Assembly (NCBI GenBank): GCA_016190695.1
Contig: JACPQC010000023.1
Span: forward strand, 1 to 64,000
Length of the DNA: 64,000 nt
From: Chloroflexota bacterium
GTDB taxonomy: Bacteria; Chloroflexota; Dehalococcoidia; Dehalococcoidales; RBG-16-60-22
Direction: 5' to 3'
Position numbers and translations under genes: made by a program. Position 1 is the first letter of the stretch; each line of letters opens with the position of its first letter. The notes under the pieces are model-generated. The model saw only the letters and a list, made by a program, of their open reading frames with translations. It had not been told where the DNA came from and made no database searches. Below, one piece after another: positions 1 to 64,000 of the stretch.

Positions 1-30
1 CAATAAAACAGGGCTTGCCACAGCCCTGTT
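1..30 (-). terminator. Rho-independent terminator (minus strand)
   Basis: Minus strand reads AACAGGGCT-GTGGCA-AGCCCTGTT followed by TTTATTG: 9-bp perfect stem plus U-rich tail. Confidence 0.7.
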
Positions 31-345
31 GGCGCCGTAATGTTAGTTCAGGTACCGTAAAAAAAGGAGGCTACCAACTCTATAACTCCCTTAACCAGAA
101 AACTTACGTTGAAACCGTATATATTCACAAGCTCTCAGTATGAACTCCACGAAGGGTCTCGGGGTGGTGGGATTATTGACTCCCCACACCCAGATTCTTC
201 GTCGCTGCGCTCCTCAGAGGGACATTTGATACAAAGTTCGGCTCTCCAGAAGGGGGCAATGGATGCCGCTTTACACCGGCATGACAGGGGGTCTTACAAC
301 GATATCATGCTCATAAGCATAGTGTCATGCTCAAGGAAAGAGCGG

Positions 346-1608
346 CTACAGCTTCAAAAGCTCTTCCAGCCGTTCCTCCCGGCTTACCGGCCCGACTACC
401 GCCAGGCAAAGCTGATCGCCCTGGAAGAGTTGCCCGGCTATATCCTGCATCTGCCCGGGGGTGACCGCGTCTATTAGAGCCGTCATTTCGTCAATGGTAA
501 TGACCCGTCCGGTGAGGATTTCCTGCCCTCCCACCCAGGCCGCCACATTCCGGCTGTCCTCCATGCGCAGCAACAACCGGCCTTTGTAAAAGTCCTTGGC
601 CTTGGTCAACTCGGCCTCCGGTACCGGCTCTTTAATCTTGGCCACCTCCTCCAGTGAGACCTTGATAGCAGTGGACAGGTTTCTTGTTTCTGTGCCCGCA
701 GCAATCAGCAGGGCGCCGGTGTCCAGAAAATGGTCGGCATAGCTCTGGATGCTGTAGACCAGGCCCAGCCGGTCGCGCACCTCGGTGAACAGGCGGCTGC
801 TCATGCCCTCGCCCAGGATGATATTGAGCAGGTCCAGGGCGTAGCGCATGGGGTCGGTCAGCGAAAGTCCGGGCAGCCCCAGGCAGAGATTGACCTGCTC
901 GGTATCGCGGGTCTCAACGCCGACCCGCCCGGCGAGTCCGCCGGTGAAGGGGGCATACCGGGGTTGGCCCCGCCGCTGCCCCCAGCCGCCCAGCAGCCGG
1001 GAAACCGCCTCGACCGCCTCCCGGTTTTCGATGGCCCCGGCAATGGCCACCACCATATTTTCTGGCTGGTACTGCGATGACAGCCAGTCCATCATCATCA
1101 CCCGGTCGGTGGCGGTCACTGATTCCCTGGTGCCGGCGGTATCCCGGCCCAGGGGGTGACCGGGCCAGAGCAGGCTCTCGATGAGCATGGCCACTTCCTG
1201 GGCGGGGGAGTCCTTGCTCATCAATATCTCTTCGATGATGACATGGCGCTCTTTGTCTATGTCCTCCCCGTCGAACCTGGAGTTGAGCATCATATCGGCA
1301 AGCACCTCCAGGGCGGTGCCGAAGTGCGGGCGGGCCACTTTGCTCCAGTAGACGGTCAGTTCCTTGTCCGTGCCGCCGTTGAAAATGCCCCCCACCCCCT
1401 CGATGGGCGAACACAGGTCACGGGCGGTGGGGCGGCTGGCTGTCCCCTTGAAACAGAGGTGCTCGATAAAGTGGGAGATGCCGGCCTGCTCGTCGGACTC
1501 GTAGCGGGAGCCGGTGCCGACAAAAACGCTGATGGATACCGAGCGGGTCTGCGGCATGGTCGAGGTAAGCAAGCGCAGCCCGTTATCCAGTACGGTTTTC
1601 TGGTACAA
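346..1608 (-). CDS. M16 family zinc metalloprotease (processing-peptidase-like)
   Basis: ORF with HFIEH (HxxEH) zinc motif and typical N-terminus 'YQKTVLDNGLRLLTSTMPQTRSVSISVFVGTGSRYE'. Likely TTG start at 1608 preceded by GGGGAGG; the ORF-track ATG at 1701 looks too far upstream. Confidence 0.9.
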   Translation of the reverse strand: MYQKTVLDNGLRLLTSTMPQTRSVSISVFVGTGSRYESDEQAGISHFIEHLCFKGTASRPTARDLCSPIEGVGGIFNGGTDKELTVYWSKVARPHFGTALEVLADMMLNSRFDGEDIDKERHVIIEEILMSKDSPAQEVAMLIESLLWPGHPLGRDTAGTRESVTATDRVMMMDWLSSQYQPENMVVAIAGAIENREAVEAVSRLLGGWGQRRGQPRYAPFTGGLAGRVGVETRDTEQVNLCLGLPGLSLTDPMRYALDLLNIILGEGMSSRLFTEVRDRLGLVYSIQSYADHFLDTGALLIAAGTETRNLSTAIKVSLEEVAKIKEPVPEAELTKAKDFYKGRLLLRMEDSRNVAAWVGGQEILTGRVITIDEMTALIDAVTPGQMQDIAGQLFQGDQLCLAVVGPVSREERLEELLKL

Positions 1609-1727
1609 TGTCCGCCTCCCCTTTCGTTCCTGAGGCTTTGCTGTTCCCGAACTGGCCAGGGACCGGGTGTAAATACAGGGCGAATGTGAGCCGCATAGCA
1701 ATGCAGCGGTGGCTCGTTTATAATATT

Positions 1728-1757
1728 ATTGTAGTTGCCGGTACCGACCGGTGTCAA
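1728..1757 (-). promoter_or_regulatory. sigma70-type promoter for the M16 peptidase gene
   Basis: Minus strand TTGACA (1757-1752), 18-nt spacer, TACAAT (1733-1728). Confidence 0.55.
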
Positions 1758-1772
1758 TGCGCCCGCTTCAAA

Positions 1773-1801
1773 TTGACTTGCTCAGGGGCGGCTGCTAAGA
1801 T
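1773..1801 (+). promoter_or_regulatory. sigma70-type promoter for lysA, apparently leaderless
   Basis: TTGACT (1773-1778), 17-nt spacer, TAAGAT (1796-1801), then only 6 nt to the ATG at 1808. Confidence 0.55.
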
Positions 1802-1807
1802 TACAGT

Positions 1808-3133
1808 ATGAAGAAGACTGTTATCCCGGATACATCCAGGCTATCACTGTTCCCGCTTTCCTCCAATATTAATGAGCAGGGCCATCTTGTGATCGGCGGC
1901 TGCGATACCCTGAAGCTGGCCCAGGAGTTCGGCACCCCGCTATATGTCTTTGACGAGTTCACCCTCCGCACGCGCTGTGCCGAGTTCAAGACCGAGTTCG
2001 GCCGGCGCTATGACCCCGTCACCGTCCTCTACGCCAGCAAGGCCTTCATCAACCGGGCGCTGGCGCTCATCCTGGAAGAGGAGGGGATGGGACTGGACGT
2101 GGTCTCAGCCGGAGAGATGGGCATAGCCCGCGCCGCCGGTTTCCCCATGGAGCGGGTCTTTCTCCACGGCAACAACAAGTCCGCCGGGGAGCTTGAGATG
2201 GCGCTTGAGCTTGGGATCGGCCGCATCGTGGTGGACAATTTCCACGAGATGAGCTTGCTTTCCGACATGGCACGGCAGAAAGGCAAGACGCCGGCTATCC
2301 TGCTGCGGCTGTCACCCGGCGTTGACCCGCACACCCACCGCTACAACACCACCGGCATCATCGACAGCAAGTTCGGCTTCTCCCTGTTCGCCTGGGAAGA
2401 GGCGGTCACCAGGGCCATGAAAGACCCCAACCTGGACCTGGCCGGCCTGCATTTCCACCTCGGCTCGCTCATCTTCGAGGTCGAGCCGTACCGGGAGGCC
2501 ATCGGCGTGGTGCTCAAGTTCGCCGAGGAAATGAAACGCAAGCACGGGTTCGAGATGGCCGAACTGGATACCGGCGGCGGCTTTGCCGTGCGCTACACAG
2601 TAGAAGACCCTGTGGTGCCTTTATCTGATTACGCCGATGTTATCACCTCGGCGGTCAGCGGGCTGTGCCGCGAGCTTGGGCTTTTCCTGCCGCGGCTGAT
2701 CATCGAGCCGGGCCGGGCCATAGTGGGCCAGGCGGGCATGGCGCTGTACCGGGTGGGGGTGGTCAAGGATATACCGAATGTAAGGCGCTACGTCTCGGTG
2801 GATGGCGGCATGGGAGACAATATCCGCCATGCCCTTTACGGCGCCAAACACGAGGCTGTAGTGGCCGGAAAGGCGGCTGAGCCTAATGCCGGGAAAGTGA
2901 CCATCGCCGGCAAGTACTGCGAGTCCGGAGATATCCTTATCACAGACATTGACCTTCCGCCGACTTGTGCCGGGGATGTGCTGGCGGTGGCTGATTGCGG
3001 CGCTTATTGCCTGCCGATGGCCAGCAATTACAATGCGGCCTTCAAGCCGGCGGTGGTACTGGTAAGAGACGGCCAGGCACGCCTTATCCGGCGCAGGGAG
3101 ACTCTCGAAGACCTGACGAGGTATGACGTTTAG
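1808..3133 (+). CDS. lysA: Diaminopimelate decarboxylase
   Basis: Full-length fold-III PLP decarboxylase: 'YASKAF', 'HFHLGS', 'EPGRAIVG', 'CESGD'. Confidence 0.95.
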   Translation: MKKTVIPDTSRLSLFPLSSNINEQGHLVIGGCDTLKLAQEFGTPLYVFDEFTLRTRCAEFKTEFGRRYDPVTVLYASKAFINRALALILEEEGMGLDVVSAGEMGIARAAGFPMERVFLHGNNKSAGELEMALELGIGRIVVDNFHEMSLLSDMARQKGKTPAILLRLSPGVDPHTHRYNTTGIIDSKFGFSLFAWEEAVTRAMKDPNLDLAGLHFHLGSLIFEVEPYREAIGVVLKFAEEMKRKHGFEMAELDTGGGFAVRYTVEDPVVPLSDYADVITSAVSGLCRELGLFLPRLIIEPGRAIVGQAGMALYRVGVVKDIPNVRRYVSVDGGMGDNIRHALYGAKHEAVVAGKAAEPNAGKVTIAGKYCESGDILITDIDLPPTCAGDVLAVADCGAYCLPMASNYNAAFKPAVVLVRDGQARLIRRRETLEDLTRYDV

Positions 3134-3174
3134 GGCGCACTTCACGACCCATCGCCCTGGCGGGCGGGGCTAAT

Positions 3175-4209
3175 TTGTGGCAGTTAATCGGACATAAGGC
3201 AGCAGTTTCGCTGCTTCAAAACGGCTTATCCCTGGGGACGCTGGCCCACGCCTATCTCCTGGTCGGCCCTCCCCGCGTGGGCAAGATGACCCTGGCACTG
3301 GAACTGGCCCGGGCGCTGAACTGCCGGGAAAACGAGCCGCCCTGCGGCAGGTGCGACTCCTGCCGGAAGATCGCCTCTGGCCTTCATGCCGATGTCCAGG
3401 TGATAGCGCTGGCCCTGGACGAGAAGACGGGGAAGCCCCGCACCGAGATCGGCATTGACCAGGTCAGGGAGATGCAGCACGCCGCCAGCCTGCCCCCTTT
3501 CGAGGGCGACTCCAGGGTGTTCATCATCAATGGCGCGGAGTCCCTGTCTCTTGAAGCCGCCAACTGCCTGCTCAAGACGCTGGAAGAGCCGGTGGGACAT
3601 ACCGTGTTCATACTGCTGGCAACCAGCGAGGGACAGCTTCCTGAAACGGTGATGTCGCGCTGCCAGCGCTTGAAACTCCATCCGCTGGCGGTGACCGAGG
3701 TGGAGTCCGCCCTGGTGGAGCGGTGGGATGTGGAGCCGGGGCAGGCCAGGCTTCTGGCCAGGCTGTCGCACGGCTGTCCGGGCTGGGCCATCGCCGCCGC
3801 TGCTGACGATAGTTTGTTGACACAGCGGCAAGAGGGCCTGGACAGGCTGTTCAGCGTGATGGACGCCGATTGCGAGGAGCGCCTCGCCTGCGCCGCCGAG
3901 ATGGCCGGCCAGTTCTCCCAGGACAGAGGCAGGGTCTACCAGGCGCTTGAGCTATGGCTTGATTGCTGGCGGGACCTGCTGCTGGTCAAGGCGGGCAAGC
4001 CTGAGATGGTCCGCAATATCGACCATGCGGAGACGCTGGCAAGCATCGCCGGAGGCTGGGGACTGTCCCAGGTCAGAAATTTTATTGGGGATATTCTTGC
4101 CGCCGGGGAGCAGCTAAGGCAAAATGCCAACCCCCGGCTGGTGCTGGATGTTTTGATGCTGGATATACCAGGAAAGGAGAGGGCCGGCGGGGGAAGCCTC
4201 GCCGCCTGA
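3175..4209 (+). CDS. holB: DNA polymerase III delta-prime subunit (clamp loader)
   Basis: 'HAYLLVGPPRVGKMTLALELARALNC', zinc-site Cys residues (C..CGRCDSC), 'LLKTLEEP', 'SRCQRL'. TTG start. Confidence 0.9.
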   Translation: MWQLIGHKAAVSLLQNGLSLGTLAHAYLLVGPPRVGKMTLALELARALNCRENEPPCGRCDSCRKIASGLHADVQVIALALDEKTGKPRTEIGIDQVREMQHAASLPPFEGDSRVFIINGAESLSLEAANCLLKTLEEPVGHTVFILLATSEGQLPETVMSRCQRLKLHPLAVTEVESALVERWDVEPGQARLLARLSHGCPGWAIAAAADDSLLTQRQEGLDRLFSVMDADCEERLACAAEMAGQFSQDRGRVYQALELWLDCWRDLLLVKAGKPEMVRNIDHAETLASIAGGWGLSQVRNFIGDILAAGEQLRQNANPRLVLDVLMLDIPGKERAGGGSLAA

Positions 4210-4218
4210 AGATAGGAT

Positions 4219-5010
4219 ATGCAGGTTGCAGGAGTGAGGTTCAAGCAGGCCGGCAAGGTTTATTACTTTGACACGGCGGGCATTGACCTGAAGATAAGAG
4301 ACGATGTCATCGTGGAGACCAGCCACGGGCTGGAGATGGGGCGGGTGGTCGTCGCCCCCAGGGAGATGGATGCCGGGGACGCGGCTGACCAGCCCAGGCC
4401 GGTAGTGCGAAAGGCGGGACCGGCTGATATTGAGAACGCCGGGGCATTGGAGGCCAAGGCCGAAGAGGCGCTCATCGAGGCGGGGAAGATGATCGCCGAA
4501 CTGAACCTGTCGATGAAGCTCATCTCGGCGGACTACGGCCTCGATGGCAACCGGGTCACGGTGCTGTTCAGCGCCGAGGAAAGGGTTGATTTCCGGGAGC
4601 TGGTAAGGCGTCTCACCCGCCGGCTCAAGGTCCGGGTGGAGTTGCGCCAGGTCGGCTCACGGGATGAAGCCAGGGCGAAGGGGGGCTACGGTCGCTGTGG
4701 CCGTGAGCTATGCTGCGCCAGCTTCCTGAGCGAGTTTACCCCGGTATCCATCAAGATGGCCAAGGAACAGGAGCTGCCGTTGAATCCGGTGAAGATATCC
4801 GGCTCCTGCGGCCGGCTGATGTGCTGCCTGAGCTACGAGAGCGAACACTACCGCGACACCAAGGAAAAGCTGCCCAGGGTAGGCCAGCGGGTGACTACCT
4901 CTACGGGAGAGGCGGTGGTGGCAGGCCGTAACCTGCTCAAGGAGACCGTGATGGTGCAGCTTGAGAGCGGGGCCGTAGTAGAACTGCCGCTGAGCCAGGT
5001 CTCTTTCTGA
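4219..5010 (+). CDS. PSP1 domain protein (YaaT/RicT-like)
   Basis: 'GYGRCGRELCCASFL', 'KISGSCGRLMCCLSYE' conserved Cys-rich PSP1 motifs; directly downstream of holB as in many bacteria. Confidence 0.9.
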   Translation: MQVAGVRFKQAGKVYYFDTAGIDLKIRDDVIVETSHGLEMGRVVVAPREMDAGDAADQPRPVVRKAGPADIENAGALEAKAEEALIEAGKMIAELNLSMKLISADYGLDGNRVTVLFSAEERVDFRELVRRLTRRLKVRVELRQVGSRDEARAKGGYGRCGRELCCASFLSEFTPVSIKMAKEQELPLNPVKISGSCGRLMCCLSYESEHYRDTKEKLPRVGQRVTTSTGEAVVAGRNLLKETVMVQLESGAVVELPLSQVSF

Positions 5011-5093
5011 CCTGGAGACCCGGGGGAAGCGCTCGCCGGTTCATTTCCTGTTTCACCCGCAATGCGCTTCGGCTACAAGTCTACCATCGAGGG

Positions 5094-5618
5094 CTACTGG
5101 AACAGGTACTTCTGCCATTTGTCCCGGTCTTCCAGGCAGAAGCGTGAAATGTTCATGCCGTTGCCCGTGGGCGCGACCGGCCGGGTGATGAGAAGCATAT
5201 TGGCTTCCTGGGGGGTCCTCCCCGCCTTTTTCCGGTTGCAGGGTATGCAGGCGCTGACCACGTTTTCCCAGGTGTGAGGCCCCCCCCGGTACCGGGGGAT
5301 GATATGGTCAAGGGAAAGCTGGTGGGACTGCCGCCCGCAGTACTGGCAGGTATGGTGGTCACGGTTGAAGACCTCCAGGCGGGTGAGCCGCTTCTTCTGG
5401 CGGGGACGCTTGACCTGGCGGCCGAGGCGGATGACCGAAGGCAGCGGGAAGCTGGACGTAGCCGAGTGCACCAGTCCCACACCATCTTCAAGCATCTCGG
5501 CCTTGCCCTGGAAGATGAGCACCACCGCCCGGCGGGCCCGGCACACCATAAGCGGCTCGTAGTTCTGATTTAGCACCAGTACGGGATAGTTTATCATCCT
5601 CTTATTGCTGTTCCCCAA
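5094..5618 (-). CDS. HNH endonuclease
   Basis: 'VLNQNYEPLMVCRARRAVVLIFQGKAEML...TCQYCGRQSHQLSLDHIIPRYRGGPHTWENVVSACIPCNRKK' HNH with CxxC zinc sites. Confidence 0.9.
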   Translation of the reverse strand: MGNSNKRMINYPVLVLNQNYEPLMVCRARRAVVLIFQGKAEMLEDGVGLVHSATSSFPLPSVIRLGRQVKRPRQKKRLTRLEVFNRDHHTCQYCGRQSHQLSLDHIIPRYRGGPHTWENVVSACIPCNRKKAGRTPQEANMLLITRPVAPTGNGMNISRFCLEDRDKWQKYLFQ

Positions 5619-5748
5619 CCCCAGCGGTCGCCGCTGTCATTGCAGACGCCTTTGCATGGACTCACCGTCTTTATCGAACACAGCTTCATTCTAGCCGAAA
5701 AGCCTTTGTGCGCGCAAGAATGGCGGATTTCCGAGCCATATCATGGGG

Positions 5749-6024
5749 CAGGGTGATGTTTCGTCTCCCCTTCGTAAAGCATGTCCTGAGCGAAGCGAAT
5801 GGAAGCCTGCCCCCTACTCGATACGGGGAGATAAGAGAGGATTTTGAGATTACGAAATCCCCCTTTACGAAAGGGGGAAACAGATTGGTGAACGGCATAG
5901 ATATAAGGGTTTGTACGGTCATCCTCTCCCTTTGGTAAAGGGAGAGCTAGAGAGGGATTTTGAGAGAGGGTAATCCCCCTTTTGCAAGGGGGGAAACTCT
6001 TCGAAGTCTTTTTTCAGCATCCTG
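5749..6024 (+). repeat. Dispersed MITE-like repeat, copy A (long form)
   Basis: Starts CAGGGTGATG(TTTCGTCTCC), ends CTTTTTTCAGCATCCTG; shares internal modules with copies at about 8.0, 26.0 and 53.4 kb. Confidence 0.75.
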
Positions 6025-6176
6025 TTAGTTAGAATAAAACTAAGTGTGTCCATAGCTCAAATTACGTGGAGTTACGTATGTTTTCCATAACAAATATTAG
6101 CGAAAATTAAACAAAGCGGGATACTACGATAACATAGTCACAAACCGGTCCATGAAACAGTCCAGGCGACATTACA

Positions 6177-7331
6177 GTGAGTAAGAGCAAAAAACGGAAA
6201 TTTACTCTCGGCGAAAAACGGCTGCTCCTGGGCGGGTTCCGGCTGGCCACGCTATCGCTGGCGCTTATCGAGCTGTCATTCGATGCCCCGCAAAATTCCT
6301 ACATGCCCGCCGTCGTTCTCGCTGGCGGGGCCATCTTTTACAGTTTCTTCAAACTGGTCCATCCCCTCCGCTGGTATACATCGCCGCTCTCCGGCACAGC
6401 CCTTACCGTCATTGACATCCTGGTATGCGCCACCCTGGTCTTCGCCCACAGGGCTATCCACGCGCCCTTTGCTTTATACTCCCTGAACCCGGTGCTCACC
6501 GCCGCCATGATGTTCCGTCCCGGCGCCACCCGCGCCATCACATCGGTCACCGCGGGCTACTACACCCTGGACTTCTTCCTCGCCCCGACAGTGGATACGC
6601 TCACAAGCATATCCAGCTTTTTCGCCACCTACCTGGTAGCGCTGGGACTGACCGCCTGGCTGCCGTACCTGGTCAATTCCGATACGTACCAGCACCTCCG
6701 CTCCAGCACAATAGCCGAGGAGCGGCTCAAGCTGGGCCGGGAGATCCACGACGGCCTCTGCCAGACGATATATGGCCTGCGCCTGGAGCTGCAAATGCTT
6801 CACCGTGACATCCGGGGTAAGGGACATCTTGATAAGCGGCTGCGCCATTTGAATGGACTGCTGGACATAGCCGAGAAGGAGGCGCGGGGCACTATAGAAT
6901 CGCTGCGCTCGTTCAGGGATGACCGCCCCTTCCTGTCGCAGGTGGAGGACAGCCTGAAATGCCTCAAGGGCCAGGCGGGAATCGAGTACCAGTTGGAGGC
7001 TATATCGGGGGAGCCGCGCCTGGACAACCTGGTGAAGATAGAAGTACTGCGCATCTGCGAAGAGACGTTTAGAAACATCGCCAAGCATTCCAGGGCCGGC
7101 GAAGTCAAGGTGACGGTACGCTCCCCGAACGGTCATCTCCAGGTAGCCATAGCCGATGACGGCCGCGGCATGCCAGATACCAGGCCGGCGCCCGGACACG
7201 GCCTGATGTTCATGAAAGAGCGGGCTGAATCGCTGGGAGGGAACATGCAGGTCTTCAGCATCCCCGGACTCGGCACGGAAATACGAGTGGAGGTCCCCCG
7301 CAAATGGTCTCCGGAACTCGCGACAAGATGA
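6177..7331 (+). CDS. Sensor histidine kinase (HisKA_3/NarX-LiaS type), multi-TM N-terminus
   Basis: 'AEERLKLGREIHDGLCQTIYGLRLELQ' H-box, 'RICEETFRNIAKHS' N-box, 'DDGRGMP', 'GHGLMFMKERAESLGG'. GTG start. Confidence 0.92.
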   Translation: MSKSKKRKFTLGEKRLLLGGFRLATLSLALIELSFDAPQNSYMPAVVLAGGAIFYSFFKLVHPLRWYTSPLSGTALTVIDILVCATLVFAHRAIHAPFALYSLNPVLTAAMMFRPGATRAITSVTAGYYTLDFFLAPTVDTLTSISSFFATYLVALGLTAWLPYLVNSDTYQHLRSSTIAEERLKLGREIHDGLCQTIYGLRLELQMLHRDIRGKGHLDKRLRHLNGLLDIAEKEARGTIESLRSFRDDRPFLSQVEDSLKCLKGQAGIEYQLEAISGEPRLDNLVKIEVLRICEETFRNIAKHSRAGEVKVTVRSPNGHLQVAIADDGRGMPDTRPAPGHGLMFMKERAESLGGNMQVFSIPGLGTEIRVEVPRKWSPELATR

Positions 7332-7960
7332 TCGGGGTCGTCATCGTCGATGACCATGCGGTGGTGCGGAAGGGCCTCAGCGCCGCCCTGTCCGGTGAGC
7401 CGGATATCAGGGTCCTGGGAGAGGCCGGGGATGGCCTGGAGGCAGAAAACGCAGCAGCGCGGCTCAGGCCGGATGTCATCATCATGGACATCTACATGCC
7501 CGGCCGGGACGGCCTCAACTCTCTGGTCAGCATAAAAAAGAAACTGCCCGATGTCAAAGTCCTGTTGCTTACCGTCTCTGACCGGGAAGAAGACCTGCTC
7601 AGCGCCATACGCTTCGGGGCGGACGGCTACATCCTGAAAAGGGGGGAAATAAAGGACGTAGTCGAGGCGGTCCGCCGGGCGGCGCGGGGGGAGGCGACCA
7701 TGCCCCCCTATGTCACCCAGAAGCTGATGAAGGACATGCTGGACAAACAGGGGGTCTTCGGGCTGAGCGACCGGGAAAGAGAGGTCCTGGAGCTGCTCGG
7801 CGAGGGGCTGACCAACTCTGAGATCGCCGAACGCCTCTTTCTCAGCTACACCACGGTGAGCAGCTATGTTTACCGCCTGCTGCAAAAGCTGCACCTCAAG
7901 AACAGGGAAGAGGCAATAGCCTTCTCGGTCAGGCGGCTGAAGCGGACCGAGCCGTATTAG
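7304..7960 (+). CDS. NarL/LuxR-family response regulator
   Basis: 'VIVDDHAVVRKGL', 'VIIMDIYMPGRDG', C-terminal LuxR HTH 'LSDREREVLELLGEGLTNSEIAERLFLSYTTVSSYVYRLLQKL'. Overlaps the kinase 3' end. Confidence 0.95.
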   Translation: MVSGTRDKMIGVVIVDDHAVVRKGLSAALSGEPDIRVLGEAGDGLEAENAAARLRPDVIIMDIYMPGRDGLNSLVSIKKKLPDVKVLLLTVSDREEDLLSAIRFGADGYILKRGEIKDVVEAVRRAARGEATMPPYVTQKLMKDMLDKQGVFGLSDREREVLELLGEGLTNSEIAERLFLSYTTVSSYVYRLLQKLHLKNREEAIAFSVRRLKRTEPY

Positions 7961-7999
7961 ACTGGAGAATATAACCAAACTCCCTGGCATCCTGCCAAC

Positions 8000-8288
8000 A
8001 ACATAATCTCAGAATCCCTCTCTAACTCTCCCTTTATGAAAGGGAGAGGATGATCGTGCAAACCCTTACATCTATGCCTTTCACTAATCTGTTTCCCCCT
8101 TTCGAAAGGGGGATTAAGGGGGATTTCGTAACCCAATATCCTTCTCTTATCTCCCCTTCGACAGGCTCACCTCGTGGTGACTCTTCAGAGTGAACTCGGT
8201 GGAACCAGGGCAGGCTTCCGTTCGCTTCGCTCAGGACATGCTTTATGAAAGGGAGACGAATTATCTTCACAATTTTTCATCACCTCTG
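8000..8288 (-). repeat. Dispersed MITE-like repeat, copy B (inverted, long form, one end degraded)
   Basis: Minus strand reads CAGAGGTGATGAAAAATTGTGAAGATAATTCGTCTCCC...CAGATTAGTGAAAGGCATAGATGTAAGGGTTTGCACGATCATCCTCTCCC, matching copy A internally and copy D at the end. Confidence 0.7.
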
Positions 8289-8389
8289 TAGTATTTTTTA
8301 GCGATTACCCGCCTTTATTTTACGACACAAAGCGCCATCCCTGACGATATTCTCTTGTACCGGCGTGGGTTAGCATTAAAACAGGGAAG

Positions 8390-8419
8390 CTGTTCTCACG
8401 AAACGACGAAGGAGAACAG
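8390..8419 (+). promoter_or_regulatory. Inverted repeat in the leader of the FN3 protein gene
   Basis: CTGTTCTC-N14-GAGAACAG, perfect 8-bp arms, 30 nt upstream of the ATG. Confidence 0.4.
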
Positions 8420-8448
8420 GGGGAAGTTAGTTCAAGGGAGGAAAGACG

Positions 8449-11400
8449 ATGAAGTGGTTCAAAAAGTCCGGTCTGATCATTCTGTCACTGTTGCTGGCGT
8501 TTAGCCTGTCGCCGGCCCCCGCGCTGGCAGCGCCGCCAGATTTGACACTGGCCAGCCTTGACCCGACGGGCTCGCCCAACCTGCAGGGCGGTGAGCCTAA
8601 CCTGGTCTGGGTCAATGCCGCTTCGACAACCTCCACCGTAGCCAGCGCAGAAATCCAGTTCGTCGAAGGGGGCAACGAGTTCGCCGCGCTGGAAATCTCC
8701 GCCGACCCGGTGGAGGCAGGCATGCCCGAAGGCGGGGCCATCCCGGCGCCGCTGCACTCAAACCCCGTGACCGAGACCACACTGCTGCCCATAGCGTTTC
8801 CGGCAGGGACGGTAGCCCTGTTTGTCATCCAGGGTGTGGTTGCGGAGATAAGAGCCGGCGGCGAGTGGTTAATCGGCTCTCAGCCCATCTATGCTTACGC
8901 TTACACCGACACCCGCATAGACCAGGGCGGTGACCCGGACCGTGACCCGGTGGCGGGGGACGAGGTCAAAATAATCGCCTGGCGCACCCTGGAGGCGGGC
9001 CCGCTCATCGCCGACCGGATCACGTTCACGGATGAGGGGCCGCTGGCCGTCGTCGCAGCCGACGTCGAGTGGGCGCTGCTGACGGCCGGGGAGGTCACCG
9101 CCAAGGACCCGGTCGCCGGGACGTGGACAGTGGGTGGCATGACATTCGATATCAGCGGCGCTGACCCGGCCGAGATCGCAGACGTGCCCATCGGCGAGAC
9201 GGCCGGGGTCGAGTTCCTCCCGGTGGGATGGCCGCCAGCAGCCAACCCGGCCAACTGGCTGCCCCTGGAGTTCAAAGAGACCATCCCCGGCAGCGATGTC
9301 GAGGACGTGTGGGAAATCATCTACACGCCGGCGGGGGCAGCCAACGACCGGAACGGGGTGCTGTTCATCCGCGCCACCGATGAGGCCACCGAGACCGCTG
9401 AACTCCAGCATGCGATAAGGCTGCTGGCCGAGTTGCCCCCGGATAACCCCAGCAACCTCGATGCGACAGCAGCCGGCCCCAGGCTGGTCAACCTCACCTG
9501 GCAGGACAATTCCACCAATGAGCTCCGTTTCCGCATCGAGCGCTCCCTGGACGAGGTCGCCTGGGAAACGGTGGGCACGGCCGGCGCCAACGTGCAGACC
9601 TTCAGCGACAACACGGTAGCGCCCTCCACTACCTACTCCTACCGGGTGTTCGCCGTCAAACCCCTGGGGCCGTACGAGATAGACACCGCATCTTCCAACG
9701 TGAGATCGGTGACCACGCCGGTAGCGGTGGTCGCCCCCAGCAACCTGGACGCAACCGCGACCGGCCCCAACCAGGTCATCCTCACCTGGAGGGATAATTC
9801 GAATAACGAGGCCGGCTTCCGTATCGAACGCTCGCTGAATGAGGCCGATTGGGACATTGCGGGCACTGCCGACGCGAATGCCATCGCCTTCATAGATACT
9901 ACGGCGGAAGGGGCAACTACCTACTTCTACCGGGTTATCGCCTTCAACGCGGAGGGAGATGATTCTGCGCCCTCCAATGTGAAGTCAGTGACCACTCCGG
10001 CAGCAGCCGCACCGGGGGCGCCGGAGGCCCCGTCCAACCTCAAGGCGACGGCCGCCGCAGCCGACCAGGTAGACCTCACCTGGCGGGACAAGTCCAGTGA
10101 CGAAGACGGCTTCCGCGTCGAGCGCTCCCTGAACGAAATCGACTGGAATGAGGTCGGCCAGGTTGCTGCCAACAACGAGGAAGTCTCCCAGGAGGTCAGC
10201 TTCACTGACAACACTACCGATGCAGCCACCACCTATTTTTACCGTGTTATCGCCCACAACGCGCAAGGAGATTCCGAGCCATCCAACGTCAGGTCGGTGA
10301 CCACGCCGTCCCTGCCGGGCGCTCCTGATGTCCCCAGCAACCTCAGCGCCGATTTTGACATTGACGCCGGCGTGGTCAACCTGGAGTGGCGGGACAACTC
10401 GGACAACGAAGACGGTTTCCGCGTTGAGCGCTCACTTAACGAGATTACCTGGGACATAGTCAGTACGAAGGGTCCGAACGTAACCGCTTTCAGTGATAAC
10501 ACCGTTTCTACTGACATTACCTATTTCTATCGCGCCATCGCTTTCAACGCGGTGGGAGACTCCGAGCCATCCAACGTGAGGTCGGTGACAACATCGGAAA
10601 CAGAGTCTCTGCTGCCCGGTTCGCCGAGCAATCTCACCGCAACCGTCATCGGGCCCGACCAGGTTGACCTGGAATGGCGGGACAATTCCGATGACGAGAC
10701 CGGGTTCCGCATCGAGCGCTCGGTCAGCGACAGTTTTGTCATCGCCGAGACGTTCACGGTGGCAGCGGTTGACACTCCCGGTACCGGCACCAACCTCACC
10801 TTCTCCGATACTACCGCGCCGGCAGCGACTACTCTCTTCTACCGGGTCATCGGTCTGAGGGCTGTGGGGGAAACGGGGTCTTCCAACGTGAGGTCGGTAA
10901 TCACGCCCCCGGCAGCAAACACTCCGGACGCCCCGACCAATCTCACCGCCGCGCTCAACGGCGACCAGGTGGACCTCACCTGGCGGGACAACTCGGACAA
11001 CGAGACCGGCTTCCGCATCGAGCGCTCGACCAGCGAGAGCTTCGTCACCGCCGACACCTTCACGGTCGGCGCCGATATCGAGGCCTACACCGATACCGCA
11101 CCCCCTCCGGCCGGCACCCTCTTCTACCGGGTGATCGCGGTGAACAACGCCGGAGATTCAGAGCCGTCCAATGTCAGGGACGTATCAACAGCGGCGGCGG
11201 CGGGGACAGCGGACATGCCCACCAACCTCGAGGCGGTGGCCGTGAACGGCAACCGGGTAGACCTCACCTGGCGGGACAACTCGGACAACGAGACCAGCTT
11301 CCGCATAGAGCGCTCCCTGGATAGCGGCTTCATTGCCGCGGCCACCTTCCAGGTCGGTCCAAACATGGTCGCTTTCAGCGATACCACGGTAGTCCCCGGC

Positions 11401-13113
11401 GTCACCTTCTTCTACCGGGTGATCGCGGTCAGCGGGGCGGGAGACTCAGAGCCATCGAACGTCAGGCAGGTAAAGACGCCAAACCCGGCGGCTGCCCCGG
11501 CTGCCCCGGGCAACCCCTCCGGCACGGCGGTCAGCCCCACCCAGGTCAACCTGACCTGGCAGGACAACTCTGTCGATGAAGCCGGCTTTGGCATCGAGCG
11601 TTCCACCGGCAACATGGCCTTCACATTGATCGGGACGGTTGGACCCGGCGTGACCACTTTCAGCGATACGTCCGCACCCCCCGGCAGCGTGGTGAACTAC
11701 CGAATCACCGCCTGGAACGCCCTAGGCGGCACTTCCTCCGATACGTCAGTCACCACACCGCTGGTAGCGCCGGCAAACGTCACCGCCACCGCCGCGGGCA
11801 CGGGCCAGATAAACCTTGCCTGGGCCGACAGCTCGCTTAACGAGACCGGGTTCAAGGTCTTTCTCTCCGCCAACCCGACCACCGGTTTCTCCGAGGTGGG
11901 CGTTGCCGGTGAGAACGCGACCACCTATTCAAGCTCAGGGCTGGCCCCGGCCGCCACCTATTATTACTACGTGGTCGCCTTCAATGCTGTCAGCGCCTCC
12001 GCCCCGAGCAGCACTGTCTCGGCTACTACTGCGCCGGTATTCGCCGGCGGTGGCGGAGGCGGAGTCGGGCCGATAACCGAGACGGTAAACCTGAGCGGGC
12101 TAACCGGTACGCTTACCATCAACTCGGCAGGGGTGGTACAGAGCACGACCACGCTCAGAAGCGCCGATGGCAGGGTGGCTATAACCATCCCGGCCGGCAC
12201 CACTGTGAGGACGTCCGCCGGCACTCCGATGAGGTCGCTGACCCTGTCGCTGCCAGCCAATGTCCCGACGGCGCCATCAGGAAAGATAGTGCTCTTTGCC
12301 GTAGACCTGGGACCTGACGGCGCTACTTTCAGCCCGCCGATAACCCTGGTGCTGGGCTACAACCAGGCTGACCTGCCGGCGGGGGCGGACGAGGCGGGGG
12401 TGGCGATGGCTTACTGGGACGGCTCCCAGTGGGTCATGCTGGAAAGCTCCGTTGACACCAACGCCGATACCGTTTCGGCGCAGGTGAGCCACTTCACCAT
12501 CTTCGCCCTGATCGCCCAGGCATCGGAGGAGGCAGCCCCGATATATCACGAGCCGGAGGTCACCATAACCGCCCCGGCTGTCGGGGCCACGCTTGAGCCA
12601 GGCGGTGTCACCGTGACAGTAGAGGTGATGAACTTCACGCTGGTGACGCCGGGAGGCGAGCCGGTGCCGGGCGAGGGACACCTCCACTACTACATGGACG
12701 TGGAGATACCCACCACGCCGGGACAGCCCGCAGTGACGGCGCCGGGGACTTACAAAGCCACACCGGGCATGTCTGCCACGTGGGAGAATGTTGGTCCCGG
12801 GCAGCATACCTTCGGGGTGCAGCTGGTCAACAACAACCATACCCCGCTTGAGCCGCCGGTGACGGCCACGGTCACGGTGACCGTTGCAGCGGCCGCTCCT
12901 CCGCCTGCACCTGCGCCCGCTCCAGAACCGGCTCCGGCACCCGCGCCAGCACCTGCTCCCGCTTCTGCGCCCGCGCCGGCCCCGGCGCCAGAACCGGCCC
13001 CCGCAGCACCGCCTGAAGCCGGGCCCAACTGGATACTGATAAGCGGGCTTATCGCCGGCATAGTGGTGATGATCGGCCTGGCAATGTTCATGATGAAGCG
13101 GAGGCGGGCATAG
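8449..13113 (+). CDS. Large secreted/surface-anchored multi-FN3 repeat protein
   Basis: Signal peptide (MKWFKKSGLIILSLLLAFSLSPAPALA); nine FN3-like repeats (P[ST]NL..V.LTW.DNS..E.GFRIERS...YRV.A.N..G.S.PSNVRSVTTP); later beta domain, DUF4399-like segment (HLHYYMD...PGQHTFGVQLVNNNHTPL); Pro/Ala-rich stalk; C-terminal TM helix plus KRRRA. Confidence 0.93.
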   Translation: MKWFKKSGLIILSLLLAFSLSPAPALAAPPDLTLASLDPTGSPNLQGGEPNLVWVNAASTTSTVASAEIQFVEGGNEFAALEISADPVEAGMPEGGAIPAPLHSNPVTETTLLPIAFPAGTVALFVIQGVVAEIRAGGEWLIGSQPIYAYAYTDTRIDQGGDPDRDPVAGDEVKIIAWRTLEAGPLIADRITFTDEGPLAVVAADVEWALLTAGEVTAKDPVAGTWTVGGMTFDISGADPAEIADVPIGETAGVEFLPVGWPPAANPANWLPLEFKETIPGSDVEDVWEIIYTPAGAANDRNGVLFIRATDEATETAELQHAIRLLAELPPDNPSNLDATAAGPRLVNLTWQDNSTNELRFRIERSLDEVAWETVGTAGANVQTFSDNTVAPSTTYSYRVFAVKPLGPYEIDTASSNVRSVTTPVAVVAPSNLDATATGPNQVILTWRDNSNNEAGFRIERSLNEADWDIAGTADANAIAFIDTTAEGATTYFYRVIAFNAEGDDSAPSNVKSVTTPAAAAPGAPEAPSNLKATAAAADQVDLTWRDKSSDEDGFRVERSLNEIDWNEVGQVAANNEEVSQEVSFTDNTTDAATTYFYRVIAHNAQGDSEPSNVRSVTTPSLPGAPDVPSNLSADFDIDAGVVNLEWRDNSDNEDGFRVERSLNEITWDIVSTKGPNVTAFSDNTVSTDITYFYRAIAFNAVGDSEPSNVRSVTTSETESLLPGSPSNLTATVIGPDQVDLEWRDNSDDETGFRIERSVSDSFVIAETFTVAAVDTPGTGTNLTFSDTTAPAATTLFYRVIGLRAVGETGSSNVRSVITPPAANTPDAPTNLTAALNGDQVDLTWRDNSDNETGFRIERSTSESFVTADTFTVGADIEAYTDTAPPPAGTLFYRVIAVNNAGDSEPSNVRDVSTAAAAGTADMPTNLEAVAVNGNRVDLTWRDNSDNETSFRIERSLDSGFIAAATFQVGPNMVAFSDTTVVPGVTFFYRVIAVSGAGDSEPSNVRQVKTPNPAAAPAAPGNPSGTAVSPTQVNLTWQDNSVDEAGFGIERSTGNMAFTLIGTVGPGVTTFSDTSAPPGSVVNYRITAWNALGGTSSDTSVTTPLVAPANVTATAAGTGQINLAWADSSLNETGFKVFLSANPTTGFSEVGVAGENATTYSSSGLAPAATYYYYVVAFNAVSASAPSSTVSATTAPVFAGGGGGGVGPITETVNLSGLTGTLTINSAGVVQSTTTLRSADGRVAITIPAGTTVRTSAGTPMRSLTLSLPANVPTAPSGKIVLFAVDLGPDGATFSPPITLVLGYNQADLPAGADEAGVAMAYWDGSQWVMLESSVDTNADTVSAQVSHFTIFALIAQASEEAAPIYHEPEVTITAPAVGATLEPGGVTVTVEVMNFTLVTPGGEPVPGEGHLHYYMDVEIPTTPGQPAVTAPGTYKATPGMSATWENVGPGQHTFGVQLVNNNHTPLEPPVTATVTVTVAAAAPPPAPAPAPEPAPAPAPAPAPASAPAPAPAPEPAPAAPPEAGPNWILISGLIAGIVVMIGLAMFMMKRRRA
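9448..12040 (+). repeat. Nine tandem FN3-encoding units (about 270-290 bp each)
   Basis: Recurrent DNA such as 'gacctcacctggcgggacaactcggacaacgagaccggcttccgcatcgagcgctc' and 'tctaccgggt-ATC-gc', with protein periodicity of about 90-100 aa. Confidence 0.85.
12896..13020 (+). repeat. Low-complexity Pro-Ala (APAPEP) coding repeat
   Basis: 'PPPAPAPAPEPAPAPAPAPAPASAPAPAPAPEPAPAAPPEA' immediately before the C-terminal TM. Confidence 0.8.
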
Positions 13114-13187
13114 GGCAAACATGCAAGTGAACGGGAGGCGCGCTTCCGGGCTTGAAGCAGTGAATTAAAAAGACCGGATGCAACAAA

Positions 13188-13226
13188 GAGAGGGGCGGGG
13201 AGATTTTCCTGCCCCTCTCCCTTTTT
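13188..13226 (+). terminator. Rho-independent terminator after the FN3 protein gene
   Basis: GAGAGGGGC...GCCCCTCTC (9 bp perfect) followed by CCTTTTT. Confidence 0.8.
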
Positions 13227-13296
13227 GCGCGGCCAGCCTCGATGACTTGACTTTGATGCGGGCCAGACCACACGCTTGCTTCGTCACTATCGACCG

Positions 13297-13325
13297 TTGT
13301 CGCGCCTCTGCTCGTGTGCTATACT
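13297..13325 (+). promoter_or_regulatory. sigma70-type promoter for the nitroreductase gene
   Basis: TTGTCG-N17-TATACT, 39 nt before ATG; RBS AAGGAGG. Confidence 0.6.
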
Positions 13326-13364
13326 GTTGCATACTTTCAGGCCATTAGCGAAAGGAGGACGTAA

Positions 13365-14060
13365 ATGGACTACGACAGCCTGCTGGAACTGGTCAGCACC
13401 AGGCGGAGCATCCGCAAGTTCAAGACCGACCCCATCCCCGATGAATATGTGGACAAGATCATCGAGGTGGCCCGCTGGGCGCCTTCAGGGGCCAACTCCC
13501 AGCCCTGGGAGTTCATCGTGATCAAGAAGCAGGAGCTGAGAGAGAAGATACTGGAGCTTATCAAAGAGCAGGACGTCCTCAGCCACAAGATGGAGGTGGT
13601 GCGGCCCCCGGAGATGCGGTTCCACTGGGCGCCGTCGGGCTATGTCCGCGCCCCGGTGTTCATCATCCTCTGCGGCGATGTCCGCACCAAGGACGCCTAT
13701 CCCGTCTACACCACCCTCACCCGGGGCAACTCCCATTTCACCTCCGGCCTGGCCAGCGCCTTTCTTTACATGAGCATGGCCACCGCCACCCTGGGACTGG
13801 CCGGACAGTGGGTCTCGGTCATCGCCAGCCCTTACGTTCAGACTATGGCCAAAGACATCCTCGGCGTGCCCGCCGAGCTGGAAATGTATGACATGCTGGC
13901 GCTGGGGTATCCTGACACGCAGCCCAGGCCGAGACAGGTGCGCCCCAGGGAGGATATGGTGCATTACGACGGCTACGATATGACCAGGTACCGGAGCGAT
14001 GAGCAGATCAACCAGGCCATAGCCAGCTTGCGGCACAGTCGCGTATCGGGGGAGTCATGA
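13365..14060 (+). CDS. Nitroreductase family protein
   Basis: 'ELVSTRRSIRKFKTDPIPDEYVDKIIEVARWAPSGANSQPWEFIVI', 'ALGYPDTQPRPR'. Confidence 0.92.
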   Translation: MDYDSLLELVSTRRSIRKFKTDPIPDEYVDKIIEVARWAPSGANSQPWEFIVIKKQELREKILELIKEQDVLSHKMEVVRPPEMRFHWAPSGYVRAPVFIILCGDVRTKDAYPVYTTLTRGNSHFTSGLASAFLYMSMATATLGLAGQWVSVIASPYVQTMAKDILGVPAELEMYDMLALGYPDTQPRPRQVRPREDMVHYDGYDMTRYRSDEQINQAIASLRHSRVSGES

Positions 14061-14072
14061 GGACAAAGGTGG

Positions 14073-14147
14073 GGTGAGTGGAGGGATTTGAACCCTCGTT
14101 CTCCAGGGCCACAACCTGGCGCCTTAGACCACTGGGCTACACTCACC
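14073..14147 (-). tRNA. tRNA-His (anticodon GUG)
   Basis: Minus strand G-GTGAGTG-TA-GCCC...CCAGG-TTGTGGC-CCTGG...GAGGG-TTCAAAT-CCCTC-CACTCAC-C: complete cloverleaf with encoded G-1 opposite C73, the tRNA-His identity element. Confidence 0.95.
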
Positions 14148-14208
14148 GCGCGGACAGGAATAATTATAGCCGAAAAGACGGGCGCTTTCAATTTGGGACT
14201 GGGTCGCC

Positions 14209-14544
14209 TCACTTGTCGGCCAGGGTGACCATGGTGACCCCGATGCCCCCCTCCCCGTATTCGCCGGGGCGGAAGGACTTGACCAGCGGGTGCCCGGACA
14301 GGTATTTCTCCGCCGCTTTACGCAGCGTTCCCGTCCCCTTGCCGTGGATCACCTTTACCTGGTGCAGCCCGGCCACGAAGGCATCGTGGAGGTGCTGGTC
14401 GAGCCGGGGCAAAGCCTCATCTATGGTCAGGCGGCGCAGCCTCACCTCGGCCAGCGGTGAAAGGTCGGCAGGCGTCCTGATACCATCCCGCAGGGGCCAG
14501 GGAGACCTGCTGGCAGGCTGCTTGTGTTTCGGGGACATTATCAT
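14209..14544 (-). CDS. Smr (MutS2 C-terminal-like) domain protein
   Basis: 'LRRLTIDEALPRLDQHLHDAFVAGLHQVKVIHGKGTGTLRKAAEKYL' matches the Smr HGxGTG...LR signature; ATGA overlap with the upstream gene. Confidence 0.85.
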   Translation of the reverse strand: MIMSPKHKQPASRSPWPLRDGIRTPADLSPLAEVRLRRLTIDEALPRLDQHLHDAFVAGLHQVKVIHGKGTGTLRKAAEKYLSGHPLVKSFRPGEYGEGGIGVTMVTLADK

Positions 14545-15233
14545 GCCGGCACGGCGGCCAGCCTCTCCAGGTATCCCCTGGCCTGGGCCAGAGGCATGAC
14601 GTTGGCGTACTTGGCGTTCATATCGAAGAGATTTATCTTGTGGCTGACCTCGAAACGGTCGAAGACGCACTCCTCGATGACCACCACGTTGTAGCCATAG
14701 GTAGCTGCATCCACCACGCTGGCGCGGACGCAGCCGCTGGTGACGCCGCCGGTGCAGAGCACGGTATCCACCTGGAGCGCGGTGAGCACGTTTATCAGCG
14801 GGGTCTGCAGGAAGATGCTGGGGCCGAACTTGCGGATGACGATGTCCCCCGGCTGCGGGGCGATCTCGGCGGCTATCTCGTTGCCGATCCTGTTGGCCTT
14901 TACGTCCCCTGCCCTGGGGTTGCTCCCCGTCCACTTTTTGGGCATGGATGTCTCGCCGACGCTGTAGATGATGGGAATTTTTCTCTCCCTGGCCAGCGGC
15001 AGCAGTGAGGCTATCTGGCGCATCGCCTGCCAGCCGCTCTCTCCGCAGCTCAGCGGAAAGCGCTCGATGGACTTCAGCACCGGCTCCGGCTCATTGCCGA
15101 TGAAGTCATAGGTGACGTCAATGATGAGCAACGCCGGTCTGTCCCCGGGAACTATCCGCCGGCCCCCGTGTCCCGACTTCCAGTAAACTTCCTTGTCCTG
15201 TTCGGTGATAACATCATCCCAGACAGCCATCAT
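14541..15233 (-). CDS. Isochorismatase-family cysteine hydrolase
   Basis: 'PALLIIDVTYDF', 'LTALQVDTVLCTGGVTSGCVRASVVDAATYGYNVVVIEECVFDR'. Confidence 0.88.
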   Translation of the reverse strand: MMAVWDDVITEQDKEVYWKSGHGGRRIVPGDRPALLIIDVTYDFIGNEPEPVLKSIERFPLSCGESGWQAMRQIASLLPLARERKIPIIYSVGETSMPKKWTGSNPRAGDVKANRIGNEIAAEIAPQPGDIVIRKFGPSIFLQTPLINVLTALQVDTVLCTGGVTSGCVRASVVDAATYGYNVVVIEECVFDRFEVSHKINLFDMNAKYANVMPLAQARGYLERLAAVPA

Positions 15234-15370
15234 GCACCTCCGTCTGAAGTTTCGGGTCCCAAAGCCACTTGTCGAAAAATGTCATCCTAATGTAATGGAC
15301 GGATGCTTCACTTCGTTCAGCATGACAATTCCGCGCATTCCAGGGACAGCATTACCAGGGACATTATTGA

Positions 15371-15397
15371 CTGGATACCGGCTTTCGCCGGTATGAC
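15371..15397 (+). repeat. Dispersed palindromic repeat (CTGGATNCC..TTCGC..GGNATGAC family)
   Basis: CTGGATACCGGCTTTCGCCGGTATGAC; related copies at 18487, 27569, 46655 and 62747. Confidence 0.7.
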
Positions 15398-15476
15398 ATG
15401 CTGGATGTCTGGTACCATAAGAGAAGGGAAGGGAATGCCTGTATGTTATAGTAAAGGGGCACCCCTGTCAAGCAAC

Positions 15477-15506
15477 TTGTCGCCGCTCGAACTCTAATGA
15501 TACAAT
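15477..15506 (+). promoter_or_regulatory. sigma70-type promoter for uvrA
   Basis: TTGTCG-N18-TACAAT, 22 nt before the uvrA ATG. Confidence 0.55.
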
Positions 15507-15522
15507 CCTTTCGTAAGAAAGG
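15507..15522 (+). promoter_or_regulatory. Leader hairpin overlapping the putative SD of uvrA
   Basis: CCTTTC-GTAA-GAAAGG perfect hairpin with GNRA-type loop; 3' arm contains AAAGG 6 nt before ATG 15529. Confidence 0.45.
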
Positions 15523-15528
15523 TCCGGA

Positions 15529-18372
<2,844 letters not shown>

Positions 18373-18397
18373 TGCCTGCCCATTGTCATGCCCGCGC

Positions 18398-18432
18398 AGG
18401 CTTCAGCCTTCAGGCCGAGGCCCGAGTTCAGC
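18398..18432 (+). repeat. Dispersed repeat 'aggcttcagccttcaggccgaggcccgagttcagc'
   Basis: Near-identical to 50544-50591, where the 'ccttcaggccgag' unit is duplicated. Confidence 0.65.
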
Positions 18433-18486
18433 GTTCGACTGCGCTCACGCCAAGTCCCGAGGGTGGGCATCCACGGTGGCGTTCAG

Positions 18487-18514
18487 TGGATTCCCTGCCT
18501 TCGCAGGGAATGAC
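18487..18514 (+). repeat. Dispersed palindromic repeat
   Basis: TGGATTCCCTGCCTTCGCAGGGAATGAC. Confidence 0.65.
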
Positions 18515-18672
18515 AGAATAAGGCTCATTTTTGAAATAAGTAATGCATTTCCATCCCTTGCGCCAGTATTGTAAAATACCCAGTGTCCCGGCCTTTCACT
18601 GCCGGGTATGCCGCCATCAAGACCTGACCGATAAGGCAAAATCAGGCCAAAAACTAAAGGGAGGCAGAGAAA

Positions 18673-19929
18673 CTGAAAGTACTGGTTGTTGGCAGCGGGG
18701 CCAGGGAGCACGCACTGGCCTGGAAGCTGGCCCAGAGTCCCCGGGTGAACGAGCTATTCATCGCCCCTGGAAACGCCGGGACCGCCCGCCTGGGCCATAA
18801 CCTGGATATCAGCCCCACAGACATAGATGCCCTGGTCAAGGCGGCCAGGCAAAACCGGGTGGACTTCACCGTGGTCGGGCCGGAGGCGCCCCTGGCCGCT
18901 GGTCTGTGCGACCATTTCCTCATCAGGGGCATGCCCATTTTCGGCGCTACCAGGCAGGCCGCCCAAATAGAGTCCAGCAAGGCCTTCGCCCGCGACCTGA
19001 TGCAGCGCTGGGGGATACCCTGCGCCCCCGGGGCGGTCTTTTCCGACCACGAACAGGCCAGGGAATACATTCTCAAGCAAAGACCTCCCATTGTAATCAA
19101 GGCCGACGGCCTGGCGGCGGGCAAAGGCGTGACCGTGGCCGGGACAACCGGGGAGGCCCTGGCCGCCCTCTCCAGCATCATGGAAAAGAAATCGCTGGGC
19201 GCAGCCGGGGACAGGGTGGTCATAGAGGAATGCCTGGCGGGCAGGGAGATGAGCGCCTTCGCCTTTGCCGACGCCCACCATGCCGCCCCAATGCCCCCCG
19301 CCTGCGACTACAAGCGGGCCTATGACGGCGGTGCCGGACCAAACACCGGCGGCATGGGCAGCTACAGCCCCCCGCACTTCGCCAGCCAGGAACTGCTCGC
19401 CGAAGTGAACGAGACCATCCTGGCGGCGGCGGTCCATGCCATGCACGAGGATGGCCGGCCCTATAAGAGCGTCCTCTATGCCGGGTTGATGATCACTGCT
19501 GAAGGCCCCAGGGTGCTGGAGTTCAACGCCCGGTTCGGCGACCCGGAGGCGCAGGTCATCCTGCCCCGGCTCAAGACGGACCTGGTCGATATCATGGTGG
19601 CCATATTCGATAACAGGCTCCACCAGGTGGACATCGAGTGGAGCGACGAGGCCTGCGCGGGCGTGGTCATGGCCTCCGGCGGCTACCCGGACACCTACAA
19701 GACCGGTTTTCCCATAACGGGACTGGATGGGCTGGACAGTGATGTGATGGTCTTCCACGCCGGCACCAGGGCCGATTCCGGCAGGACGGTCACCGCGGGC
19801 GGCCGCGTGCTGACCCTGGTCGCTCTCGATAGTGACGTTTCCGGGGCCCGTGACAAAGTTTATGCTAATATAGACAGGATTAAGTTTGAGGGCTGTTATT
19901 ATCGCAAAGATATTGCTAAAATAGATTAG
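18673..19929 (+). CDS. purD: Phosphoribosylamine-glycine ligase
   Basis: GARS with N-terminal 'LKVLVVGSGAREHALAWKLAQSP', which lies upstream of the first GTG (18745). In-frame TAA at 18655 leaves CTG 18673 (SD AGGGAGG, 8-nt spacing) as the best start. Confidence 0.9.
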   Translation: MKVLVVGSGAREHALAWKLAQSPRVNELFIAPGNAGTARLGHNLDISPTDIDALVKAARQNRVDFTVVGPEAPLAAGLCDHFLIRGMPIFGATRQAAQIESSKAFARDLMQRWGIPCAPGAVFSDHEQAREYILKQRPPIVIKADGLAAGKGVTVAGTTGEALAALSSIMEKKSLGAAGDRVVIEECLAGREMSAFAFADAHHAAPMPPACDYKRAYDGGAGPNTGGMGSYSPPHFASQELLAEVNETILAAAVHAMHEDGRPYKSVLYAGLMITAEGPRVLEFNARFGDPEAQVILPRLKTDLVDIMVAIFDNRLHQVDIEWSDEACAGVVMASGGYPDTYKTGFPITGLDGLDSDVMVFHAGTRADSGRTVTAGGRVLTLVALDSDVSGARDKVYANIDRIKFEGCYYRKDIAKID

Positions 19930-19967
19930 CGCCCAGGTCTAAATTCGGAGTAGAAAGGTCGGAAGGA

Positions 19968-20426
19968 ATGCCGTTAGTAGGCGTGGTCATGGGTTCAAAA
20001 TCAGATGCGGAGGTGTTGCAACCGGCACTGGACACCCTCTCCCATCTGGGCGTAGAATATGAAGTGAACATCATATCGGCGCACCGCACCCCGGAGAAGG
20101 CCAGGCAGTACGGGATTACAGCGCGGGGGCGCGGCCTTGAGGTGATAATCGCCGCCGCCGGAGCGGCAGCGCATTTGCCCGGGGTCATGGCAAGCTGGAC
20201 CACGCTTCCCGTCATCGGGGTGCCGCTGGCCGGCAGCGAACTCAAGGGGGTGGACGCATTATATTCCATTGTGCAGATGCCCGCAGGCGTTCCGGTGGCG
20301 TGTATGGCCATAGGCCAGGCCGGGGCCAGAAATGCCGCCTACCTGGCCGCCCAGATACTGGGGCTGAAGCATGACGCCATCAGAACGGCCTATGAGCAAT
20401 ACCGGAAAGGCCTTCAGGGAGGCTAG
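19968..20426 (+). CDS. purE: N5-carboxyaminoimidazole ribonucleotide mutase
   Basis: 'VGVVMGSKSDAEVLQPA', 'EVNIISAHRTPEK', 'AAAGAAAHLPGVMAS'. Confidence 0.95.
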   Translation: MPLVGVVMGSKSDAEVLQPALDTLSHLGVEYEVNIISAHRTPEKARQYGITARGRGLEVIIAAAGAAAHLPGVMASWTTLPVIGVPLAGSELKGVDALYSIVQMPAGVPVACMAIGQAGARNAAYLAAQILGLKHDAIRTAYEQYRKGLQGG

Positions 20427-21767
20427 ATGATCGAGCGATACTCACGCCCGGAGATGAAGCGGGTCTGGTCTGAAGAGAACAAGTTCAACAAATGGCTGGA
20501 GGTGGAAATCTCCGTCTGCGACGCCTGGGCGGAATACGGCGCTATCCCCAGAGAAGTCGTGCCCAGGATCAAGCTGGCCAAGTGCAACCTGGTGCGCATG
20601 GAAGAGTTGCTCGAAGAGACACGGCATGACATGACCGCGTTTCTGGGCGCGGTATCGGAGACCATCGGCGAGGAATCCCGCTATATCCACCTGGGACTCA
20701 CCTCTTCCGATGTTATGGACACGGCGCTCAGCCTGCAACTGGCCGAAGCTGCCGACCTGCTGCTGGAAGATGTAAAGGCGCTGATAACGGTGCTGGCCCA
20801 CAAGGCGTTGAAGTACAAGTACACGCCGCTCATGGGCCGCACTCACGGCGTCCACGCCGAGCCGACCTCCTTCGGGCTGAAGCTGGCGCTCTGGCTCGAG
20901 GAGATGAGGCGCAACCAGCAGCGCCTGTCCGAGGCCAGGCGGGAGATAGCGGTGGGCAAGATATCAGGGGCGGTAGGCAACTACGCCACCGTGCCCCCTG
21001 AAGTAGAGCAGAGGGCCTGCCAGAAGCTGAAGCTCATTCCCGCGCCAATATCGAGCCAGGTGCTGCAGCGTGACCGCCATGCCCGGTTCGTCACCACCCT
21101 GGCCATTATCGCCGGCTCCCTGGAAAAATTCGCTACCGACATACGGGGTCTCCAGCGCACCGAGGTAAGAGAAGTAGAGGAGCCTTTCGGCGCTAACCAG
21201 ACCGGCTCATCGGCCATGCCCCACAAAAAGAACCCGGAGCTCTGCGAGCGCATCTGCGGGCTGGCAAGGCTGGTCAGGGGGTACGCCCTTACCTCCCTGG
21301 AGAACGTCTCCCTGTGGCACGAGCGTGACATCAGCCATTCCTCTGCCGAGCGCATCATCCTGCCCGATGCCTGTCTCATCCTGGACTACTCTCTATCGCT
21401 GTTCATCAAAGTTGTCCAGGGCATGCAGGTCCACCCGGACAGGATGCTCAAGAACATGGAGCTTACCCGGGGCCTCATCTTCTCGCAGCGGGTAATGCTG
21501 GCGTTGATCGATAAGGGACTCTCGCGGCAGAGGGCTTACGAACTGGTGCAGCGCAACGCCCTGACCGCCTGGCAGGAGGACAGGGAGTTCCTGGACCTGC
21601 TCAAGGCTGACACGGACATCACCGCCATCCTGCCGCAGGAAGAGCTGGAACCCCTGTTCGCCTATCATCACTACCTCCGCTACGTAAACGATATCTTTGA
21701 CAGGCTGGGTCTTACTGAAGCTAAATGGAAAGGTAGCGTCATGGATATGGAACGGTTGCCGGGATGA
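20427..21767 (+). CDS. purB: Adenylosuccinate lyase
   Basis: 'GSSAMPHKKNPELCERICGLARL', 'HLGLTSSDVMDTA', 'GRTHGVHAEP'. Confidence 0.96.
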   Translation: MIERYSRPEMKRVWSEENKFNKWLEVEISVCDAWAEYGAIPREVVPRIKLAKCNLVRMEELLEETRHDMTAFLGAVSETIGEESRYIHLGLTSSDVMDTALSLQLAEAADLLLEDVKALITVLAHKALKYKYTPLMGRTHGVHAEPTSFGLKLALWLEEMRRNQQRLSEARREIAVGKISGAVGNYATVPPEVEQRACQKLKLIPAPISSQVLQRDRHARFVTTLAIIAGSLEKFATDIRGLQRTEVREVEEPFGANQTGSSAMPHKKNPELCERICGLARLVRGYALTSLENVSLWHERDISHSSAERIILPDACLILDYSLSLFIKVVQGMQVHPDRMLKNMELTRGLIFSQRVMLALIDKGLSRQRAYELVQRNALTAWQEDREFLDLLKADTDITAILPQEELEPLFAYHHYLRYVNDIFDRLGLTEAKWKGSVMDMERLPG

Positions 21768-22765
21768 CAATGTTTTCTTCGGACGGCGAATTGACTGAAA
21801 ACCTCCCCGATCCGCCTGCTATCGGGTCGGCAAGCGCCCAGACAGGCGAAGTGCCCGTGCTGCTGGAGACTGTTCTGCCCCTGCCTGTGTTTATTCGCGG
21901 AAAGGTGCGCGACACCTATGACCTGGGCAACCAGCTTCTCATCGTGGCTACTGACCGCATATCCGCCTTTGACGTGGTCCTGCCCACGGGCATACCCTAC
22001 AAAGGCATGGTGCTGAACCAGCTTTCCGTCTTCTGGTTCAGGCGCACCTCTACCCTGGTGCCCAATCACCTGCTCGAGCTGCTGGACGAGGTGCATTGCC
22101 TGGACTCCTACATCCCCGAAGAAGAGCAATTCCACTGCCCGGGAAACCTGGTGGGCCGGTCCATGATCGTAAAAAAGGTCAAGCGCATACCGGTAGAATG
22201 CGTCATCCGGGGCTACCTCGCCGGCTCGGCCTGGGCGGAATACCAGAAGAGCGGGACAGTTGCCGGAAAGCCCATGCCCAGGGGGATGCAGGAGAGCCAG
22301 GAACTGCGCCAGCCCATGTTCACCCCTACTACCAAGGCGGACACGGGCCATGACTTGCCCATGGATATGGACAGCCTGGTCAAGATGGTAGGCCGGGACC
22401 GGGCCGATGAACTGGAGCAGAAGAGCCTGCTGATATACGAACACGCACGGGAGTACGCCCGCTCCCGCGGCATAATCATCGCCGATACCAAGATGGAGTT
22501 CGGACTGGATGGTGAGCGGCTCATCCTCATTGACGAACTGCTGACACCGGACTCGTCACGTCTTTGGGACGCCGACCTGTACCGCCCAGGACAGCCGCAG
22601 CCCTCTCTTGACAAGCAGCCGGTCCGGGACTGGCTGACGGGAACAGGGTGGCAGATGGGACAGCCGCCGCCGGCAATGCCGCCAGAGATTGTTCACGCCA
22701 CTGCTGAGAGATATCTCCAGGCTTACCAGAGATTGACCGGCCGCCGGTTGAGTGGCCTGACCTGA
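21764..22765 (+). CDS. purC: Phosphoribosylaminoimidazole-succinocarboxamide synthase
   Basis: 'RGKVRDTYDLGNQLLIVATDRISAFDVVLP', 'KRIPVECVIRGYLAGSAW'; 4-bp overlap with purB. Confidence 0.95.
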   Translation: MTMFSSDGELTENLPDPPAIGSASAQTGEVPVLLETVLPLPVFIRGKVRDTYDLGNQLLIVATDRISAFDVVLPTGIPYKGMVLNQLSVFWFRRTSTLVPNHLLELLDEVHCLDSYIPEEEQFHCPGNLVGRSMIVKKVKRIPVECVIRGYLAGSAWAEYQKSGTVAGKPMPRGMQESQELRQPMFTPTTKADTGHDLPMDMDSLVKMVGRDRADELEQKSLLIYEHAREYARSRGIIIADTKMEFGLDGERLILIDELLTPDSSRLWDADLYRPGQPQPSLDKQPVRDWLTGTGWQMGQPPPAMPPEIVHATAERYLQAYQRLTGRRLSGLT

Positions 22766-22805
22766 CAGGGATCAGGATACGGAAGACAGAGGATTGGAGG
22801 TCAAA

Positions 22806-23252
22806 ATGAGCGATCTCGAAGTCACCACTATCAAGGAGCAGCGCGCTGCAGCTATCCTGAGAAAACTGCTGGGCAGCCTGGAAATTGAGGTCATGAAATA
22901 CATGTGGCAGATGGGTGAAGCTACGGTGCAGGAAGTCAAGGACGCTATCGGCAGCGACCGCCAGATTGCCTATACCACCGTCATGACCGTTATGGGACAC
23001 CTGGTGAACAAGGAACTGCTCTCACGCGTCAAAGAGGGCAAGAGGTACCGCTACCAGGCGGTGTGGAGCCGGGAGGAATTCCTCAAAGTCTCCTCCCGCA
23101 ACATGGTCCGTGCCCTGCTGAACGATTTCGGGGACATCGCTATAGCCGGTTTCCTCGGTGAGATCGACAAAGTCAACTCGGGCGACCTGGAGCAGCTCAG
23201 AAAATTATCGCGAGGAGAGAGTGAAGAAAACTCGCCGCACCCTGGCCTTTGA
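22806..23252 (+). CDS. BlaI/MecI-family transcriptional repressor
   Basis: 'LGSLEIEVMKYMWQMGEATVQEVKDAIGSDRQIAYTTVMTVMGHLVNKELLSRVKEGKRYRYQAVWSREEF'. ATG 22806 follows GGAGG. Confidence 0.88.
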   Translation: MSDLEVTTIKEQRAAAILRKLLGSLEIEVMKYMWQMGEATVQEVKDAIGSDRQIAYTTVMTVMGHLVNKELLSRVKEGKRYRYQAVWSREEFLKVSSRNMVRALLNDFGDIAIAGFLGEIDKVNSGDLEQLRKLSRGESEENSPHPGL

Positions 23253-24120
23253 TATATTGCTGGTCACGGCGTTCCTGCTCATAGCAGCGGTGGTGGTCAG
23301 CGCGAGCAGAGCAATATCAGCGGGATGTCCTCATGGCTGGCATGGCGATATCGTCTGTTTCCTGTGGCCCACGCATACGGACATTGCCCCGCATCTGCTC
23401 AGCTACCTGCTGATAGGCGTGGCCCTGACCGGCCTGTTTCGCGCCTTCTGGTCATGGCGGCAGCAGATGTCGATGACTGCCCTGGCCACCGGAGGCCTTT
23501 GCCTCTCTTCTGCCAGGGATAGCCGTCTCGACCCGATGCTGGTCCGCCTGGGCCTTCAGGACAGGGTTTCCCTGCTGGACAGCGAGCCTGTCCTGTGCTT
23601 TTGCTCCGGCCTGACAAGACCGCGCATATACATCTCACATAGCCTGGTGCAGAAGCTGACGCCGGAGGAACTCGAGGCTACTCTGCTTCACGAAAAGCAT
23701 CACGTTGAGAACCATGACCCGCTCAAAATCCTGGTGGGCAGAATAATAGTGGCCGCCCTGTTCTTTATTCCCACATTGAAAGACATATTCGAACGTTATT
23801 CACTGGACAAGGAAGTGGCCGCCGATATCCGCGCCGTGCGCCACCAGGGACACCGCCGCGGTGTGGCCGGCGCGCTGCAGACATTATTGGAGGAGCGGGC
23901 TGACAACGTACAAGGCGCTGTGGCCGGCGTCCAGGAAGCCCTTTCCTACCGCATTGCCAATCTCACCGGCCAGAAACTGCCTTTTCGCCTGCCACGTCGC
24001 CGACTGGTCGCCAGCTTTGCTATCATGGGCCTGCTGGCGCTGATCATCACCGTGCCGCTGCCCGGCTCGCATCCCGAAGAATTAATTGCTCTCATCGGGG
24101 ACGGCCTTTGTTCCTCCTGA
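23221..24120 (+). CDS. M56 (BlaR1-like) membrane metallopeptidase
   Basis: TM segments plus 'LTPEELEATLLHEKHHVENHDPLKILVGRI' (HExxH-like HEKHH); GTG start overlapping the BlaI gene. Confidence 0.85.
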   Translation: MKKTRRTLAFDILLVTAFLLIAAVVVSASRAISAGCPHGWHGDIVCFLWPTHTDIAPHLLSYLLIGVALTGLFRAFWSWRQQMSMTALATGGLCLSSARDSRLDPMLVRLGLQDRVSLLDSEPVLCFCSGLTRPRIYISHSLVQKLTPEELEATLLHEKHHVENHDPLKILVGRIIVAALFFIPTLKDIFERYSLDKEVAADIRAVRHQGHRRGVAGALQTLLEERADNVQGAVAGVQEALSYRIANLTGQKLPFRLPRRRLVASFAIMGLLALIITVPLPGSHPEELIALIGDGLCSS

Positions 24121-24190
24121 CCGTTCACTTCGTTGAGGACAAGGACAGCCTCACCGGACCCGTCTCTTTCCTGGTTAGCAGAGCCAGCCA

Positions 24191-25993
24191 ATGGAAACAT
24201 CCTTTTTGATCGATTTCGAACCGGTTGGCCGCCGCGGGCATTGCCCCTCCGGCCGGTCCCTCCTCGACTGTAGCCGGCAGCTTGGCGTGGAGCTGATCAA
24301 CGTCTGCGGCGGCAGGGGGACGTGCGGGCACTGCCGGGTGCAACTCATCAGCGGGCCGGTATCGCCGCCAACTTCGAGCGAGATGAAGGCCCTCGGCACG
24401 CGGGAAATCGCGGAGGGCTACCGCCTGGCCTGCCAGGCCCGTCCCCTGGGCAACTGCAAAGTACGCGTCCCGGCGGAATCCCTGGCCACGCCCCAGCGCA
24501 CCCAGATAGAGGGGCTGGAGGTGGCCGCCCCGCCGGAGCCTGTAGTCCGCTCACATGCCGTCCAGTTGGCCCCCCCCGCCCTCCCCGACCCTGCCGCGGA
24601 CTCCGCGCAACTGCTCGCCGCCCTGCGCCAGTCGGGGGCAATCTGCCACGGCATCGATATCGAGGTGCTGCGGACCATTTCACCGCGCCTGCGGGAGTGG
24701 GAGTGGCAGGTCAGCGCATCGGTCAGGGACGGGGAAGTGGTCGCCCTGGGCCGTCCCGGTGACCGGCAGCTCGGACTGGCCGTCGACCTGGGCACCACCA
24801 AGATAGCGGGCTACCTGGTTGACCTGGACAGCGGGCAAGTCCTGGCCAGCCGGGGGGCGATGAATCCCCAGATTGCTTACGGGGAAGACGTCATGACGCG
24901 CATCGCCCGCGCCGCCGGGGCAACTGAGGAAGCGGCCCGCTTGCAGGAGATGGTCGTAGCCGCCCTGGACCAGATGGCTGGCGAGCTGTGCGGTGAGGCC
25001 GGCCTGTCACCGGAGATGATCGTCGATTCGGTGATAGTGGGCAACACGGCCATGCACCACCTGCTGCTGCGCCTGCCCGTCGAGCAACTGGGACTTGCCC
25101 CGTACGTGCCCGCGGTCAGCGAGGCGCTCGATATCAAGGCCCGTGACATCGGGCTGCACTTTGCCCCGGGGGCTTATGTTCACCTGCTCCCCAACATCGC
25201 CGGCTTTGTCGGGGCGGACCATGTGGCCATGCTCCTGGCTGCCGGGGTCGCCCACAGCGAGGGCGTGGTGCTGGCAGTGGATATCGGCACCAACTCGGAG
25301 GCCTGCCTGGTCAGCGACGGCCGGATGACCAGCGTGTCCTGCGCCGCCGGCCCCGCCTTCGAGGGGGCGCACATCAGGCACGGGATGCGGGCTACCAGCG
25401 GGGCCATCGAGCGGCTGCGCCTGGTCGACGGCGAGGTGGAGTGCCACACTATCGGCGGGGTGCCGCCGGTGGGACTGTGCGGCTCCGGCATCCTGGACGC
25501 CATCGCCCATCTCCGCCGCGCCGGAGTTCTGGACGCCACCGGCAGGATGACCGAACACCCCCGCATCCGCACCATGGATGGGCGGCGTGAGTTTGTCCTG
25601 GCCGGCGAGCAAGAGGGCCGCCCGGCGATCACCATCACCCAGCAAGACGTCAGGGAGCTTCAGCTTGCCAAGGGGGCGGTGCGCGCCGGGGTCCAGGTGC
25701 TGCTGGAGGCCGCCGGCCGCTCCGAGGAGGAGATAGACCGGGTGATAATCGCCGGCGCCTTCGGGACTTACATCGATGTCTCCAGCGCCCTGACCATCGG
25801 CATGTTCCCGCCGCTGCCCCTGGAGCGCTTCCGGCAGGTGGGCAACGCGGCGGGCATGGGCGCCAGGCTGGCCCTCATTTCGCGGAGCCGGCGGGCCGAG
25901 GCCCAGGCCATCGCCCGTCGCGTCGGCTACATAGAGCTGGGGGCGGTGCCGCGCTTCGCCAATATCTTCGCCCAGGCCGTATCACTGGGATAG
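24191..25993 (+). CDS. 2Fe-2S ferredoxin-ASKHA fusion (RACo/RamA-like corrinoid-protein reductive activator, DUF4445)
   Basis: N-terminal plant-type ferredoxin 'GVELINVCGGRGTCGHCRVQL'; 'GLAVDLGTTKIAGYLVDL', 'VDIGTNSEACL', 'GLCGSGILDAIAHLRRAGV', 'IIAGAFGTYID'. Confidence 0.88.
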   Translation: METSFLIDFEPVGRRGHCPSGRSLLDCSRQLGVELINVCGGRGTCGHCRVQLISGPVSPPTSSEMKALGTREIAEGYRLACQARPLGNCKVRVPAESLATPQRTQIEGLEVAAPPEPVVRSHAVQLAPPALPDPAADSAQLLAALRQSGAICHGIDIEVLRTISPRLREWEWQVSASVRDGEVVALGRPGDRQLGLAVDLGTTKIAGYLVDLDSGQVLASRGAMNPQIAYGEDVMTRIARAAGATEEAARLQEMVVAALDQMAGELCGEAGLSPEMIVDSVIVGNTAMHHLLLRLPVEQLGLAPYVPAVSEALDIKARDIGLHFAPGAYVHLLPNIAGFVGADHVAMLLAAGVAHSEGVVLAVDIGTNSEACLVSDGRMTSVSCAAGPAFEGAHIRHGMRATSGAIERLRLVDGEVECHTIGGVPPVGLCGSGILDAIAHLRRAGVLDATGRMTEHPRIRTMDGRREFVLAGEQEGRPAITITQQDVRELQLAKGAVRAGVQVLLEAAGRSEEEIDRVIIAGAFGTYIDVSSALTIGMFPPLPLERFRQVGNAAGMGARLALISRSRRAEAQAIARRVGYIELGAVPRFANIFAQAVSLG

Positions 25994-26163
25994 GGTGATA
26001 AAAGATGTTTCGTCTCCTTTTCGTAAAGCATGTCCTGAGTGAAGCGAACGGAAGCCTGCGCCGTACTCGATATGGCGGAGCTAGAGGAATTTTGGATTAC
26101 GAAATCCCCCTTAATCCCCCTTTACGAAAGGGGGAAACTCTTCGAAGTTTTTTCACCATCCTG
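25991..26163 (+). repeat. Dispersed MITE-like repeat, copy C (short form)
   Basis: (T)AGGGTGATAAAAGATGTTTCGTCTCC...GGGGGAAACTCTTCGAAGTTTTTTCACCATCCTG; left end coincides with the TAG stop of the upstream gene. Confidence 0.65.
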
Positions 26164-26253
26164 TTGGGGTAGGGCATCTGACACCGTCGCTCAAGGCAGC
26201 TTTACAAAGGGACGCGTAATCCTGTATCCTACCCCTGGAGACAAGGAGGACTG

Positions 26254-27519
26254 TTGTACCGGGCACCGCGCGGCACCAATGACATCTTACCCCAGGAGCA
26301 GCCCCACTGGCGCTACGTCGAGGCCAGGGCCGATGACATCTGCCAGCTTTACGGCTACGAGCGAATCGATTCCCCAGCCTTCGAGGAGACCGCCCTGTTC
26401 ACCCGCTCCGTAGGGGCGGGCACGGACATCGTCGAGAAGGAGATGTACACCTTCGCCGACAAGGGCGGCAAGATGATGACGCTGCGCCCCGAAGGCACTG
26501 CCCCGGTATGCCGCGCCTATCTTGAGCACGGCATGCACAACCTGAATCAGCCGGTGAAGCTGTACTACATCGCCCCCATCTTCAGGTACGAAAGGCCCCA
26601 GGCGGGCAGGCTGAGGCAGCACCACCAGTTCGGCTGCGAGGCCATCGGCGATAACGACCCCGCCCTGGACGCCGAGGTCATCGATATGGCCTGGCGTTTC
26701 TTTCTATCCCTGGGGCTGCGCGGCCAGTCCCTGCTGCTCAACAGCATCGGCTGCCGGAAATGCCGTCCGGACTACCTGGCGGCGCTCAAGGAATACTATG
26801 ACCCCCTGGCTGCGAAGCTCTGCCCCGACTGCCGGGTGCGGCTGGAGCGCAACCCGCTGCGCCTGCTCGATTGCAAGACGCCATCCTGCCAGGAGATGGC
26901 CGACGCCGCCCCCAGGACAGTCGACCGGCTTTGCCCGGAGTGCAACGGGCACTTTGAGCGCCTCAAAAAATACCTGCAACTGCTGGATATCCCCTTCCAG
27001 GTAAACAACCGCCTGGTCCGGGGCCTGGACTACTACACCCGCACCGTCTTCGAGATACAGCCGGAGGACGCCGGCGCCCAGGGGACGCTGGGTGGGGGCG
27101 GCCGCTATGACGACCTCATCGAGGAGTTGGGGGGCAGGCCGACCCCGGCCATCGGCTTCGGCTCGGGCATCGAGCGCGCCATCCTCAACCTGAAGAAGCA
27201 GTCCGTACCGGTGCCGCCGCTGCCCCGCCCACAGGTGTTCATCGCCCACATGGGCGAGGAGGCCGAAGAGACGGCCATCAGGCTGGCCTCCGGACTGAGG
27301 AGAGAGGGCATCGGGGTGGTGATGGCCACCGACCAGAGGAGCCTCAAGTCCCAGATGAGACAGGCCAACGCCTTCAGCGCCCGCTACTGCCTGGTCCTGG
27401 GCAAGGATGAGGTCGCCGCCGCAGCAGCAGTGCTGAAGGACATGCAGACCGCGGAGCAGAGAACGGCGCCTCTTGCCGGACTGGCCTCGCTGCTGAAGCA
27501 GGCGCTGGCCGGGGAGTAA
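26254..27519 (+). CDS. hisS: Histidyl-tRNA synthetase
   Basis: 'YRAPRGTNDILP', 'LRPEGTAPVCRAYLEHGM', 'FRYERPQAGRLRQHHQFGCEAIG', 'LVRGLDYYTRTVFE'. TTG start after AAGGAGG. Confidence 0.97.
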   Translation: MYRAPRGTNDILPQEQPHWRYVEARADDICQLYGYERIDSPAFEETALFTRSVGAGTDIVEKEMYTFADKGGKMMTLRPEGTAPVCRAYLEHGMHNLNQPVKLYYIAPIFRYERPQAGRLRQHHQFGCEAIGDNDPALDAEVIDMAWRFFLSLGLRGQSLLLNSIGCRKCRPDYLAALKEYYDPLAAKLCPDCRVRLERNPLRLLDCKTPSCQEMADAAPRTVDRLCPECNGHFERLKKYLQLLDIPFQVNNRLVRGLDYYTRTVFEIQPEDAGAQGTLGGGGRYDDLIEELGGRPTPAIGFGSGIERAILNLKKQSVPVPPLPRPQVFIAHMGEEAEETAIRLASGLRREGIGVVMATDQRSLKSQMRQANAFSARYCLVLGKDEVAAAAAVLKDMQTAEQRTAPLAGLASLLKQALAGE

Positions 27520-27568
27520 GCTGTTCCCCTATAGAGCCGGTGGAGACGGTTATCCACTGTTCCCTTCT

Positions 27569-27595
27569 CTGGATACCAGCCTTCGCCGGCATGAC
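27569..27595 (+). repeat. Dispersed palindromic repeat
   Basis: CTGGATACCAGCCTTCGCCGGCATGAC. Confidence 0.65.
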
Positions 27596-27607
27596 GAAGC
27601 ATAGTTC

Positions 27608-27636
27608 CTGTCATTTCACCCCCCAGGGAGTATAAT
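27608..27636 (+). promoter_or_regulatory. Leaderless-type promoter for rtcB
   Basis: CTGTCA-N17-TATAAT (27631-27636) then 6 nt to ATG 27643. Confidence 0.45.
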
Positions 27637-27642
27637 GATGGT

Positions 27643-29097
27643 ATGACGTTGAGCGCCTCCCTGGAAAAACTGGACGACTACCGGTGGCGCATATCACCGA
27701 GATACAAGCCGGGGATGCTGGTGCCCGGCCTGGTCTATGCCGATGAGTCCATGCTGGAGCAACTCCGGGAAGAGGAGGCTCTTGAGCAGGTGGCAAATGT
27801 GGCTTTCCTGCCCGGCATCGCGGGGTACTCGCTGGCTATGCCGGATATCCACTGGGGCTACGGCTTCCCCATAGGCGGGGTGGCCGCCATGGGCGTTGAG
27901 GATGGCGTGGTGTCTCCGGGCGGGGTCGGCTTCGATATCAACTGCGGCGTCCGCCTCCTCCGCACCAACCTGGCAGAGGATGAAGTCCGCCCCAGGATAA
28001 AGGAGTTGATGGACGCCTTGTACAGCAGCGTGCCGTCGGGACTGGGCTCAGAGGGGCGGATAAAGCTGCGGGGTAAGGACATGGACCGGGTGCTGGTCAG
28101 GGGTTCACGCTGGGCGGTGGAAACGGGGTACGGCCGTCCGGAAGACCTGGACGCCACCGAGGAAAGGGGCGAGATGGCCGGGGCCGACCCGTCACTGGTA
28201 AGCGTAAAGGCCAGGGAGAGGGGAGCGCCGCAACTGGGCACGCTCGGCTCCGGGAACCATTTCCTGGAGGTGGCCGTGGTCGACCGGATATACGAGCCGG
28301 ATATTGCTGGCGTCATGGGCATAGACCGGCCGGGGCAGGTGGTGCTGCTCGTCCACTGCGGCTCGCGGGGACTGGGCCACCAGACGGCGGACGACTATAT
28401 CAAGGAGATGGGGCGCGCCATGTCCCGGTACGGCATCTCCGTGCCCGACCGCCAGCTCGCCTGCAGCCCGGTCAGGTCTCCGGAGGGCCAGGCCTATCTC
28501 TCCGCGATGCGCTGCGCCGCCAACTACGCCTGGGCCAATCGCCAGTGCATCACCCACTGGGCCAGGGAGGCGTTCAGCCGAGTGATGGGCCGGAGCGAGG
28601 ATGACTGCGGGCTGGAACTGGTCTACGACGTCAGCCACAATATCGCCAAGATAGAAGATCACGAGGTAGAAGGCAAACGCCGGTCGCTGTGCGTGCACCG
28701 CAAGGGGGCGACCAGGGCCTTCCCGCCGGGCCACCCGGCGCTGCCGCAGAAGTATTCGAGCACGGGCCAGCCGGTGCTGATACCCGGCGACATGGGGCGG
28801 GCATCCTACCTGCTGGTGGGGACGGAGCGGGCCATGAAGGAGACCTTCGGCTCCACCTGTCACGGGGCGGGCAGGCTGCAGAGCCGGGCCTCTGCCAGGA
28901 AACAGGCCAGGGGCAAAGACGTCCTGGAACAGCTTGCCGCCCGGGGCGTCACCGTCAGGACGGGCAGCCTGGCGGGACTGGCCGAAGAGTCCCCGGAAGC
29001 CTATAAAGATGTCGCCTCGGTGGTGGGCGTGGCCCACAACGCCGGAATTTCGCGGATGGTGGCCAGAACCAGGCCCATGGGCGTGGTCAAGGGATGA
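27643..29097 (+). CDS. rtcB: RNA-splicing ligase RtcB
   Basis: 'GVGFDINCGVRLLRTNL', 'LGTLGSGNHFLEV', 'VHCGSRGLGHQ', 'VYDVSHNIAKIE', 'VHRKGATRAFPPGHP', 'STCHGAGRLQSR'. Confidence 0.97.
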   Translation: MTLSASLEKLDDYRWRISPRYKPGMLVPGLVYADESMLEQLREEEALEQVANVAFLPGIAGYSLAMPDIHWGYGFPIGGVAAMGVEDGVVSPGGVGFDINCGVRLLRTNLAEDEVRPRIKELMDALYSSVPSGLGSEGRIKLRGKDMDRVLVRGSRWAVETGYGRPEDLDATEERGEMAGADPSLVSVKARERGAPQLGTLGSGNHFLEVAVVDRIYEPDIAGVMGIDRPGQVVLLVHCGSRGLGHQTADDYIKEMGRAMSRYGISVPDRQLACSPVRSPEGQAYLSAMRCAANYAWANRQCITHWAREAFSRVMGRSEDDCGLELVYDVSHNIAKIEDHEVEGKRRSLCVHRKGATRAFPPGHPALPQKYSSTGQPVLIPGDMGRASYLLVGTERAMKETFGSTCHGAGRLQSRASARKQARGKDVLEQLAARGVTVRTGSLAGLAEESPEAYKDVASVVGVAHNAGISRMVARTRPMGVVKG

Positions 29098-29864
29098 TGG
29101 CACTCATTGACACTCACGCCCATCTTGACGAGGTAGAGGGTCTGGAAGAGGCGCTGGCCGAAGCCAGTACAGCCGGGGTCGCCGCCATCATCGCTGTCGG
29201 CTCGGACCTGGCCTCCAACAGGAAAGTGCTGGAGATTGGCCGCACTTACCCCGGCTTCGTCTATCCCGCCCTGGGATTACACCCCTGGAACATAAAAGCT
29301 GACGATCTGGAGGCCACCCTGGAGTTCATCGAGGCCAACACCGGCCGGGCGGTGGCCATCGGGGAGGTGGGGCTGGACTACCACAAGAAGGTGCTGGCCA
29401 GGGCGGACAAGGACTTGCAGTCCCAGGTGTTTAAGAGCGTGCTGGCCATCGCCAGAAGGCATGGGAAACCGGCGCTGATCCATTCCCGGTATGCCTGGCG
29501 GGACGCCCTGGACGCCGTCCGTGGAACAGGAGTGGAAAAGGCGGTGTTCCACTGGTATACCGGCACCTCCGGCGTGTTGAGGGACATCATCAGCCAGGGC
29601 TACTTCATCTCGGCCACCCCGGCGGTGGAATACCACGAAGAGCACCGGCGGGCGGTAAAAGAAGCGCCCCTGGAGAGGCTGCTCCTGGAGACGGACTGCC
29701 CGGTCACCTACTGGAGGGGCAGCCCATCGGAATACCAGTCCCGCCCCGCCCACCTCCTGCGGGCGCTGAAAGGCGCTGCCGAGGCCAGAAACGCCGGAGA
29801 AGCTGACATCGCCCGGGCCACCACCGGGAACGCGCTCAGCATCTTCGGCCTGTCACTGCCGTGA
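29094..29864 (+). CDS. TatD-family metal-dependent hydrolase
   Basis: 'LIDTHAHLDEVEG', 'ALGLHPWNIK', 'AIGEVGLDYHKK', 'LLLETDCPVTYWRG'; overlaps rtcB stop. Confidence 0.9.
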   Translation: MMALIDTHAHLDEVEGLEEALAEASTAGVAAIIAVGSDLASNRKVLEIGRTYPGFVYPALGLHPWNIKADDLEATLEFIEANTGRAVAIGEVGLDYHKKVLARADKDLQSQVFKSVLAIARRHGKPALIHSRYAWRDALDAVRGTGVEKAVFHWYTGTSGVLRDIISQGYFISATPAVEYHEEHRRAVKEAPLERLLLETDCPVTYWRGSPSEYQSRPAHLLRALKGAAEARNAGEADIARATTGNALSIFGLSLP

Positions 29865-29894
29865 ATAATGCTACAGAGCAGTGGCGCTATCCGG

Positions 29895-30041
29895 CTAGTC
29901 CGCGATGAGACTGAACACAAGGTAAGCGATAGCCGCCAGGACAAGCAGCCCCAGCAATATTTTCAGGAGACAGCCGCCCAGGAATTTGAATATCAGGAAA
30001 AGAATGACCAGGCCCCCGATGACTGCCAGGACTACTTCCAT
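29895..30041 (-). CDS. Small hydrophobic membrane protein (48 aa)
   Basis: 'MEVVLAVIGGLVILFLIFKFLGGCLLKILLGLLVLAAIAYLVFSLIAD'; GGGAGG SD upstream of ATG at 30041. Confidence 0.55.
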   Translation of the reverse strand: MEVVLAVIGGLVILFLIFKFLGGCLLKILLGLLVLAAIAYLVFSLIAD

Positions 30042-30184
30042 AGCCCAATCCTCCCTGCCGGGATTTTTGAGACGCCTGATAGTCTCTAACCGCATTCTAC
30101 CATAAAGCCCCCTGACAAATGCCAGCTCTGCCCCCCTGTGGTCGCACCAGAAAATAGCCTGCCCTGGAATTTACAAAGCACCTA

Positions 30185-30241
30185 TTGACACCCTCCGATG
30201 TTTAATGTATGCTAATACTGTATATTAGTTAGTATAAACTA
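30185..30241 (+). promoter_or_regulatory. Promoter with two overlapping inverted-repeat operators upstream of the FTR1/ABC cluster
   Basis: TTGACA-N17-TATGCT (30185-30213); CTAATA-N5-TATTAG (30212-30228); TAGTT-N6-AACTA (30226-30241). Confidence 0.6.
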
Positions 30242-30320
30242 CCTGACTTTGCCGGGACAAACAGACCAAAAGCGCGGGTACAGCAGCGCGGAGTCCACCG
30301 GCCATGAAAGGAGTCCCCGA

Positions 30321-31589
30321 ATGTTAGAGTCCCTGGTAATCACCCTGAGGGAAGGCGTCGAGGCCGCCCTGGTGGTGGGCATAATACTGGCCTATCTTCA
30401 CAAGACGGGCAGGTCTCATCTGAACAGAATGGTCTACTGGGGACTGGGCGCAGCCGTGCTGGCCAGCGTCGCCTTCGCCGTTTTGTTACAGTCGCTCAAC
30501 ATGGACCCCGAGAACGAGTACTTTGAAGGGGCCTTGCTCGGGGCAGCGAGCATCCTGGTGGCCAGCCTGGTAGTCTGGATGTGGCGCGTCTCCAGGAAGA
30601 TAAAGACGGAAGTGGAGAATAAGCTCGATTCCATTGTGAGCGGCAACGCCCGCAACCAGGGACTGGGACTGCTCGCCTTTTCTTTCGTAATGGTCTTCCG
30701 GGAGGGCGCCGAAACGGTGCTTTTCCTGATGGGCGCCACCCTGGGCCGGTTCGATATCCTGGGCTTTATCGGCGGCTCGATAGGCATCGGGCTGGCCGTG
30801 CTTTTCGCCGTCTTCTTCATCCGGGGCAGTCTAAAAATGGACCTGTCCCGCTTCTTCGGAGTGACCGGCTTGGTGCTGCTCGTCCTGGCCTTCAAACTGC
30901 TCCTGGGCAGCCTCCACGAGTTCGGCGAAGTGGGACTTATCCCGCTGACACCCCCGGTCATGGCCTTCATCGGCTTCTTCGTCAGGGACAACATCTCCAC
31001 CTTTATCCTGATGGCGCTGCTGGTAGCCCCCCTGCTGGCTATACTCTGGGACGCCCGCAGCCGGGAAACACCGCCCGATACCGCCGGCGACAATACCGTT
31101 GAGCGCAGAAAACGCCTGGCGGCAAAGAGGCAGGAAGGCCTCTGGCGCTCAAGCCTGGTGGCAGCCACTTCCGTTATCCTGCTTGCCGCTGGCTGGATGG
31201 CCCTCACCGGCAGCAGCATGGTTGATCCCCAGCCCGTTCCTGTCAGCGCCGCCGGAGAAGAGGTGAACATCCCCCTGGCCGACCTCACCGAGGGAAAGCT
31301 GGCGAAGTACGCCTACCGCGCCGGCGAAGTGGATGTCAGGTTCCTGGTGATACTGCTCGCCGACGGCTCGGTGGCGGCCTCCCTGGATGCCTGCGATATC
31401 TGCGGGCCGGTGGGCTATGGACAGGATGGTGACATGGCCATCTGCAAAAACTGCAACGCCCCTATACCAATGGATACCATCGGCCAGGGTGGAGGCTGCA
31501 ACCCCATGCCCCTGGCCTTCGGCCTGGAAGGTGGCGCCGTGGTCATCCCGGTTGAGGCTTTGACGCGGGCGGCGCCTGAGTTCGATTAG
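30321..31589 (+). CDS. FTR1-family iron permease fused to a C-terminal DUF2318 Fe-binding domain
   Basis: 'TLREGVEAALVVG', 'VFREGAETVLFLMG' (REGxE motifs), TM helices; C-terminus 'VILLADGSVAASLDACDICGPVGYGQDGDMAICKNCNAPIPMDTIGQGGGCNP'. Confidence 0.9.
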   Translation: MLESLVITLREGVEAALVVGIILAYLHKTGRSHLNRMVYWGLGAAVLASVAFAVLLQSLNMDPENEYFEGALLGAASILVASLVVWMWRVSRKIKTEVENKLDSIVSGNARNQGLGLLAFSFVMVFREGAETVLFLMGATLGRFDILGFIGGSIGIGLAVLFAVFFIRGSLKMDLSRFFGVTGLVLLVLAFKLLLGSLHEFGEVGLIPLTPPVMAFIGFFVRDNISTFILMALLVAPLLAILWDARSRETPPDTAGDNTVERRKRLAAKRQEGLWRSSLVAATSVILLAAGWMALTGSSMVDPQPVPVSAAGEEVNIPLADLTEGKLAKYAYRAGEVDVRFLVILLADGSVAASLDACDICGPVGYGQDGDMAICKNCNAPIPMDTIGQGGGCNPMPLAFGLEGGAVVIPVEALTRAAPEFD

Positions 31590-31609
31590 CATTTGACGAG
31601 CTTCGAGCG

Positions 31610-32935
31610 ATGTTACCCCGGATAATAAAAGAGACGTTCCTGCGCCGCAAGAAATGGGTGGCACTGGTGTTCCTGGCAGTGCTGCTGGGGGCGTCACTGG
31701 CCTCAGCCCTGCTCACTGTTTACGGGGACATCGCCGGGAAGATGTCCCGGGAGCTACGCTCCTACGGCGCCAACATCCTGGTGCGCCCCGACGCTGACGG
31801 CCTGGAGATGGAGATAGGAGGCATCAGCTACACGCCGCCCGGCCTGCGCTCGTTCCTGGATGAAAGAGAGCTGCCCCGGATAAAGACCGTCTTCTGGAAG
31901 CACAACATCACCGGCTTCGCCCCCTTCCTCAGCGTGCTGACAAATGCGGGCGGTGAGCCGGTGGTGCTGACCGGCACCTGGTTTGAGAAGACCTTTGATG
32001 TCCCCCAGGGCGCACCCAGGCAGTTCGCCAACAGGGCCGGCAACGCTGTTGAGCCGCCCACCTTTACCACCGGGATAAAGCAGATATCGCCCTGGTGGAA
32101 GGTCACCGGCGACTGGGTCAAAGAAGGCGATCCTTCCGGGGCCATCGCCGGCATCGAAGTAGCCAGGAGATTGGGACTGTCCCCCGGAGACCGGTTCATC
32201 CTGACTTTTGAAGACAAGTCCAGGATGCTGGAGGTTGCCGGAACGGTCGCCACCGGCGGTTTTGAGGACAACCAGGTCTTTGTGGACCTGCCGGTGGTAC
32301 AGGAGTTGCTGGGCATTTCCTACGGGGCAGACAAGGCACTGGTAAGCGCCATGGTTACTCCGGAGAGCAAGGTCGTCCAGGCCATAAAGGGCAAAAGCCC
32401 GGAGCAGATGACGCCGGAAGAGTACGAGATATGGTACTGCACCCCGCTCGTCGAATCCATCGCCTACCAGATCGAAGAGGTGATCACCGGGGCTGAGGCC
32501 GGCCCTATCCGCCAGGTCTCCGAAGCCGAAGGGTCCTTCCTGGGCAAGACAGAGATGCTGATGCTGCTGATCACCGCGGCCGCCCTTGCCGCCTCGGCGC
32601 TGGGGGTGATGGCGACCATGAACACCATGGTCATGCACCGCCGCAAAGAGATCGCCCTGATGAAGGCCATCGGCGCCCATAGCTCACAGGTGGCCACCAT
32701 TTTCTTCCTGGAAGCGGGCATCATCGGCATTACCGGCGGCATTGCCGGCTACTTCGCCGGGCTGGGGCTGGCCCAACTGATCGGGCGGGAGGTGTTCGGC
32801 ATGCCTTTTTCCTTCAGCGCCATAGCCCTGCCGGTGACTTTGCTGGTATCCATCACCATAACCCTTGCCGGCAGCTTCATACCGGTGCGGCAGGCGATCA
32901 GGACAGAGCCGGTAGTCCTCCTTCGAGAAGTTTAG
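31610..32935 (+). CDS. FtsX/MacB-like ABC transporter permease
   Basis: 'ELRSYGANILVRPDADGLEMEIGG', C-terminal FtsX domain 'MHRRKEIALMKAIGAHSSQVATIFFLEAGIIGITGGIAGYFAGL'. Confidence 0.88.
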   Translation: MLPRIIKETFLRRKKWVALVFLAVLLGASLASALLTVYGDIAGKMSRELRSYGANILVRPDADGLEMEIGGISYTPPGLRSFLDERELPRIKTVFWKHNITGFAPFLSVLTNAGGEPVVLTGTWFEKTFDVPQGAPRQFANRAGNAVEPPTFTTGIKQISPWWKVTGDWVKEGDPSGAIAGIEVARRLGLSPGDRFILTFEDKSRMLEVAGTVATGGFEDNQVFVDLPVVQELLGISYGADKALVSAMVTPESKVVQAIKGKSPEQMTPEEYEIWYCTPLVESIAYQIEEVITGAEAGPIRQVSEAEGSFLGKTEMLMLLITAAALAASALGVMATMNTMVMHRRKEIALMKAIGAHSSQVATIFFLEAGIIGITGGIAGYFAGLGLAQLIGREVFGMPFSFSAIALPVTLLVSITITLAGSFIPVRQAIRTEPVVLLREV

Positions 32936-32938
32936 CAA

Positions 32939-34093
32939 ATGTTGAAACGCATCATAATCAAATCACTGCTGGCCAGAAAGAAACACCTGCTGGTGGCCGG
33001 CGCGGCGACACTGCTCGGCGCAACGCTGTTTGCCAGCCTGGTCACGCTGTCCCTGGGGATGAAGAGCCAGGCGGGGCGCGAGCTTGAGGCCTACGGTGCC
33101 AACATAGTCCTCCTCCCGGAGGCGATGTCGCTGCCGGTGGGGGCCGGCGGGCTGGCCTTCGGGAATACCGTCTCACAAGGCTATATCGATGACCAGTACC
33201 TCGCCGTTCTTGACTCCGGGACTGCCAGCGAAATAAGAGGCTATGCCCCCTACCTCTATGCCGTCGCCAGCCGCCAGGGGCAACAGGTCGTCCTGGCCGG
33301 GACGCTTTTCGACCGGCTCAGGGAGATGGCCCCGTTCTGGCAGGTGGAAGGCGGCTGGCCCGATGGCCAGTCGGAAGGCCAGGCCCTTGCCGGCAGAAAG
33401 GCCGCCCAGAGGCTCGGCCTGCAGCCTGGCCAGCGCTTCTCGCTGGATGTGGGGGGAGAGACCCGCGAATTCTCAGTGGCGGGCGTTGTTGATGTCGGCG
33501 GCTCGGAAGACAACCAGGTCTTCATCGAATTGAACGCCGCGCAGCTCCTGGCGCAAAGGCCGGGGCAGGTGGACCTGGTACAGGTGAGGGCTTCCGCCGT
33601 GAACCGGCCACTGGCGGAGACCGCCGCCGAGCTTGAGGCAGCCCTGCCCGCCCGGGCCAGCGTCCTCAGCCAGGTCGCCGAGGCGGAGAAGGCGGTGCTA
33701 AACAAGATAGAGCTGCTCATGGCCCTGGTCACCGCGCTGACCGTGCTGGCCTCAGCGGTGGCGGTGTTCAGCACTTTGACCGGCAGCGTCCTGGAGAGGG
33801 TGAAGGAGATCGGCCTGATGAAGGCCCTGGGGGCAAAGAACACGCGGATCGGGGCTATCTTCATGGCCGAGGCGTGGACCATCGGCCTCATCGGGGGGGC
33901 GCTGGGCAACGCCCTGGGGCTGGGTATCGCCCAGGCGATAGTCAAGAACGTCTTTGACTCCTACCTGTCGCTGCAGGTCCCGGTCATACCGCTGACCTTC
34001 GGGGCCGCCCTGCTGGTGGCTACCATCGCCGCCACCGGCCCGGTGCGCAAGGCCCTCAACATCGACCCGGCAGTGACACTGAGAGGTGAATAG
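32939..34093 (+). CDS. FtsX/MacB-like ABC transporter permease (paralogue of the preceding)
   Basis: 'ELEAYGANIVLLPEAMSLPVGAGG', 'VLERVKEIGLMKALGAKNTRIGAIFMAEAWTIGLIGG'. Confidence 0.88.
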   Translation: MLKRIIIKSLLARKKHLLVAGAATLLGATLFASLVTLSLGMKSQAGRELEAYGANIVLLPEAMSLPVGAGGLAFGNTVSQGYIDDQYLAVLDSGTASEIRGYAPYLYAVASRQGQQVVLAGTLFDRLREMAPFWQVEGGWPDGQSEGQALAGRKAAQRLGLQPGQRFSLDVGGETREFSVAGVVDVGGSEDNQVFIELNAAQLLAQRPGQVDLVQVRASAVNRPLAETAAELEAALPARASVLSQVAEAEKAVLNKIELLMALVTALTVLASAVAVFSTLTGSVLERVKEIGLMKALGAKNTRIGAIFMAEAWTIGLIGGALGNALGLGIAQAIVKNVFDSYLSLQVPVIPLTFGAALLVATIAATGPVRKALNIDPAVTLRGE

Positions 34094-34756
34094 ATGAACG
34101 GCAACCTGATCGAGATAAACGGCGTCAGCAAGCACTACAATGGCAAAGTCTGCGCCCTGCGGGACATAGGCATCACCATCAAGCGAGGCGAATGGCTCAG
34201 CATCATGGGACCGTCCGGCTCAGGGAAGACCACACTGCTGAACATCGTCAGTTGCCTGGACAGGCCCAGCGCCGGGACGGTCATCGTGGACGGGGCTGAT
34301 ATCGGCAAGCTCGACCGGGCCGCGCTGACGCAGTTCCGCAGGGAGACGGTGGGACTCATCTTCCAGCAGTTCCACCTCGTCCCTTACCTCAACGCCCTGG
34401 AAAATATCATGCTGGCGCAGTACTTCCACAGCATCGCCGACGAGCAGGAAGCGAGGCAGTCCCTGGAGCGGGTGGGGCTGACAGACAGGCTGCACCACAT
34501 GCCTTCCCAGCTTTCGGGTGGGGAACAGCAGCGGGTATGCATCGCCCGCGCCCTGATCAACCAGCCGAAGCTCGTCCTGGCCGACGAGCCGACCGGCAAT
34601 CTCGACCAGAAGAACGAGGAGCTGGTGATGGAGCTATTCCAGGCGATGCACCGCGAGGGCCGCACCATCATAGTGGTCACCCATGACCCGGACATCGGCA
34701 AGCTGTCCGACCGGCGCGTCTACCTGGAGCACGGCGCCATACGCAGCATCAACTGA
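34094..34756 (+). CDS. ABC transporter ATP-binding protein (LolD/MacB class)
   Basis: Walker A 'GPSGSGKTTLLN', signature 'LSGGEQQRVCIARALI', Walker B 'LVLADEPTGNLD'. Confidence 0.95.
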   Translation: MNGNLIEINGVSKHYNGKVCALRDIGITIKRGEWLSIMGPSGSGKTTLLNIVSCLDRPSAGTVIVDGADIGKLDRAALTQFRRETVGLIFQQFHLVPYLNALENIMLAQYFHSIADEQEARQSLERVGLTDRLHHMPSQLSGGEQQRVCIARALINQPKLVLADEPTGNLDQKNEELVMELFQAMHREGRTIIVVTHDPDIGKLSDRRVYLEHGAIRSIN

Positions 34757-34776
34757 AAGAGGGAAACCAGGGGGAA

Positions 34777-35256
34777 TCAGTCAGCCCGGAGAACAGCGCA
34801 ATGGCTGCTGATGGCCCGTATCCGCAGGTGCAGCGCCCAGCCGAGCAGGGCCAGCGAGGCGATGCCGATGTAAAGCTGGGCCGGGCCGAAGTAGTTGAGC
34901 GCCCCTGAAGCGCCCAGCAGCAGTAGCACCAGCTTGTTGCAGACAGGGCACCCCACCGCCAGGAAGGAAAGAAAGCCCCCTGAAAGCGCCCTGCCCCCGG
35001 CGCTCGCTCTGGCCCTCACTGAAAAGGTGCCCGCGACCAGGCCGGCCAGTACCCCTGTCAGCGCCCAGATGGCGTAGTCCTGCGTCCTCACCGGCGTCAT
35101 GCGGCTGAAGAACGGGTTCTCGATGATGACCGATGGTATCCCGATGATGACCAGGCTGACTATCATGCCGGCAACCGCGATCAGCCAGCCCCGCCAGCCA
35201 AAAAGTCCGAAGGCGGACCACCACCGTGCGGGCACGGTCAAGGCCAAACTGTTCAA
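34777..35256 (-). CDS. Multi-TM membrane protein with CPVC redox-like motif
   Basis: 'LSFLAVGCPVCNKLVLLLLGASGALNYFGPAQLYIGIASLALLG'; about 4 TM helices; convergent with the ABC operon. Confidence 0.75.
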   Translation of the reverse strand: MNSLALTVPARWWSAFGLFGWRGWLIAVAGMIVSLVIIGIPSVIIENPFFSRMTPVRTQDYAIWALTGVLAGLVAGTFSVRARASAGGRALSGGFLSFLAVGCPVCNKLVLLLLGASGALNYFGPAQLYIGIASLALLGWALHLRIRAISSHCAVLRAD

Positions 35257-35279
35257 GACCTCACCTCCTATTCCACCCC

Positions 35280-36065
35280 TCAGCCCAGGCTGAGATCGAT
35301 AAGCTCGTAGTCCAGCTTCTGCTCCTGGAGTCTCTTGAGCAGCCCGGGAACGGCATCTTCGGTACAGACCACGGTAAAGGAAAGACCGCAGCGCGCCGCT
35401 TCGACTGCCGCCTCGGCCACCCCGTAAAGGTAGCGCGGCTCGATGCCTGCCCGCCTCAGCGCCACCAGCGCCTCAATGCCGATGGCCCCCACCTGGCCCC
35501 CGTCATCGGCCAGATTCTGCAGCCGGAGCGGGTCGGTACGTCTTGAGCCGCCTTTCTCGATGCCGGGAACCCTGAGAATGGCCACTTTGCCCCTGGCCAG
35601 TTCGACCAGGCCCTGGATATCGGTCACGTCCACGTCCTGGCCCCGGGCCACCGAAGACCGGGCGACGCCCCTCGCCCCACCCCTCGTCTCGGCGCTGGCG
35701 TAGAGCAACCCGTCCTTCATCTTCAGCCCCACCGCCTGCCCCTGCCCCAGGTCTGATTCCGCGATGGCGGCGCAGGTGGTGATATTGGTAACGGCCCGCT
35801 GCACCGCCGCCACATATTCGTTGGTCTCCCTGAGCACCTTGAGCATCCAGTTGACCCCGGCGGCGCTGATCTTGTATGTAGAGCGGTCTGTCTCAGAGAC
35901 CAGCCCCGCCTCCAGCAACTGGCGCATGTAGCCGGATACTGCCTGGGGAGTTACCCCCAGCCTGGCGGCGATGGCCTTCTGCTGGGTGCCCGGGCCGCCG
36001 GCGGCAATCTCGACCAGTATCTGGAACCTGGTCGCCGAATTCTTGTTCTGCAGTATCTCTACCAT
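35280..36065 (-). CDS. Winged-HTH transcriptional regulator with C-terminal ligand-binding-like domain (archaeal-type family)
   Basis: 'NSATRFQILVEIAAGGPGTQQKAIAARLGVTPQAVSGYMRQLLEAGLVSETDRSTYKISAAGVNWMLKVLRE' wHTH; divergent from the UbiD gene. Confidence 0.75.
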   Translation of the reverse strand: MVEILQNKNSATRFQILVEIAAGGPGTQQKAIAARLGVTPQAVSGYMRQLLEAGLVSETDRSTYKISAAGVNWMLKVLRETNEYVAAVQRAVTNITTCAAIAESDLGQGQAVGLKMKDGLLYASAETRGGARGVARSSVARGQDVDVTDIQGLVELARGKVAILRVPGIEKGGSRRTDPLRLQNLADDGGQVGAIGIEALVALRRAGIEPRYLYGVAEAAVEAARCGLSFTVVCTEDAVPGLLKRLQEQKLDYELIDLSLG

Positions 36066-36096
36066 AATTTTCAGCCCCGGCCGGGATGACTACCAC

Positions 36097-36124
36097 ATTA
36101 TACAATAGAATGATGTCATGGCAA
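36097..36124 (-). promoter_or_regulatory. Promoter for the wHTH regulator
   Basis: Minus strand TTGCCA (36124-36119)-N16-TATAAT (36102-36097), flanked by ATGAC...GTCAT arms at 36086 and 36115. Confidence 0.4.
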
Positions 36125-36222
36125 TTCAACTCCGGCGCGAAGTCGGGACTGTCCGGATATTTTACATTCTGGCCGCCTGTCTGGTATATTAGGCCAAATG
36201 AATTTGCGCAAGGAGGGCCGCC

Positions 36223-37626
36223 ATGACCAGGGACCTCAGGCAATACCTGCAATTCATCAGCCAGGCCGGACCGGAATATTACGCGGAGGTCAAGAGACCG
36301 GTAAGCCCGATACTTGAGATCAGCGCCCTGCAGGAGAAGCTGGCCGCCGAAGGGCGTTTCCCGGTGCTGTACTGCGGGCAGGTCGCAGGCAGCAAGCTGC
36401 CACTGGTCACCAACCTGCACGGACGTTACGATTGCTGGGGCAAGGCCTTCGAGATAGACCCGGCAGTGCTCCGGAAAGAAGGCAACTTCGCCATACTCAA
36501 GGAGCACCGCAAGCGGCAGCACAACACCAGGCCGGTGGAGGAAGTGCCCGCCTCGGCGGCGCCGGTCAAGGAGGTGGTGCTGCGGGGCGAAGACGTTGAC
36601 CTGGGATTGCTGCCCATCCCCCACCACGCCCAACTTGATTCCGGGCGGTACATCACCATCGGCTCGATGGTCTGCCGGGACCCGGACACCGGGATACCCA
36701 ACGTCGGCGTCTACCGGCACGAGGTGAAGGGCCGGAACCGGCTGGGCTGCTTCATCAACCCGTCCAATCACGGCTCTTACATCGCCCGGCGCTACGCCGA
36801 GCTGGGCCGCCCAATGGAGATCGTCCTCTTCATCGGGCATCACCCGCTGGTGGTGCTCGGCTCCTGCATGAGGGGGGACATGAACGCCAACGAGTTCGAG
36901 GTCATGGGCGGGCTGCTCGGAGAGTCGCTACAGGTGACCCGCGGCGAAACCGTAGACCTCCCCGTGCCGGCCTATGCCGAGATCGCCATCGAGGGCACGA
37001 TCGACCCCCGGCAGTGGATCACCGACGGCCCGCTGGCCGAGTGGACCGGCTACTACGGCGAGCAGAAGTCCTGCTACCAGATAAACGTGACCGCCATCAC
37101 CATGCGCCACGACGCCATCTTTCACGACCTGGACAACGCCCATGCCGAGCATATCCTGGTGATGGCGCTGCCCCACGAGTCCAACGCCTTCGATGCCGTG
37201 CAGAAGGTGGTGCCGTCGGTCCAGGCGGTGCACCTGTTCCCCCCGATGCTCTGCGTCAAGATGATGGCCATCTCCATCAAGAAGCGCGTCCCCGGCGAGG
37301 CCAGGCTGGCCGGTCTGGCGGCGCTCACCAGCCCCCAGGTGAAGGTGGCCGTGGTGGTCGATGACGATATCGACGTGTTCAACGAGCGGGAGGTGCTCTG
37401 GGCGGCAGGCACCAGGGTGACCGCCGATACCGATATGCATATCATTCCCAATATCCTGGGAGCGCCCCTCGACCCCACCGCCTACGACGAGACCCGCCTA
37501 GGACGAGGCCCGATGGACTCGAAGGTGGCCATCGATGCCACCAGGCCAATAGAGCTGCCCTTTGAGACGCGTATTACCCCGCCAAGAGACATCTGGGAAT
37601 CTATGGACCTGGCCGATTATGTTTAG
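36223..37626 (+). CDS. UbiD-family (prenyl-FMN dependent) decarboxylase
   Basis: 'DLRQYLQFISQAGPEYYAEVKRPVSPILEISALQEKL', 'GRNRLGCFINPSNHGSYIARRYAELGRPMEIVLFIGHHP', 'GLLGESLQVTRGETVDLPVPAYAEIAIEGTI'. Confidence 0.92.
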   Translation: MTRDLRQYLQFISQAGPEYYAEVKRPVSPILEISALQEKLAAEGRFPVLYCGQVAGSKLPLVTNLHGRYDCWGKAFEIDPAVLRKEGNFAILKEHRKRQHNTRPVEEVPASAAPVKEVVLRGEDVDLGLLPIPHHAQLDSGRYITIGSMVCRDPDTGIPNVGVYRHEVKGRNRLGCFINPSNHGSYIARRYAELGRPMEIVLFIGHHPLVVLGSCMRGDMNANEFEVMGGLLGESLQVTRGETVDLPVPAYAEIAIEGTIDPRQWITDGPLAEWTGYYGEQKSCYQINVTAITMRHDAIFHDLDNAHAEHILVMALPHESNAFDAVQKVVPSVQAVHLFPPMLCVKMMAISIKKRVPGEARLAGLAALTSPQVKVAVVVDDDIDVFNEREVLWAAGTRVTADTDMHIIPNILGAPLDPTAYDETRLGRGPMDSKVAIDATRPIELPFETRITPPRDIWESMDLADYV

Positions 37627-37632
37627 GCCGCT

Positions 37633-39579
37633 ATGATATTATCACAACCCATCAGCATAGCCGGCATGGTCGTTCCCAACCGGATGGTCATGGCGCCCAT
37701 GGTGACCAACTTCGCCGAAAAGGACGGCCATGTCACCGACCGGCTCAAGAGCTACTACGCCGAGCGCGCCAGGGGCGGAGTTGGCCTGATAATCGTCGAG
37801 GCTACCTGCGTCGACGCCCCGACCGGCAAACACCGGCCCGGCATGCTCTGCATCGACCATGACCGTTACCTGCCCGGACTGAAAGACCTGGTGAAGGCGA
37901 TCAAGGCGCACGGGGCCAGGATAGCCGTCCAGTTGGAGCACACCGGCAGCATGGCCCGGAAGTCCCTGACCGGCGTGACCCCGGTTTCCGCCTCGGCGGT
38001 GCCCCTCTTCCCGGGCCGGGAGACGCCCAGGGAATTGACCACCGCCGAAGTAGAGGAAATCGTGGTCAAATACGGAGAGGCCGCTGCCAGGGCCAGGGAG
38101 GCCGGCTTTGACGCCGTCGAGGTGCTCACCGGTTATTACTACCTGCTTGGGCAGTTCCTGTCGCCGGTGCGGAACCTCCGCCGGGACCGCTACGGCGGCA
38201 GCCTCGAAGGCAGATTGCGCCTCACCACCGATATAATCGCCGGGATACGGGCGCGCGCCGGACGGGACTTCCCCATAATCTGCAAGCTCAGCGCCCCCAT
38301 CGAAGGCGTCGAGGACGACAAAGAGATAGACCAGGTCATGCGGCTGATAGAACAGGCCGGTTCGGACATGCTCCACCGCATCGGCCCCAGCCCGGTCATC
38401 CGGCTTGGCAGCAGCTACAGCGCGCTGACCGGGGCCATGCCTATGCGCGTACCGCGCGGCTACGCCGTCGACCTCGCCGGGAGGGCCAGGCAGGTGGTCA
38501 GCATACCGGTCATGGCGGTGGGCAGGATCAACCGGCCTGAGCTTGCCGAGAGCATCCTGGAGTCAGGCAAGGCCGATCTCATCGGCCTGGGCCGGGCACT
38601 GCTGGCCGACCCGGAATTCCCGCGCAAGGCCCTCGAAGACCGCGCCCAGGACATCAGGCCCTGCATCGCCTGCTGCCGGGGCTGCATCTCCAGGGTCAAG
38701 GCCTCTGACTTGGGCGGCAAAGACCCGGATATCACCTGCACGGTGAACCCGGCCCTGGGGAAAGAGGAGGAACTGAGGATAAGGCCAGCCGGACAGTCGA
38801 GGCGCGTCCTGGTGGTGGGCGGGGGGCCGGCGGGTATGGCGGCGGCACAGGCGGCGGCGCTGCACGGGCACAGGGTGTGGCTGTACGAGGCCCGGGACAG
38901 ATTGGGCGGCCAGGCGGCGCTGGCGGCGCTCCCGCCGGGCAAGGCCGAGATACAGGGACTTATCGACTACCTGGGCCATCAACTGGCCAGGCTGGGCGTC
39001 GAGGTGCGCCTCGGCCAGCGGGCAAACCCGGACACGGTGGCCGGCATCCGGCCCGACGCCGTGATCGTTGCTACGGGCGCTCTGCCGGCTGTGCCCGCAA
39101 TACCCGGACTGGAGAATGCCGTAACCGCCTTTGACGTGCTTGAGGGCCAGGCCAAGACGGGAGGCAATGTCACCGTGGTGGGCGGGGGCGTCACCGGCTG
39201 TGAGACGGCAGAGTACCTGGCCGGGCAGGGAAAGAAAGTGACCATCGTGGAGATGCTGCCGGAGATCGCCACCAGCGAGGTGCCGGTCGCCCGGTACTTT
39301 CTGCTGCAAAGCCTGGACAAAATGGGGGTCAGAGTGCTGGCCGGGGCTGCCATTGAAGAAGTAGACAACGGCCATGTGTCAGTCCATCTCGCTTCAGGGG
39401 AAAGGGAGAATGTAGAAACTGACACCCTCGTGATCGCCGCCGGGATGCGTCCGGACCGTGACCTGGCCGCCGGACTTGCCGAAACGGGCTTGGCCGTTCA
39501 GTTGGTGGGTGATTGCACGGAACCCCGGCACATCCTGGAGGCCATCCGGGAGGGCTACGCTGCCGGGCTGGACTTATAG
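37633..39579 (+). CDS. OYE-family NADH:flavin oxidoreductase / 2,4-dienoyl-CoA reductase-like FMN-FeS-FAD enzyme
   Basis: N-terminal TIM barrel 'NRMVMAPMVTNFAEKDG'; Fe-S Cys 'CIACCRGCISRV...CTVNPALG'; C-terminal 'RRVLVVGGGPAGMAAAQAAALHGHRVWLYEARDRLGGQ'. Confidence 0.92.
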   Translation: MILSQPISIAGMVVPNRMVMAPMVTNFAEKDGHVTDRLKSYYAERARGGVGLIIVEATCVDAPTGKHRPGMLCIDHDRYLPGLKDLVKAIKAHGARIAVQLEHTGSMARKSLTGVTPVSASAVPLFPGRETPRELTTAEVEEIVVKYGEAAARAREAGFDAVEVLTGYYYLLGQFLSPVRNLRRDRYGGSLEGRLRLTTDIIAGIRARAGRDFPIICKLSAPIEGVEDDKEIDQVMRLIEQAGSDMLHRIGPSPVIRLGSSYSALTGAMPMRVPRGYAVDLAGRARQVVSIPVMAVGRINRPELAESILESGKADLIGLGRALLADPEFPRKALEDRAQDIRPCIACCRGCISRVKASDLGGKDPDITCTVNPALGKEEELRIRPAGQSRRVLVVGGGPAGMAAAQAAALHGHRVWLYEARDRLGGQAALAALPPGKAEIQGLIDYLGHQLARLGVEVRLGQRANPDTVAGIRPDAVIVATGALPAVPAIPGLENAVTAFDVLEGQAKTGGNVTVVGGGVTGCETAEYLAGQGKKVTIVEMLPEIATSEVPVARYFLLQSLDKMGVRVLAGAAIEEVDNGHVSVHLASGERENVETDTLVIAAGMRPDRDLAAGLAETGLAVQLVGDCTEPRHILEAIREGYAAGLDL

Positions 39580-39666
39580 ACGAAATTGTTGTATTATGTG
39601 CACCGAGGTTGCAATCCCGATGTCCACTCCTGTACATATCAGCCTGAAAGCTCCAGCCGCCGATTC

Positions 39667-39694
39667 TTGACAAAAAACGCAGAAAGTGTAAACT
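39667..39694 (+). promoter_or_regulatory. sigma70-type promoter upstream of the TRAP genes
   Basis: TTGACA-N16-TAAACT, about 125 nt before the TAXI gene. Confidence 0.5.
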
Positions 39695-39818
39695 GTAGTA
39701 CCACTGTTTTCGACTGTCTGCAAAAGCGCTCACACCGGTTTGAGAGAGCCAGGGGGTGAAGGATGGGGCCATGACTTCGGTTGACATCATGATAACAGAA
39801 GATAAAAGGAGGCACTAA

Positions 39819-40904
39819 ATGAAATTGAAATTGATCAGCGGCCTGGTGGCCGTTGTCCTGGCGCTGAGCGTGCTGGCGGCCTGCGGGCCAAAGCCGGCGC
39901 CAACGCCCACACCGGCTCCCACTCCCACACCCGCCCCGGCGCCACATCCCCAGGTCAGCATCGAGATACTGGGGTCGGCGTCCACTTCGGTAGGATATGC
40001 CATGTCCCTGGCCGTAGCCGATCTGTTGAACCGGTACCACCCCTGGCTGCGGGCTACCGCCCGGGCTACCGAGGGTTCAGGAGCAGCCATCACCATGATG
40101 CAGGAGCCGGGAAGGGGCAAGAACACCATCACCCAGTTGCCTCACGCTTCCTGGTATGCAGCGGAATTCGGCATCAAGCCTTACGTCACCCAGGCGCTGC
40201 CCGGCCTGCGCGCTATCTATTCTTACTTCCCGGGGGTAAACACCTTCATCACCCTTGACCCCAACATCAAGGAGTTCAAGGACCTCCGCGGCAAGAAGGT
40301 CGCTTTTTACCACCAGTCCATTGCCGGCAACCTGATAATGGACCCCCTGCTCAAAGCTGCCGACGCGCTGTATGGCGATGGTTTCTCACAGTCAGTAAAG
40401 GCGGAGTATAGCCTGGCCTTCGGCCCGGCGCAGTCCGCCCTGGCTGACGGCCTGATTGACGCCGCTCTGGGCAGCATCACCTACATGCCATCGGGACAAC
40501 AGTGGGAACCGGCAGGCTGGATGACCCAGAACCTGATGAACCCCAGGGGCCACCTCATTAACCTTCCGGCCGACCTGATACGGAAAGGCGCCGAGCTTAC
40601 CGGCGCCCCGATGGCTGCCCAGGTAGTCCCTGCCGACGCCGCCAAGAAGGGCCATCCCTCCATAACCGGTCTGGTCAATGTTATCGCCTGGAACGTCCTT
40701 CCCGATATGGATGACGAAGTGGTCACCGAGTTCGTCAAGATGGCCTGGGAACGCCGGGCGGAGATGGTCAACTACACCGCCTCGGCCAAGTCCTTGCTTC
40801 CGGAGACGGTAGCGCTCTGGCCGCCGGGCGAGCAGACAATGCATCCGGCAGCGGTAAAGTACTTCAAGTCACAGGGATTGCCGGTGATAGGCGCACCCAA
40901 ATAA
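39819..40904 (+). CDS. TAXI-family TRAP transporter solute-binding lipoprotein
   Basis: Lipobox LSVLAACG, Pro-rich tether, 'ILGSASTSVGYAMSLAVADLLNRYHPWLRATARATEGSGAAITMM'. Confidence 0.85.
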   Translation: MKLKLISGLVAVVLALSVLAACGPKPAPTPTPAPTPTPAPAPHPQVSIEILGSASTSVGYAMSLAVADLLNRYHPWLRATARATEGSGAAITMMQEPGRGKNTITQLPHASWYAAEFGIKPYVTQALPGLRAIYSYFPGVNTFITLDPNIKEFKDLRGKKVAFYHQSIAGNLIMDPLLKAADALYGDGFSQSVKAEYSLAFGPAQSALADGLIDAALGSITYMPSGQQWEPAGWMTQNLMNPRGHLINLPADLIRKGAELTGAPMAAQVVPADAAKKGHPSITGLVNVIAWNVLPDMDDEVVTEFVKMAWERRAEMVNYTASAKSLLPETVALWPPGEQTMHPAAVKYFKSQGLPVIGAPK

Positions 40905-40941
40905 GGAAAAACCATTAGTTTCCCGTTGAGAAGGTTGCCGG

Positions 40942-42843
40942 ATGGCCGAGCAAAGCCAGTTTACTAAACATGTCAGGACCGCCATAGCGATAATTGCCGT
41001 CGCTATGGCGGTCTACCACCTCGCCAGCACCAGGGCGCTCCTGGCGCCCAGCATGCTGCACCAGAACATACACCTCGGCTTTGCCCTGCTCATCGTCTTC
41101 CTGTTTGCCATCATCGAGACCCGCAGCAAGTGGCAGCGGGCGGTCTGGTTCAGTTTTATCGCGCTATCGCTGCTGGCGGTGGGCTACATATTTGTCTATT
41201 TCGACCAGTTGCAGTTCCGCAGCGGCGTACCAGTCGGCGCTGATGCCATTATCGGCGCCCTGCTGCTCCTGGTGGTCTTTGTCGCCACCTCTAAAGCTTA
41301 CGGGCCGGTCTTCTCCATACTGGCGGTAGTTCTCCTGTTTTACGCCCTGTTCGGCTACATGATCCCCGGCGCCTGGCGCACCTTCCAATTTAAACCGGAC
41401 AACTTCATCTTCGGCATAAGCTCCTCCATGCAGGAGGGTTTGTACGGCACTTTCCTGGGCATCTCCGCCAATTTCCTGTTCCTGTTCGTGTTATTTGGCT
41501 CATTGATGCAGGTCTCCGGGGCGACCCGCTTTTTTGAGGAGGTAAGCAAGTTCCTCGGCCGTCGTCTCAGCGGCGGCACCGCCTTGAGTTCGGTAGGCAC
41601 CAGCGCCCTGATGGGCACGGTCACCGGCAGCGTCGGGGCCAACATCGTAACCACGGGCGCCTTCACCATCCCCATGATGAAAAAGGTGGGCTACAAGCCA
41701 CATCAAGCCGCGGCCATTGAGGCGACGGCTTCGACCGGCGGGATGATAATGCCACCCATAATGGGCGCCGCCGCTTTTATCATGGCCAGCCTGACCGGCA
41801 TCCCTTATATCAAGATAATCGCCATGGCGGTACTTCCCGCCATATTTTACTTCTTGAGCGTCGGCATCTATGCTCAGTTGCAGGCCATGAAGATGAAGAT
41901 ACCGCCGGACACTGAACGAATAAACGTGCGGGAAATGCTTCTCACCGGCCCGCTGTTCATTATCCCGCTTCTGATCATCATCGTCCTGCTGACCTTTTAT
42001 TACACCTTGATGTATGTCGTGTTCTGGGCTACAGTGACCCTCATTGTCTTGAGCCTGCTCAGGAAGAAGACGCGCCCTACCCTGAAACAATGGGTGGACG
42101 CCACCATAAGCGGGGCCAAGATGGGGGCGCAGATCGCGGTAAGCCTCGCCACCATCGGCGTGGCGGCTTCGATCATGATGCACACCGGCCTCATCCTCCG
42201 GCTGCCCGGTATCATCGAATCCTGGAGCGGCGGATTCCTGCCCCTGGCGCTTATAGTCAGCTCCGTAATAGCCATAATACTGGGTATGGGGCTGCCGGCT
42301 ACGGCGGTCTATGTCATGATGGCCCTGGCGGTTGTGCCGGTCCTGCTCCGCATGGGCCTGGGCGTACAGCAGGCGCACCTTTTCGCTTTTTACTTCGGCA
42401 CGGTCAGCATGCTCACCCCCCCTGTAGCGATGGGTGCGGTGATAGCCGCCAAGATAGCTAACGCCAATTACTTCAAGACGGCAATAGAGGCTACCAAGGC
42501 CGGCCTCGCCGGCTTTCTCGTCCCCTTCTTCATGGTCATCACCCCGGCAATAATACTGCAACCTCAACCCTGGATATGGGCAGTGCTGGGCATCGTGGCT
42601 ATCCTGCTCACACTGCTCGGTTTCCAGATATCAATAGCCGGCCAGTATATCACGAAAGTAGGCGCATCATGGAGGTGGCTGCCGGCCCTCGCCGCAGTCA
42701 TCCTGGTCGCCGCCCTCATTATGGAAAGCTACCCGCTGTTCTTCGCCGGCATCGCCGTCTTTGCCGCGCTTACATTGTGGCAGGCCAGGCAGAGGTGGGG
42801 CAGCGCCTCAAGAGGCCTGAGAGCAACCGTCAACGATGCCTAG
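40942..42843 (+). CDS. TRAP transporter permease (fused DctQ-DctM, TAXI type)
   Basis: 'GTALSSVGTSALMGTVTGSVGANIVTTGAFTIPMMKKVGYKPHQAAAIEATASTGGMIMPPIMGAAAFIMA', 'GMGLPATAVYVMMA'. Confidence 0.95.
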   Translation: MAEQSQFTKHVRTAIAIIAVAMAVYHLASTRALLAPSMLHQNIHLGFALLIVFLFAIIETRSKWQRAVWFSFIALSLLAVGYIFVYFDQLQFRSGVPVGADAIIGALLLLVVFVATSKAYGPVFSILAVVLLFYALFGYMIPGAWRTFQFKPDNFIFGISSSMQEGLYGTFLGISANFLFLFVLFGSLMQVSGATRFFEEVSKFLGRRLSGGTALSSVGTSALMGTVTGSVGANIVTTGAFTIPMMKKVGYKPHQAAAIEATASTGGMIMPPIMGAAAFIMASLTGIPYIKIIAMAVLPAIFYFLSVGIYAQLQAMKMKIPPDTERINVREMLLTGPLFIIPLLIIIVLLTFYYTLMYVVFWATVTLIVLSLLRKKTRPTLKQWVDATISGAKMGAQIAVSLATIGVAASIMMHTGLILRLPGIIESWSGGFLPLALIVSSVIAIILGMGLPATAVYVMMALAVVPVLLRMGLGVQQAHLFAFYFGTVSMLTPPVAMGAVIAAKIANANYFKTAIEATKAGLAGFLVPFFMVITPAIILQPQPWIWAVLGIVAILLTLLGFQISIAGQYITKVGASWRWLPALAAVILVAALIMESYPLFFAGIAVFAALTLWQARQRWGSASRGLRATVNDA

Positions 42844-42899
42844 GCTGCTGTGCAGCCCCGGCCTGCGCGTCAAATTAAGTAATAACTTCGGAGGGAACC

Positions 42900-43781
42900 A
42901 TGCCACGAGTTTTGCAGCCGTTCGAGTACCTGGAGCCAAGATCAGCCGCAGAAGCAACCCGCATCCTGGCTGATTACGGCACAAGGGCGAAGGCGATGGC
43001 GGGCGGCGTCGACCTCCTGCCCAGAATACGCCAGCGCAAGATATGCCCTGAGGTTATCGTCAGCATCCAGAATATCCCCGGCCTGGACTCGATCAAGGAA
43101 GAGAGAGGGCAACTTAGGATCGGCGCCCTAGTCACCCTGCACACCGCCGAACTGGACCGGTTGATCAAGGAACGTTACACTGCGCTCCACGAGGCCGTAC
43201 ACCACCTGGCTTCGGTGCAGGTAAAGACCATGGCCACGCTGGTGGGCAATCTCTGCGTGGCTACGCCGGCCTCGGACATGGCCGCCGCTTTGTTCGTCCT
43301 GGGAGCAAGCCTGGTCGTCGTAAGCCCTGACAAAGAACGGGCCATCCCCATAGAGCAGTTTTTCCTGAAGCCGGGGCAGACAGCGCTCCAGCCAGGTGAG
43401 CTAGTCACCGAAATAGTAGTGCCCGCGCCCGCGCCGGACTCGGGCAGCGCCTTTCTCAAGCTGGTGCGGACTGCCGCCGACATCGCCAAGGTGAACGCAG
43501 CCGTCTGCCTCACCGTTGACGGCGATGCCTGCAAGGAGGCGAGGATCGCCCTCGGTTCGGTAGCGCCGACCACTATCCGGGCGCCCCGGGCCGAGGCCGC
43601 CATCAAGGGACAAAAACTGACCGGGGATACCATTCAGGCTGCGGCCAGGGCTGCCGAAGCTGAGTCCCGGCCCATAACCGATGTCCGCTCCAATGCCGAT
43701 TACCGGCGGGAGATGTCCGGCCTGCTTGTGGGCAGGGCCATAAAAATCGCTTTCCAGAGGGCAAGGGGGCAACATGAGTAA
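42900..43781 (+). CDS. Molybdenum hydroxylase FAD-binding (medium, CoxM-like) subunit
   Basis: 'FEYLEPRSAAEATRILADYGTRAKAMAGGVDLLPRI', 'TMATLVGNLCVATPASDMAAALFVL'. No 4-HBCR-type extra [4Fe-4S] Cys cluster visible. Confidence 0.9.
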   Translation: MPRVLQPFEYLEPRSAAEATRILADYGTRAKAMAGGVDLLPRIRQRKICPEVIVSIQNIPGLDSIKEERGQLRIGALVTLHTAELDRLIKERYTALHEAVHHLASVQVKTMATLVGNLCVATPASDMAAALFVLGASLVVVSPDKERAIPIEQFFLKPGQTALQPGELVTEIVVPAPAPDSGSAFLKLVRTAADIAKVNAAVCLTVDGDACKEARIALGSVAPTTIRAPRAEAAIKGQKLTGDTIQAAARAAEAESRPITDVRSNADYRREMSGLLVGRAIKIAFQRARGQHE

Positions 43782-44265
43782 ACAGATAGTACGACTATCG
43801 GTCAACGGCAGCAATCATGAACTGCTGCTGGAACCCCAGATGACCCTGCTCCAGGCACTTCGGGACGAGCTTGGCCTCACCGGTACCAAGTACGGCTGCG
43901 GCGTCTGCGAATGCGGGGCCTGCACTGTGCTCGTTGACGGCAAGCCCGTGCTGGCCTGCAGCATCCTGGCCATATCCGTCAGGGACAAGGACATCCTCAC
44001 CATCGAGGGACTGGCCGGCAACGGCAACCTGCATCCCATCCAGCAGGCCTTCATTGACTACGGGGCCATCCAGTGCGGTTTCTGCACTCCGGGGATGATC
44101 CTGTCCTCCAAGGCCCTGCTCGATGAAAATCCCCGCCCGTCGCGCCAGGAGGTCAAGGAATGGCTGGCGGGCAATCTGTGCCGGTGCACAGGGTACGTGA
44201 AGATAATCGAGGCGGTGATGGCAGCCTCGGAGACAATGGTCAAAGGAGGCTCTCATGGCAAGTGA
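43774..44265 (+). CDS. Molybdenum hydroxylase 2Fe-2S (small, CoxS-like) subunit
   Basis: 'GLTGTKYGCGVCECGACTVLVDGKPVLAC', 'IQCGFCTPGMILSSKALL', 'LAGNLCRCTGYVKI'. Confidence 0.96.
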   Translation: MSKQIVRLSVNGSNHELLLEPQMTLLQALRDELGLTGTKYGCGVCECGACTVLVDGKPVLACSILAISVRDKDILTIEGLAGNGNLHPIQQAFIDYGAIQCGFCTPGMILSSKALLDENPRPSRQEVKEWLAGNLCRCTGYVKIIEAVMAASETMVKGGSHGK

Positions 44266-46561
44266 ACTGGCAGTCGTAGGCAAGCGCCTGACCCGCCCGG
44301 ATGTCGCCGCCAAGGCTACCGGCTCCGCCCTGTACACTACAGATATGACGCTGCCGGGCATGCTCACCGCCGCAGTGCTCAGAAGCCCGCACGCCCATGC
44401 CCGGATAGTGAAGATAGACACGTCCAGGGCAGCGAAATTGCCCGGCGTTATGGCGGTTTTGACCACCCGGGACGTGCCCGACAAGCTATTTAACATGGGC
44501 ACTTCGGAACTATTGATTATCAAGAAGGAACACCTCATAGCGGACCAGCACGTGCTGAACAACCCGGTGCGGTACGCCGGCGAGGCCGTGGCCGCCGTGG
44601 CCGCCGTTGACGAAGCCACCGCCCAGGCCGCCCTGGAACTTATCGAGGTAGAATACGAAGTCCTGCCAGCCGTCTTCGACCCGCTGGAGGCGATAAAGCC
44701 GGGCGCGCCCAGGGTGCACGACTTTGCCGGGAACAATATTGCCCAGCACCTCAGCCATCCCTACGTCTCAGGAGATGTTGAAAAGGGCTTCCGGGAGTCC
44801 GATGCTGTAATAGAGGGGACTTTCACCACCTCCAAGCAGAAGACCGCCCCCCTGGAGCCTGCCTCCTGTGTCGCCAGCTTCGACGCCAATGGCAGGGTGA
44901 CGGTCTGGTCGCCGGCACAGCGCCCCTTCCTGGCCCGGAGGCGGCTGGGAGAGGCCTTCGATATCCCCGAGGGCAAGATAAGGTGGATAACCCCGCTCAT
45001 CGGCGGCGGCTTCGGCAACGGGGCCAGCCTCAGGGCCGAGCCGATCTGCGTGGCACTGGCACAGAAGACCAGGCGGCCGGTAAAGCTGGAGTATTCCCGC
45101 GAAGAGCAGTTCGTGGCCACCGAGACCAGGACCAGGTTCGTCCAGATGGTAAAGCTGGGGGTCAAGAAAGACGGCACCATGATAGCGTTACAGACGCGGG
45201 TCATCGCTGACGCCGGGGCCTATTTCTCCGCAACCGGCTCGATTACCGGGGTCAACATGGCTTACCTGCTCGGCCTGTACCGGGTACCCAATACGGCGGG
45301 CCAGGCGGATATCGTCTACACCAACACCACCCCCTCCGGCGCGGTGCGCGGCTATGGCAACCCGGAGGGCATGTTCGCCCTGGAGCAGGTGGTAGACATG
45401 GCCGCCGAAAAGATAGGCATGGACCCGATGGAGCTGAGGCTGAAGAACCACCGCACCACCGGCGAACCCTCCCGCAGTCCTTCCATAACCATCGAAAGCT
45501 GCCGGCTGGCCGAGTGCATGCAGCTTGGCGCTGAGAAGATAGGGTGGAAAGAAAAGAGAGCGACAAGGAATAAGGCTGGCATCAAGCGGCGCGGCCTGGG
45601 CATGGCCGTCACCACGCACAATGCCGGCTCCTTCCCCCGGATGCTGGACTACACCAACGCCACCATAAAGCTGAACGAGGACGGGTCGGCGAACCTGACC
45701 GCCGGCTGCTGCGAACTGGGGCAGGGCATCACCGGGGTGGTCAGCCAGATCGCCGCCGAGGCGCTGGGTATGCACGCCCAGGATATAGTCGTCTACGCCG
45801 GGGATACTGACGTGAACGAGTTCGATGCCGGATGCGTGGGCAGCCGGGCTACCTATAACATCGGCAACGCTGTGGTCAGGGCGGCAAGCGAGGCCAAACA
45901 AAAGCTGCTGGAGCGCGCCGCCAAGATGCTGGAGGCCGAGCCTGGTGAACTGGAGGCCAGGGAGGGCCGGGTCTTCTTCAAGGTGGCCCCGGACAAGGGC
46001 ATCACCATAGCCGAGGTAGCCAAAGACGCCATCTATAACTTCAAAGGGGACGCCGGCCAGATTTCAGGCCATTGCTCCTGGGAGGCCAAATGGAACACCC
46101 CGGCCTTCGAGGCTGTATTCGCCGAAGTCGAGGTGGACACGGAGACCGGCGAGGTCAGGGTCATCAAGGTGGCCCAGGCCCATGATATCGGCCGGGCGAT
46201 AAATCCTTTGACTGTAGAAGGCCAGTTGGAAGGCTCGATAATGCAGGGCATGGGTTGGGCGCTGACCGAGGACTTTGCCGTGAACAGCAAGGGCATCCTG
46301 GAGAGCGACAATTTCACCAGCTACAAGATACCCTCCAGCATGGACATACCGGAGACCGAGGTGCTGCTGGTGGAATACCCCATCGAGTCCGGCCCGTTCG
46401 GGGCCAAGAGCGTGGGGGAATGCGGCGTGAACGCCATCGCCCCGGCCATCGCCAACGCCATCTCTGACGCCACCGGCATCCGGCTCTTTGAACTGCCGAT
46501 GAACCCGGAGAGGGTGTTGCACGCGCTACATAGGAAGGAAGCCGGAGGACTGTCTTACTAA
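44255..46561 (+). CDS. Molybdenum hydroxylase molybdopterin-binding (large, CoxL-like) subunit
   Basis: 'GKRLTRPDVAAKATGSALYTTDMTLPGMLTAAVLRSPHAHARI', 'GGGFGNG', 'AVRGYGNPEGMFALE', 'GELGQGI-type CCELGQGITGVVSQIAAEALG', 'GAKSVGECGVNAIAPAIANAI'. Confidence 0.96.
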   Translation: MASELAVVGKRLTRPDVAAKATGSALYTTDMTLPGMLTAAVLRSPHAHARIVKIDTSRAAKLPGVMAVLTTRDVPDKLFNMGTSELLIIKKEHLIADQHVLNNPVRYAGEAVAAVAAVDEATAQAALELIEVEYEVLPAVFDPLEAIKPGAPRVHDFAGNNIAQHLSHPYVSGDVEKGFRESDAVIEGTFTTSKQKTAPLEPASCVASFDANGRVTVWSPAQRPFLARRRLGEAFDIPEGKIRWITPLIGGGFGNGASLRAEPICVALAQKTRRPVKLEYSREEQFVATETRTRFVQMVKLGVKKDGTMIALQTRVIADAGAYFSATGSITGVNMAYLLGLYRVPNTAGQADIVYTNTTPSGAVRGYGNPEGMFALEQVVDMAAEKIGMDPMELRLKNHRTTGEPSRSPSITIESCRLAECMQLGAEKIGWKEKRATRNKAGIKRRGLGMAVTTHNAGSFPRMLDYTNATIKLNEDGSANLTAGCCELGQGITGVVSQIAAEALGMHAQDIVVYAGDTDVNEFDAGCVGSRATYNIGNAVVRAASEAKQKLLERAAKMLEAEPGELEAREGRVFFKVAPDKGITIAEVAKDAIYNFKGDAGQISGHCSWEAKWNTPAFEAVFAEVEVDTETGEVRVIKVAQAHDIGRAINPLTVEGQLEGSIMQGMGWALTEDFAVNSKGILESDNFTSYKIPSSMDIPETEVLLVEYPIESGPFGAKSVGECGVNAIAPAIANAISDATGIRLFELPMNPERVLHALHRKEAGGLSY

Positions 46562-46654
46562 TCGTCTCATAATAGTTCAAACCCAAGTTAGAGCGTCATA
46601 CCAGCCCTTCTTCACTCAGGATAAACGTAGGCTGATATCCAGAAAGAGTTCCGA

Positions 46655-46681
46655 CTGGATTCCAGCCTACGCTGGAATGAC
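46655..46681 (+). repeat. Dispersed palindromic repeat
   Basis: CTGGATTCCAGCCTACGCTGGAATGAC. Confidence 0.7.
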
Positions 46682-46804
46682 ATTAGAGGTTTTGCGCGCC
46701 TCCTTTTTACCATTATCTCAAGTAGGGAAATCCAGTCAATTATAAGACCATTAGTAATATCGCGCCAATGACAGTTTTCGGATAGCCTCTGACACAAACC
46801 TTCC

Positions 46805-48934
46805 TCAAAACGCGCAGGCGCCCCAGGGGCAGCCGCCGGAGTATTCTGATTCTGCGGTCATGTAAGGAGCAGGTTCGGCGGCCTTCTCGGGCAGATACCC
46901 GGGGAGGCTGAGCACCTGTTCCTTCTTGCTTCCGTACCGGTAGATGGTTATCCCTTTGCATTTCAACGTGTGGGCCAGCCTGTAGATGCGGTTGATGTCC
47001 TCGGGGCTGGCCTCGGCGGGCAGGTTCACCGTCTTGGACACCGAGTTGTCAGTATGTCTCTGGAAGACGGCCTGCATCCTGACGTGCCACTCCGGGGCGA
47101 TATCCCAGTCGGTGACAAACACGGAACGGACGTCATCGGGGATTCCGGGGATGCCCTGCAACGTCCCCCTCCGGGCCACCGTCTCCATCAGGTCCGGGGA
47201 GTAGAAGCCCCGCTCCCGGGCCACCTGCTCGAACAGGGGGTTGACTTCCATGAGCCTGGTCCCCTCCATCACGTTGCGGACATAGGCCAGGGCGAAGAGC
47301 GGCTCGATGCCACTGGAACACCCGGCGATGATGCTGATGGTGCCGGTAGGGGCGATGGACAGCACGGTGGCGTTCCTCAGCCTGTCGCCATCGGGCCGGT
47401 CATGGATGCTGCCGGGGAAATTGGGGAAGACGCCCCGCTCCCCGGCCAGCCTGGCCGACGCCTCGCGAGCTTTCTGGTAAATGAAGCTGATGATGCGCTC
47501 GGCCAGCTCCAGGGCGGCCTCGGAGTTATAGGGTATGCCCAGTTTGACCAGGGCGTCGGCAAAGCCCATCACGCCCAGGCCGATCTTGCGGTTGCCGCCC
47601 CTGGTTATCGCTTCGATAGCGGTCAGGGGAAAGACATTGGCCTCGATGACATTGTCCAGGAAACGCACCCCCAGTGAGACCAGGTCCTCCAGCTTCTGCC
47701 AGTCCATCCGGCCATCAACGACCGTCCGGGAGAGATTTATCGAGCCGAGGTTGCAGCTCTCATAGGGGAGCAGGGGCAACTCCCCGCAGGGGTTGGTGGC
47801 CTCCATGCGCCCCAGGCGGGGGGTGGGGTTGTAAAGGTTTATCTCGTCAAGGAATATCAGGCCGGGGTCTCCCGTCTTCCAGGCGTTATTTACTATCATG
47901 TTGAACAGGCCGGCGGCGTTGATGCTCTTCGCTTCTTTTCCCGTCCTGGGGTTGATCAGGGGCCAGCGGCCATTCTTTGAGACCGCGCTCATAAAGTCCT
48001 CGGTGACGCCCACCGAGATATTGAAGTTGGACAGGGTAACGCCATCGCTCTTGGCATAGACGAACTCGACGATGTCAGGGTGGTCGGCGTTCATAATGCC
48101 CATATTGGCGCCGCGGCGCTTGCCGCCCTGCTTCATGACCCCGGTGGCGGCATCGAATATCTTCATGAACGATACAGGTCCGGAGGCCACCCCCTTGGTA
48201 GACCGGACGATATCCCCCCTGGGCCGGAGATGGCTGAAGGTGAAGCCGGTGCCGCCGCCGGACTGGTGGATCAGGGCCATGTGCTTGAGCGTATCAAAAA
48301 TGCTGACCACCGAGTCCTCTACCGGCAGCACAAAGCAGGCCGAGAGCTGTCCCAGGGGCAGTCCGGCGTTCATGAGAGTAGGGGTGTTGGGCATGAACTC
48401 CAGGTTGCCGATAGCCCGGAAGAACCGTTCCTCCCAAGTTGCCACATCAGCAGCGGGGTCGAAGGCGAGTTCCGCCCTGGCGACGGCCCGGGCGACGCGC
48501 CGGAACAGTCCCGCCGGCGTCTCGACGACGTTGCCCTCCTCATCTTTCACCAGGTAACGCCGCTCCAGCACCTTGATGGCGTTGACCGTCAGCTTCAGGT
48601 CGTCTCGCACCCCGATGGTGGATTTCAGCCGGCGCAGGTCAGACCGCTGCTGGCGGTAAAGGATGTAGGCCTTGGCCGCCGCCGGGTAGCCACCGGCCAT
48701 CAGCACCTGCTCTACGATGTCCTGCACGTCCTCCACGCCGGGCACCGCCTCAGGAAATTTCTGTTCCACCTTTGCCACCGCTTCCCCGGCCAGTCCAGCG
48801 GCAAGCTGTGTTTCCGTTACGCCCGTGGCCACAAGCGCCTTCCTTATCGCGTTTTCTATTTTCCCAGGCTCAAAGGGAACGACAGAACCATCCCGTTTGC
48901 GTATCTGGCTAACCGGACTCATGTCGGCCTCCAA
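46805..48934 (-). CDS. nrdJ: Adenosylcobalamin-dependent (class II) ribonucleoside-diphosphate reductase
   Basis: N-terminal ATP-cone, 'NTPTLMNAGLPLGQLSACFVLPVEDSV', 'GGGTGFTFSHLRPRGD', 'NPCGELPLLPYESCNLGSINLS', 'TGTISIIAGCSSGIEPLFA'; C-terminal CPWGAC. Confidence 0.93.
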   Translation of the reverse strand: MEADMSPVSQIRKRDGSVVPFEPGKIENAIRKALVATGVTETQLAAGLAGEAVAKVEQKFPEAVPGVEDVQDIVEQVLMAGGYPAAAKAYILYRQQRSDLRRLKSTIGVRDDLKLTVNAIKVLERRYLVKDEEGNVVETPAGLFRRVARAVARAELAFDPAADVATWEERFFRAIGNLEFMPNTPTLMNAGLPLGQLSACFVLPVEDSVVSIFDTLKHMALIHQSGGGTGFTFSHLRPRGDIVRSTKGVASGPVSFMKIFDAATGVMKQGGKRRGANMGIMNADHPDIVEFVYAKSDGVTLSNFNISVGVTEDFMSAVSKNGRWPLINPRTGKEAKSINAAGLFNMIVNNAWKTGDPGLIFLDEINLYNPTPRLGRMEATNPCGELPLLPYESCNLGSINLSRTVVDGRMDWQKLEDLVSLGVRFLDNVIEANVFPLTAIEAITRGGNRKIGLGVMGFADALVKLGIPYNSEAALELAERIISFIYQKAREASARLAGERGVFPNFPGSIHDRPDGDRLRNATVLSIAPTGTISIIAGCSSGIEPLFALAYVRNVMEGTRLMEVNPLFEQVARERGFYSPDLMETVARRGTLQGIPGIPDDVRSVFVTDWDIAPEWHVRMQAVFQRHTDNSVSKTVNLPAEASPEDINRIYRLAHTLKCKGITIYRYGSKKEQVLSLPGYLPEKAAEPAPYMTAESEYSGGCPWGACAF

Positions 48935-49119
48935 CTTTGGGCAAACCGCCCTATAATCCCATTTTCCGCCGTTGCCCGCCGGGTGTCAATACGTCTTCTT
49001 ACAATTGCGGAAATCCGTCAGAAGTGTGAGCAAAATCATATACAGCCGCCGGACAACAAAATATGCTTAGTATAAGGCCAGGATATCAAAGACGCCTCTC
49101 CGGCGGAAAGGAAGGCGAT

Positions 49120-50466
49120 ATGCCTGTAAAAACAGAGGAACTGGTCCTCGACCTGCCCGAAATGGAAAGCGAAGAAACAGCTTTCCCTTCGGAAGAGGGC
49201 GAAGTCGACCGGAGCATAGTAGCTATATATCTCGCCGAGTCAGGCCAGACCCCTTTGCTCACCGGCGCCAAGGAGCGGTTGCTGGCCAGCCGCATCGAGG
49301 AAAGCAAGTACCTGCTGCTGCTCGAACGGGAGTGGGCCGCCCGGTCGGGGAGATCGCCGGAACCAGCGGACCTGGTGCTCTACCTGGGCGAACGCCTCAG
49401 CCGGGCGCACCGGCTCTTTGAAGAGGTATGCCGATCCCGCGGGGTTGATGGCCCCCTAGCCGCCCGGATGACCTCCCCTTCGGTGCGCCAGGTACTGGAT
49501 GGCAACCTTGAGCCTGAGGTGATAAACAGTCTCGCCGAGGCCACCGGCGCTAAACTGGGCCTGACCGCCAGGGCCATAGTCCGGCTCTCTGCAGAAAGCC
49601 GCCTGATGCCCTGGCATATCCTGCCGGATTTCAGCTCCCTGCCTGAACTGAAAGACTGGCTGTACTCTCCAGAAGGGCAGCATCAGCTAAAAGAGAGAGA
49701 ACGCCAGATTGCCGCACACTTCGAAGCCGTAAAGGAAAGGGCCAGGGAGGCCAGGGACCTCTTTGTCAGGGCCAACCTGCGCCTGGTCATCAACATCGCC
49801 AAGAAGTATCTCCGGCGGGGCATGCCTTTTCTCGACCTCATCCAGGAGGGGAACATGGGTCTGATCCGGGCGGTGGACAAGTTTGATTACCGCCGGGGCT
49901 ACAAGTTCAGCACCTACGCTATCTGGTGGGTGCGCCAGGCCATCACCCGCTCCATCGCCGACCAGTCCCGCAACGTGCGCCTGCCGGTACACATGGTGGA
50001 CGCCATTGCCAGGCTCAACCGGGTCCGGCAGCGGTTGTCACAGCAGCTTTGCCGCCAGCCCAGCACCGGGGAGCTTGCCTCCGCCATGAATGTTTCGCCC
50101 GACCGCATTGAGATGTTGCTCGAGGCCGGCTCCAGGGAGCCTGTATCCCTGGAAACCCTGGTCAGCGAAGATGATGATACCGAGCTTGCTGACATGATAA
50201 GAGATGATAGGGCGCCGTCACCGGACTCGGTGGCCACCAGGGAAGTGCTTAGAGAGCAGCTTATGAAGATTCTGGACTCGCTTTCCTGCCGGGAGCGACA
50301 GGTCATCGAACTGAGGTTCGGCCTGGGACAGGACAGCGACAAGACCCTGGAAGAAGTGGGGCAGAAGCTGGGACTGACCAGGGAGCGGATCCGCCAGATA
50401 GAACGTGAAGCGCTGAGCAAGATGCGCCATCCCAGCCGGAGCCGCCAGTTGCTGGGCTATCTATAG
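49120..50466 (+). CDS. RNA polymerase sigma-70 family factor (RpoD/SigA-like)
   Basis: '[75 protein letters not shown]', region 4 '[24 protein letters not shown]'. Confidence 0.94.
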
Positions 50467-50543
50467 CGCCTAGCACCTTGTAACACAATCTATTTCGTAT
50501 CAATGCTATGCCCTGTCATTGGAGCCATCCCGCCTCAAGCGGG

Positions 50544-50591
50544 AGGCTTCAGCCTTCAGGCCGAGCCTTCAGGCCGAGGCCCGAGTTCAGC
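50544..50591 (+). repeat. Dispersed repeat with internal 'ccttcaggccgag' duplication
   Basis: aggcttcag-ccttcaggccgag-ccttcaggccgag-gcccgagttcagc; partner at 18398. Confidence 0.65.
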
Positions 50592-50673
50592 CGAGGGCAT
50601 GGCAATCTCACATTATACGGATTGCCACGTCGCCTTCGGCTCCTCGCAATGACAGTTTAAGTGTTACTGCGTA

Positions 50674-52437
50674 CTAATCCTCTTTCACGCGCTTCAGGCT
50701 GTAGAATTCCATGACGTCACCCACCTGGAAGTCCTTGAAATTCTCCAGCAGTACCCCGGCCTCGTTCCCGGCGGAGACCTCTCTTACCACATCTTTGTAC
50801 CGCTTCAGGCTGGACACGGAGGACTCGACCAGCACCTTGTCCCCGCGCCGCACCTTCACCAATGCGCCCAGCCTGACCTTGCCGTCGGCGACGCGGACTC
50901 CGGCCACCCGTCCACCTTTTGCAATAGTGAAAATAGCGATGACCTCACCCCGCCCCTCGACCACCTCCACATATTTGGGCACTACCATGCCCTTCATTAC
51001 TTTGGTGATATCGTCAGTAAGGTCATAGATGACATTGTAGTAGCGGATGTCCACCCCTTCGCGCCGGGCAAGCTGCCTGGCCACGGGGTCGGCGCTGACG
51101 CCGAAGCCGAGGATTATGCCGCGGGAGACCATCGCCAGCATCACGTCGCTCTCGGTGACGTTTCCGGTGCCAGCATGGAGCAGCTTAGTCCGCACTTCAT
51201 CTGCCTTAAGCTGCTCCAACGAGGCCCTGATGACCTCTATGCTGCCCTGGACATCGGCCTTAAGGATAATGTTAAGCTCCTTGACCTGTCCTGTCCTGAC
51301 CTGTTCCAGGAGGCTGACCGTTCCCGCCGGGGCTGGCTGTCGCTCTATCTCCCGCCGCCGCTTTTCCACGAGGCCCTTGGCCGCCTCTTCATCAGCCACC
51401 ACCGCGAATGAATCTCCCACCTGGGGGACGCTGTTCAGCCCCAGCAGTTCCACCGGGTCAGACGGCTCGGCGTGATTCACCCGTTTGCCCAGGTAGTTGA
51501 GCATAGCCCTTATCCGGCCCCAGGCCAGGCCGGCCACCACCACGCTGCCCACTTTCACCATGCCGTCCCTCACCAGGACGGTAGCCAGCGGCCCCATGCT
51601 CTTGTCCAGCCGGGCCTCTATCACCACCCCCTCCGCCGGCCTCGACGGTGTCGCCCGAAGCTCTTCCATTTCGGCTACCAGGAGCAGGCTCTCCAGCAGG
51701 TCCGGTATGCCGGTCTTCTCTTTGGCTGAGATGGGCACGCACAAAGTCTGGCCACCCCACTCCTCGATTATCAGCCCGGCATCGGCTAACTGCTGTTTGA
51801 CCCTCTGCTGGTTGGCCTCAGGCTTGTCGATCTTGTTGATGGCCACCACGATGGGAATACCGGCCGCCCGGCAGTGGCTTATCGCCTCCAGGGTCTGCGG
51901 CATCACCCCGTCATCAGCAGCCACCACCAGCACGGCGATGTCCGCTATCTGCGCTCCGCGGGCGCGCATGGAGGTAAAGGCCTCATGGCCGGGAGTATCC
52001 AGGAAGGTTATCTTCTGGCTGTCCGCCATCGCCTGGTAAGCGCCGATGTGCTGTGTTATCGCCCCCGGCTCAAGCGCCGCCACATTGGTCTGCCTGATGG
52101 CGTCGAGCAGCTTGGTCTTGCCGTGGTCAACATGTCCCATGACCACCACCACCGGCGGCCTTGCTTGAAGACCGGCTCCGGCAGGGCGTTGCCGCCCCCT
52201 GACCCCGGCCAGCCGCCCGGGACGCCGGCGCGCCTCGTAGCCAAGAACAGCCGCCACTTTTGCAGCGACCTCGGCATCGATGACATGGTTGATGCCGGCC
52301 ATGACGCCGAGCCGCATCAACTGCTTGATGACCTCCACTGCCTCCACGTGCAGTAGCTCAGCCAGGTGACGAACGGTAATAGTGTCAGGTATCTCAACCC
52401 TTCCCCTGGCCTGTTCATCAACCTTGTCCGCAGCCAT
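50674..52437 (-). CDS. infB: Translation initiation factor IF-2 (short N-terminus)
   Basis: 'RPPVVVVMGHVDHGKTKLLDAIRQTNVA', 'ITFLDTPGHEAFTSMRARGAQIADIAVLVVAADDGVMPQT', 'INKIDKPEAN'. Confidence 0.96.
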   Translation of the reverse strand: MAADKVDEQARGRVEIPDTITVRHLAELLHVEAVEVIKQLMRLGVMAGINHVIDAEVAAKVAAVLGYEARRRPGRLAGVRGRQRPAGAGLQARPPVVVVMGHVDHGKTKLLDAIRQTNVAALEPGAITQHIGAYQAMADSQKITFLDTPGHEAFTSMRARGAQIADIAVLVVAADDGVMPQTLEAISHCRAAGIPIVVAINKIDKPEANQQRVKQQLADAGLIIEEWGGQTLCVPISAKEKTGIPDLLESLLLVAEMEELRATPSRPAEGVVIEARLDKSMGPLATVLVRDGMVKVGSVVVAGLAWGRIRAMLNYLGKRVNHAEPSDPVELLGLNSVPQVGDSFAVVADEEAAKGLVEKRRREIERQPAPAGTVSLLEQVRTGQVKELNIILKADVQGSIEVIRASLEQLKADEVRTKLLHAGTGNVTESDVMLAMVSRGIILGFGVSADPVARQLARREGVDIRYYNVIYDLTDDITKVMKGMVVPKYVEVVEGRGEVIAIFTIAKGGRVAGVRVADGKVRLGALVKVRRGDKVLVESSVSSLKRYKDVVREVSAGNEAGVLLENFKDFQVGDVMEFYSLKRVKED

Positions 52438-52632
52438 AGCCCACCCCTTGGACCTGGTTAGCACCTCTTCAATCTAATAATAGTCCAAATTAAAGCCACT
52501 GCCAATAGGCAGACCTGCAATCACAGGCAGAGCGTGGTCAATTCACTAAAATTTAACGCGGGGAAGGCCGGGGGGGGATGCGTCCGGGGATTTGGCGGCC
52601 AGGTCAGCGGGGGCGCGGGGGCTGATACAACC

Positions 52633-53238
52633 TTAGAAACCCAGGTCGATCAGGTCAAGCAAGCTCAGGCCGCGCAGGATCATGCTGACGGCAATGGCTG
52701 CCAGCAGCAGGCTGAAAACGCTGGATACCGCCCTCAGCCCCCCCTGCCCCAGGAAGTGCACGATGGCGTTGCCCGCCATGAAAATGGTCCAGGCCAGGAA
52801 CATGTTCAGGATAAAGGCAATCAGGACAATGGGAGGCTGGTGCTGGGTTATCAGCAGCAATAGCGTGGTCACCGTGGCCGGGCCGACCAGCAGCGGCGTT
52901 CCGATGGGGACCACCGCCATCATCTCCTCCCGGTTTGCCCCCTCCACAATCTGGCCGGTGAGAATGTACTTTATCGAAACGATCAGCAGGACGAGACCAC
53001 CGGCGATGGCGAACGCCCCCACCGATATCCCCATGATGTCAAGCACCAGTTGGCCCAGGAACAGGAAGGCCAGCCCAACCACCACCGCGGTAATGGTGGC
53101 TATATTGATCAGCCGGATGCGCTCCCGGCGGGTTATGCCTTCGCTGAGCGCCAGCATTATGGGAAGGTTCCCCAGGGCATCGATGACAATGAAAAGGGGA
53201 ACAAAGGTCAATACCAGGGATTGCAACAGGTCAGACAT
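52633..53238 (-). CDS. MarC-family (UPF0056) membrane protein
   Basis: 'FVPLFIVIDALGNLPIMLALSEG', 'VVPIGTPLLVGPATVTTLLLL', multiple TM helices. Confidence 0.9.
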   Translation of the reverse strand: MSDLLQSLVLTFVPLFIVIDALGNLPIMLALSEGITRRERIRLINIATITAVVVGLAFLFLGQLVLDIMGISVGAFAIAGGLVLLIVSIKYILTGQIVEGANREEMMAVVPIGTPLLVGPATVTTLLLLITQHQPPIVLIAFILNMFLAWTIFMAGNAIVHFLGQGGLRAVSSVFSLLLAAIAVSMILRGLSLLDLIDLGF

Positions 53239-53340
53239 CTTCTTTACCCTGTACTGCCACTGCCCTATCTTAGATTGACCGGGGTGGTTTGTCAACCACA
53301 GTCGCCGTTTCACTGAGCCAGTGCTGGGGAGTGGGCCTAT

Positions 53341-53481
53341 CAGGGTGATGAAAAACTGTGGAAGATGTTTCGTCTCCCTTTCGTAAAGGGAGATAAGAGA
53401 GGGATTTTGAGATTACGAAATCCCCCTTCCGTCCCCCTTTTTCAAAGGGGGAAACTCTTCAAAGTCTTTTTCAGCATCCTG
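53341..53481 (+). repeat. Dispersed MITE-like repeat, copy D (short, most intact, 141 bp)
   Basis: CAGGGTGATGAAAAACTGTGGAAGATGTTTC ... GAAACTCTTCAAAGTCTTTTTCAGCATCCTG imperfect terminal inverted repeats; flanked by CTAT (53337-53340) and CTAT (53482-53485). Confidence 0.75.
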
Positions 53482-53579
53482 CTATAGCGGCCCGCATGAA
53501 ACATTTTACCGGCGGAAAGCCCAAGCGAATGAGACAAATGTCACAGAATAGGTATCAGGCGTTTCCTAAAATGATATGA

Positions 53580-53856
53580 CAAAAAGAAATAAGAAGCGGG
53601 GAGGTTGTTCTGAGGAATAGTAAATTACCAAGTCCACGAGATGGATATGAGGTTTTCCGGCGGGAAGCTGCCGAAGGTCCCCAAGTTTCTCGCAAAAGCA
53701 GGGGATATCTGTAAAGAACCCCATCTGGCGCTGGTAGTCAGAAGGGAGAAATAAGGGACGAAGCAAAGAGTAGACTTCATACGAAAAAGGTATGCGGTCC
53801 ACTCTCCGAAAACTTCCCGCCGGGCGTTATTTGGGGGGCCGTAAAAGCGGCCCCTA
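53580..53856 (+). ncRNA. Candidate structured non-coding RNA (family not recognised)
   Basis: Nested helices: CCGGCGGGAAG 53657-53667/CTTCCCGCCGG 53813-53823; GTCCC 53677-53681/GGGAC 53755-53759; TTTCTC 53686-53691/GAGAAA 53746-53751; AGAGTAGACTTCATAC 53767-53782/GTATGCGGTCCACTCT 53790-53805. Terminator-like hairpin follows. 5' end is approximate. Confidence 0.55.
53834..53856 (+). terminator. Terminator-like hairpin
   Basis: GGGGGCCG-TAAAAG-CGGCCCCT then AATTGTTATTT. Confidence 0.55.
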
Positions 53857-53857
53857 A

Positions 53858-53886
53858 TTGTTATTTCGGAGATATCCCTTTATAAT
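53858..53886 (+). promoter_or_regulatory. Promoter for the UPF0200-like kinase gene
   Basis: TTGTTA-N17-TATAAT; ATG 9 nt after the -10. Confidence 0.6.
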
Positions 53887-53895
53887 GTTGGCAGC

Positions 53896-54462
53896 ATGAA
53901 AGTAGTCGCCCTGGTCGGCATGCCCGGGTCAGGCAAGTCAGAGGTAGCCGGCTTTTTTGAAAGCGTTGGTTATATCAGGGTCCGCTTTGGCGACATCACC
54001 GACCTGGAAGTAAGGAAACGCGGCCTGGAACTCAATGAGGCCAACGAGCGGCGGGTCCGTGAGTTGCTCAGGCAGGAGCACGGCATGGCCGCCTATGCCC
54101 TGCTTAATCTCCCCAGGATCGATTCAGCCCGCGAACAGTCAAATGTGGTCGTTGACGGGCTTTACTCCTGGGAGGAGTATCTTCTCCTCAAGCAGTACTA
54201 TGACGCCGCGTTCATGGTCATCGCGGTGTGGTCTTCGCCCCGGACGCGGTACTCCCGCCTGGCCCGCCGCGCCCGCCGGCCACTGAACCCTGAGGAAGCG
54301 GTCAGCCGCGACCATGCCGAGATAGAGAGGGTCAACAAGGGCGGGCCTATCGCCATGGCCGATTACACCCTTCTCAATGAGTCTTCGCTGGAAGACCTGA
54401 AAAAGCAGGCGGAAAGGATCATCTCTGAATTAAATGGACAAGCCGACCAGACCCGGTATTGA
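53896..54462 (+). CDS. P-loop kinase-like protein (UPF0200/dephospho-CoA kinase-like, archaeal-type)
   Basis: 'VVALVGMPGSGKSEVAGFFESVGYIRVRFGDIT' Walker A; 'VVDGLYSWEEYLLLK'. Confidence 0.8.
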   Translation: MKVVALVGMPGSGKSEVAGFFESVGYIRVRFGDITDLEVRKRGLELNEANERRVRELLRQEHGMAAYALLNLPRIDSAREQSNVVVDGLYSWEEYLLLKQYYDAAFMVIAVWSSPRTRYSRLARRARRPLNPEEAVSRDHAEIERVNKGGPIAMADYTLLNESSLEDLKKQAERIISELNGQADQTRY

Positions 54463-54916
54463 CCAGTACTTTCTGAAGATCGCCGCGGTGGTGGCCGAGC
54501 GGGCTACCTGCCACCGGCATCACGTTGGGGCCGTAGCGGTGCGTGACAAGTACATCCTGACCACGGGATATAACGGCGCTCCGTCAGGGGCGAAGGACTG
54601 CCTGGAGCTGGGCTGTCTTCGAGACGAGCTGGGGATACCGTCGGGGACAAGACACGAAATTTGCCGGGGCATCCACGCCGAACAAAACGTGATAATCCAG
54701 GCCGGGCTTCACGGCGTCAGCCTCGCCGGGAGCACCATCTACGCCACCCACACCCCCTGCGTCCTCTGCGCCAAGATGCTGGTCAACGCCAGGATAAAGC
54801 GCTTTGTCACCTTCGGCAAGTACAACGACGGCGAGTTTGTCGCCCTGTTCAGGGAGGCCGGAATCGAGCTTGAGCGGATGGACCGGCCTTCTACCCAGAT
54901 AACTTTCCTGGACTGA
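54434..54916 (+). CDS. dCMP/cytidine deaminase family protein (ComEB-like)
   Basis: 'CHRHHVGAVAVRDKYILTTGYNGAPSG', 'HAEQNVIIQ', 'TPCVLCAKMLVNARIKR'. Confidence 0.92.
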   Translation: MDKPTRPGIDQYFLKIAAVVAERATCHRHHVGAVAVRDKYILTTGYNGAPSGAKDCLELGCLRDELGIPSGTRHEICRGIHAEQNVIIQAGLHGVSLAGSTIYATHTPCVLCAKMLVNARIKRFVTFGKYNDGEFVALFREAGIELERMDRPSTQITFLD

Positions 54917-54921
54917 CCGGC

Positions 54922-55863
54922 TCAGGCCTTGCGTCCCGCCACCGAGCGCACCGCCTCAGCTATGTCCCGCCTGGTCAGCCCGTGCTTTTCCAGGAGCTGG
55001 GCGGCGGTTCCTGACTTGGCGTAGGCGTCTTTCAAGCCCACGAACTCGATGGGAACGGGCCTGCTCCTGGCAGTCAACCGGGCCACCATGCTGCCCAGCC
55101 CGCCATGCTCCAGGTGTTCCTCGGCGGTGACAATAGCCCCGGTCTCAATCGCAGCCTGAAGCACAGCCGCCTCGTCTATCGGTTTCAGCGTGGACATGTT
55201 CAACACGCGGCAGTCTATGCCCTCAGCGGCCAGGGTTGCCGCCGCCTCAAGGGCCGGGGCCACCATCAGTCCCAGGGCGATGATGGTCACGTCACCGCCA
55301 TCCCGCAGGGTCACCGCTTTGCCGATGTTGAAGGGACGCTCTTCAGGAAAGACCAGCGGCAGTTTGGCCCGGCACAAACGGATGAAGACCGGGCCCTGAT
55401 GCGCCGCCGCCGCCCTGACCGCCTGGGCCGTCTCATGGGCGTCAGCGGGCACGATGACAGTGAAGCCGGGCAGCGAGCAGATGAGTGCCAGGTCCTCGAC
55501 GGCATGGTGTGAGCCGCCATCCTCGCCGACGCTGATGCCGCCATGAGTAGCAACCAGCTTGACGTTGAGCCGGGGCTGGGCGATGCTCATGCGCACCTGG
55601 TCGAAGCAGCGCCCCGGCAAGAAGACGGCAAAGCTGCTGGCGAAAGGGAGCTTCCCCGATGCGGCCAGCCCGGCGGCGATGCTCACCATGTTCTGCTCGG
55701 CGACGCCGCAATCGAAAAAGCGGGAGGGAAACTCGCTGGCAAAGAGGGAAGTCATCGTCGATTTGGCCAGGTCGGCGTCGAGGACGACTATATCAGGGTT
55801 GGCCTGCCCCAGTTCCACCAGGGTCCTGCCATAGGCATCCCTGAGAGAGGCCTCTGCCGGCAT
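54922..55863 (-). CDS. Transketolase, C-terminal (pyrimidine-binding) subunit
   Basis: 'LRDAYGRTLVELGQANPDIVVLDADLAKSTMTSLFASEFPSRFFDCGVAEQNMVSIAAGLAASGK'. Confidence 0.92.
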   Translation of the reverse strand: MPAEASLRDAYGRTLVELGQANPDIVVLDADLAKSTMTSLFASEFPSRFFDCGVAEQNMVSIAAGLAASGKLPFASSFAVFLPGRCFDQVRMSIAQPRLNVKLVATHGGISVGEDGGSHHAVEDLALICSLPGFTVIVPADAHETAQAVRAAAAHQGPVFIRLCRAKLPLVFPEERPFNIGKAVTLRDGGDVTIIALGLMVAPALEAAATLAAEGIDCRVLNMSTLKPIDEAAVLQAAIETGAIVTAEEHLEHGGLGSMVARLTARSRPVPIEFVGLKDAYAKSGTAAQLLEKHGLTRRDIAEAVRSVAGRKA

Positions 55864-55864
55864 A

Positions 55865-56752
55865 CTATGCCAGCTCCTTCAGCGCCTGCTCTACCTGGGC
55901 GGGGGTGGGTGCCTTGCCGTGAAAATCTACATTGTTTTCCATGAAGCTGACCCCTTTGCCCTTCACCGTGTGGGCGATGATGACGGCGGGGACTTCCGCC
56001 TGGCTGGCCTCCTCCAGAGCGCCGAGGAGCTGGCCGATATCGTGGCCGTCGACCTCGATGACGCGCCAGCCGAAGGCCCGCCATTTCTGGTCCAGGGGAC
56101 TGAGGTTCATAACGTCACGGTTCCAGCCGTCTATCTGCAGCCCGTTGTTGTCCACGATGGCCACCAGGTTGTCCAGCCGGAAATGGGCCGCAGCCATGGC
56201 CGCCTCCCAGACCTGGCCTTCGTCGCACTCGCCGTCGCCGAGCAAGACGCAGACCCGGTAGTCTTTCCGGTCAAGCCGTCCGGCCAGGGCCATGCCGGTG
56301 CCGAAAGATAGCCCCTGGCCCAGGCTGCCAGAGGACATCTCAACCCCCGGAGTGCAGGTGCGGTCAGCGTGACCCTGCAGCCGGCTTCCGGGCTGTCGTA
56401 ATGTGCGTAGCTCTGCTACGGGGAAATAGCCACACTCGGCCAGCGCCGCATACAGCGCCGGGGCCGAATGCCCCTTGCTGAGGATGAACCGGTCCCGGTC
56501 CGGCCAGTCCGGCTCTGCGGGCCGGTGCCGCAGCCAGGCGAAATAGAGCGCGGTGAGGATATCCGCAGCGGACAAAGAGCCGCCGGGATGGCCGCTGCCC
56601 GCCTCGCCGATCATGGTAATGATATGCCGCCTCAGCCTCCTGGCCGTCTCTTTCAAGGTGGCTACAGACAGGCCATCCTTGACCGGCGCCACGCCCGGGG
56701 TAGCGACGTCTACCGGGGATACCAGCGATGGCTTGCTGAACTGAGCTGGCAA
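55865..56752 (-). CDS. Transketolase, N-terminal (TPP-binding) subunit
   Basis: 'GHPGGSLSAADILTALYF', 'DRFILSKGHSAPALYAALAECGYFP', 'LLGDGECDEGQVWEAAMAAAHFRLDNLVAIVDNNGLQIDG'. Confidence 0.93.
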   Translation of the reverse strand: MPAQFSKPSLVSPVDVATPGVAPVKDGLSVATLKETARRLRRHIITMIGEAGSGHPGGSLSAADILTALYFAWLRHRPAEPDWPDRDRFILSKGHSAPALYAALAECGYFPVAELRTLRQPGSRLQGHADRTCTPGVEMSSGSLGQGLSFGTGMALAGRLDRKDYRVCVLLGDGECDEGQVWEAAMAAAHFRLDNLVAIVDNNGLQIDGWNRDVMNLSPLDQKWRAFGWRVIEVDGHDIGQLLGALEEASQAEVPAVIIAHTVKGKGVSFMENNVDFHGKAPTPAQVEQALKELA

Positions 56753-56872
56753 AAACCGCTCCCTCGTAAAATAGCTGGATTATTATACAACGGCGAGCGC
56801 GATATGTCCAGCTATCGTTTCTGCACAGCCCCGGTCTCCCATACCAGCTCTTCCGGCCTGTGCGCCGGCTTT

Positions 56873-57283
56873 TTATGATGAGTCCTTGCCCTCGATAAGC
56901 CCGCAAACCAGACCTGGGGCGGCTCCCGCCGTTTCCAGCTTCCGGTACCTCTCCAGGAGCTCATCGCGGAAGGCAAGCATCCTGTCTATCCTGTCGTTCA
57001 GCTCATCGAGGTGCATCTTCGTCAACCTCTTCACTTCCTCGCAGGGCAGGTTTCCCCCCGCCCGTATCGCGAGCAGCGCCTTTATCTCATCGAGGGAAAA
57101 CCCGAAACGCTTCGCCTTCTGGATGAACTGCAACCGCTCCTCGTGCTCGCTGGAATAGACGCGGTACCGGTTCCCGGCCCTGGCAGGCGGCGGAAGCAGC
57201 CCCAGACCCTCATAGTAACGAATCGTGTGAGCCGGTATTCCCAGTCTCCGGCTTAGCTCGCCGATAAGGACCGAGTCTTTCAT
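56873..57283 (-). CDS. MerR-family transcriptional regulator
   Basis: 'LIGELSRRLGIPAHTIRYYEGLGLLPPPARAGNRYRVYSSEHEERLQFIQKAKRFGFSLDEIKALL'; Cys at LPCEEV and near the C-terminus (GLVCGLIEG). Confidence 0.92.
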   Translation of the reverse strand: MKDSVLIGELSRRLGIPAHTIRYYEGLGLLPPPARAGNRYRVYSSEHEERLQFIQKAKRFGFSLDEIKALLAIRAGGNLPCEEVKRLTKMHLDELNDRIDRMLAFRDELLERYRKLETAGAAPGLVCGLIEGKDSS

Positions 57284-57329
57284 CGCGCCTCCTTCTCCGG
57301 GGAGCGGTCCCGACGCCCCCCGGACCACA

Positions 57330-57605
57330 TCAACCTCTCCCGATGCCGGCTTCCTGCAGGGCCTGCCGGGAGACCGGTGACTGGGCGCTGCAGCAGTCCG
57401 CCAGCCTGCCGTCGACGACCACCGCCGGGACCCGGTGGATGCCGTACCTCGCCGCTTTCTCGCGGCACTCATTGGTGGCGCAGCCCTGGCGCAGGTCGTA
57501 TACCGTCACTTCGCAGCTCTCGCAGGCCAACTCGCGCACCATGCTCACCGCTTCATCGCACAGCGGGCAGCCGGCAGTGAACACCTCAACGTTTCTCCTG
57601 GTCAT
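57330..57605 (-). CDS. Cys-rich thioredoxin/glutaredoxin-fold protein
   Basis: 'VEVFTAGCPLCDEAVSMVRELACESCEVTVYDLRQGCATNECREKAARYGIHRVPAVVVDGRLADCCSAQ'; CxxC and cis-Pro 'RVPAVVVDG'; 8 Cys in 91 aa. Confidence 0.82.
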   Translation of the reverse strand: MTRRNVEVFTAGCPLCDEAVSMVRELACESCEVTVYDLRQGCATNECREKAARYGIHRVPAVVVDGRLADCCSAQSPVSRQALQEAGIGRG

Positions 57606-57635
57606 CTCTAAACCTCCTTTTCATTTCCTGTTTAT

Positions 57636-57667
57636 AGTATAAACATTCCAGTTGACCTTAATGTCAA
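57636..57667 (-). promoter_or_regulatory. MerR-type promoter (20-bp spacer)
   Basis: Minus strand TTGACA-TTAAGGTCAACTGGAATGTT-TATACT (20-nt spacer) with imperfect dyad CATTAAGGTCAACTGGAATG; AAGGAGG before the ATG at 57605. Confidence 0.65.
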
Positions 57668-57813
57668 GGCCTGTTTGTCGAACTTTTTTCGGAGAGTGTT
57701 TTCCCCGCTGCCGCTCTATCCTTGCTCCGCCGAAGTTTACGGGGGCCGGTCATACTGTGTTACAATTCGTATTGACATCAGGCGCGGATGACCCTGGTCT
57801 GGACGGAAGAAGC

Positions 57814-59625
57814 GTGGGACTGCAAAGAAAACTGACCATCTACGGCGCGGTGGGGCTGGTTGCCCTGACCGCCTTTCTGGCCTACCTGGCGCTGAGCACC
57901 ATAAACCAGGTAAATACCCTCATCTACGAGGAAAGGGTGGACCGGGCGGAGGAAATCGCCCAGGATATCAGCATGGCATTCGACCATATCCGCGAGGAGG
58001 CGGGGAAAAGCGTTTTCACCACAGGCCAGGGGCTGACTGCGGCACAGGCGCTGCCGGGTGCGCTCGGCTCGCTGCAGTCCCATCTGCGCCAGCACCTTGC
58101 CACAATCCACTCGTTCGCCCCGCCGATCTTCGTCGGCATCAGCGACGCGCAAGGCAGGGTGCTCTGGGCCGAACCATACTGGGCCGACAGGATCGATGCA
58201 ACCGTGCCTGATGCCGCCGAATTCGCGGGAATCTACCAGAGCAGGTCTCTTCTGAACCAGGGAGACAGCGGCATATCCCTGGTCCTGCCGGTCAGCGACG
58301 GCCAGCAAAGGGAGGGGTACCTCATCGTGGAGATAGTCCCGCTCGCCGGCAGCTTTGATACCTTCCTTCAATCGCGTAGCCACCGTTTCCAGCTTCAGGT
58401 CATCATGTCTGACAGCGGCGCCATCATCTCCAGTTCCGTACCTCTTGGCCAGGAGGAGATAAGCCCTGACTGGGCGGTGGTGCGCCCCATGGCCACGGCC
58501 GGCCGCGCCGGACTGATAGAGCACGGGGCAGAGGGAGACTACCAACCTCACATGGCGGTCTACGCCCCCGTTCCCGATGTCCCCCTGGGCATCGTCCTGG
58601 AAGATGTGGCCGGCAAGGCGCTGGCCCTGCCCGGCGCTTTATCCCGGCGCTTGCTGGTGCTGATCGGCCTGGCGGTGACACTGCTCGCCGCCTCCGCCTG
58701 GCTGGTGAGCCGGGGCCTGGTAAGACCCATCGAGCACCTGGCCCAGAGCGCCCAGCGCATTGCCGAAGGCGACCTAGAGACGCCGATACCCTCCCTGACC
58801 CACGACGAGATCGGAAACCTGGCCAGTAACCTTGAGATGATGCGCCAGCGGCTCAAGGCGTCCCTGGACGATATCAAGGGCTGGAACGCCAGGCTGGAAC
58901 AGCAGGTGCGGGAGCGGACCCGCCAGGTGGGGAAACTTTACGGAGAAGTAGCCCACCGGGAGGAGCAGTGCCATTTGCTCCTGGACAGGATAATCACCGC
59001 CCAGGAAGACGAAAGGAGACGCCTGGCCCGGGAGCTGCACGACGAGACGGGGCAGTTCCTGACCGGGCTGGTGCTCGCCCTCAAAGGCTTGGAGGAACGC
59101 GTCGCCAGCGAGCCTCAGATGGTGCGGGAACAGCTCCAGTCCATCCGCAATCTCACCACCAAGGCGACCGAAGACGTCCGGAGACTCATCTGGGACCTCC
59201 GCCCCAGTCTCCTCGATGACATGGGCCTGGTGGATGCCATCGGCTGGTATCTGGAAAACCATCTCAAGCCAAAGGGGGTCAAATGCCATCTCGCCACCGG
59301 AGGCTTCAGCCGCAGATTGCCCCCGGCAGTGGAAAGCAGCCTCTTCAGGCTCTGCCAGGAGGCGGTGAACAATATCGCCAAGCACGCTCAGGCCAGCCAG
59401 GCCTGGATAGACCTGCAGATAAGGGGTGAAATGGTAGCGGGCAGCATCAGTGATGACGGCGGAGGATTTGACCCGGCCAGGCTGGCCTCCGGGGCGAACA
59501 CGGGACTATTGGGCATGCAGGAGAGGGTCAACCTCCTCGGCGGAAAGCTCGAGATAAAGTCCTCTCCGGGCAAAGGGACCACCATCCAGTTCCGGGTCCC
59601 CCTCAAGGAGGGCCAGCATGGATAA
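57814..59625 (+). CDS. Sensor histidine kinase with periplasmic domain, HAMP and HisKA_3
   Basis: TM helices, HAMP 'RGLVRPIEHLAQSAQRIAEGDLETPIPSLTHDEIGNLASNLEMMRQRL', 'EDERRRLARELHDETGQFLTGLVLALKGLEE', 'LFRLCQEAVNNIAKHAQA'. Likely GTG start at 57814. Confidence 0.92.
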   Translation: MGLQRKLTIYGAVGLVALTAFLAYLALSTINQVNTLIYEERVDRAEEIAQDISMAFDHIREEAGKSVFTTGQGLTAAQALPGALGSLQSHLRQHLATIHSFAPPIFVGISDAQGRVLWAEPYWADRIDATVPDAAEFAGIYQSRSLLNQGDSGISLVLPVSDGQQREGYLIVEIVPLAGSFDTFLQSRSHRFQLQVIMSDSGAIISSSVPLGQEEISPDWAVVRPMATAGRAGLIEHGAEGDYQPHMAVYAPVPDVPLGIVLEDVAGKALALPGALSRRLLVLIGLAVTLLAASAWLVSRGLVRPIEHLAQSAQRIAEGDLETPIPSLTHDEIGNLASNLEMMRQRLKASLDDIKGWNARLEQQVRERTRQVGKLYGEVAHREEQCHLLLDRIITAQEDERRRLARELHDETGQFLTGLVLALKGLEERVASEPQMVREQLQSIRNLTTKATEDVRRLIWDLRPSLLDDMGLVDAIGWYLENHLKPKGVKCHLATGGFSRRLPPAVESSLFRLCQEAVNNIAKHAQASQAWIDLQIRGEMVAGSISDDGGGFDPARLASGANTGLLGMQERVNLLGGKLEIKSSPGKGTTIQFRVPLKEGQHG

Positions 59626-60280
59626 GAAAGTCCGGCTGCTCATCGCCGACGACCACGCCGTTGTCCGGGCCGGGCTGCGCCTGCTGCTGGACTCCCAGCC
59701 GGATATAGAAGTGTTGGGAGAAGCCCGGGATGGTGAGGCCGCCCTGAGAGAAGCGAAGCGGCTCAAACCGGACATCGTCCTCATGGACATCGCCATGCCC
59801 GGCATGAACGGCCTGGAGGCGACCAGGGCCCTAAAAAGCGAAAATCCAGAGATACAGGTGATGGCCCTGAGCATGCACGCCGACGACCGCTATTTCTTCC
59901 AGATGCTCCAGGCCGGGGCCTCCGGCTATATCATAAAGGGGGCTGAGCCGGCGGAATTGCTGGCGGCCATCAGGACGGTGGCCAGGCACCAGCCCTATAT
60001 CTATCCCGGCCTTGTCCAGAAGCTGATGCGGCATTACCAGGATGAAACTGCCGCCACCGAGTCGCTCCTGGAGAAGCTAAGCCCCCGGGAGACCGAGATT
60101 CTGAAGCTCATCGCTGAGGGCCTCTCCGGCCGGGAGATCGGGGAGAAGCTCTTTCTCAGCCCGCACACTGTGGAACGCCACCGCGCCAATATCATGGAAA
60201 AGCTCGGCCTGCACAACAAGGCCCACCTCATCAAGTTCGCCATCCAGATGGGGCTGACCCGCCTGGAAAGCGCTGATTAA
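59618..60280 (+). CDS. NarL/LuxR-family response regulator
   Basis: 'LLIADDHAVVRAGLRLLLDSQPDIEVLGEARDGEAAL', 'VLMDIAMPGMNGLEATR', 'LSPRETEILKLIAEGLSGREIGEKLFLSPHTVERHRANIMEKLGL'. Confidence 0.95.
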   Translation: MDKKVRLLIADDHAVVRAGLRLLLDSQPDIEVLGEARDGEAALREAKRLKPDIVLMDIAMPGMNGLEATRALKSENPEIQVMALSMHADDRYFFQMLQAGASGYIIKGAEPAELLAAIRTVARHQPYIYPGLVQKLMRHYQDETAATESLLEKLSPRETEILKLIAEGLSGREIGEKLFLSPHTVERHRANIMEKLGLHNKAHLIKFAIQMGLTRLESAD

Positions 60281-60400
60281 CCTCCCCTGGCATAAAGCCG
60301 CCATTGCGGATTGGTGGTTTTCCACCATCGGTGAATAGCAGCGAATGGCGATTTAAACTCCCCGTCAACCTCTTATACTATTGATGTATAGGAGGTGTGT

Positions 60401-61231
60401 ATGTTGTGTCAAAAGCGGTTTTTCATCCCCTTCCTGGTGATCCTGGTACTGCCTCTTGTCCTGTGGGCCTGCTCTCAGCCAGAGATCCCGCCTGCCCCTG
60501 CTCCCATCCCCGCTCCTGCCCCCGCCCCGACTCCGGCCAGCCCCGCCGCCGACGGCAAGGCTGTCTACGCTACCTTTTGCGCCGCCTGTCACGGGCCGGA
60601 GGCACAGGGTACCGCCGTTGCCGGCAGCCTGCCCGGCCATAGCGCCGAGGCCATTCGCCGGCAGGTCAGGGCGCCCATGGGCAAAATGCCCGCCTTCGCC
60701 GAGTCCCAGCTTACTGAGGCCCAGTTGGACAGTATTGTCGCCTTTATCGCCAGTATGCCTGCCCCGGAAAATCACGCTGAGCCGCTGGATATGGACGATG
60801 CCCTGGCCGTCCATCACTTTATGACGCTGTTCGCCCTCAAGGCTGGTGACACGCCCGACGCCTTGCACCATCTGGACCATGTCATCGACATGGCCACTGA
60901 CCACGAGCACAAGGAGCGGGCAGAACAGGCCAGGGCGCTGGTAGCCGCGGGCAATATGCACGATGCCGAGCACGAAGTCGAGGAGATGCTGGCCGGGAAG
61001 GCGGCACCGGAGATGGGGATGTCCCAACTCCATGTCCAGCTTGCCTTCAGTTCCCTGTCGGCGCGTGAAGTTGACGATGCCAGGCACCACATGGAGCATT
61101 TCATGTCGTTCGCTTCCGGAATGGACAAGATCAAAGGAGAGGAGGTAGTCAAGCTCATGGATATGGGCGATATGCATGAGGCCGGCCATGCCCTGGAGCA
61201 AATGATGGGCATGAAGCCCCACGCGGATTAA
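60401..61231 (+). CDS. Cytochrome c-type lipoprotein with His/Met-rich C-terminal domain
   Basis: Lipobox-like LVLWACS, Pro-Ala tether, heme motif 'YATFCAACHGPEAQGTA', distal Met region 'MGKMPAF'; C-terminus rich in H and M. ATG 60401 after GGAGG. Confidence 0.8.
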   Translation: MLCQKRFFIPFLVILVLPLVLWACSQPEIPPAPAPIPAPAPAPTPASPAADGKAVYATFCAACHGPEAQGTAVAGSLPGHSAEAIRRQVRAPMGKMPAFAESQLTEAQLDSIVAFIASMPAPENHAEPLDMDDALAVHHFMTLFALKAGDTPDALHHLDHVIDMATDHEHKERAEQARALVAAGNMHDAEHEVEEMLAGKAAPEMGMSQLHVQLAFSSLSAREVDDARHHMEHFMSFASGMDKIKGEEVVKLMDMGDMHEAGHALEQMMGMKPHAD

Positions 61232-61241
61232 GAATTAACAT

Positions 61242-62147
61242 TTGAAACAAGGAGGTACTCTGGTGATACGCAAGTTGCTCTTTACCCTGGGCTTAACTTC
61301 GGTAACAGCGGCGCTCCTGGTGGCCTGCCAGCCAGCGTCAGTTCCCGCACCCGCTCCCGCACCCGCCCCGCCCCCACCACAGGCGGCCCCTCTGCTGGCC
61401 CCCGACGCCTTCGCCATCAAGATGGAGCCGCTCGGCCACTGGCACGTGCTGAAACCCAAGAAACTGGTGTACACCGTGCTGGATACCGCCACCAGCCAAG
61501 GCAAGGCCGGACTGAAGCCAGTCATCCAAATCGCCCGCGGCGGTAACCCCAGCGTCACCGTCCGCAGCCTGGAGAACGGACAGATCAAGGATGAAGGCCA
61601 GGGCATTTACACGATGGAATATACTCCGGCAGACATGGTGCCCCACGCCTTCGTTTTCCGGTTCAACGTTGACGGGCAGGAATTCGTGTCCGCCCCTGTC
61701 GCCGCCGAATTGGCGAGGGATGGTGAGGAAGGTATCAAGGTCGAGGCCAAAGGCACCTCTTACGTGTACCAGGTCCGCTATAACTGGGTGCCCGGCCATG
61801 CCCACGCCAGCGACAAGGACAAGGTGAAAATGGTCTTTGAGATCATGCGGGGCCTGCAAGAGGGAGACAAGATAAACTGGGAGCAGCCCTTCCGCAACAC
61901 CTTCGACCTTATAACCGATGCCGACCATGCCGAAGTGATGATCAAGTCAGCCGATGGCGCGGTAGACCAGGAAGTACACCCGGTATATAAGGGCAAGGGC
62001 ATCTACGAAGCGGAGCGGCTGTTCTCCGTAGCCGAGGTGGGCAAAGAGAAGATATACGATGTGCGCTTCTCTTTCACCGACCCGTACAACGGCGCCAAGG
62101 TCACCCACTCCGAGCCCTATAAACTACGCATCTCCGCGGCACATTAA
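61242..62147 (+). CDS. Exported lipoprotein with predicted beta-sandwich (FixH/YtkA-like) modules
   Basis: Lipobox LLVACQ, Pro-Ala tether, 'PVIQIARGGNPSVTVRSLENGQIKDEGQGIYTMEYTPADMVPHAFVFRFNVDGQEF'. Likely start VIRKLLF (GTG, about 61263). Confidence 0.6.
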   Translation: MKQGGTLVIRKLLFTLGLTSVTAALLVACQPASVPAPAPAPAPPPPQAAPLLAPDAFAIKMEPLGHWHVLKPKKLVYTVLDTATSQGKAGLKPVIQIARGGNPSVTVRSLENGQIKDEGQGIYTMEYTPADMVPHAFVFRFNVDGQEFVSAPVAAELARDGEEGIKVEAKGTSYVYQVRYNWVPGHAHASDKDKVKMVFEIMRGLQEGDKINWEQPFRNTFDLITDADHAEVMIKSADGAVDQEVHPVYKGKGIYEAERLFSVAEVGKEKIYDVRFSFTDPYNGAKVTHSEPYKLRISAAH

Positions 62148-62171
62148 AAAGGGGGTCACAGCCGGATGAAG

Positions 62172-62206
62172 CCGGGCCAGCCGTCGAAGCTGGCCCGGTC
62201 TGTTTT
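62172..62206 (+). terminator. Rho-independent terminator
   Basis: CCGGGCCAGC-CGTCGAA-GCTGGCCCGG then TCTGTTTT. Confidence 0.75.
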
Positions 62207-62267
62207 CGAAGAAGAACTACTGCGGCAGTGGCAGTGTCTCAGCATCAGCCCTTAGCGCGCTGCCCGG

Positions 62268-62636
62268 TTAGGGGGCAGCCGTCTTGAGGAACTTCACCAG
62301 GGCCTCGATCTGCGCTGCGTTGAGAGAGGCTTCCCAGGGAGGCATGGCCGTGCCCGGCCGTCCCTTGGCGATGGCCTCTTTTATCTCTGCTTCGCTCCTG
62401 GCCGACAGGCTGCTTGCGGTCAGGGCCGGGGCCAGCCCGGTGACGCCCTGCCTGTCCTGGCCGTGGCAGGAAGCGCAGTTGCTGGCAAATATCTTTGTTG
62501 CATCAACCGCCGCCGGGGCTGGGGCTGGTGCTGGAGTTGGTGCCGGCTCTCCGCCACCGCAGGCCGCCAGCAACAGCCCCCCGATGATTACCCCGGCCAG
62601 AGTTGCCTTGCGCATAGTGCTTTCCCTCCTTAACAT
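62268..62636 (-). CDS. Cytochrome c lipoprotein (monoheme)
   Basis: Lipobox LLLAACG, Pro-Ala tether, heme motif 'FASNCASCHGQDRQGVTGLAPAL', 'GTAMPPWEASLNAAQIEALVKFL'. Confidence 0.88.
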   Translation of the reverse strand: MLRRESTMRKATLAGVIIGGLLLAACGGGEPAPTPAPAPAPAAVDATKIFASNCASCHGQDRQGVTGLAPALTASSLSARSEAEIKEAIAKGRPGTAMPPWEASLNAAQIEALVKFLKTAAP

Positions 62637-62746
62637 CTTTCCTTTTTTTTACCCATCTTAGTATCCCGTTTCGGAAACAAGTTGAATAATTAACGTAACC
62701 CTTACGTCATTCTGTCGAAGGTCAGAATCCGTGTATTGGATTCTAC

Positions 62747-62773
62747 CTGGATTCCAGCCTGCGCTGGAATGAC
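62747..62773 (+). repeat. Dispersed palindromic repeat
   Basis: CTGGATTCCAGCCTGCGCTGGAATGAC. Confidence 0.7.
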
Positions 62774-62820
62774 GGTCCTAAGGCAGCCTGACTTTGTCAA
62801 CAAACTTATAAGACACGATA

Positions 62821-63021
62821 CTAGAAGAATATGGCCCCGATGAGCAGGGTCACTGCGGTCATCCCGCCCCAGAGGAGCGCGGTCAGCCCCACCAGGTAGC
62901 CCACGCCCAGAAATGCCTTCTTAAAGTCGCGTGGCTTGTCCAGGAACCACGCCAGCAGGACGCCGTAGACCGGCAGCAGGACGATGCCGAATATGAGCCA
63001 TGTTCCCGGTCCCGTTTCCAC
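62821..63021 (-). CDS. Small two-TM membrane protein
   Basis: '(V)ETGPGTWLIFGIVLLPVYGVLLAWFLDKPRDFKKAFLGVGYLVGLTALLWGGMTAVTLLIGAIFF'; GTG start after GGAGGG. Confidence 0.6.
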   Translation of the reverse strand: METGPGTWLIFGIVLLPVYGVLLAWFLDKPRDFKKAFLGVGYLVGLTALLWGGMTAVTLLIGAIFF

Positions 63022-63053
63022 TGTTTCCCTCCTCGACTTTGTTGATTGCAGCG

Positions 63054-64000
63054 TCACTTTTCAGCGCGGCGCAGCCCCAGCGGAGTGGTGCGCAGCCGTA
63101 GCTCAGCCATTTCCCGGTGCCCGTCACTGGCTCCGGCTTCCTCTTCCACTACCTCAACGATGGGCATCACCTTGGCGACTACCAGGAAGAAGACCAGGAC
63201 GAAAGAAAAGGCCCCTACTACCGAGGATAGCTCGACCCACGAAGGCCAGTAGCTCCCCGGCACTCCCTGGTAGAGCTTGAACCCCGGCTCCATCAGCCCC
63301 TCCACCACGAACAGCACCTTCTCCAGGAACACCGCCAGCACCGCCACCACCCCGGCGACAACGGTGCGGGTGATGCTGAAAATGGAGCGGATTGCCCACT
63401 GGGCGCCAAGGTAGAGCAGCACCAGGCCCACCGGGATGATGGCCGCCCAGTACAGGGGCTGGTGCAGTTTGGCCGCCGTCGACTCCTCCACGCCGAGCGG
63501 CGGGGCAAAGACGCCGGTGATTATCTGCTGGAGCTGCAGCCACAGGAAGAACAGGGCGAAGAGCGCCAGGGCGCTGCCCAGGGAGCGGAAGGCGCTGTCG
63601 GGCAGGACATCCTTCCAGCCATAGGCCCGCCGGAAGATGTAGGCTATCAGCAGCACCGCGCCCAGTGCCGAGGTGAGGGCGATACTGAGGAACTGCGGGC
63701 CTTGAATGGCGCCGTACCATCCCGGCATCGAGGGCAACAGGGCGAACAGCCAGGGGATGACGCCGCCGTGGAGCAGCAGCGGGGCCATCAGTATGATGCC
63801 CAGGGCCAGCCACCACACCATCCGCTCCACCTTCTTGTCCTCGCTGGGATGGTAGCCCATCAGGAGCAGCCGGTAGAGCGGGGCGAACACGGCGGGCAGT
63901 TTTTTCTGCAGGAAATGGATATCGCGGCGCACCGTCAGCAGCAGGTATGTCCCGGTCATGACGAAGTACAGCGTGATGACGGTCACGTCCCAGACCAGCG
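63054..64000 (-). CDS. Multi-TM NrfD/PsrC-like membrane subunit (partial, runs off the window edge)
   Basis: Hydrophobic ORF, frame open upstream of 63986 through the edge ('..VWDVTVITLYFVMTGTYLLLTVRRDI'); TM layout resembles the NrfD superfamily. Confidence 0.6.
   Translation of the reverse strand, partial: LVWDVTVITLYFVMTGTYLLLTVRRDIHFLQKKLPAVFAPLYRLLLMGYHPSEDKKVERMVWWLALGIILMAPLLLHGGVIPWLFALLPSMPGWYGAIQGPQFLSIALTSALGAVLLIAYIFRRAYGWKDVLPDSAFRSLGSALALFALFFLWLQLQQIITGVFAPPLGVEESTAAKLHQPLYWAAIIPVGLVLLYLGAQWAIRSIFSITRTVVAGVVAVLAVFLEKVLFVVEGLMEPGFKLYQGVPGSYWPSWVELSSVVGAFSFVLVFFLVVAKVMPIVEVVEEEAGASDGHREMAELRLRTTPLGLRRAEK

Follow-up and report, generated by a model that had tools for sequence, protein, structure and literature searches.

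A candidate free-standing structured RNA of Dehalococcoidia and the small open reading frame that precedes its core in most relatives

The DNA analysed here (the window) comprises positions 1 to 64,000 of contig JACPQC010000023.1 (GCA_016190695.1) from a Dehalococcoidia metagenome genome. Its interval 53580-53856 is flanked by marC on the minus strand (Pfam MarC) and, on the plus strand, by an AAA/dephospho-CoA-kinase-like gene. The initial annotation placed a structured RNA in this interval, and all of the helices that it listed were found, namely an 11-bp closing stem, GTCCC/GGGAC, TTTCTC/GAGAAA and a hairpin further downstream (Table 1). The terminator-like hairpin and the promoter of the kinase gene that were said to follow are also present. 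The start of the interval nearly coincides with a predicted transcription start at about 53579, which belongs to a promoter that was absent from that annotation. The kinase gene has a predicted start at about 53893 (−10 in the 53881-53896 region), some 3 nt before the ATG at 53896, which predicts a leaderless mRNA for this gene. An imperfect 35-nt inverted repeat (71%) of the CTCCCTTT/AAAGGGAG type was found at 53373-53452, between marC and the RNA gene; it looks like a dispersed intergenic repeat.

Table 1. Predicted features of the RNA locus in the window.
Feature	Position	Strand	Basis
Crp/Fnr-type operator TGAGAC-AAAT-GTCACA (predicted)	53530-53545	+	Common box and fixed spacing; centre −41.5 from predicted start
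−10 element TAAAAT, 21 nt after GTCACA	53567-53572	+	Sequence; spacing peaks at 21-22 nt, both in homologues and at other sites in genomes
Predicted transcript, about 280 nt	53579-53860	+	Ends inferred from promoter and terminator
Closing stem, 11 bp perfect, 5′ arm	53657-53667	+	Fold; private to window
Closing stem, 3′ arm	53813-53823	+	Fold; private to window
Conserved core of the RNA family	53672-53765	+	R2 model match, 74.2 bits; alignment A4, 59 sequences
P2 5′ strand GTCCC (partner 53755-53759)	53677-53681	+	Covariation
P2 3′ strand GGGAC	53755-53759	+	Covariation
Position pair next to P2: C·A in window, C-G or U-A in relatives	53682/53754	+	Covariation
P3 5′ strand TTTCTC (partner 53746-53751)	53686-53691	+	Covariation, all six pairs
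P3 3′ strand GAGAAA	53746-53751	+	Covariation
P5, variable hairpin within three-way junction	53701-53722	+	Predicted fold; homologues differ in sequence and length
P4 hairpin (53724-53728 with 53738-53742)	53724-53742	+	Covariation; many U-G/G-U pairs fix the plus strand
Near-invariant UA facing RAG (53683-53685), P2/P3 internal loop	53752-53753	+	U 95%, A 100%; A 98%, G 100%
Conserved GAAG after P2, mirroring GAAG 53673-53676 before P2	53760-53763	+	Conservation
Hairpin at relatives' terminator position, without U tract	53767-53805	+	Position
Intrinsic terminator of window RNA	53834-53855	+	Sequence
Promoter TTGTTA-N17-TATAAT of downstream kinase gene	53858-53886	+	Sequence

The interval folds strongly. 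The minimum free energy of the plus strand was −103.2 kcal/mol against −80.1 ± 4.9 kcal/mol for 200 dinucleotide shuffles (z = −4.71), and none of the 200 was as low; the shorter piece 53640-53835 gave z = −4.2. A perfect 11-bp inverted repeat, as found in the interval, arose in 3 of 500 shuffles. Folding of the minus strand is strong as well (z = −5.1), and therefore both the strand and the function had to be decided by comparison. The minus-strand ORF 53566-53802, whose expression as a conserved protein had been named as evidence against an RNA, is not conserved in the homologues (best tblastn E 0.11).

A blastn search with the interval showed a single copy in its own genome and no homologue in 100 related genomes, phages or plasmids, which indicates that a search on sequence alone is inadequate for this RNA family. 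A first covariance model, built from the single sequence 53655-53826 and its predicted structure, gave matches in 26 of 199 related genomes; these were mostly full-length and reached E 7e-9, the weakest being near chance. The second model was made from 22 core sequences aligned on sequence alone and was positive in 55 of 250 genomes, and a third found 50 positive genomes among 393, spread over the class Dehalococcoidia. Together, the second and third models detected the RNA in 77 different Dehalococcoidia genomes, with the weakest matches (E > 1e-4) regarded as uncertain. In a phylum-wide sample, 20 matches fell inside Dehalococcoidia and one, marginal (E 0.0097), outside. The core was missing or undetected in many relatives and is thus not universal in the class. 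Each single-contig genome of the Dehalococcoides/Dehalogenimonas type in which the RNA was found carries exactly one copy. Tandem duplicate copies were seen in one genus (L136, 248-404 and 628-788; L142, 1116-1254 and 1501-1632); every copy has a promoter, an ORF and a terminator of its own, and the peptides differ (..LYCKWKFPYYGSSLV.. versus ..LLCRWDEDSKGSSLV..).

The initial annotation could not match the interval to tmRNA, RNase P, SRP RNA or a riboswitch signature, and a covariance-model search of the window against Rfam returned no family for it. At the gathering threshold of Rfam 15, the window and 19 homologue loci gave tRNAs only, and at permissive thresholds (E<5 or E<1) there was nothing credible, only chance matches. 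In locus L137, the RNA has a selenocysteine tRNA gene (1996-2087) at a distance of a few hundred bases.

The proposed helices were examined for covariation. In the alignment based on sequence alone, 98.9% of the cells were paired and two-sided changes occurred at 13 of 17 pairs, while sliding the partner by 1-3 columns as a control reduced pairing to 46-57%. The alignment of 59 sequences, which was fitted to the model and is therefore biased towards the structure, gave 98.0% paired cells and two-sided changes at 16 of 17 pairs. A scripted tree-aware test (FastTree, Fitch reconstruction, changes redistributed over branches in proportion to branch change counts) counted 49 coincident changes where 7.8 ± 2.5 were expected, with a maximum of 20 in 5000 simulations. 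It should be noted that the homologues were first chosen with a model containing the window structure. Three features described below, found later and absent from this model, confirm the homology independently: the conserved ORF, the order of the genes and the geometry of the promoter.

The covarying elements are P2 and P3, nested as had been proposed, and a third hairpin, P4. The 11-bp closing stem, by contrast, is not conserved in the homologues: it is specific to the lineage of the window, and the conserved part of the RNA is the core that it encloses. One pair of P4 is U-G in 35 sequences; as this would be A·C on the opposite strand, the RNA is assigned to the plus strand. In the core, an asymmetric RAG/UA loop joins P2 to P3, which closes a junction bearing the variable hairpin and P4, with GAAG on both flanks. 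The near-invariant unpaired letters are the GAAG before P2, the RAG facing UA between P2 and P3 and the GAA(G) after P2. Their position in purine-rich loops and junctions suggests that a protein or ribonucleoprotein would bind there, rather than that they form an antisense seed.

Gene order was then compared among the homologues, the neighbouring genes being named from visual inspection of their protein sequences. In the recurrent contexts, the gene 3′ of the RNA points towards it: a DUF62/SAM adenosyltransferase gene in 13 loci, a radical-SAM gene in 6 and secG in 6. A downstream gene on the same strand occurs only in small groups, including the window and the L236-L238 group. In a Dehalococcoides-type genome (G110), the stable locus reads pheA (minus), RNA (plus), DUF62 (minus), secG (minus), and this convergent order rules out a general 5′ leader. 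There, the core occupies 1,395,265-1,395,355 of the plus strand, with the ORF at about 1,395,159-1,395,239 and the terminator ending at about 1,395,416. Tracing the locus by means of the kinase gene was of no use: the kinase and deaminase genes stay neighbours in relatives, and the RNA and marC do not.

A terminator follows the core in 55 of 59 homologues. In most relatives, a terminator hairpin and its T tract stand where the window has the hairpin 53767-53805, which starts 2 bases after the core. The initial annotation had listed this hairpin among the helices of the fold; its reading is corrected here. Judging from its position, the window appears to have lost the T tract, and the second terminator (53834-53855) may have taken over. 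With its own promoter, its own terminator and an independent gene order, the RNA is free-standing at the sequence level. The initial view of an independent transcript rather than a 5′ leader is thus supported by these features together with the covarying helices, the convergent neighbours in most homologues and the occurrence of mostly one copy per genome.

In most relatives, the core has a putative protein-coding partner that is not visible from the window alone. A small ORF of about 25 codons lies upstream of the core in 39 of 59 loci by a strict pattern and in a few more by eye (about two thirds), and most of these ORFs have an AAGGAGG-type Shine-Dalgarno sequence that is suitably spaced from a start codon. 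The consensus is M..LLALLCRWFFPR.GSSLV.G... (also given as ..LLCRWFFPR.GSSLV..), and the stop is usually 19-45 nt before the core. In the ORF frame, the mean BLOSUM62 score was 2.12 versus 0.95 ± 0.26 for shuffled columns and there were no stops, while the other frames of the region had lower scores and contained stops. Among single-letter codon differences, 51% were synonymous versus 26% expected. A hairpin forms between the GSSLV codons (GCTCCTCGCTGGT) and a second strand, which stops 2-5 nt (usually 3) short of the core. A switch in which this pre-core strand would pair with P3 instead of the ORF hairpin was not supported (own pairing −8.1 versus −8.0 kcal/mol when swapped; 32% of swaps were as good). 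Many of the ORF-type homologues (e.g., L216, L217 and L205) have a short hairpin, such as GGAGGG...CCCTCC, between the −10 element and the Shine-Dalgarno sequence; it probably lies where the transcript begins.

The ORF is absent from the window and from at least a dozen other members, the close relatives L231, L232 and L233 included. The members without the ORF keep the covarying core, the promoter and the terminator. As the core is kept where the ORF is gone, the RNA itself is argued to be functional.

Most members with the ORF have ordinary TTGAC.../TATAAT promoters and no Crp/Fnr-type box. Such a box, ACAAAAGTCACAGAC or near variants, was found upstream of the RNA in 13 homologue loci at a fixed distance from the −10 element. 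In the window, the predicted operator, named by its resemblance, has the geometry of a class II Crp/Fnr promoter relative to the start at about 53579, and a regulator gene is present in the genome. A search of eight genomes revealed further sites with the same 21-22-nt spacing to the −10, preceding ferredoxin, NrfD-like, FmdB-like and stress-protein genes (names by eye); the counts per genome did not always exceed those of a reversed control pattern, and so some single sites are not real. Four genomes carry the box in the space that separates a Crp/Fnr-family gene from a ferredoxin gene: G053 (C69:65741), G149 (C59:1880), G055 (C1:15731) and G020 (C100:15362). The genome of the window has an orthologous regulator (G000:C2, about 14.6-15.3 kb; 56% identity) followed by a ferredoxin gene. 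None of the Crp/Fnr-family regulator proteins that we looked at has an N-terminal Fe-S cysteine cluster. Based on these sites, the recurrent −41.5 operator is likely to mark a redox regulon in Dehalococcoidia.

In their manner, the closest known systems are dual-function RNAs and orphan structured RNAs, and the family is filed as a member of neither. Like the dual-function RNAs (Staphylococcus RNAIII, SgrS/SgrT and VcdRP of Vibrio cholerae, PMC8672173), it is predicted from sequence to be a free-standing transcript of a few hundred nucleotides that combines, in most relatives, an ORF in the 25-45 residue range with a structured part; however, the ORF has been lost in the window lineage and the sequences are unrelated. 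With orphan structured RNAs (OLE, raiA, GOLLD/ROOL and the smtA 'Soda Lake' RNA, PMC11109978), it shares a complex fold, strong covariation, many conserved letters and no consistent downstream gene. It differs from them in sequence and structure, in its smaller core, in its restriction to Dehalococcoidia and in the conserved small ORF of most members. FnrS-type sRNAs of enterics, which are activated by Fnr under anaerobic conditions, are likewise free-standing and resemble the window lineage in their Crp/Fnr-family promoter site (predicted here), but the regulator here has no Fnr-type Fe-S cysteines and the window RNA is far more structured.

We found no description of the family in the open literature, nor of any regulatory RNA of such a kind in Dehalococcoidia in the literature searched, apart from an rdhA riboswitch candidate. 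The Breaker-laboratory survey of 50 genomes names an rdhA motif, mostly from Dehalococcoides (PMC11109978), and a Dehalococcoides genome was therefore probably scanned; the supplement of that survey may hold the present family as an unnamed candidate.

Several other explanations of the locus were considered. The one with the most in its favour, though we regard it as unlikely, is that the locus functions through the small protein, the structured core being its 3′ untranslated region and acting as a stability or translation-control element. The Shine-Dalgarno sequence with a conserved ORF in 39 of 59 loci (strict pattern) and the hairpin formed by the GSSLV codons beside the core speak for it, but the strongly covarying core, promoter and terminator persist in the window and in at least a dozen members without the ORF. 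A cis-acting leader of the downstream gene (riboswitch, T-box or peptide attenuator) appears very improbable. A leader-peptide-like ORF followed by hairpins and a terminator does resemble an attenuator, and in the window and the L236-L238 group the RNA is followed by a gene that runs in the same direction. Yet no consistent downstream gene was found: downstream genes differ and are convergent in nearly all recurrent contexts, which largely refutes this reading. In addition, a separate promoter for the window kinase gene follows the terminator, Rfam searches gave no riboswitch or T-box match, and the alternative pairing of the pre-core strand with P3 found no support.

The chance that the family is a diverged housekeeping RNA, most plausibly 6S RNA (RF00013), seems slighter still. 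It is mostly single copy, free-standing, vertically kept and of a length comparable with 6S RNA, and 6S RNA itself was above the cut-off in none of 61 relatives. Against this, the core combines a helix that has a 3x2 loop with a three-way junction, unlike the long hairpin with a central bubble of 6S RNA; no match in sequence or structure was seen even at E<5, the strong sequence motifs are unlike those of 6S RNA, and most members have the conserved ORF. Finally, both strands fold well and the 11-bp inverted repeat is perfect, as might be seen in a chance fold or a decayed mobile inverted repeat. This last idea is scarcely credible, as it is refuted by covariation in both alignments, with two-sided changes at 16 of 17 pairs, and by the tree-aware test; moreover, there is one copy in the genome of the window, gene order is stable in other families and the promoter geometry is fixed.

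Taken together, the interval almost certainly represents a new family of free-standing structured RNAs confined to Dehalococcoidia. The reading that we consider the best overall, and hold to be reasonably probable, is a free-standing RNA of about 280 nt that would act in trans, would have been dual-function in its ancestral form and may be subject to redox-type control in the window lineage. The trans-acting role is argued from gene order and from the conservation of the core without the ORF. We suggest the following scheme. The RNA would act in trans via its folded core, and its ancestor would have provided both a peptide and an RNA function. In the window lineage, the ORF would have been lost and the RNA alone retained, and the RNA would have come under a Crp/Fnr-family activator bound at −41.5, giving control by redox or energy state. 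The combination of a core that acts in trans with control of the Crp/Fnr type in this lineage is given a little more credence than doubt. A bolder and rather doubtful proposal is that of a class-specific ribonucleoprotein RNA with a function unlike those of known bacterial RNAs, in which the peptide of about 25 residues from the same transcript works with the core or is regulated by it, and which one lineage has made purely non-coding and redox-controlled.

This analysis adds a covariation-supported, probably free-standing RNA family to the class that includes the organohalide-respiring Dehalococcoides and Dehalogenimonas. The predicted mini-protein in the same transcript and the predicted redox-type input in one lineage would make its role open to direct testing in cultured D. 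mccartyi and in vitro, and the two functions are separated by a natural case in which the ORF was lost and the RNA kept.
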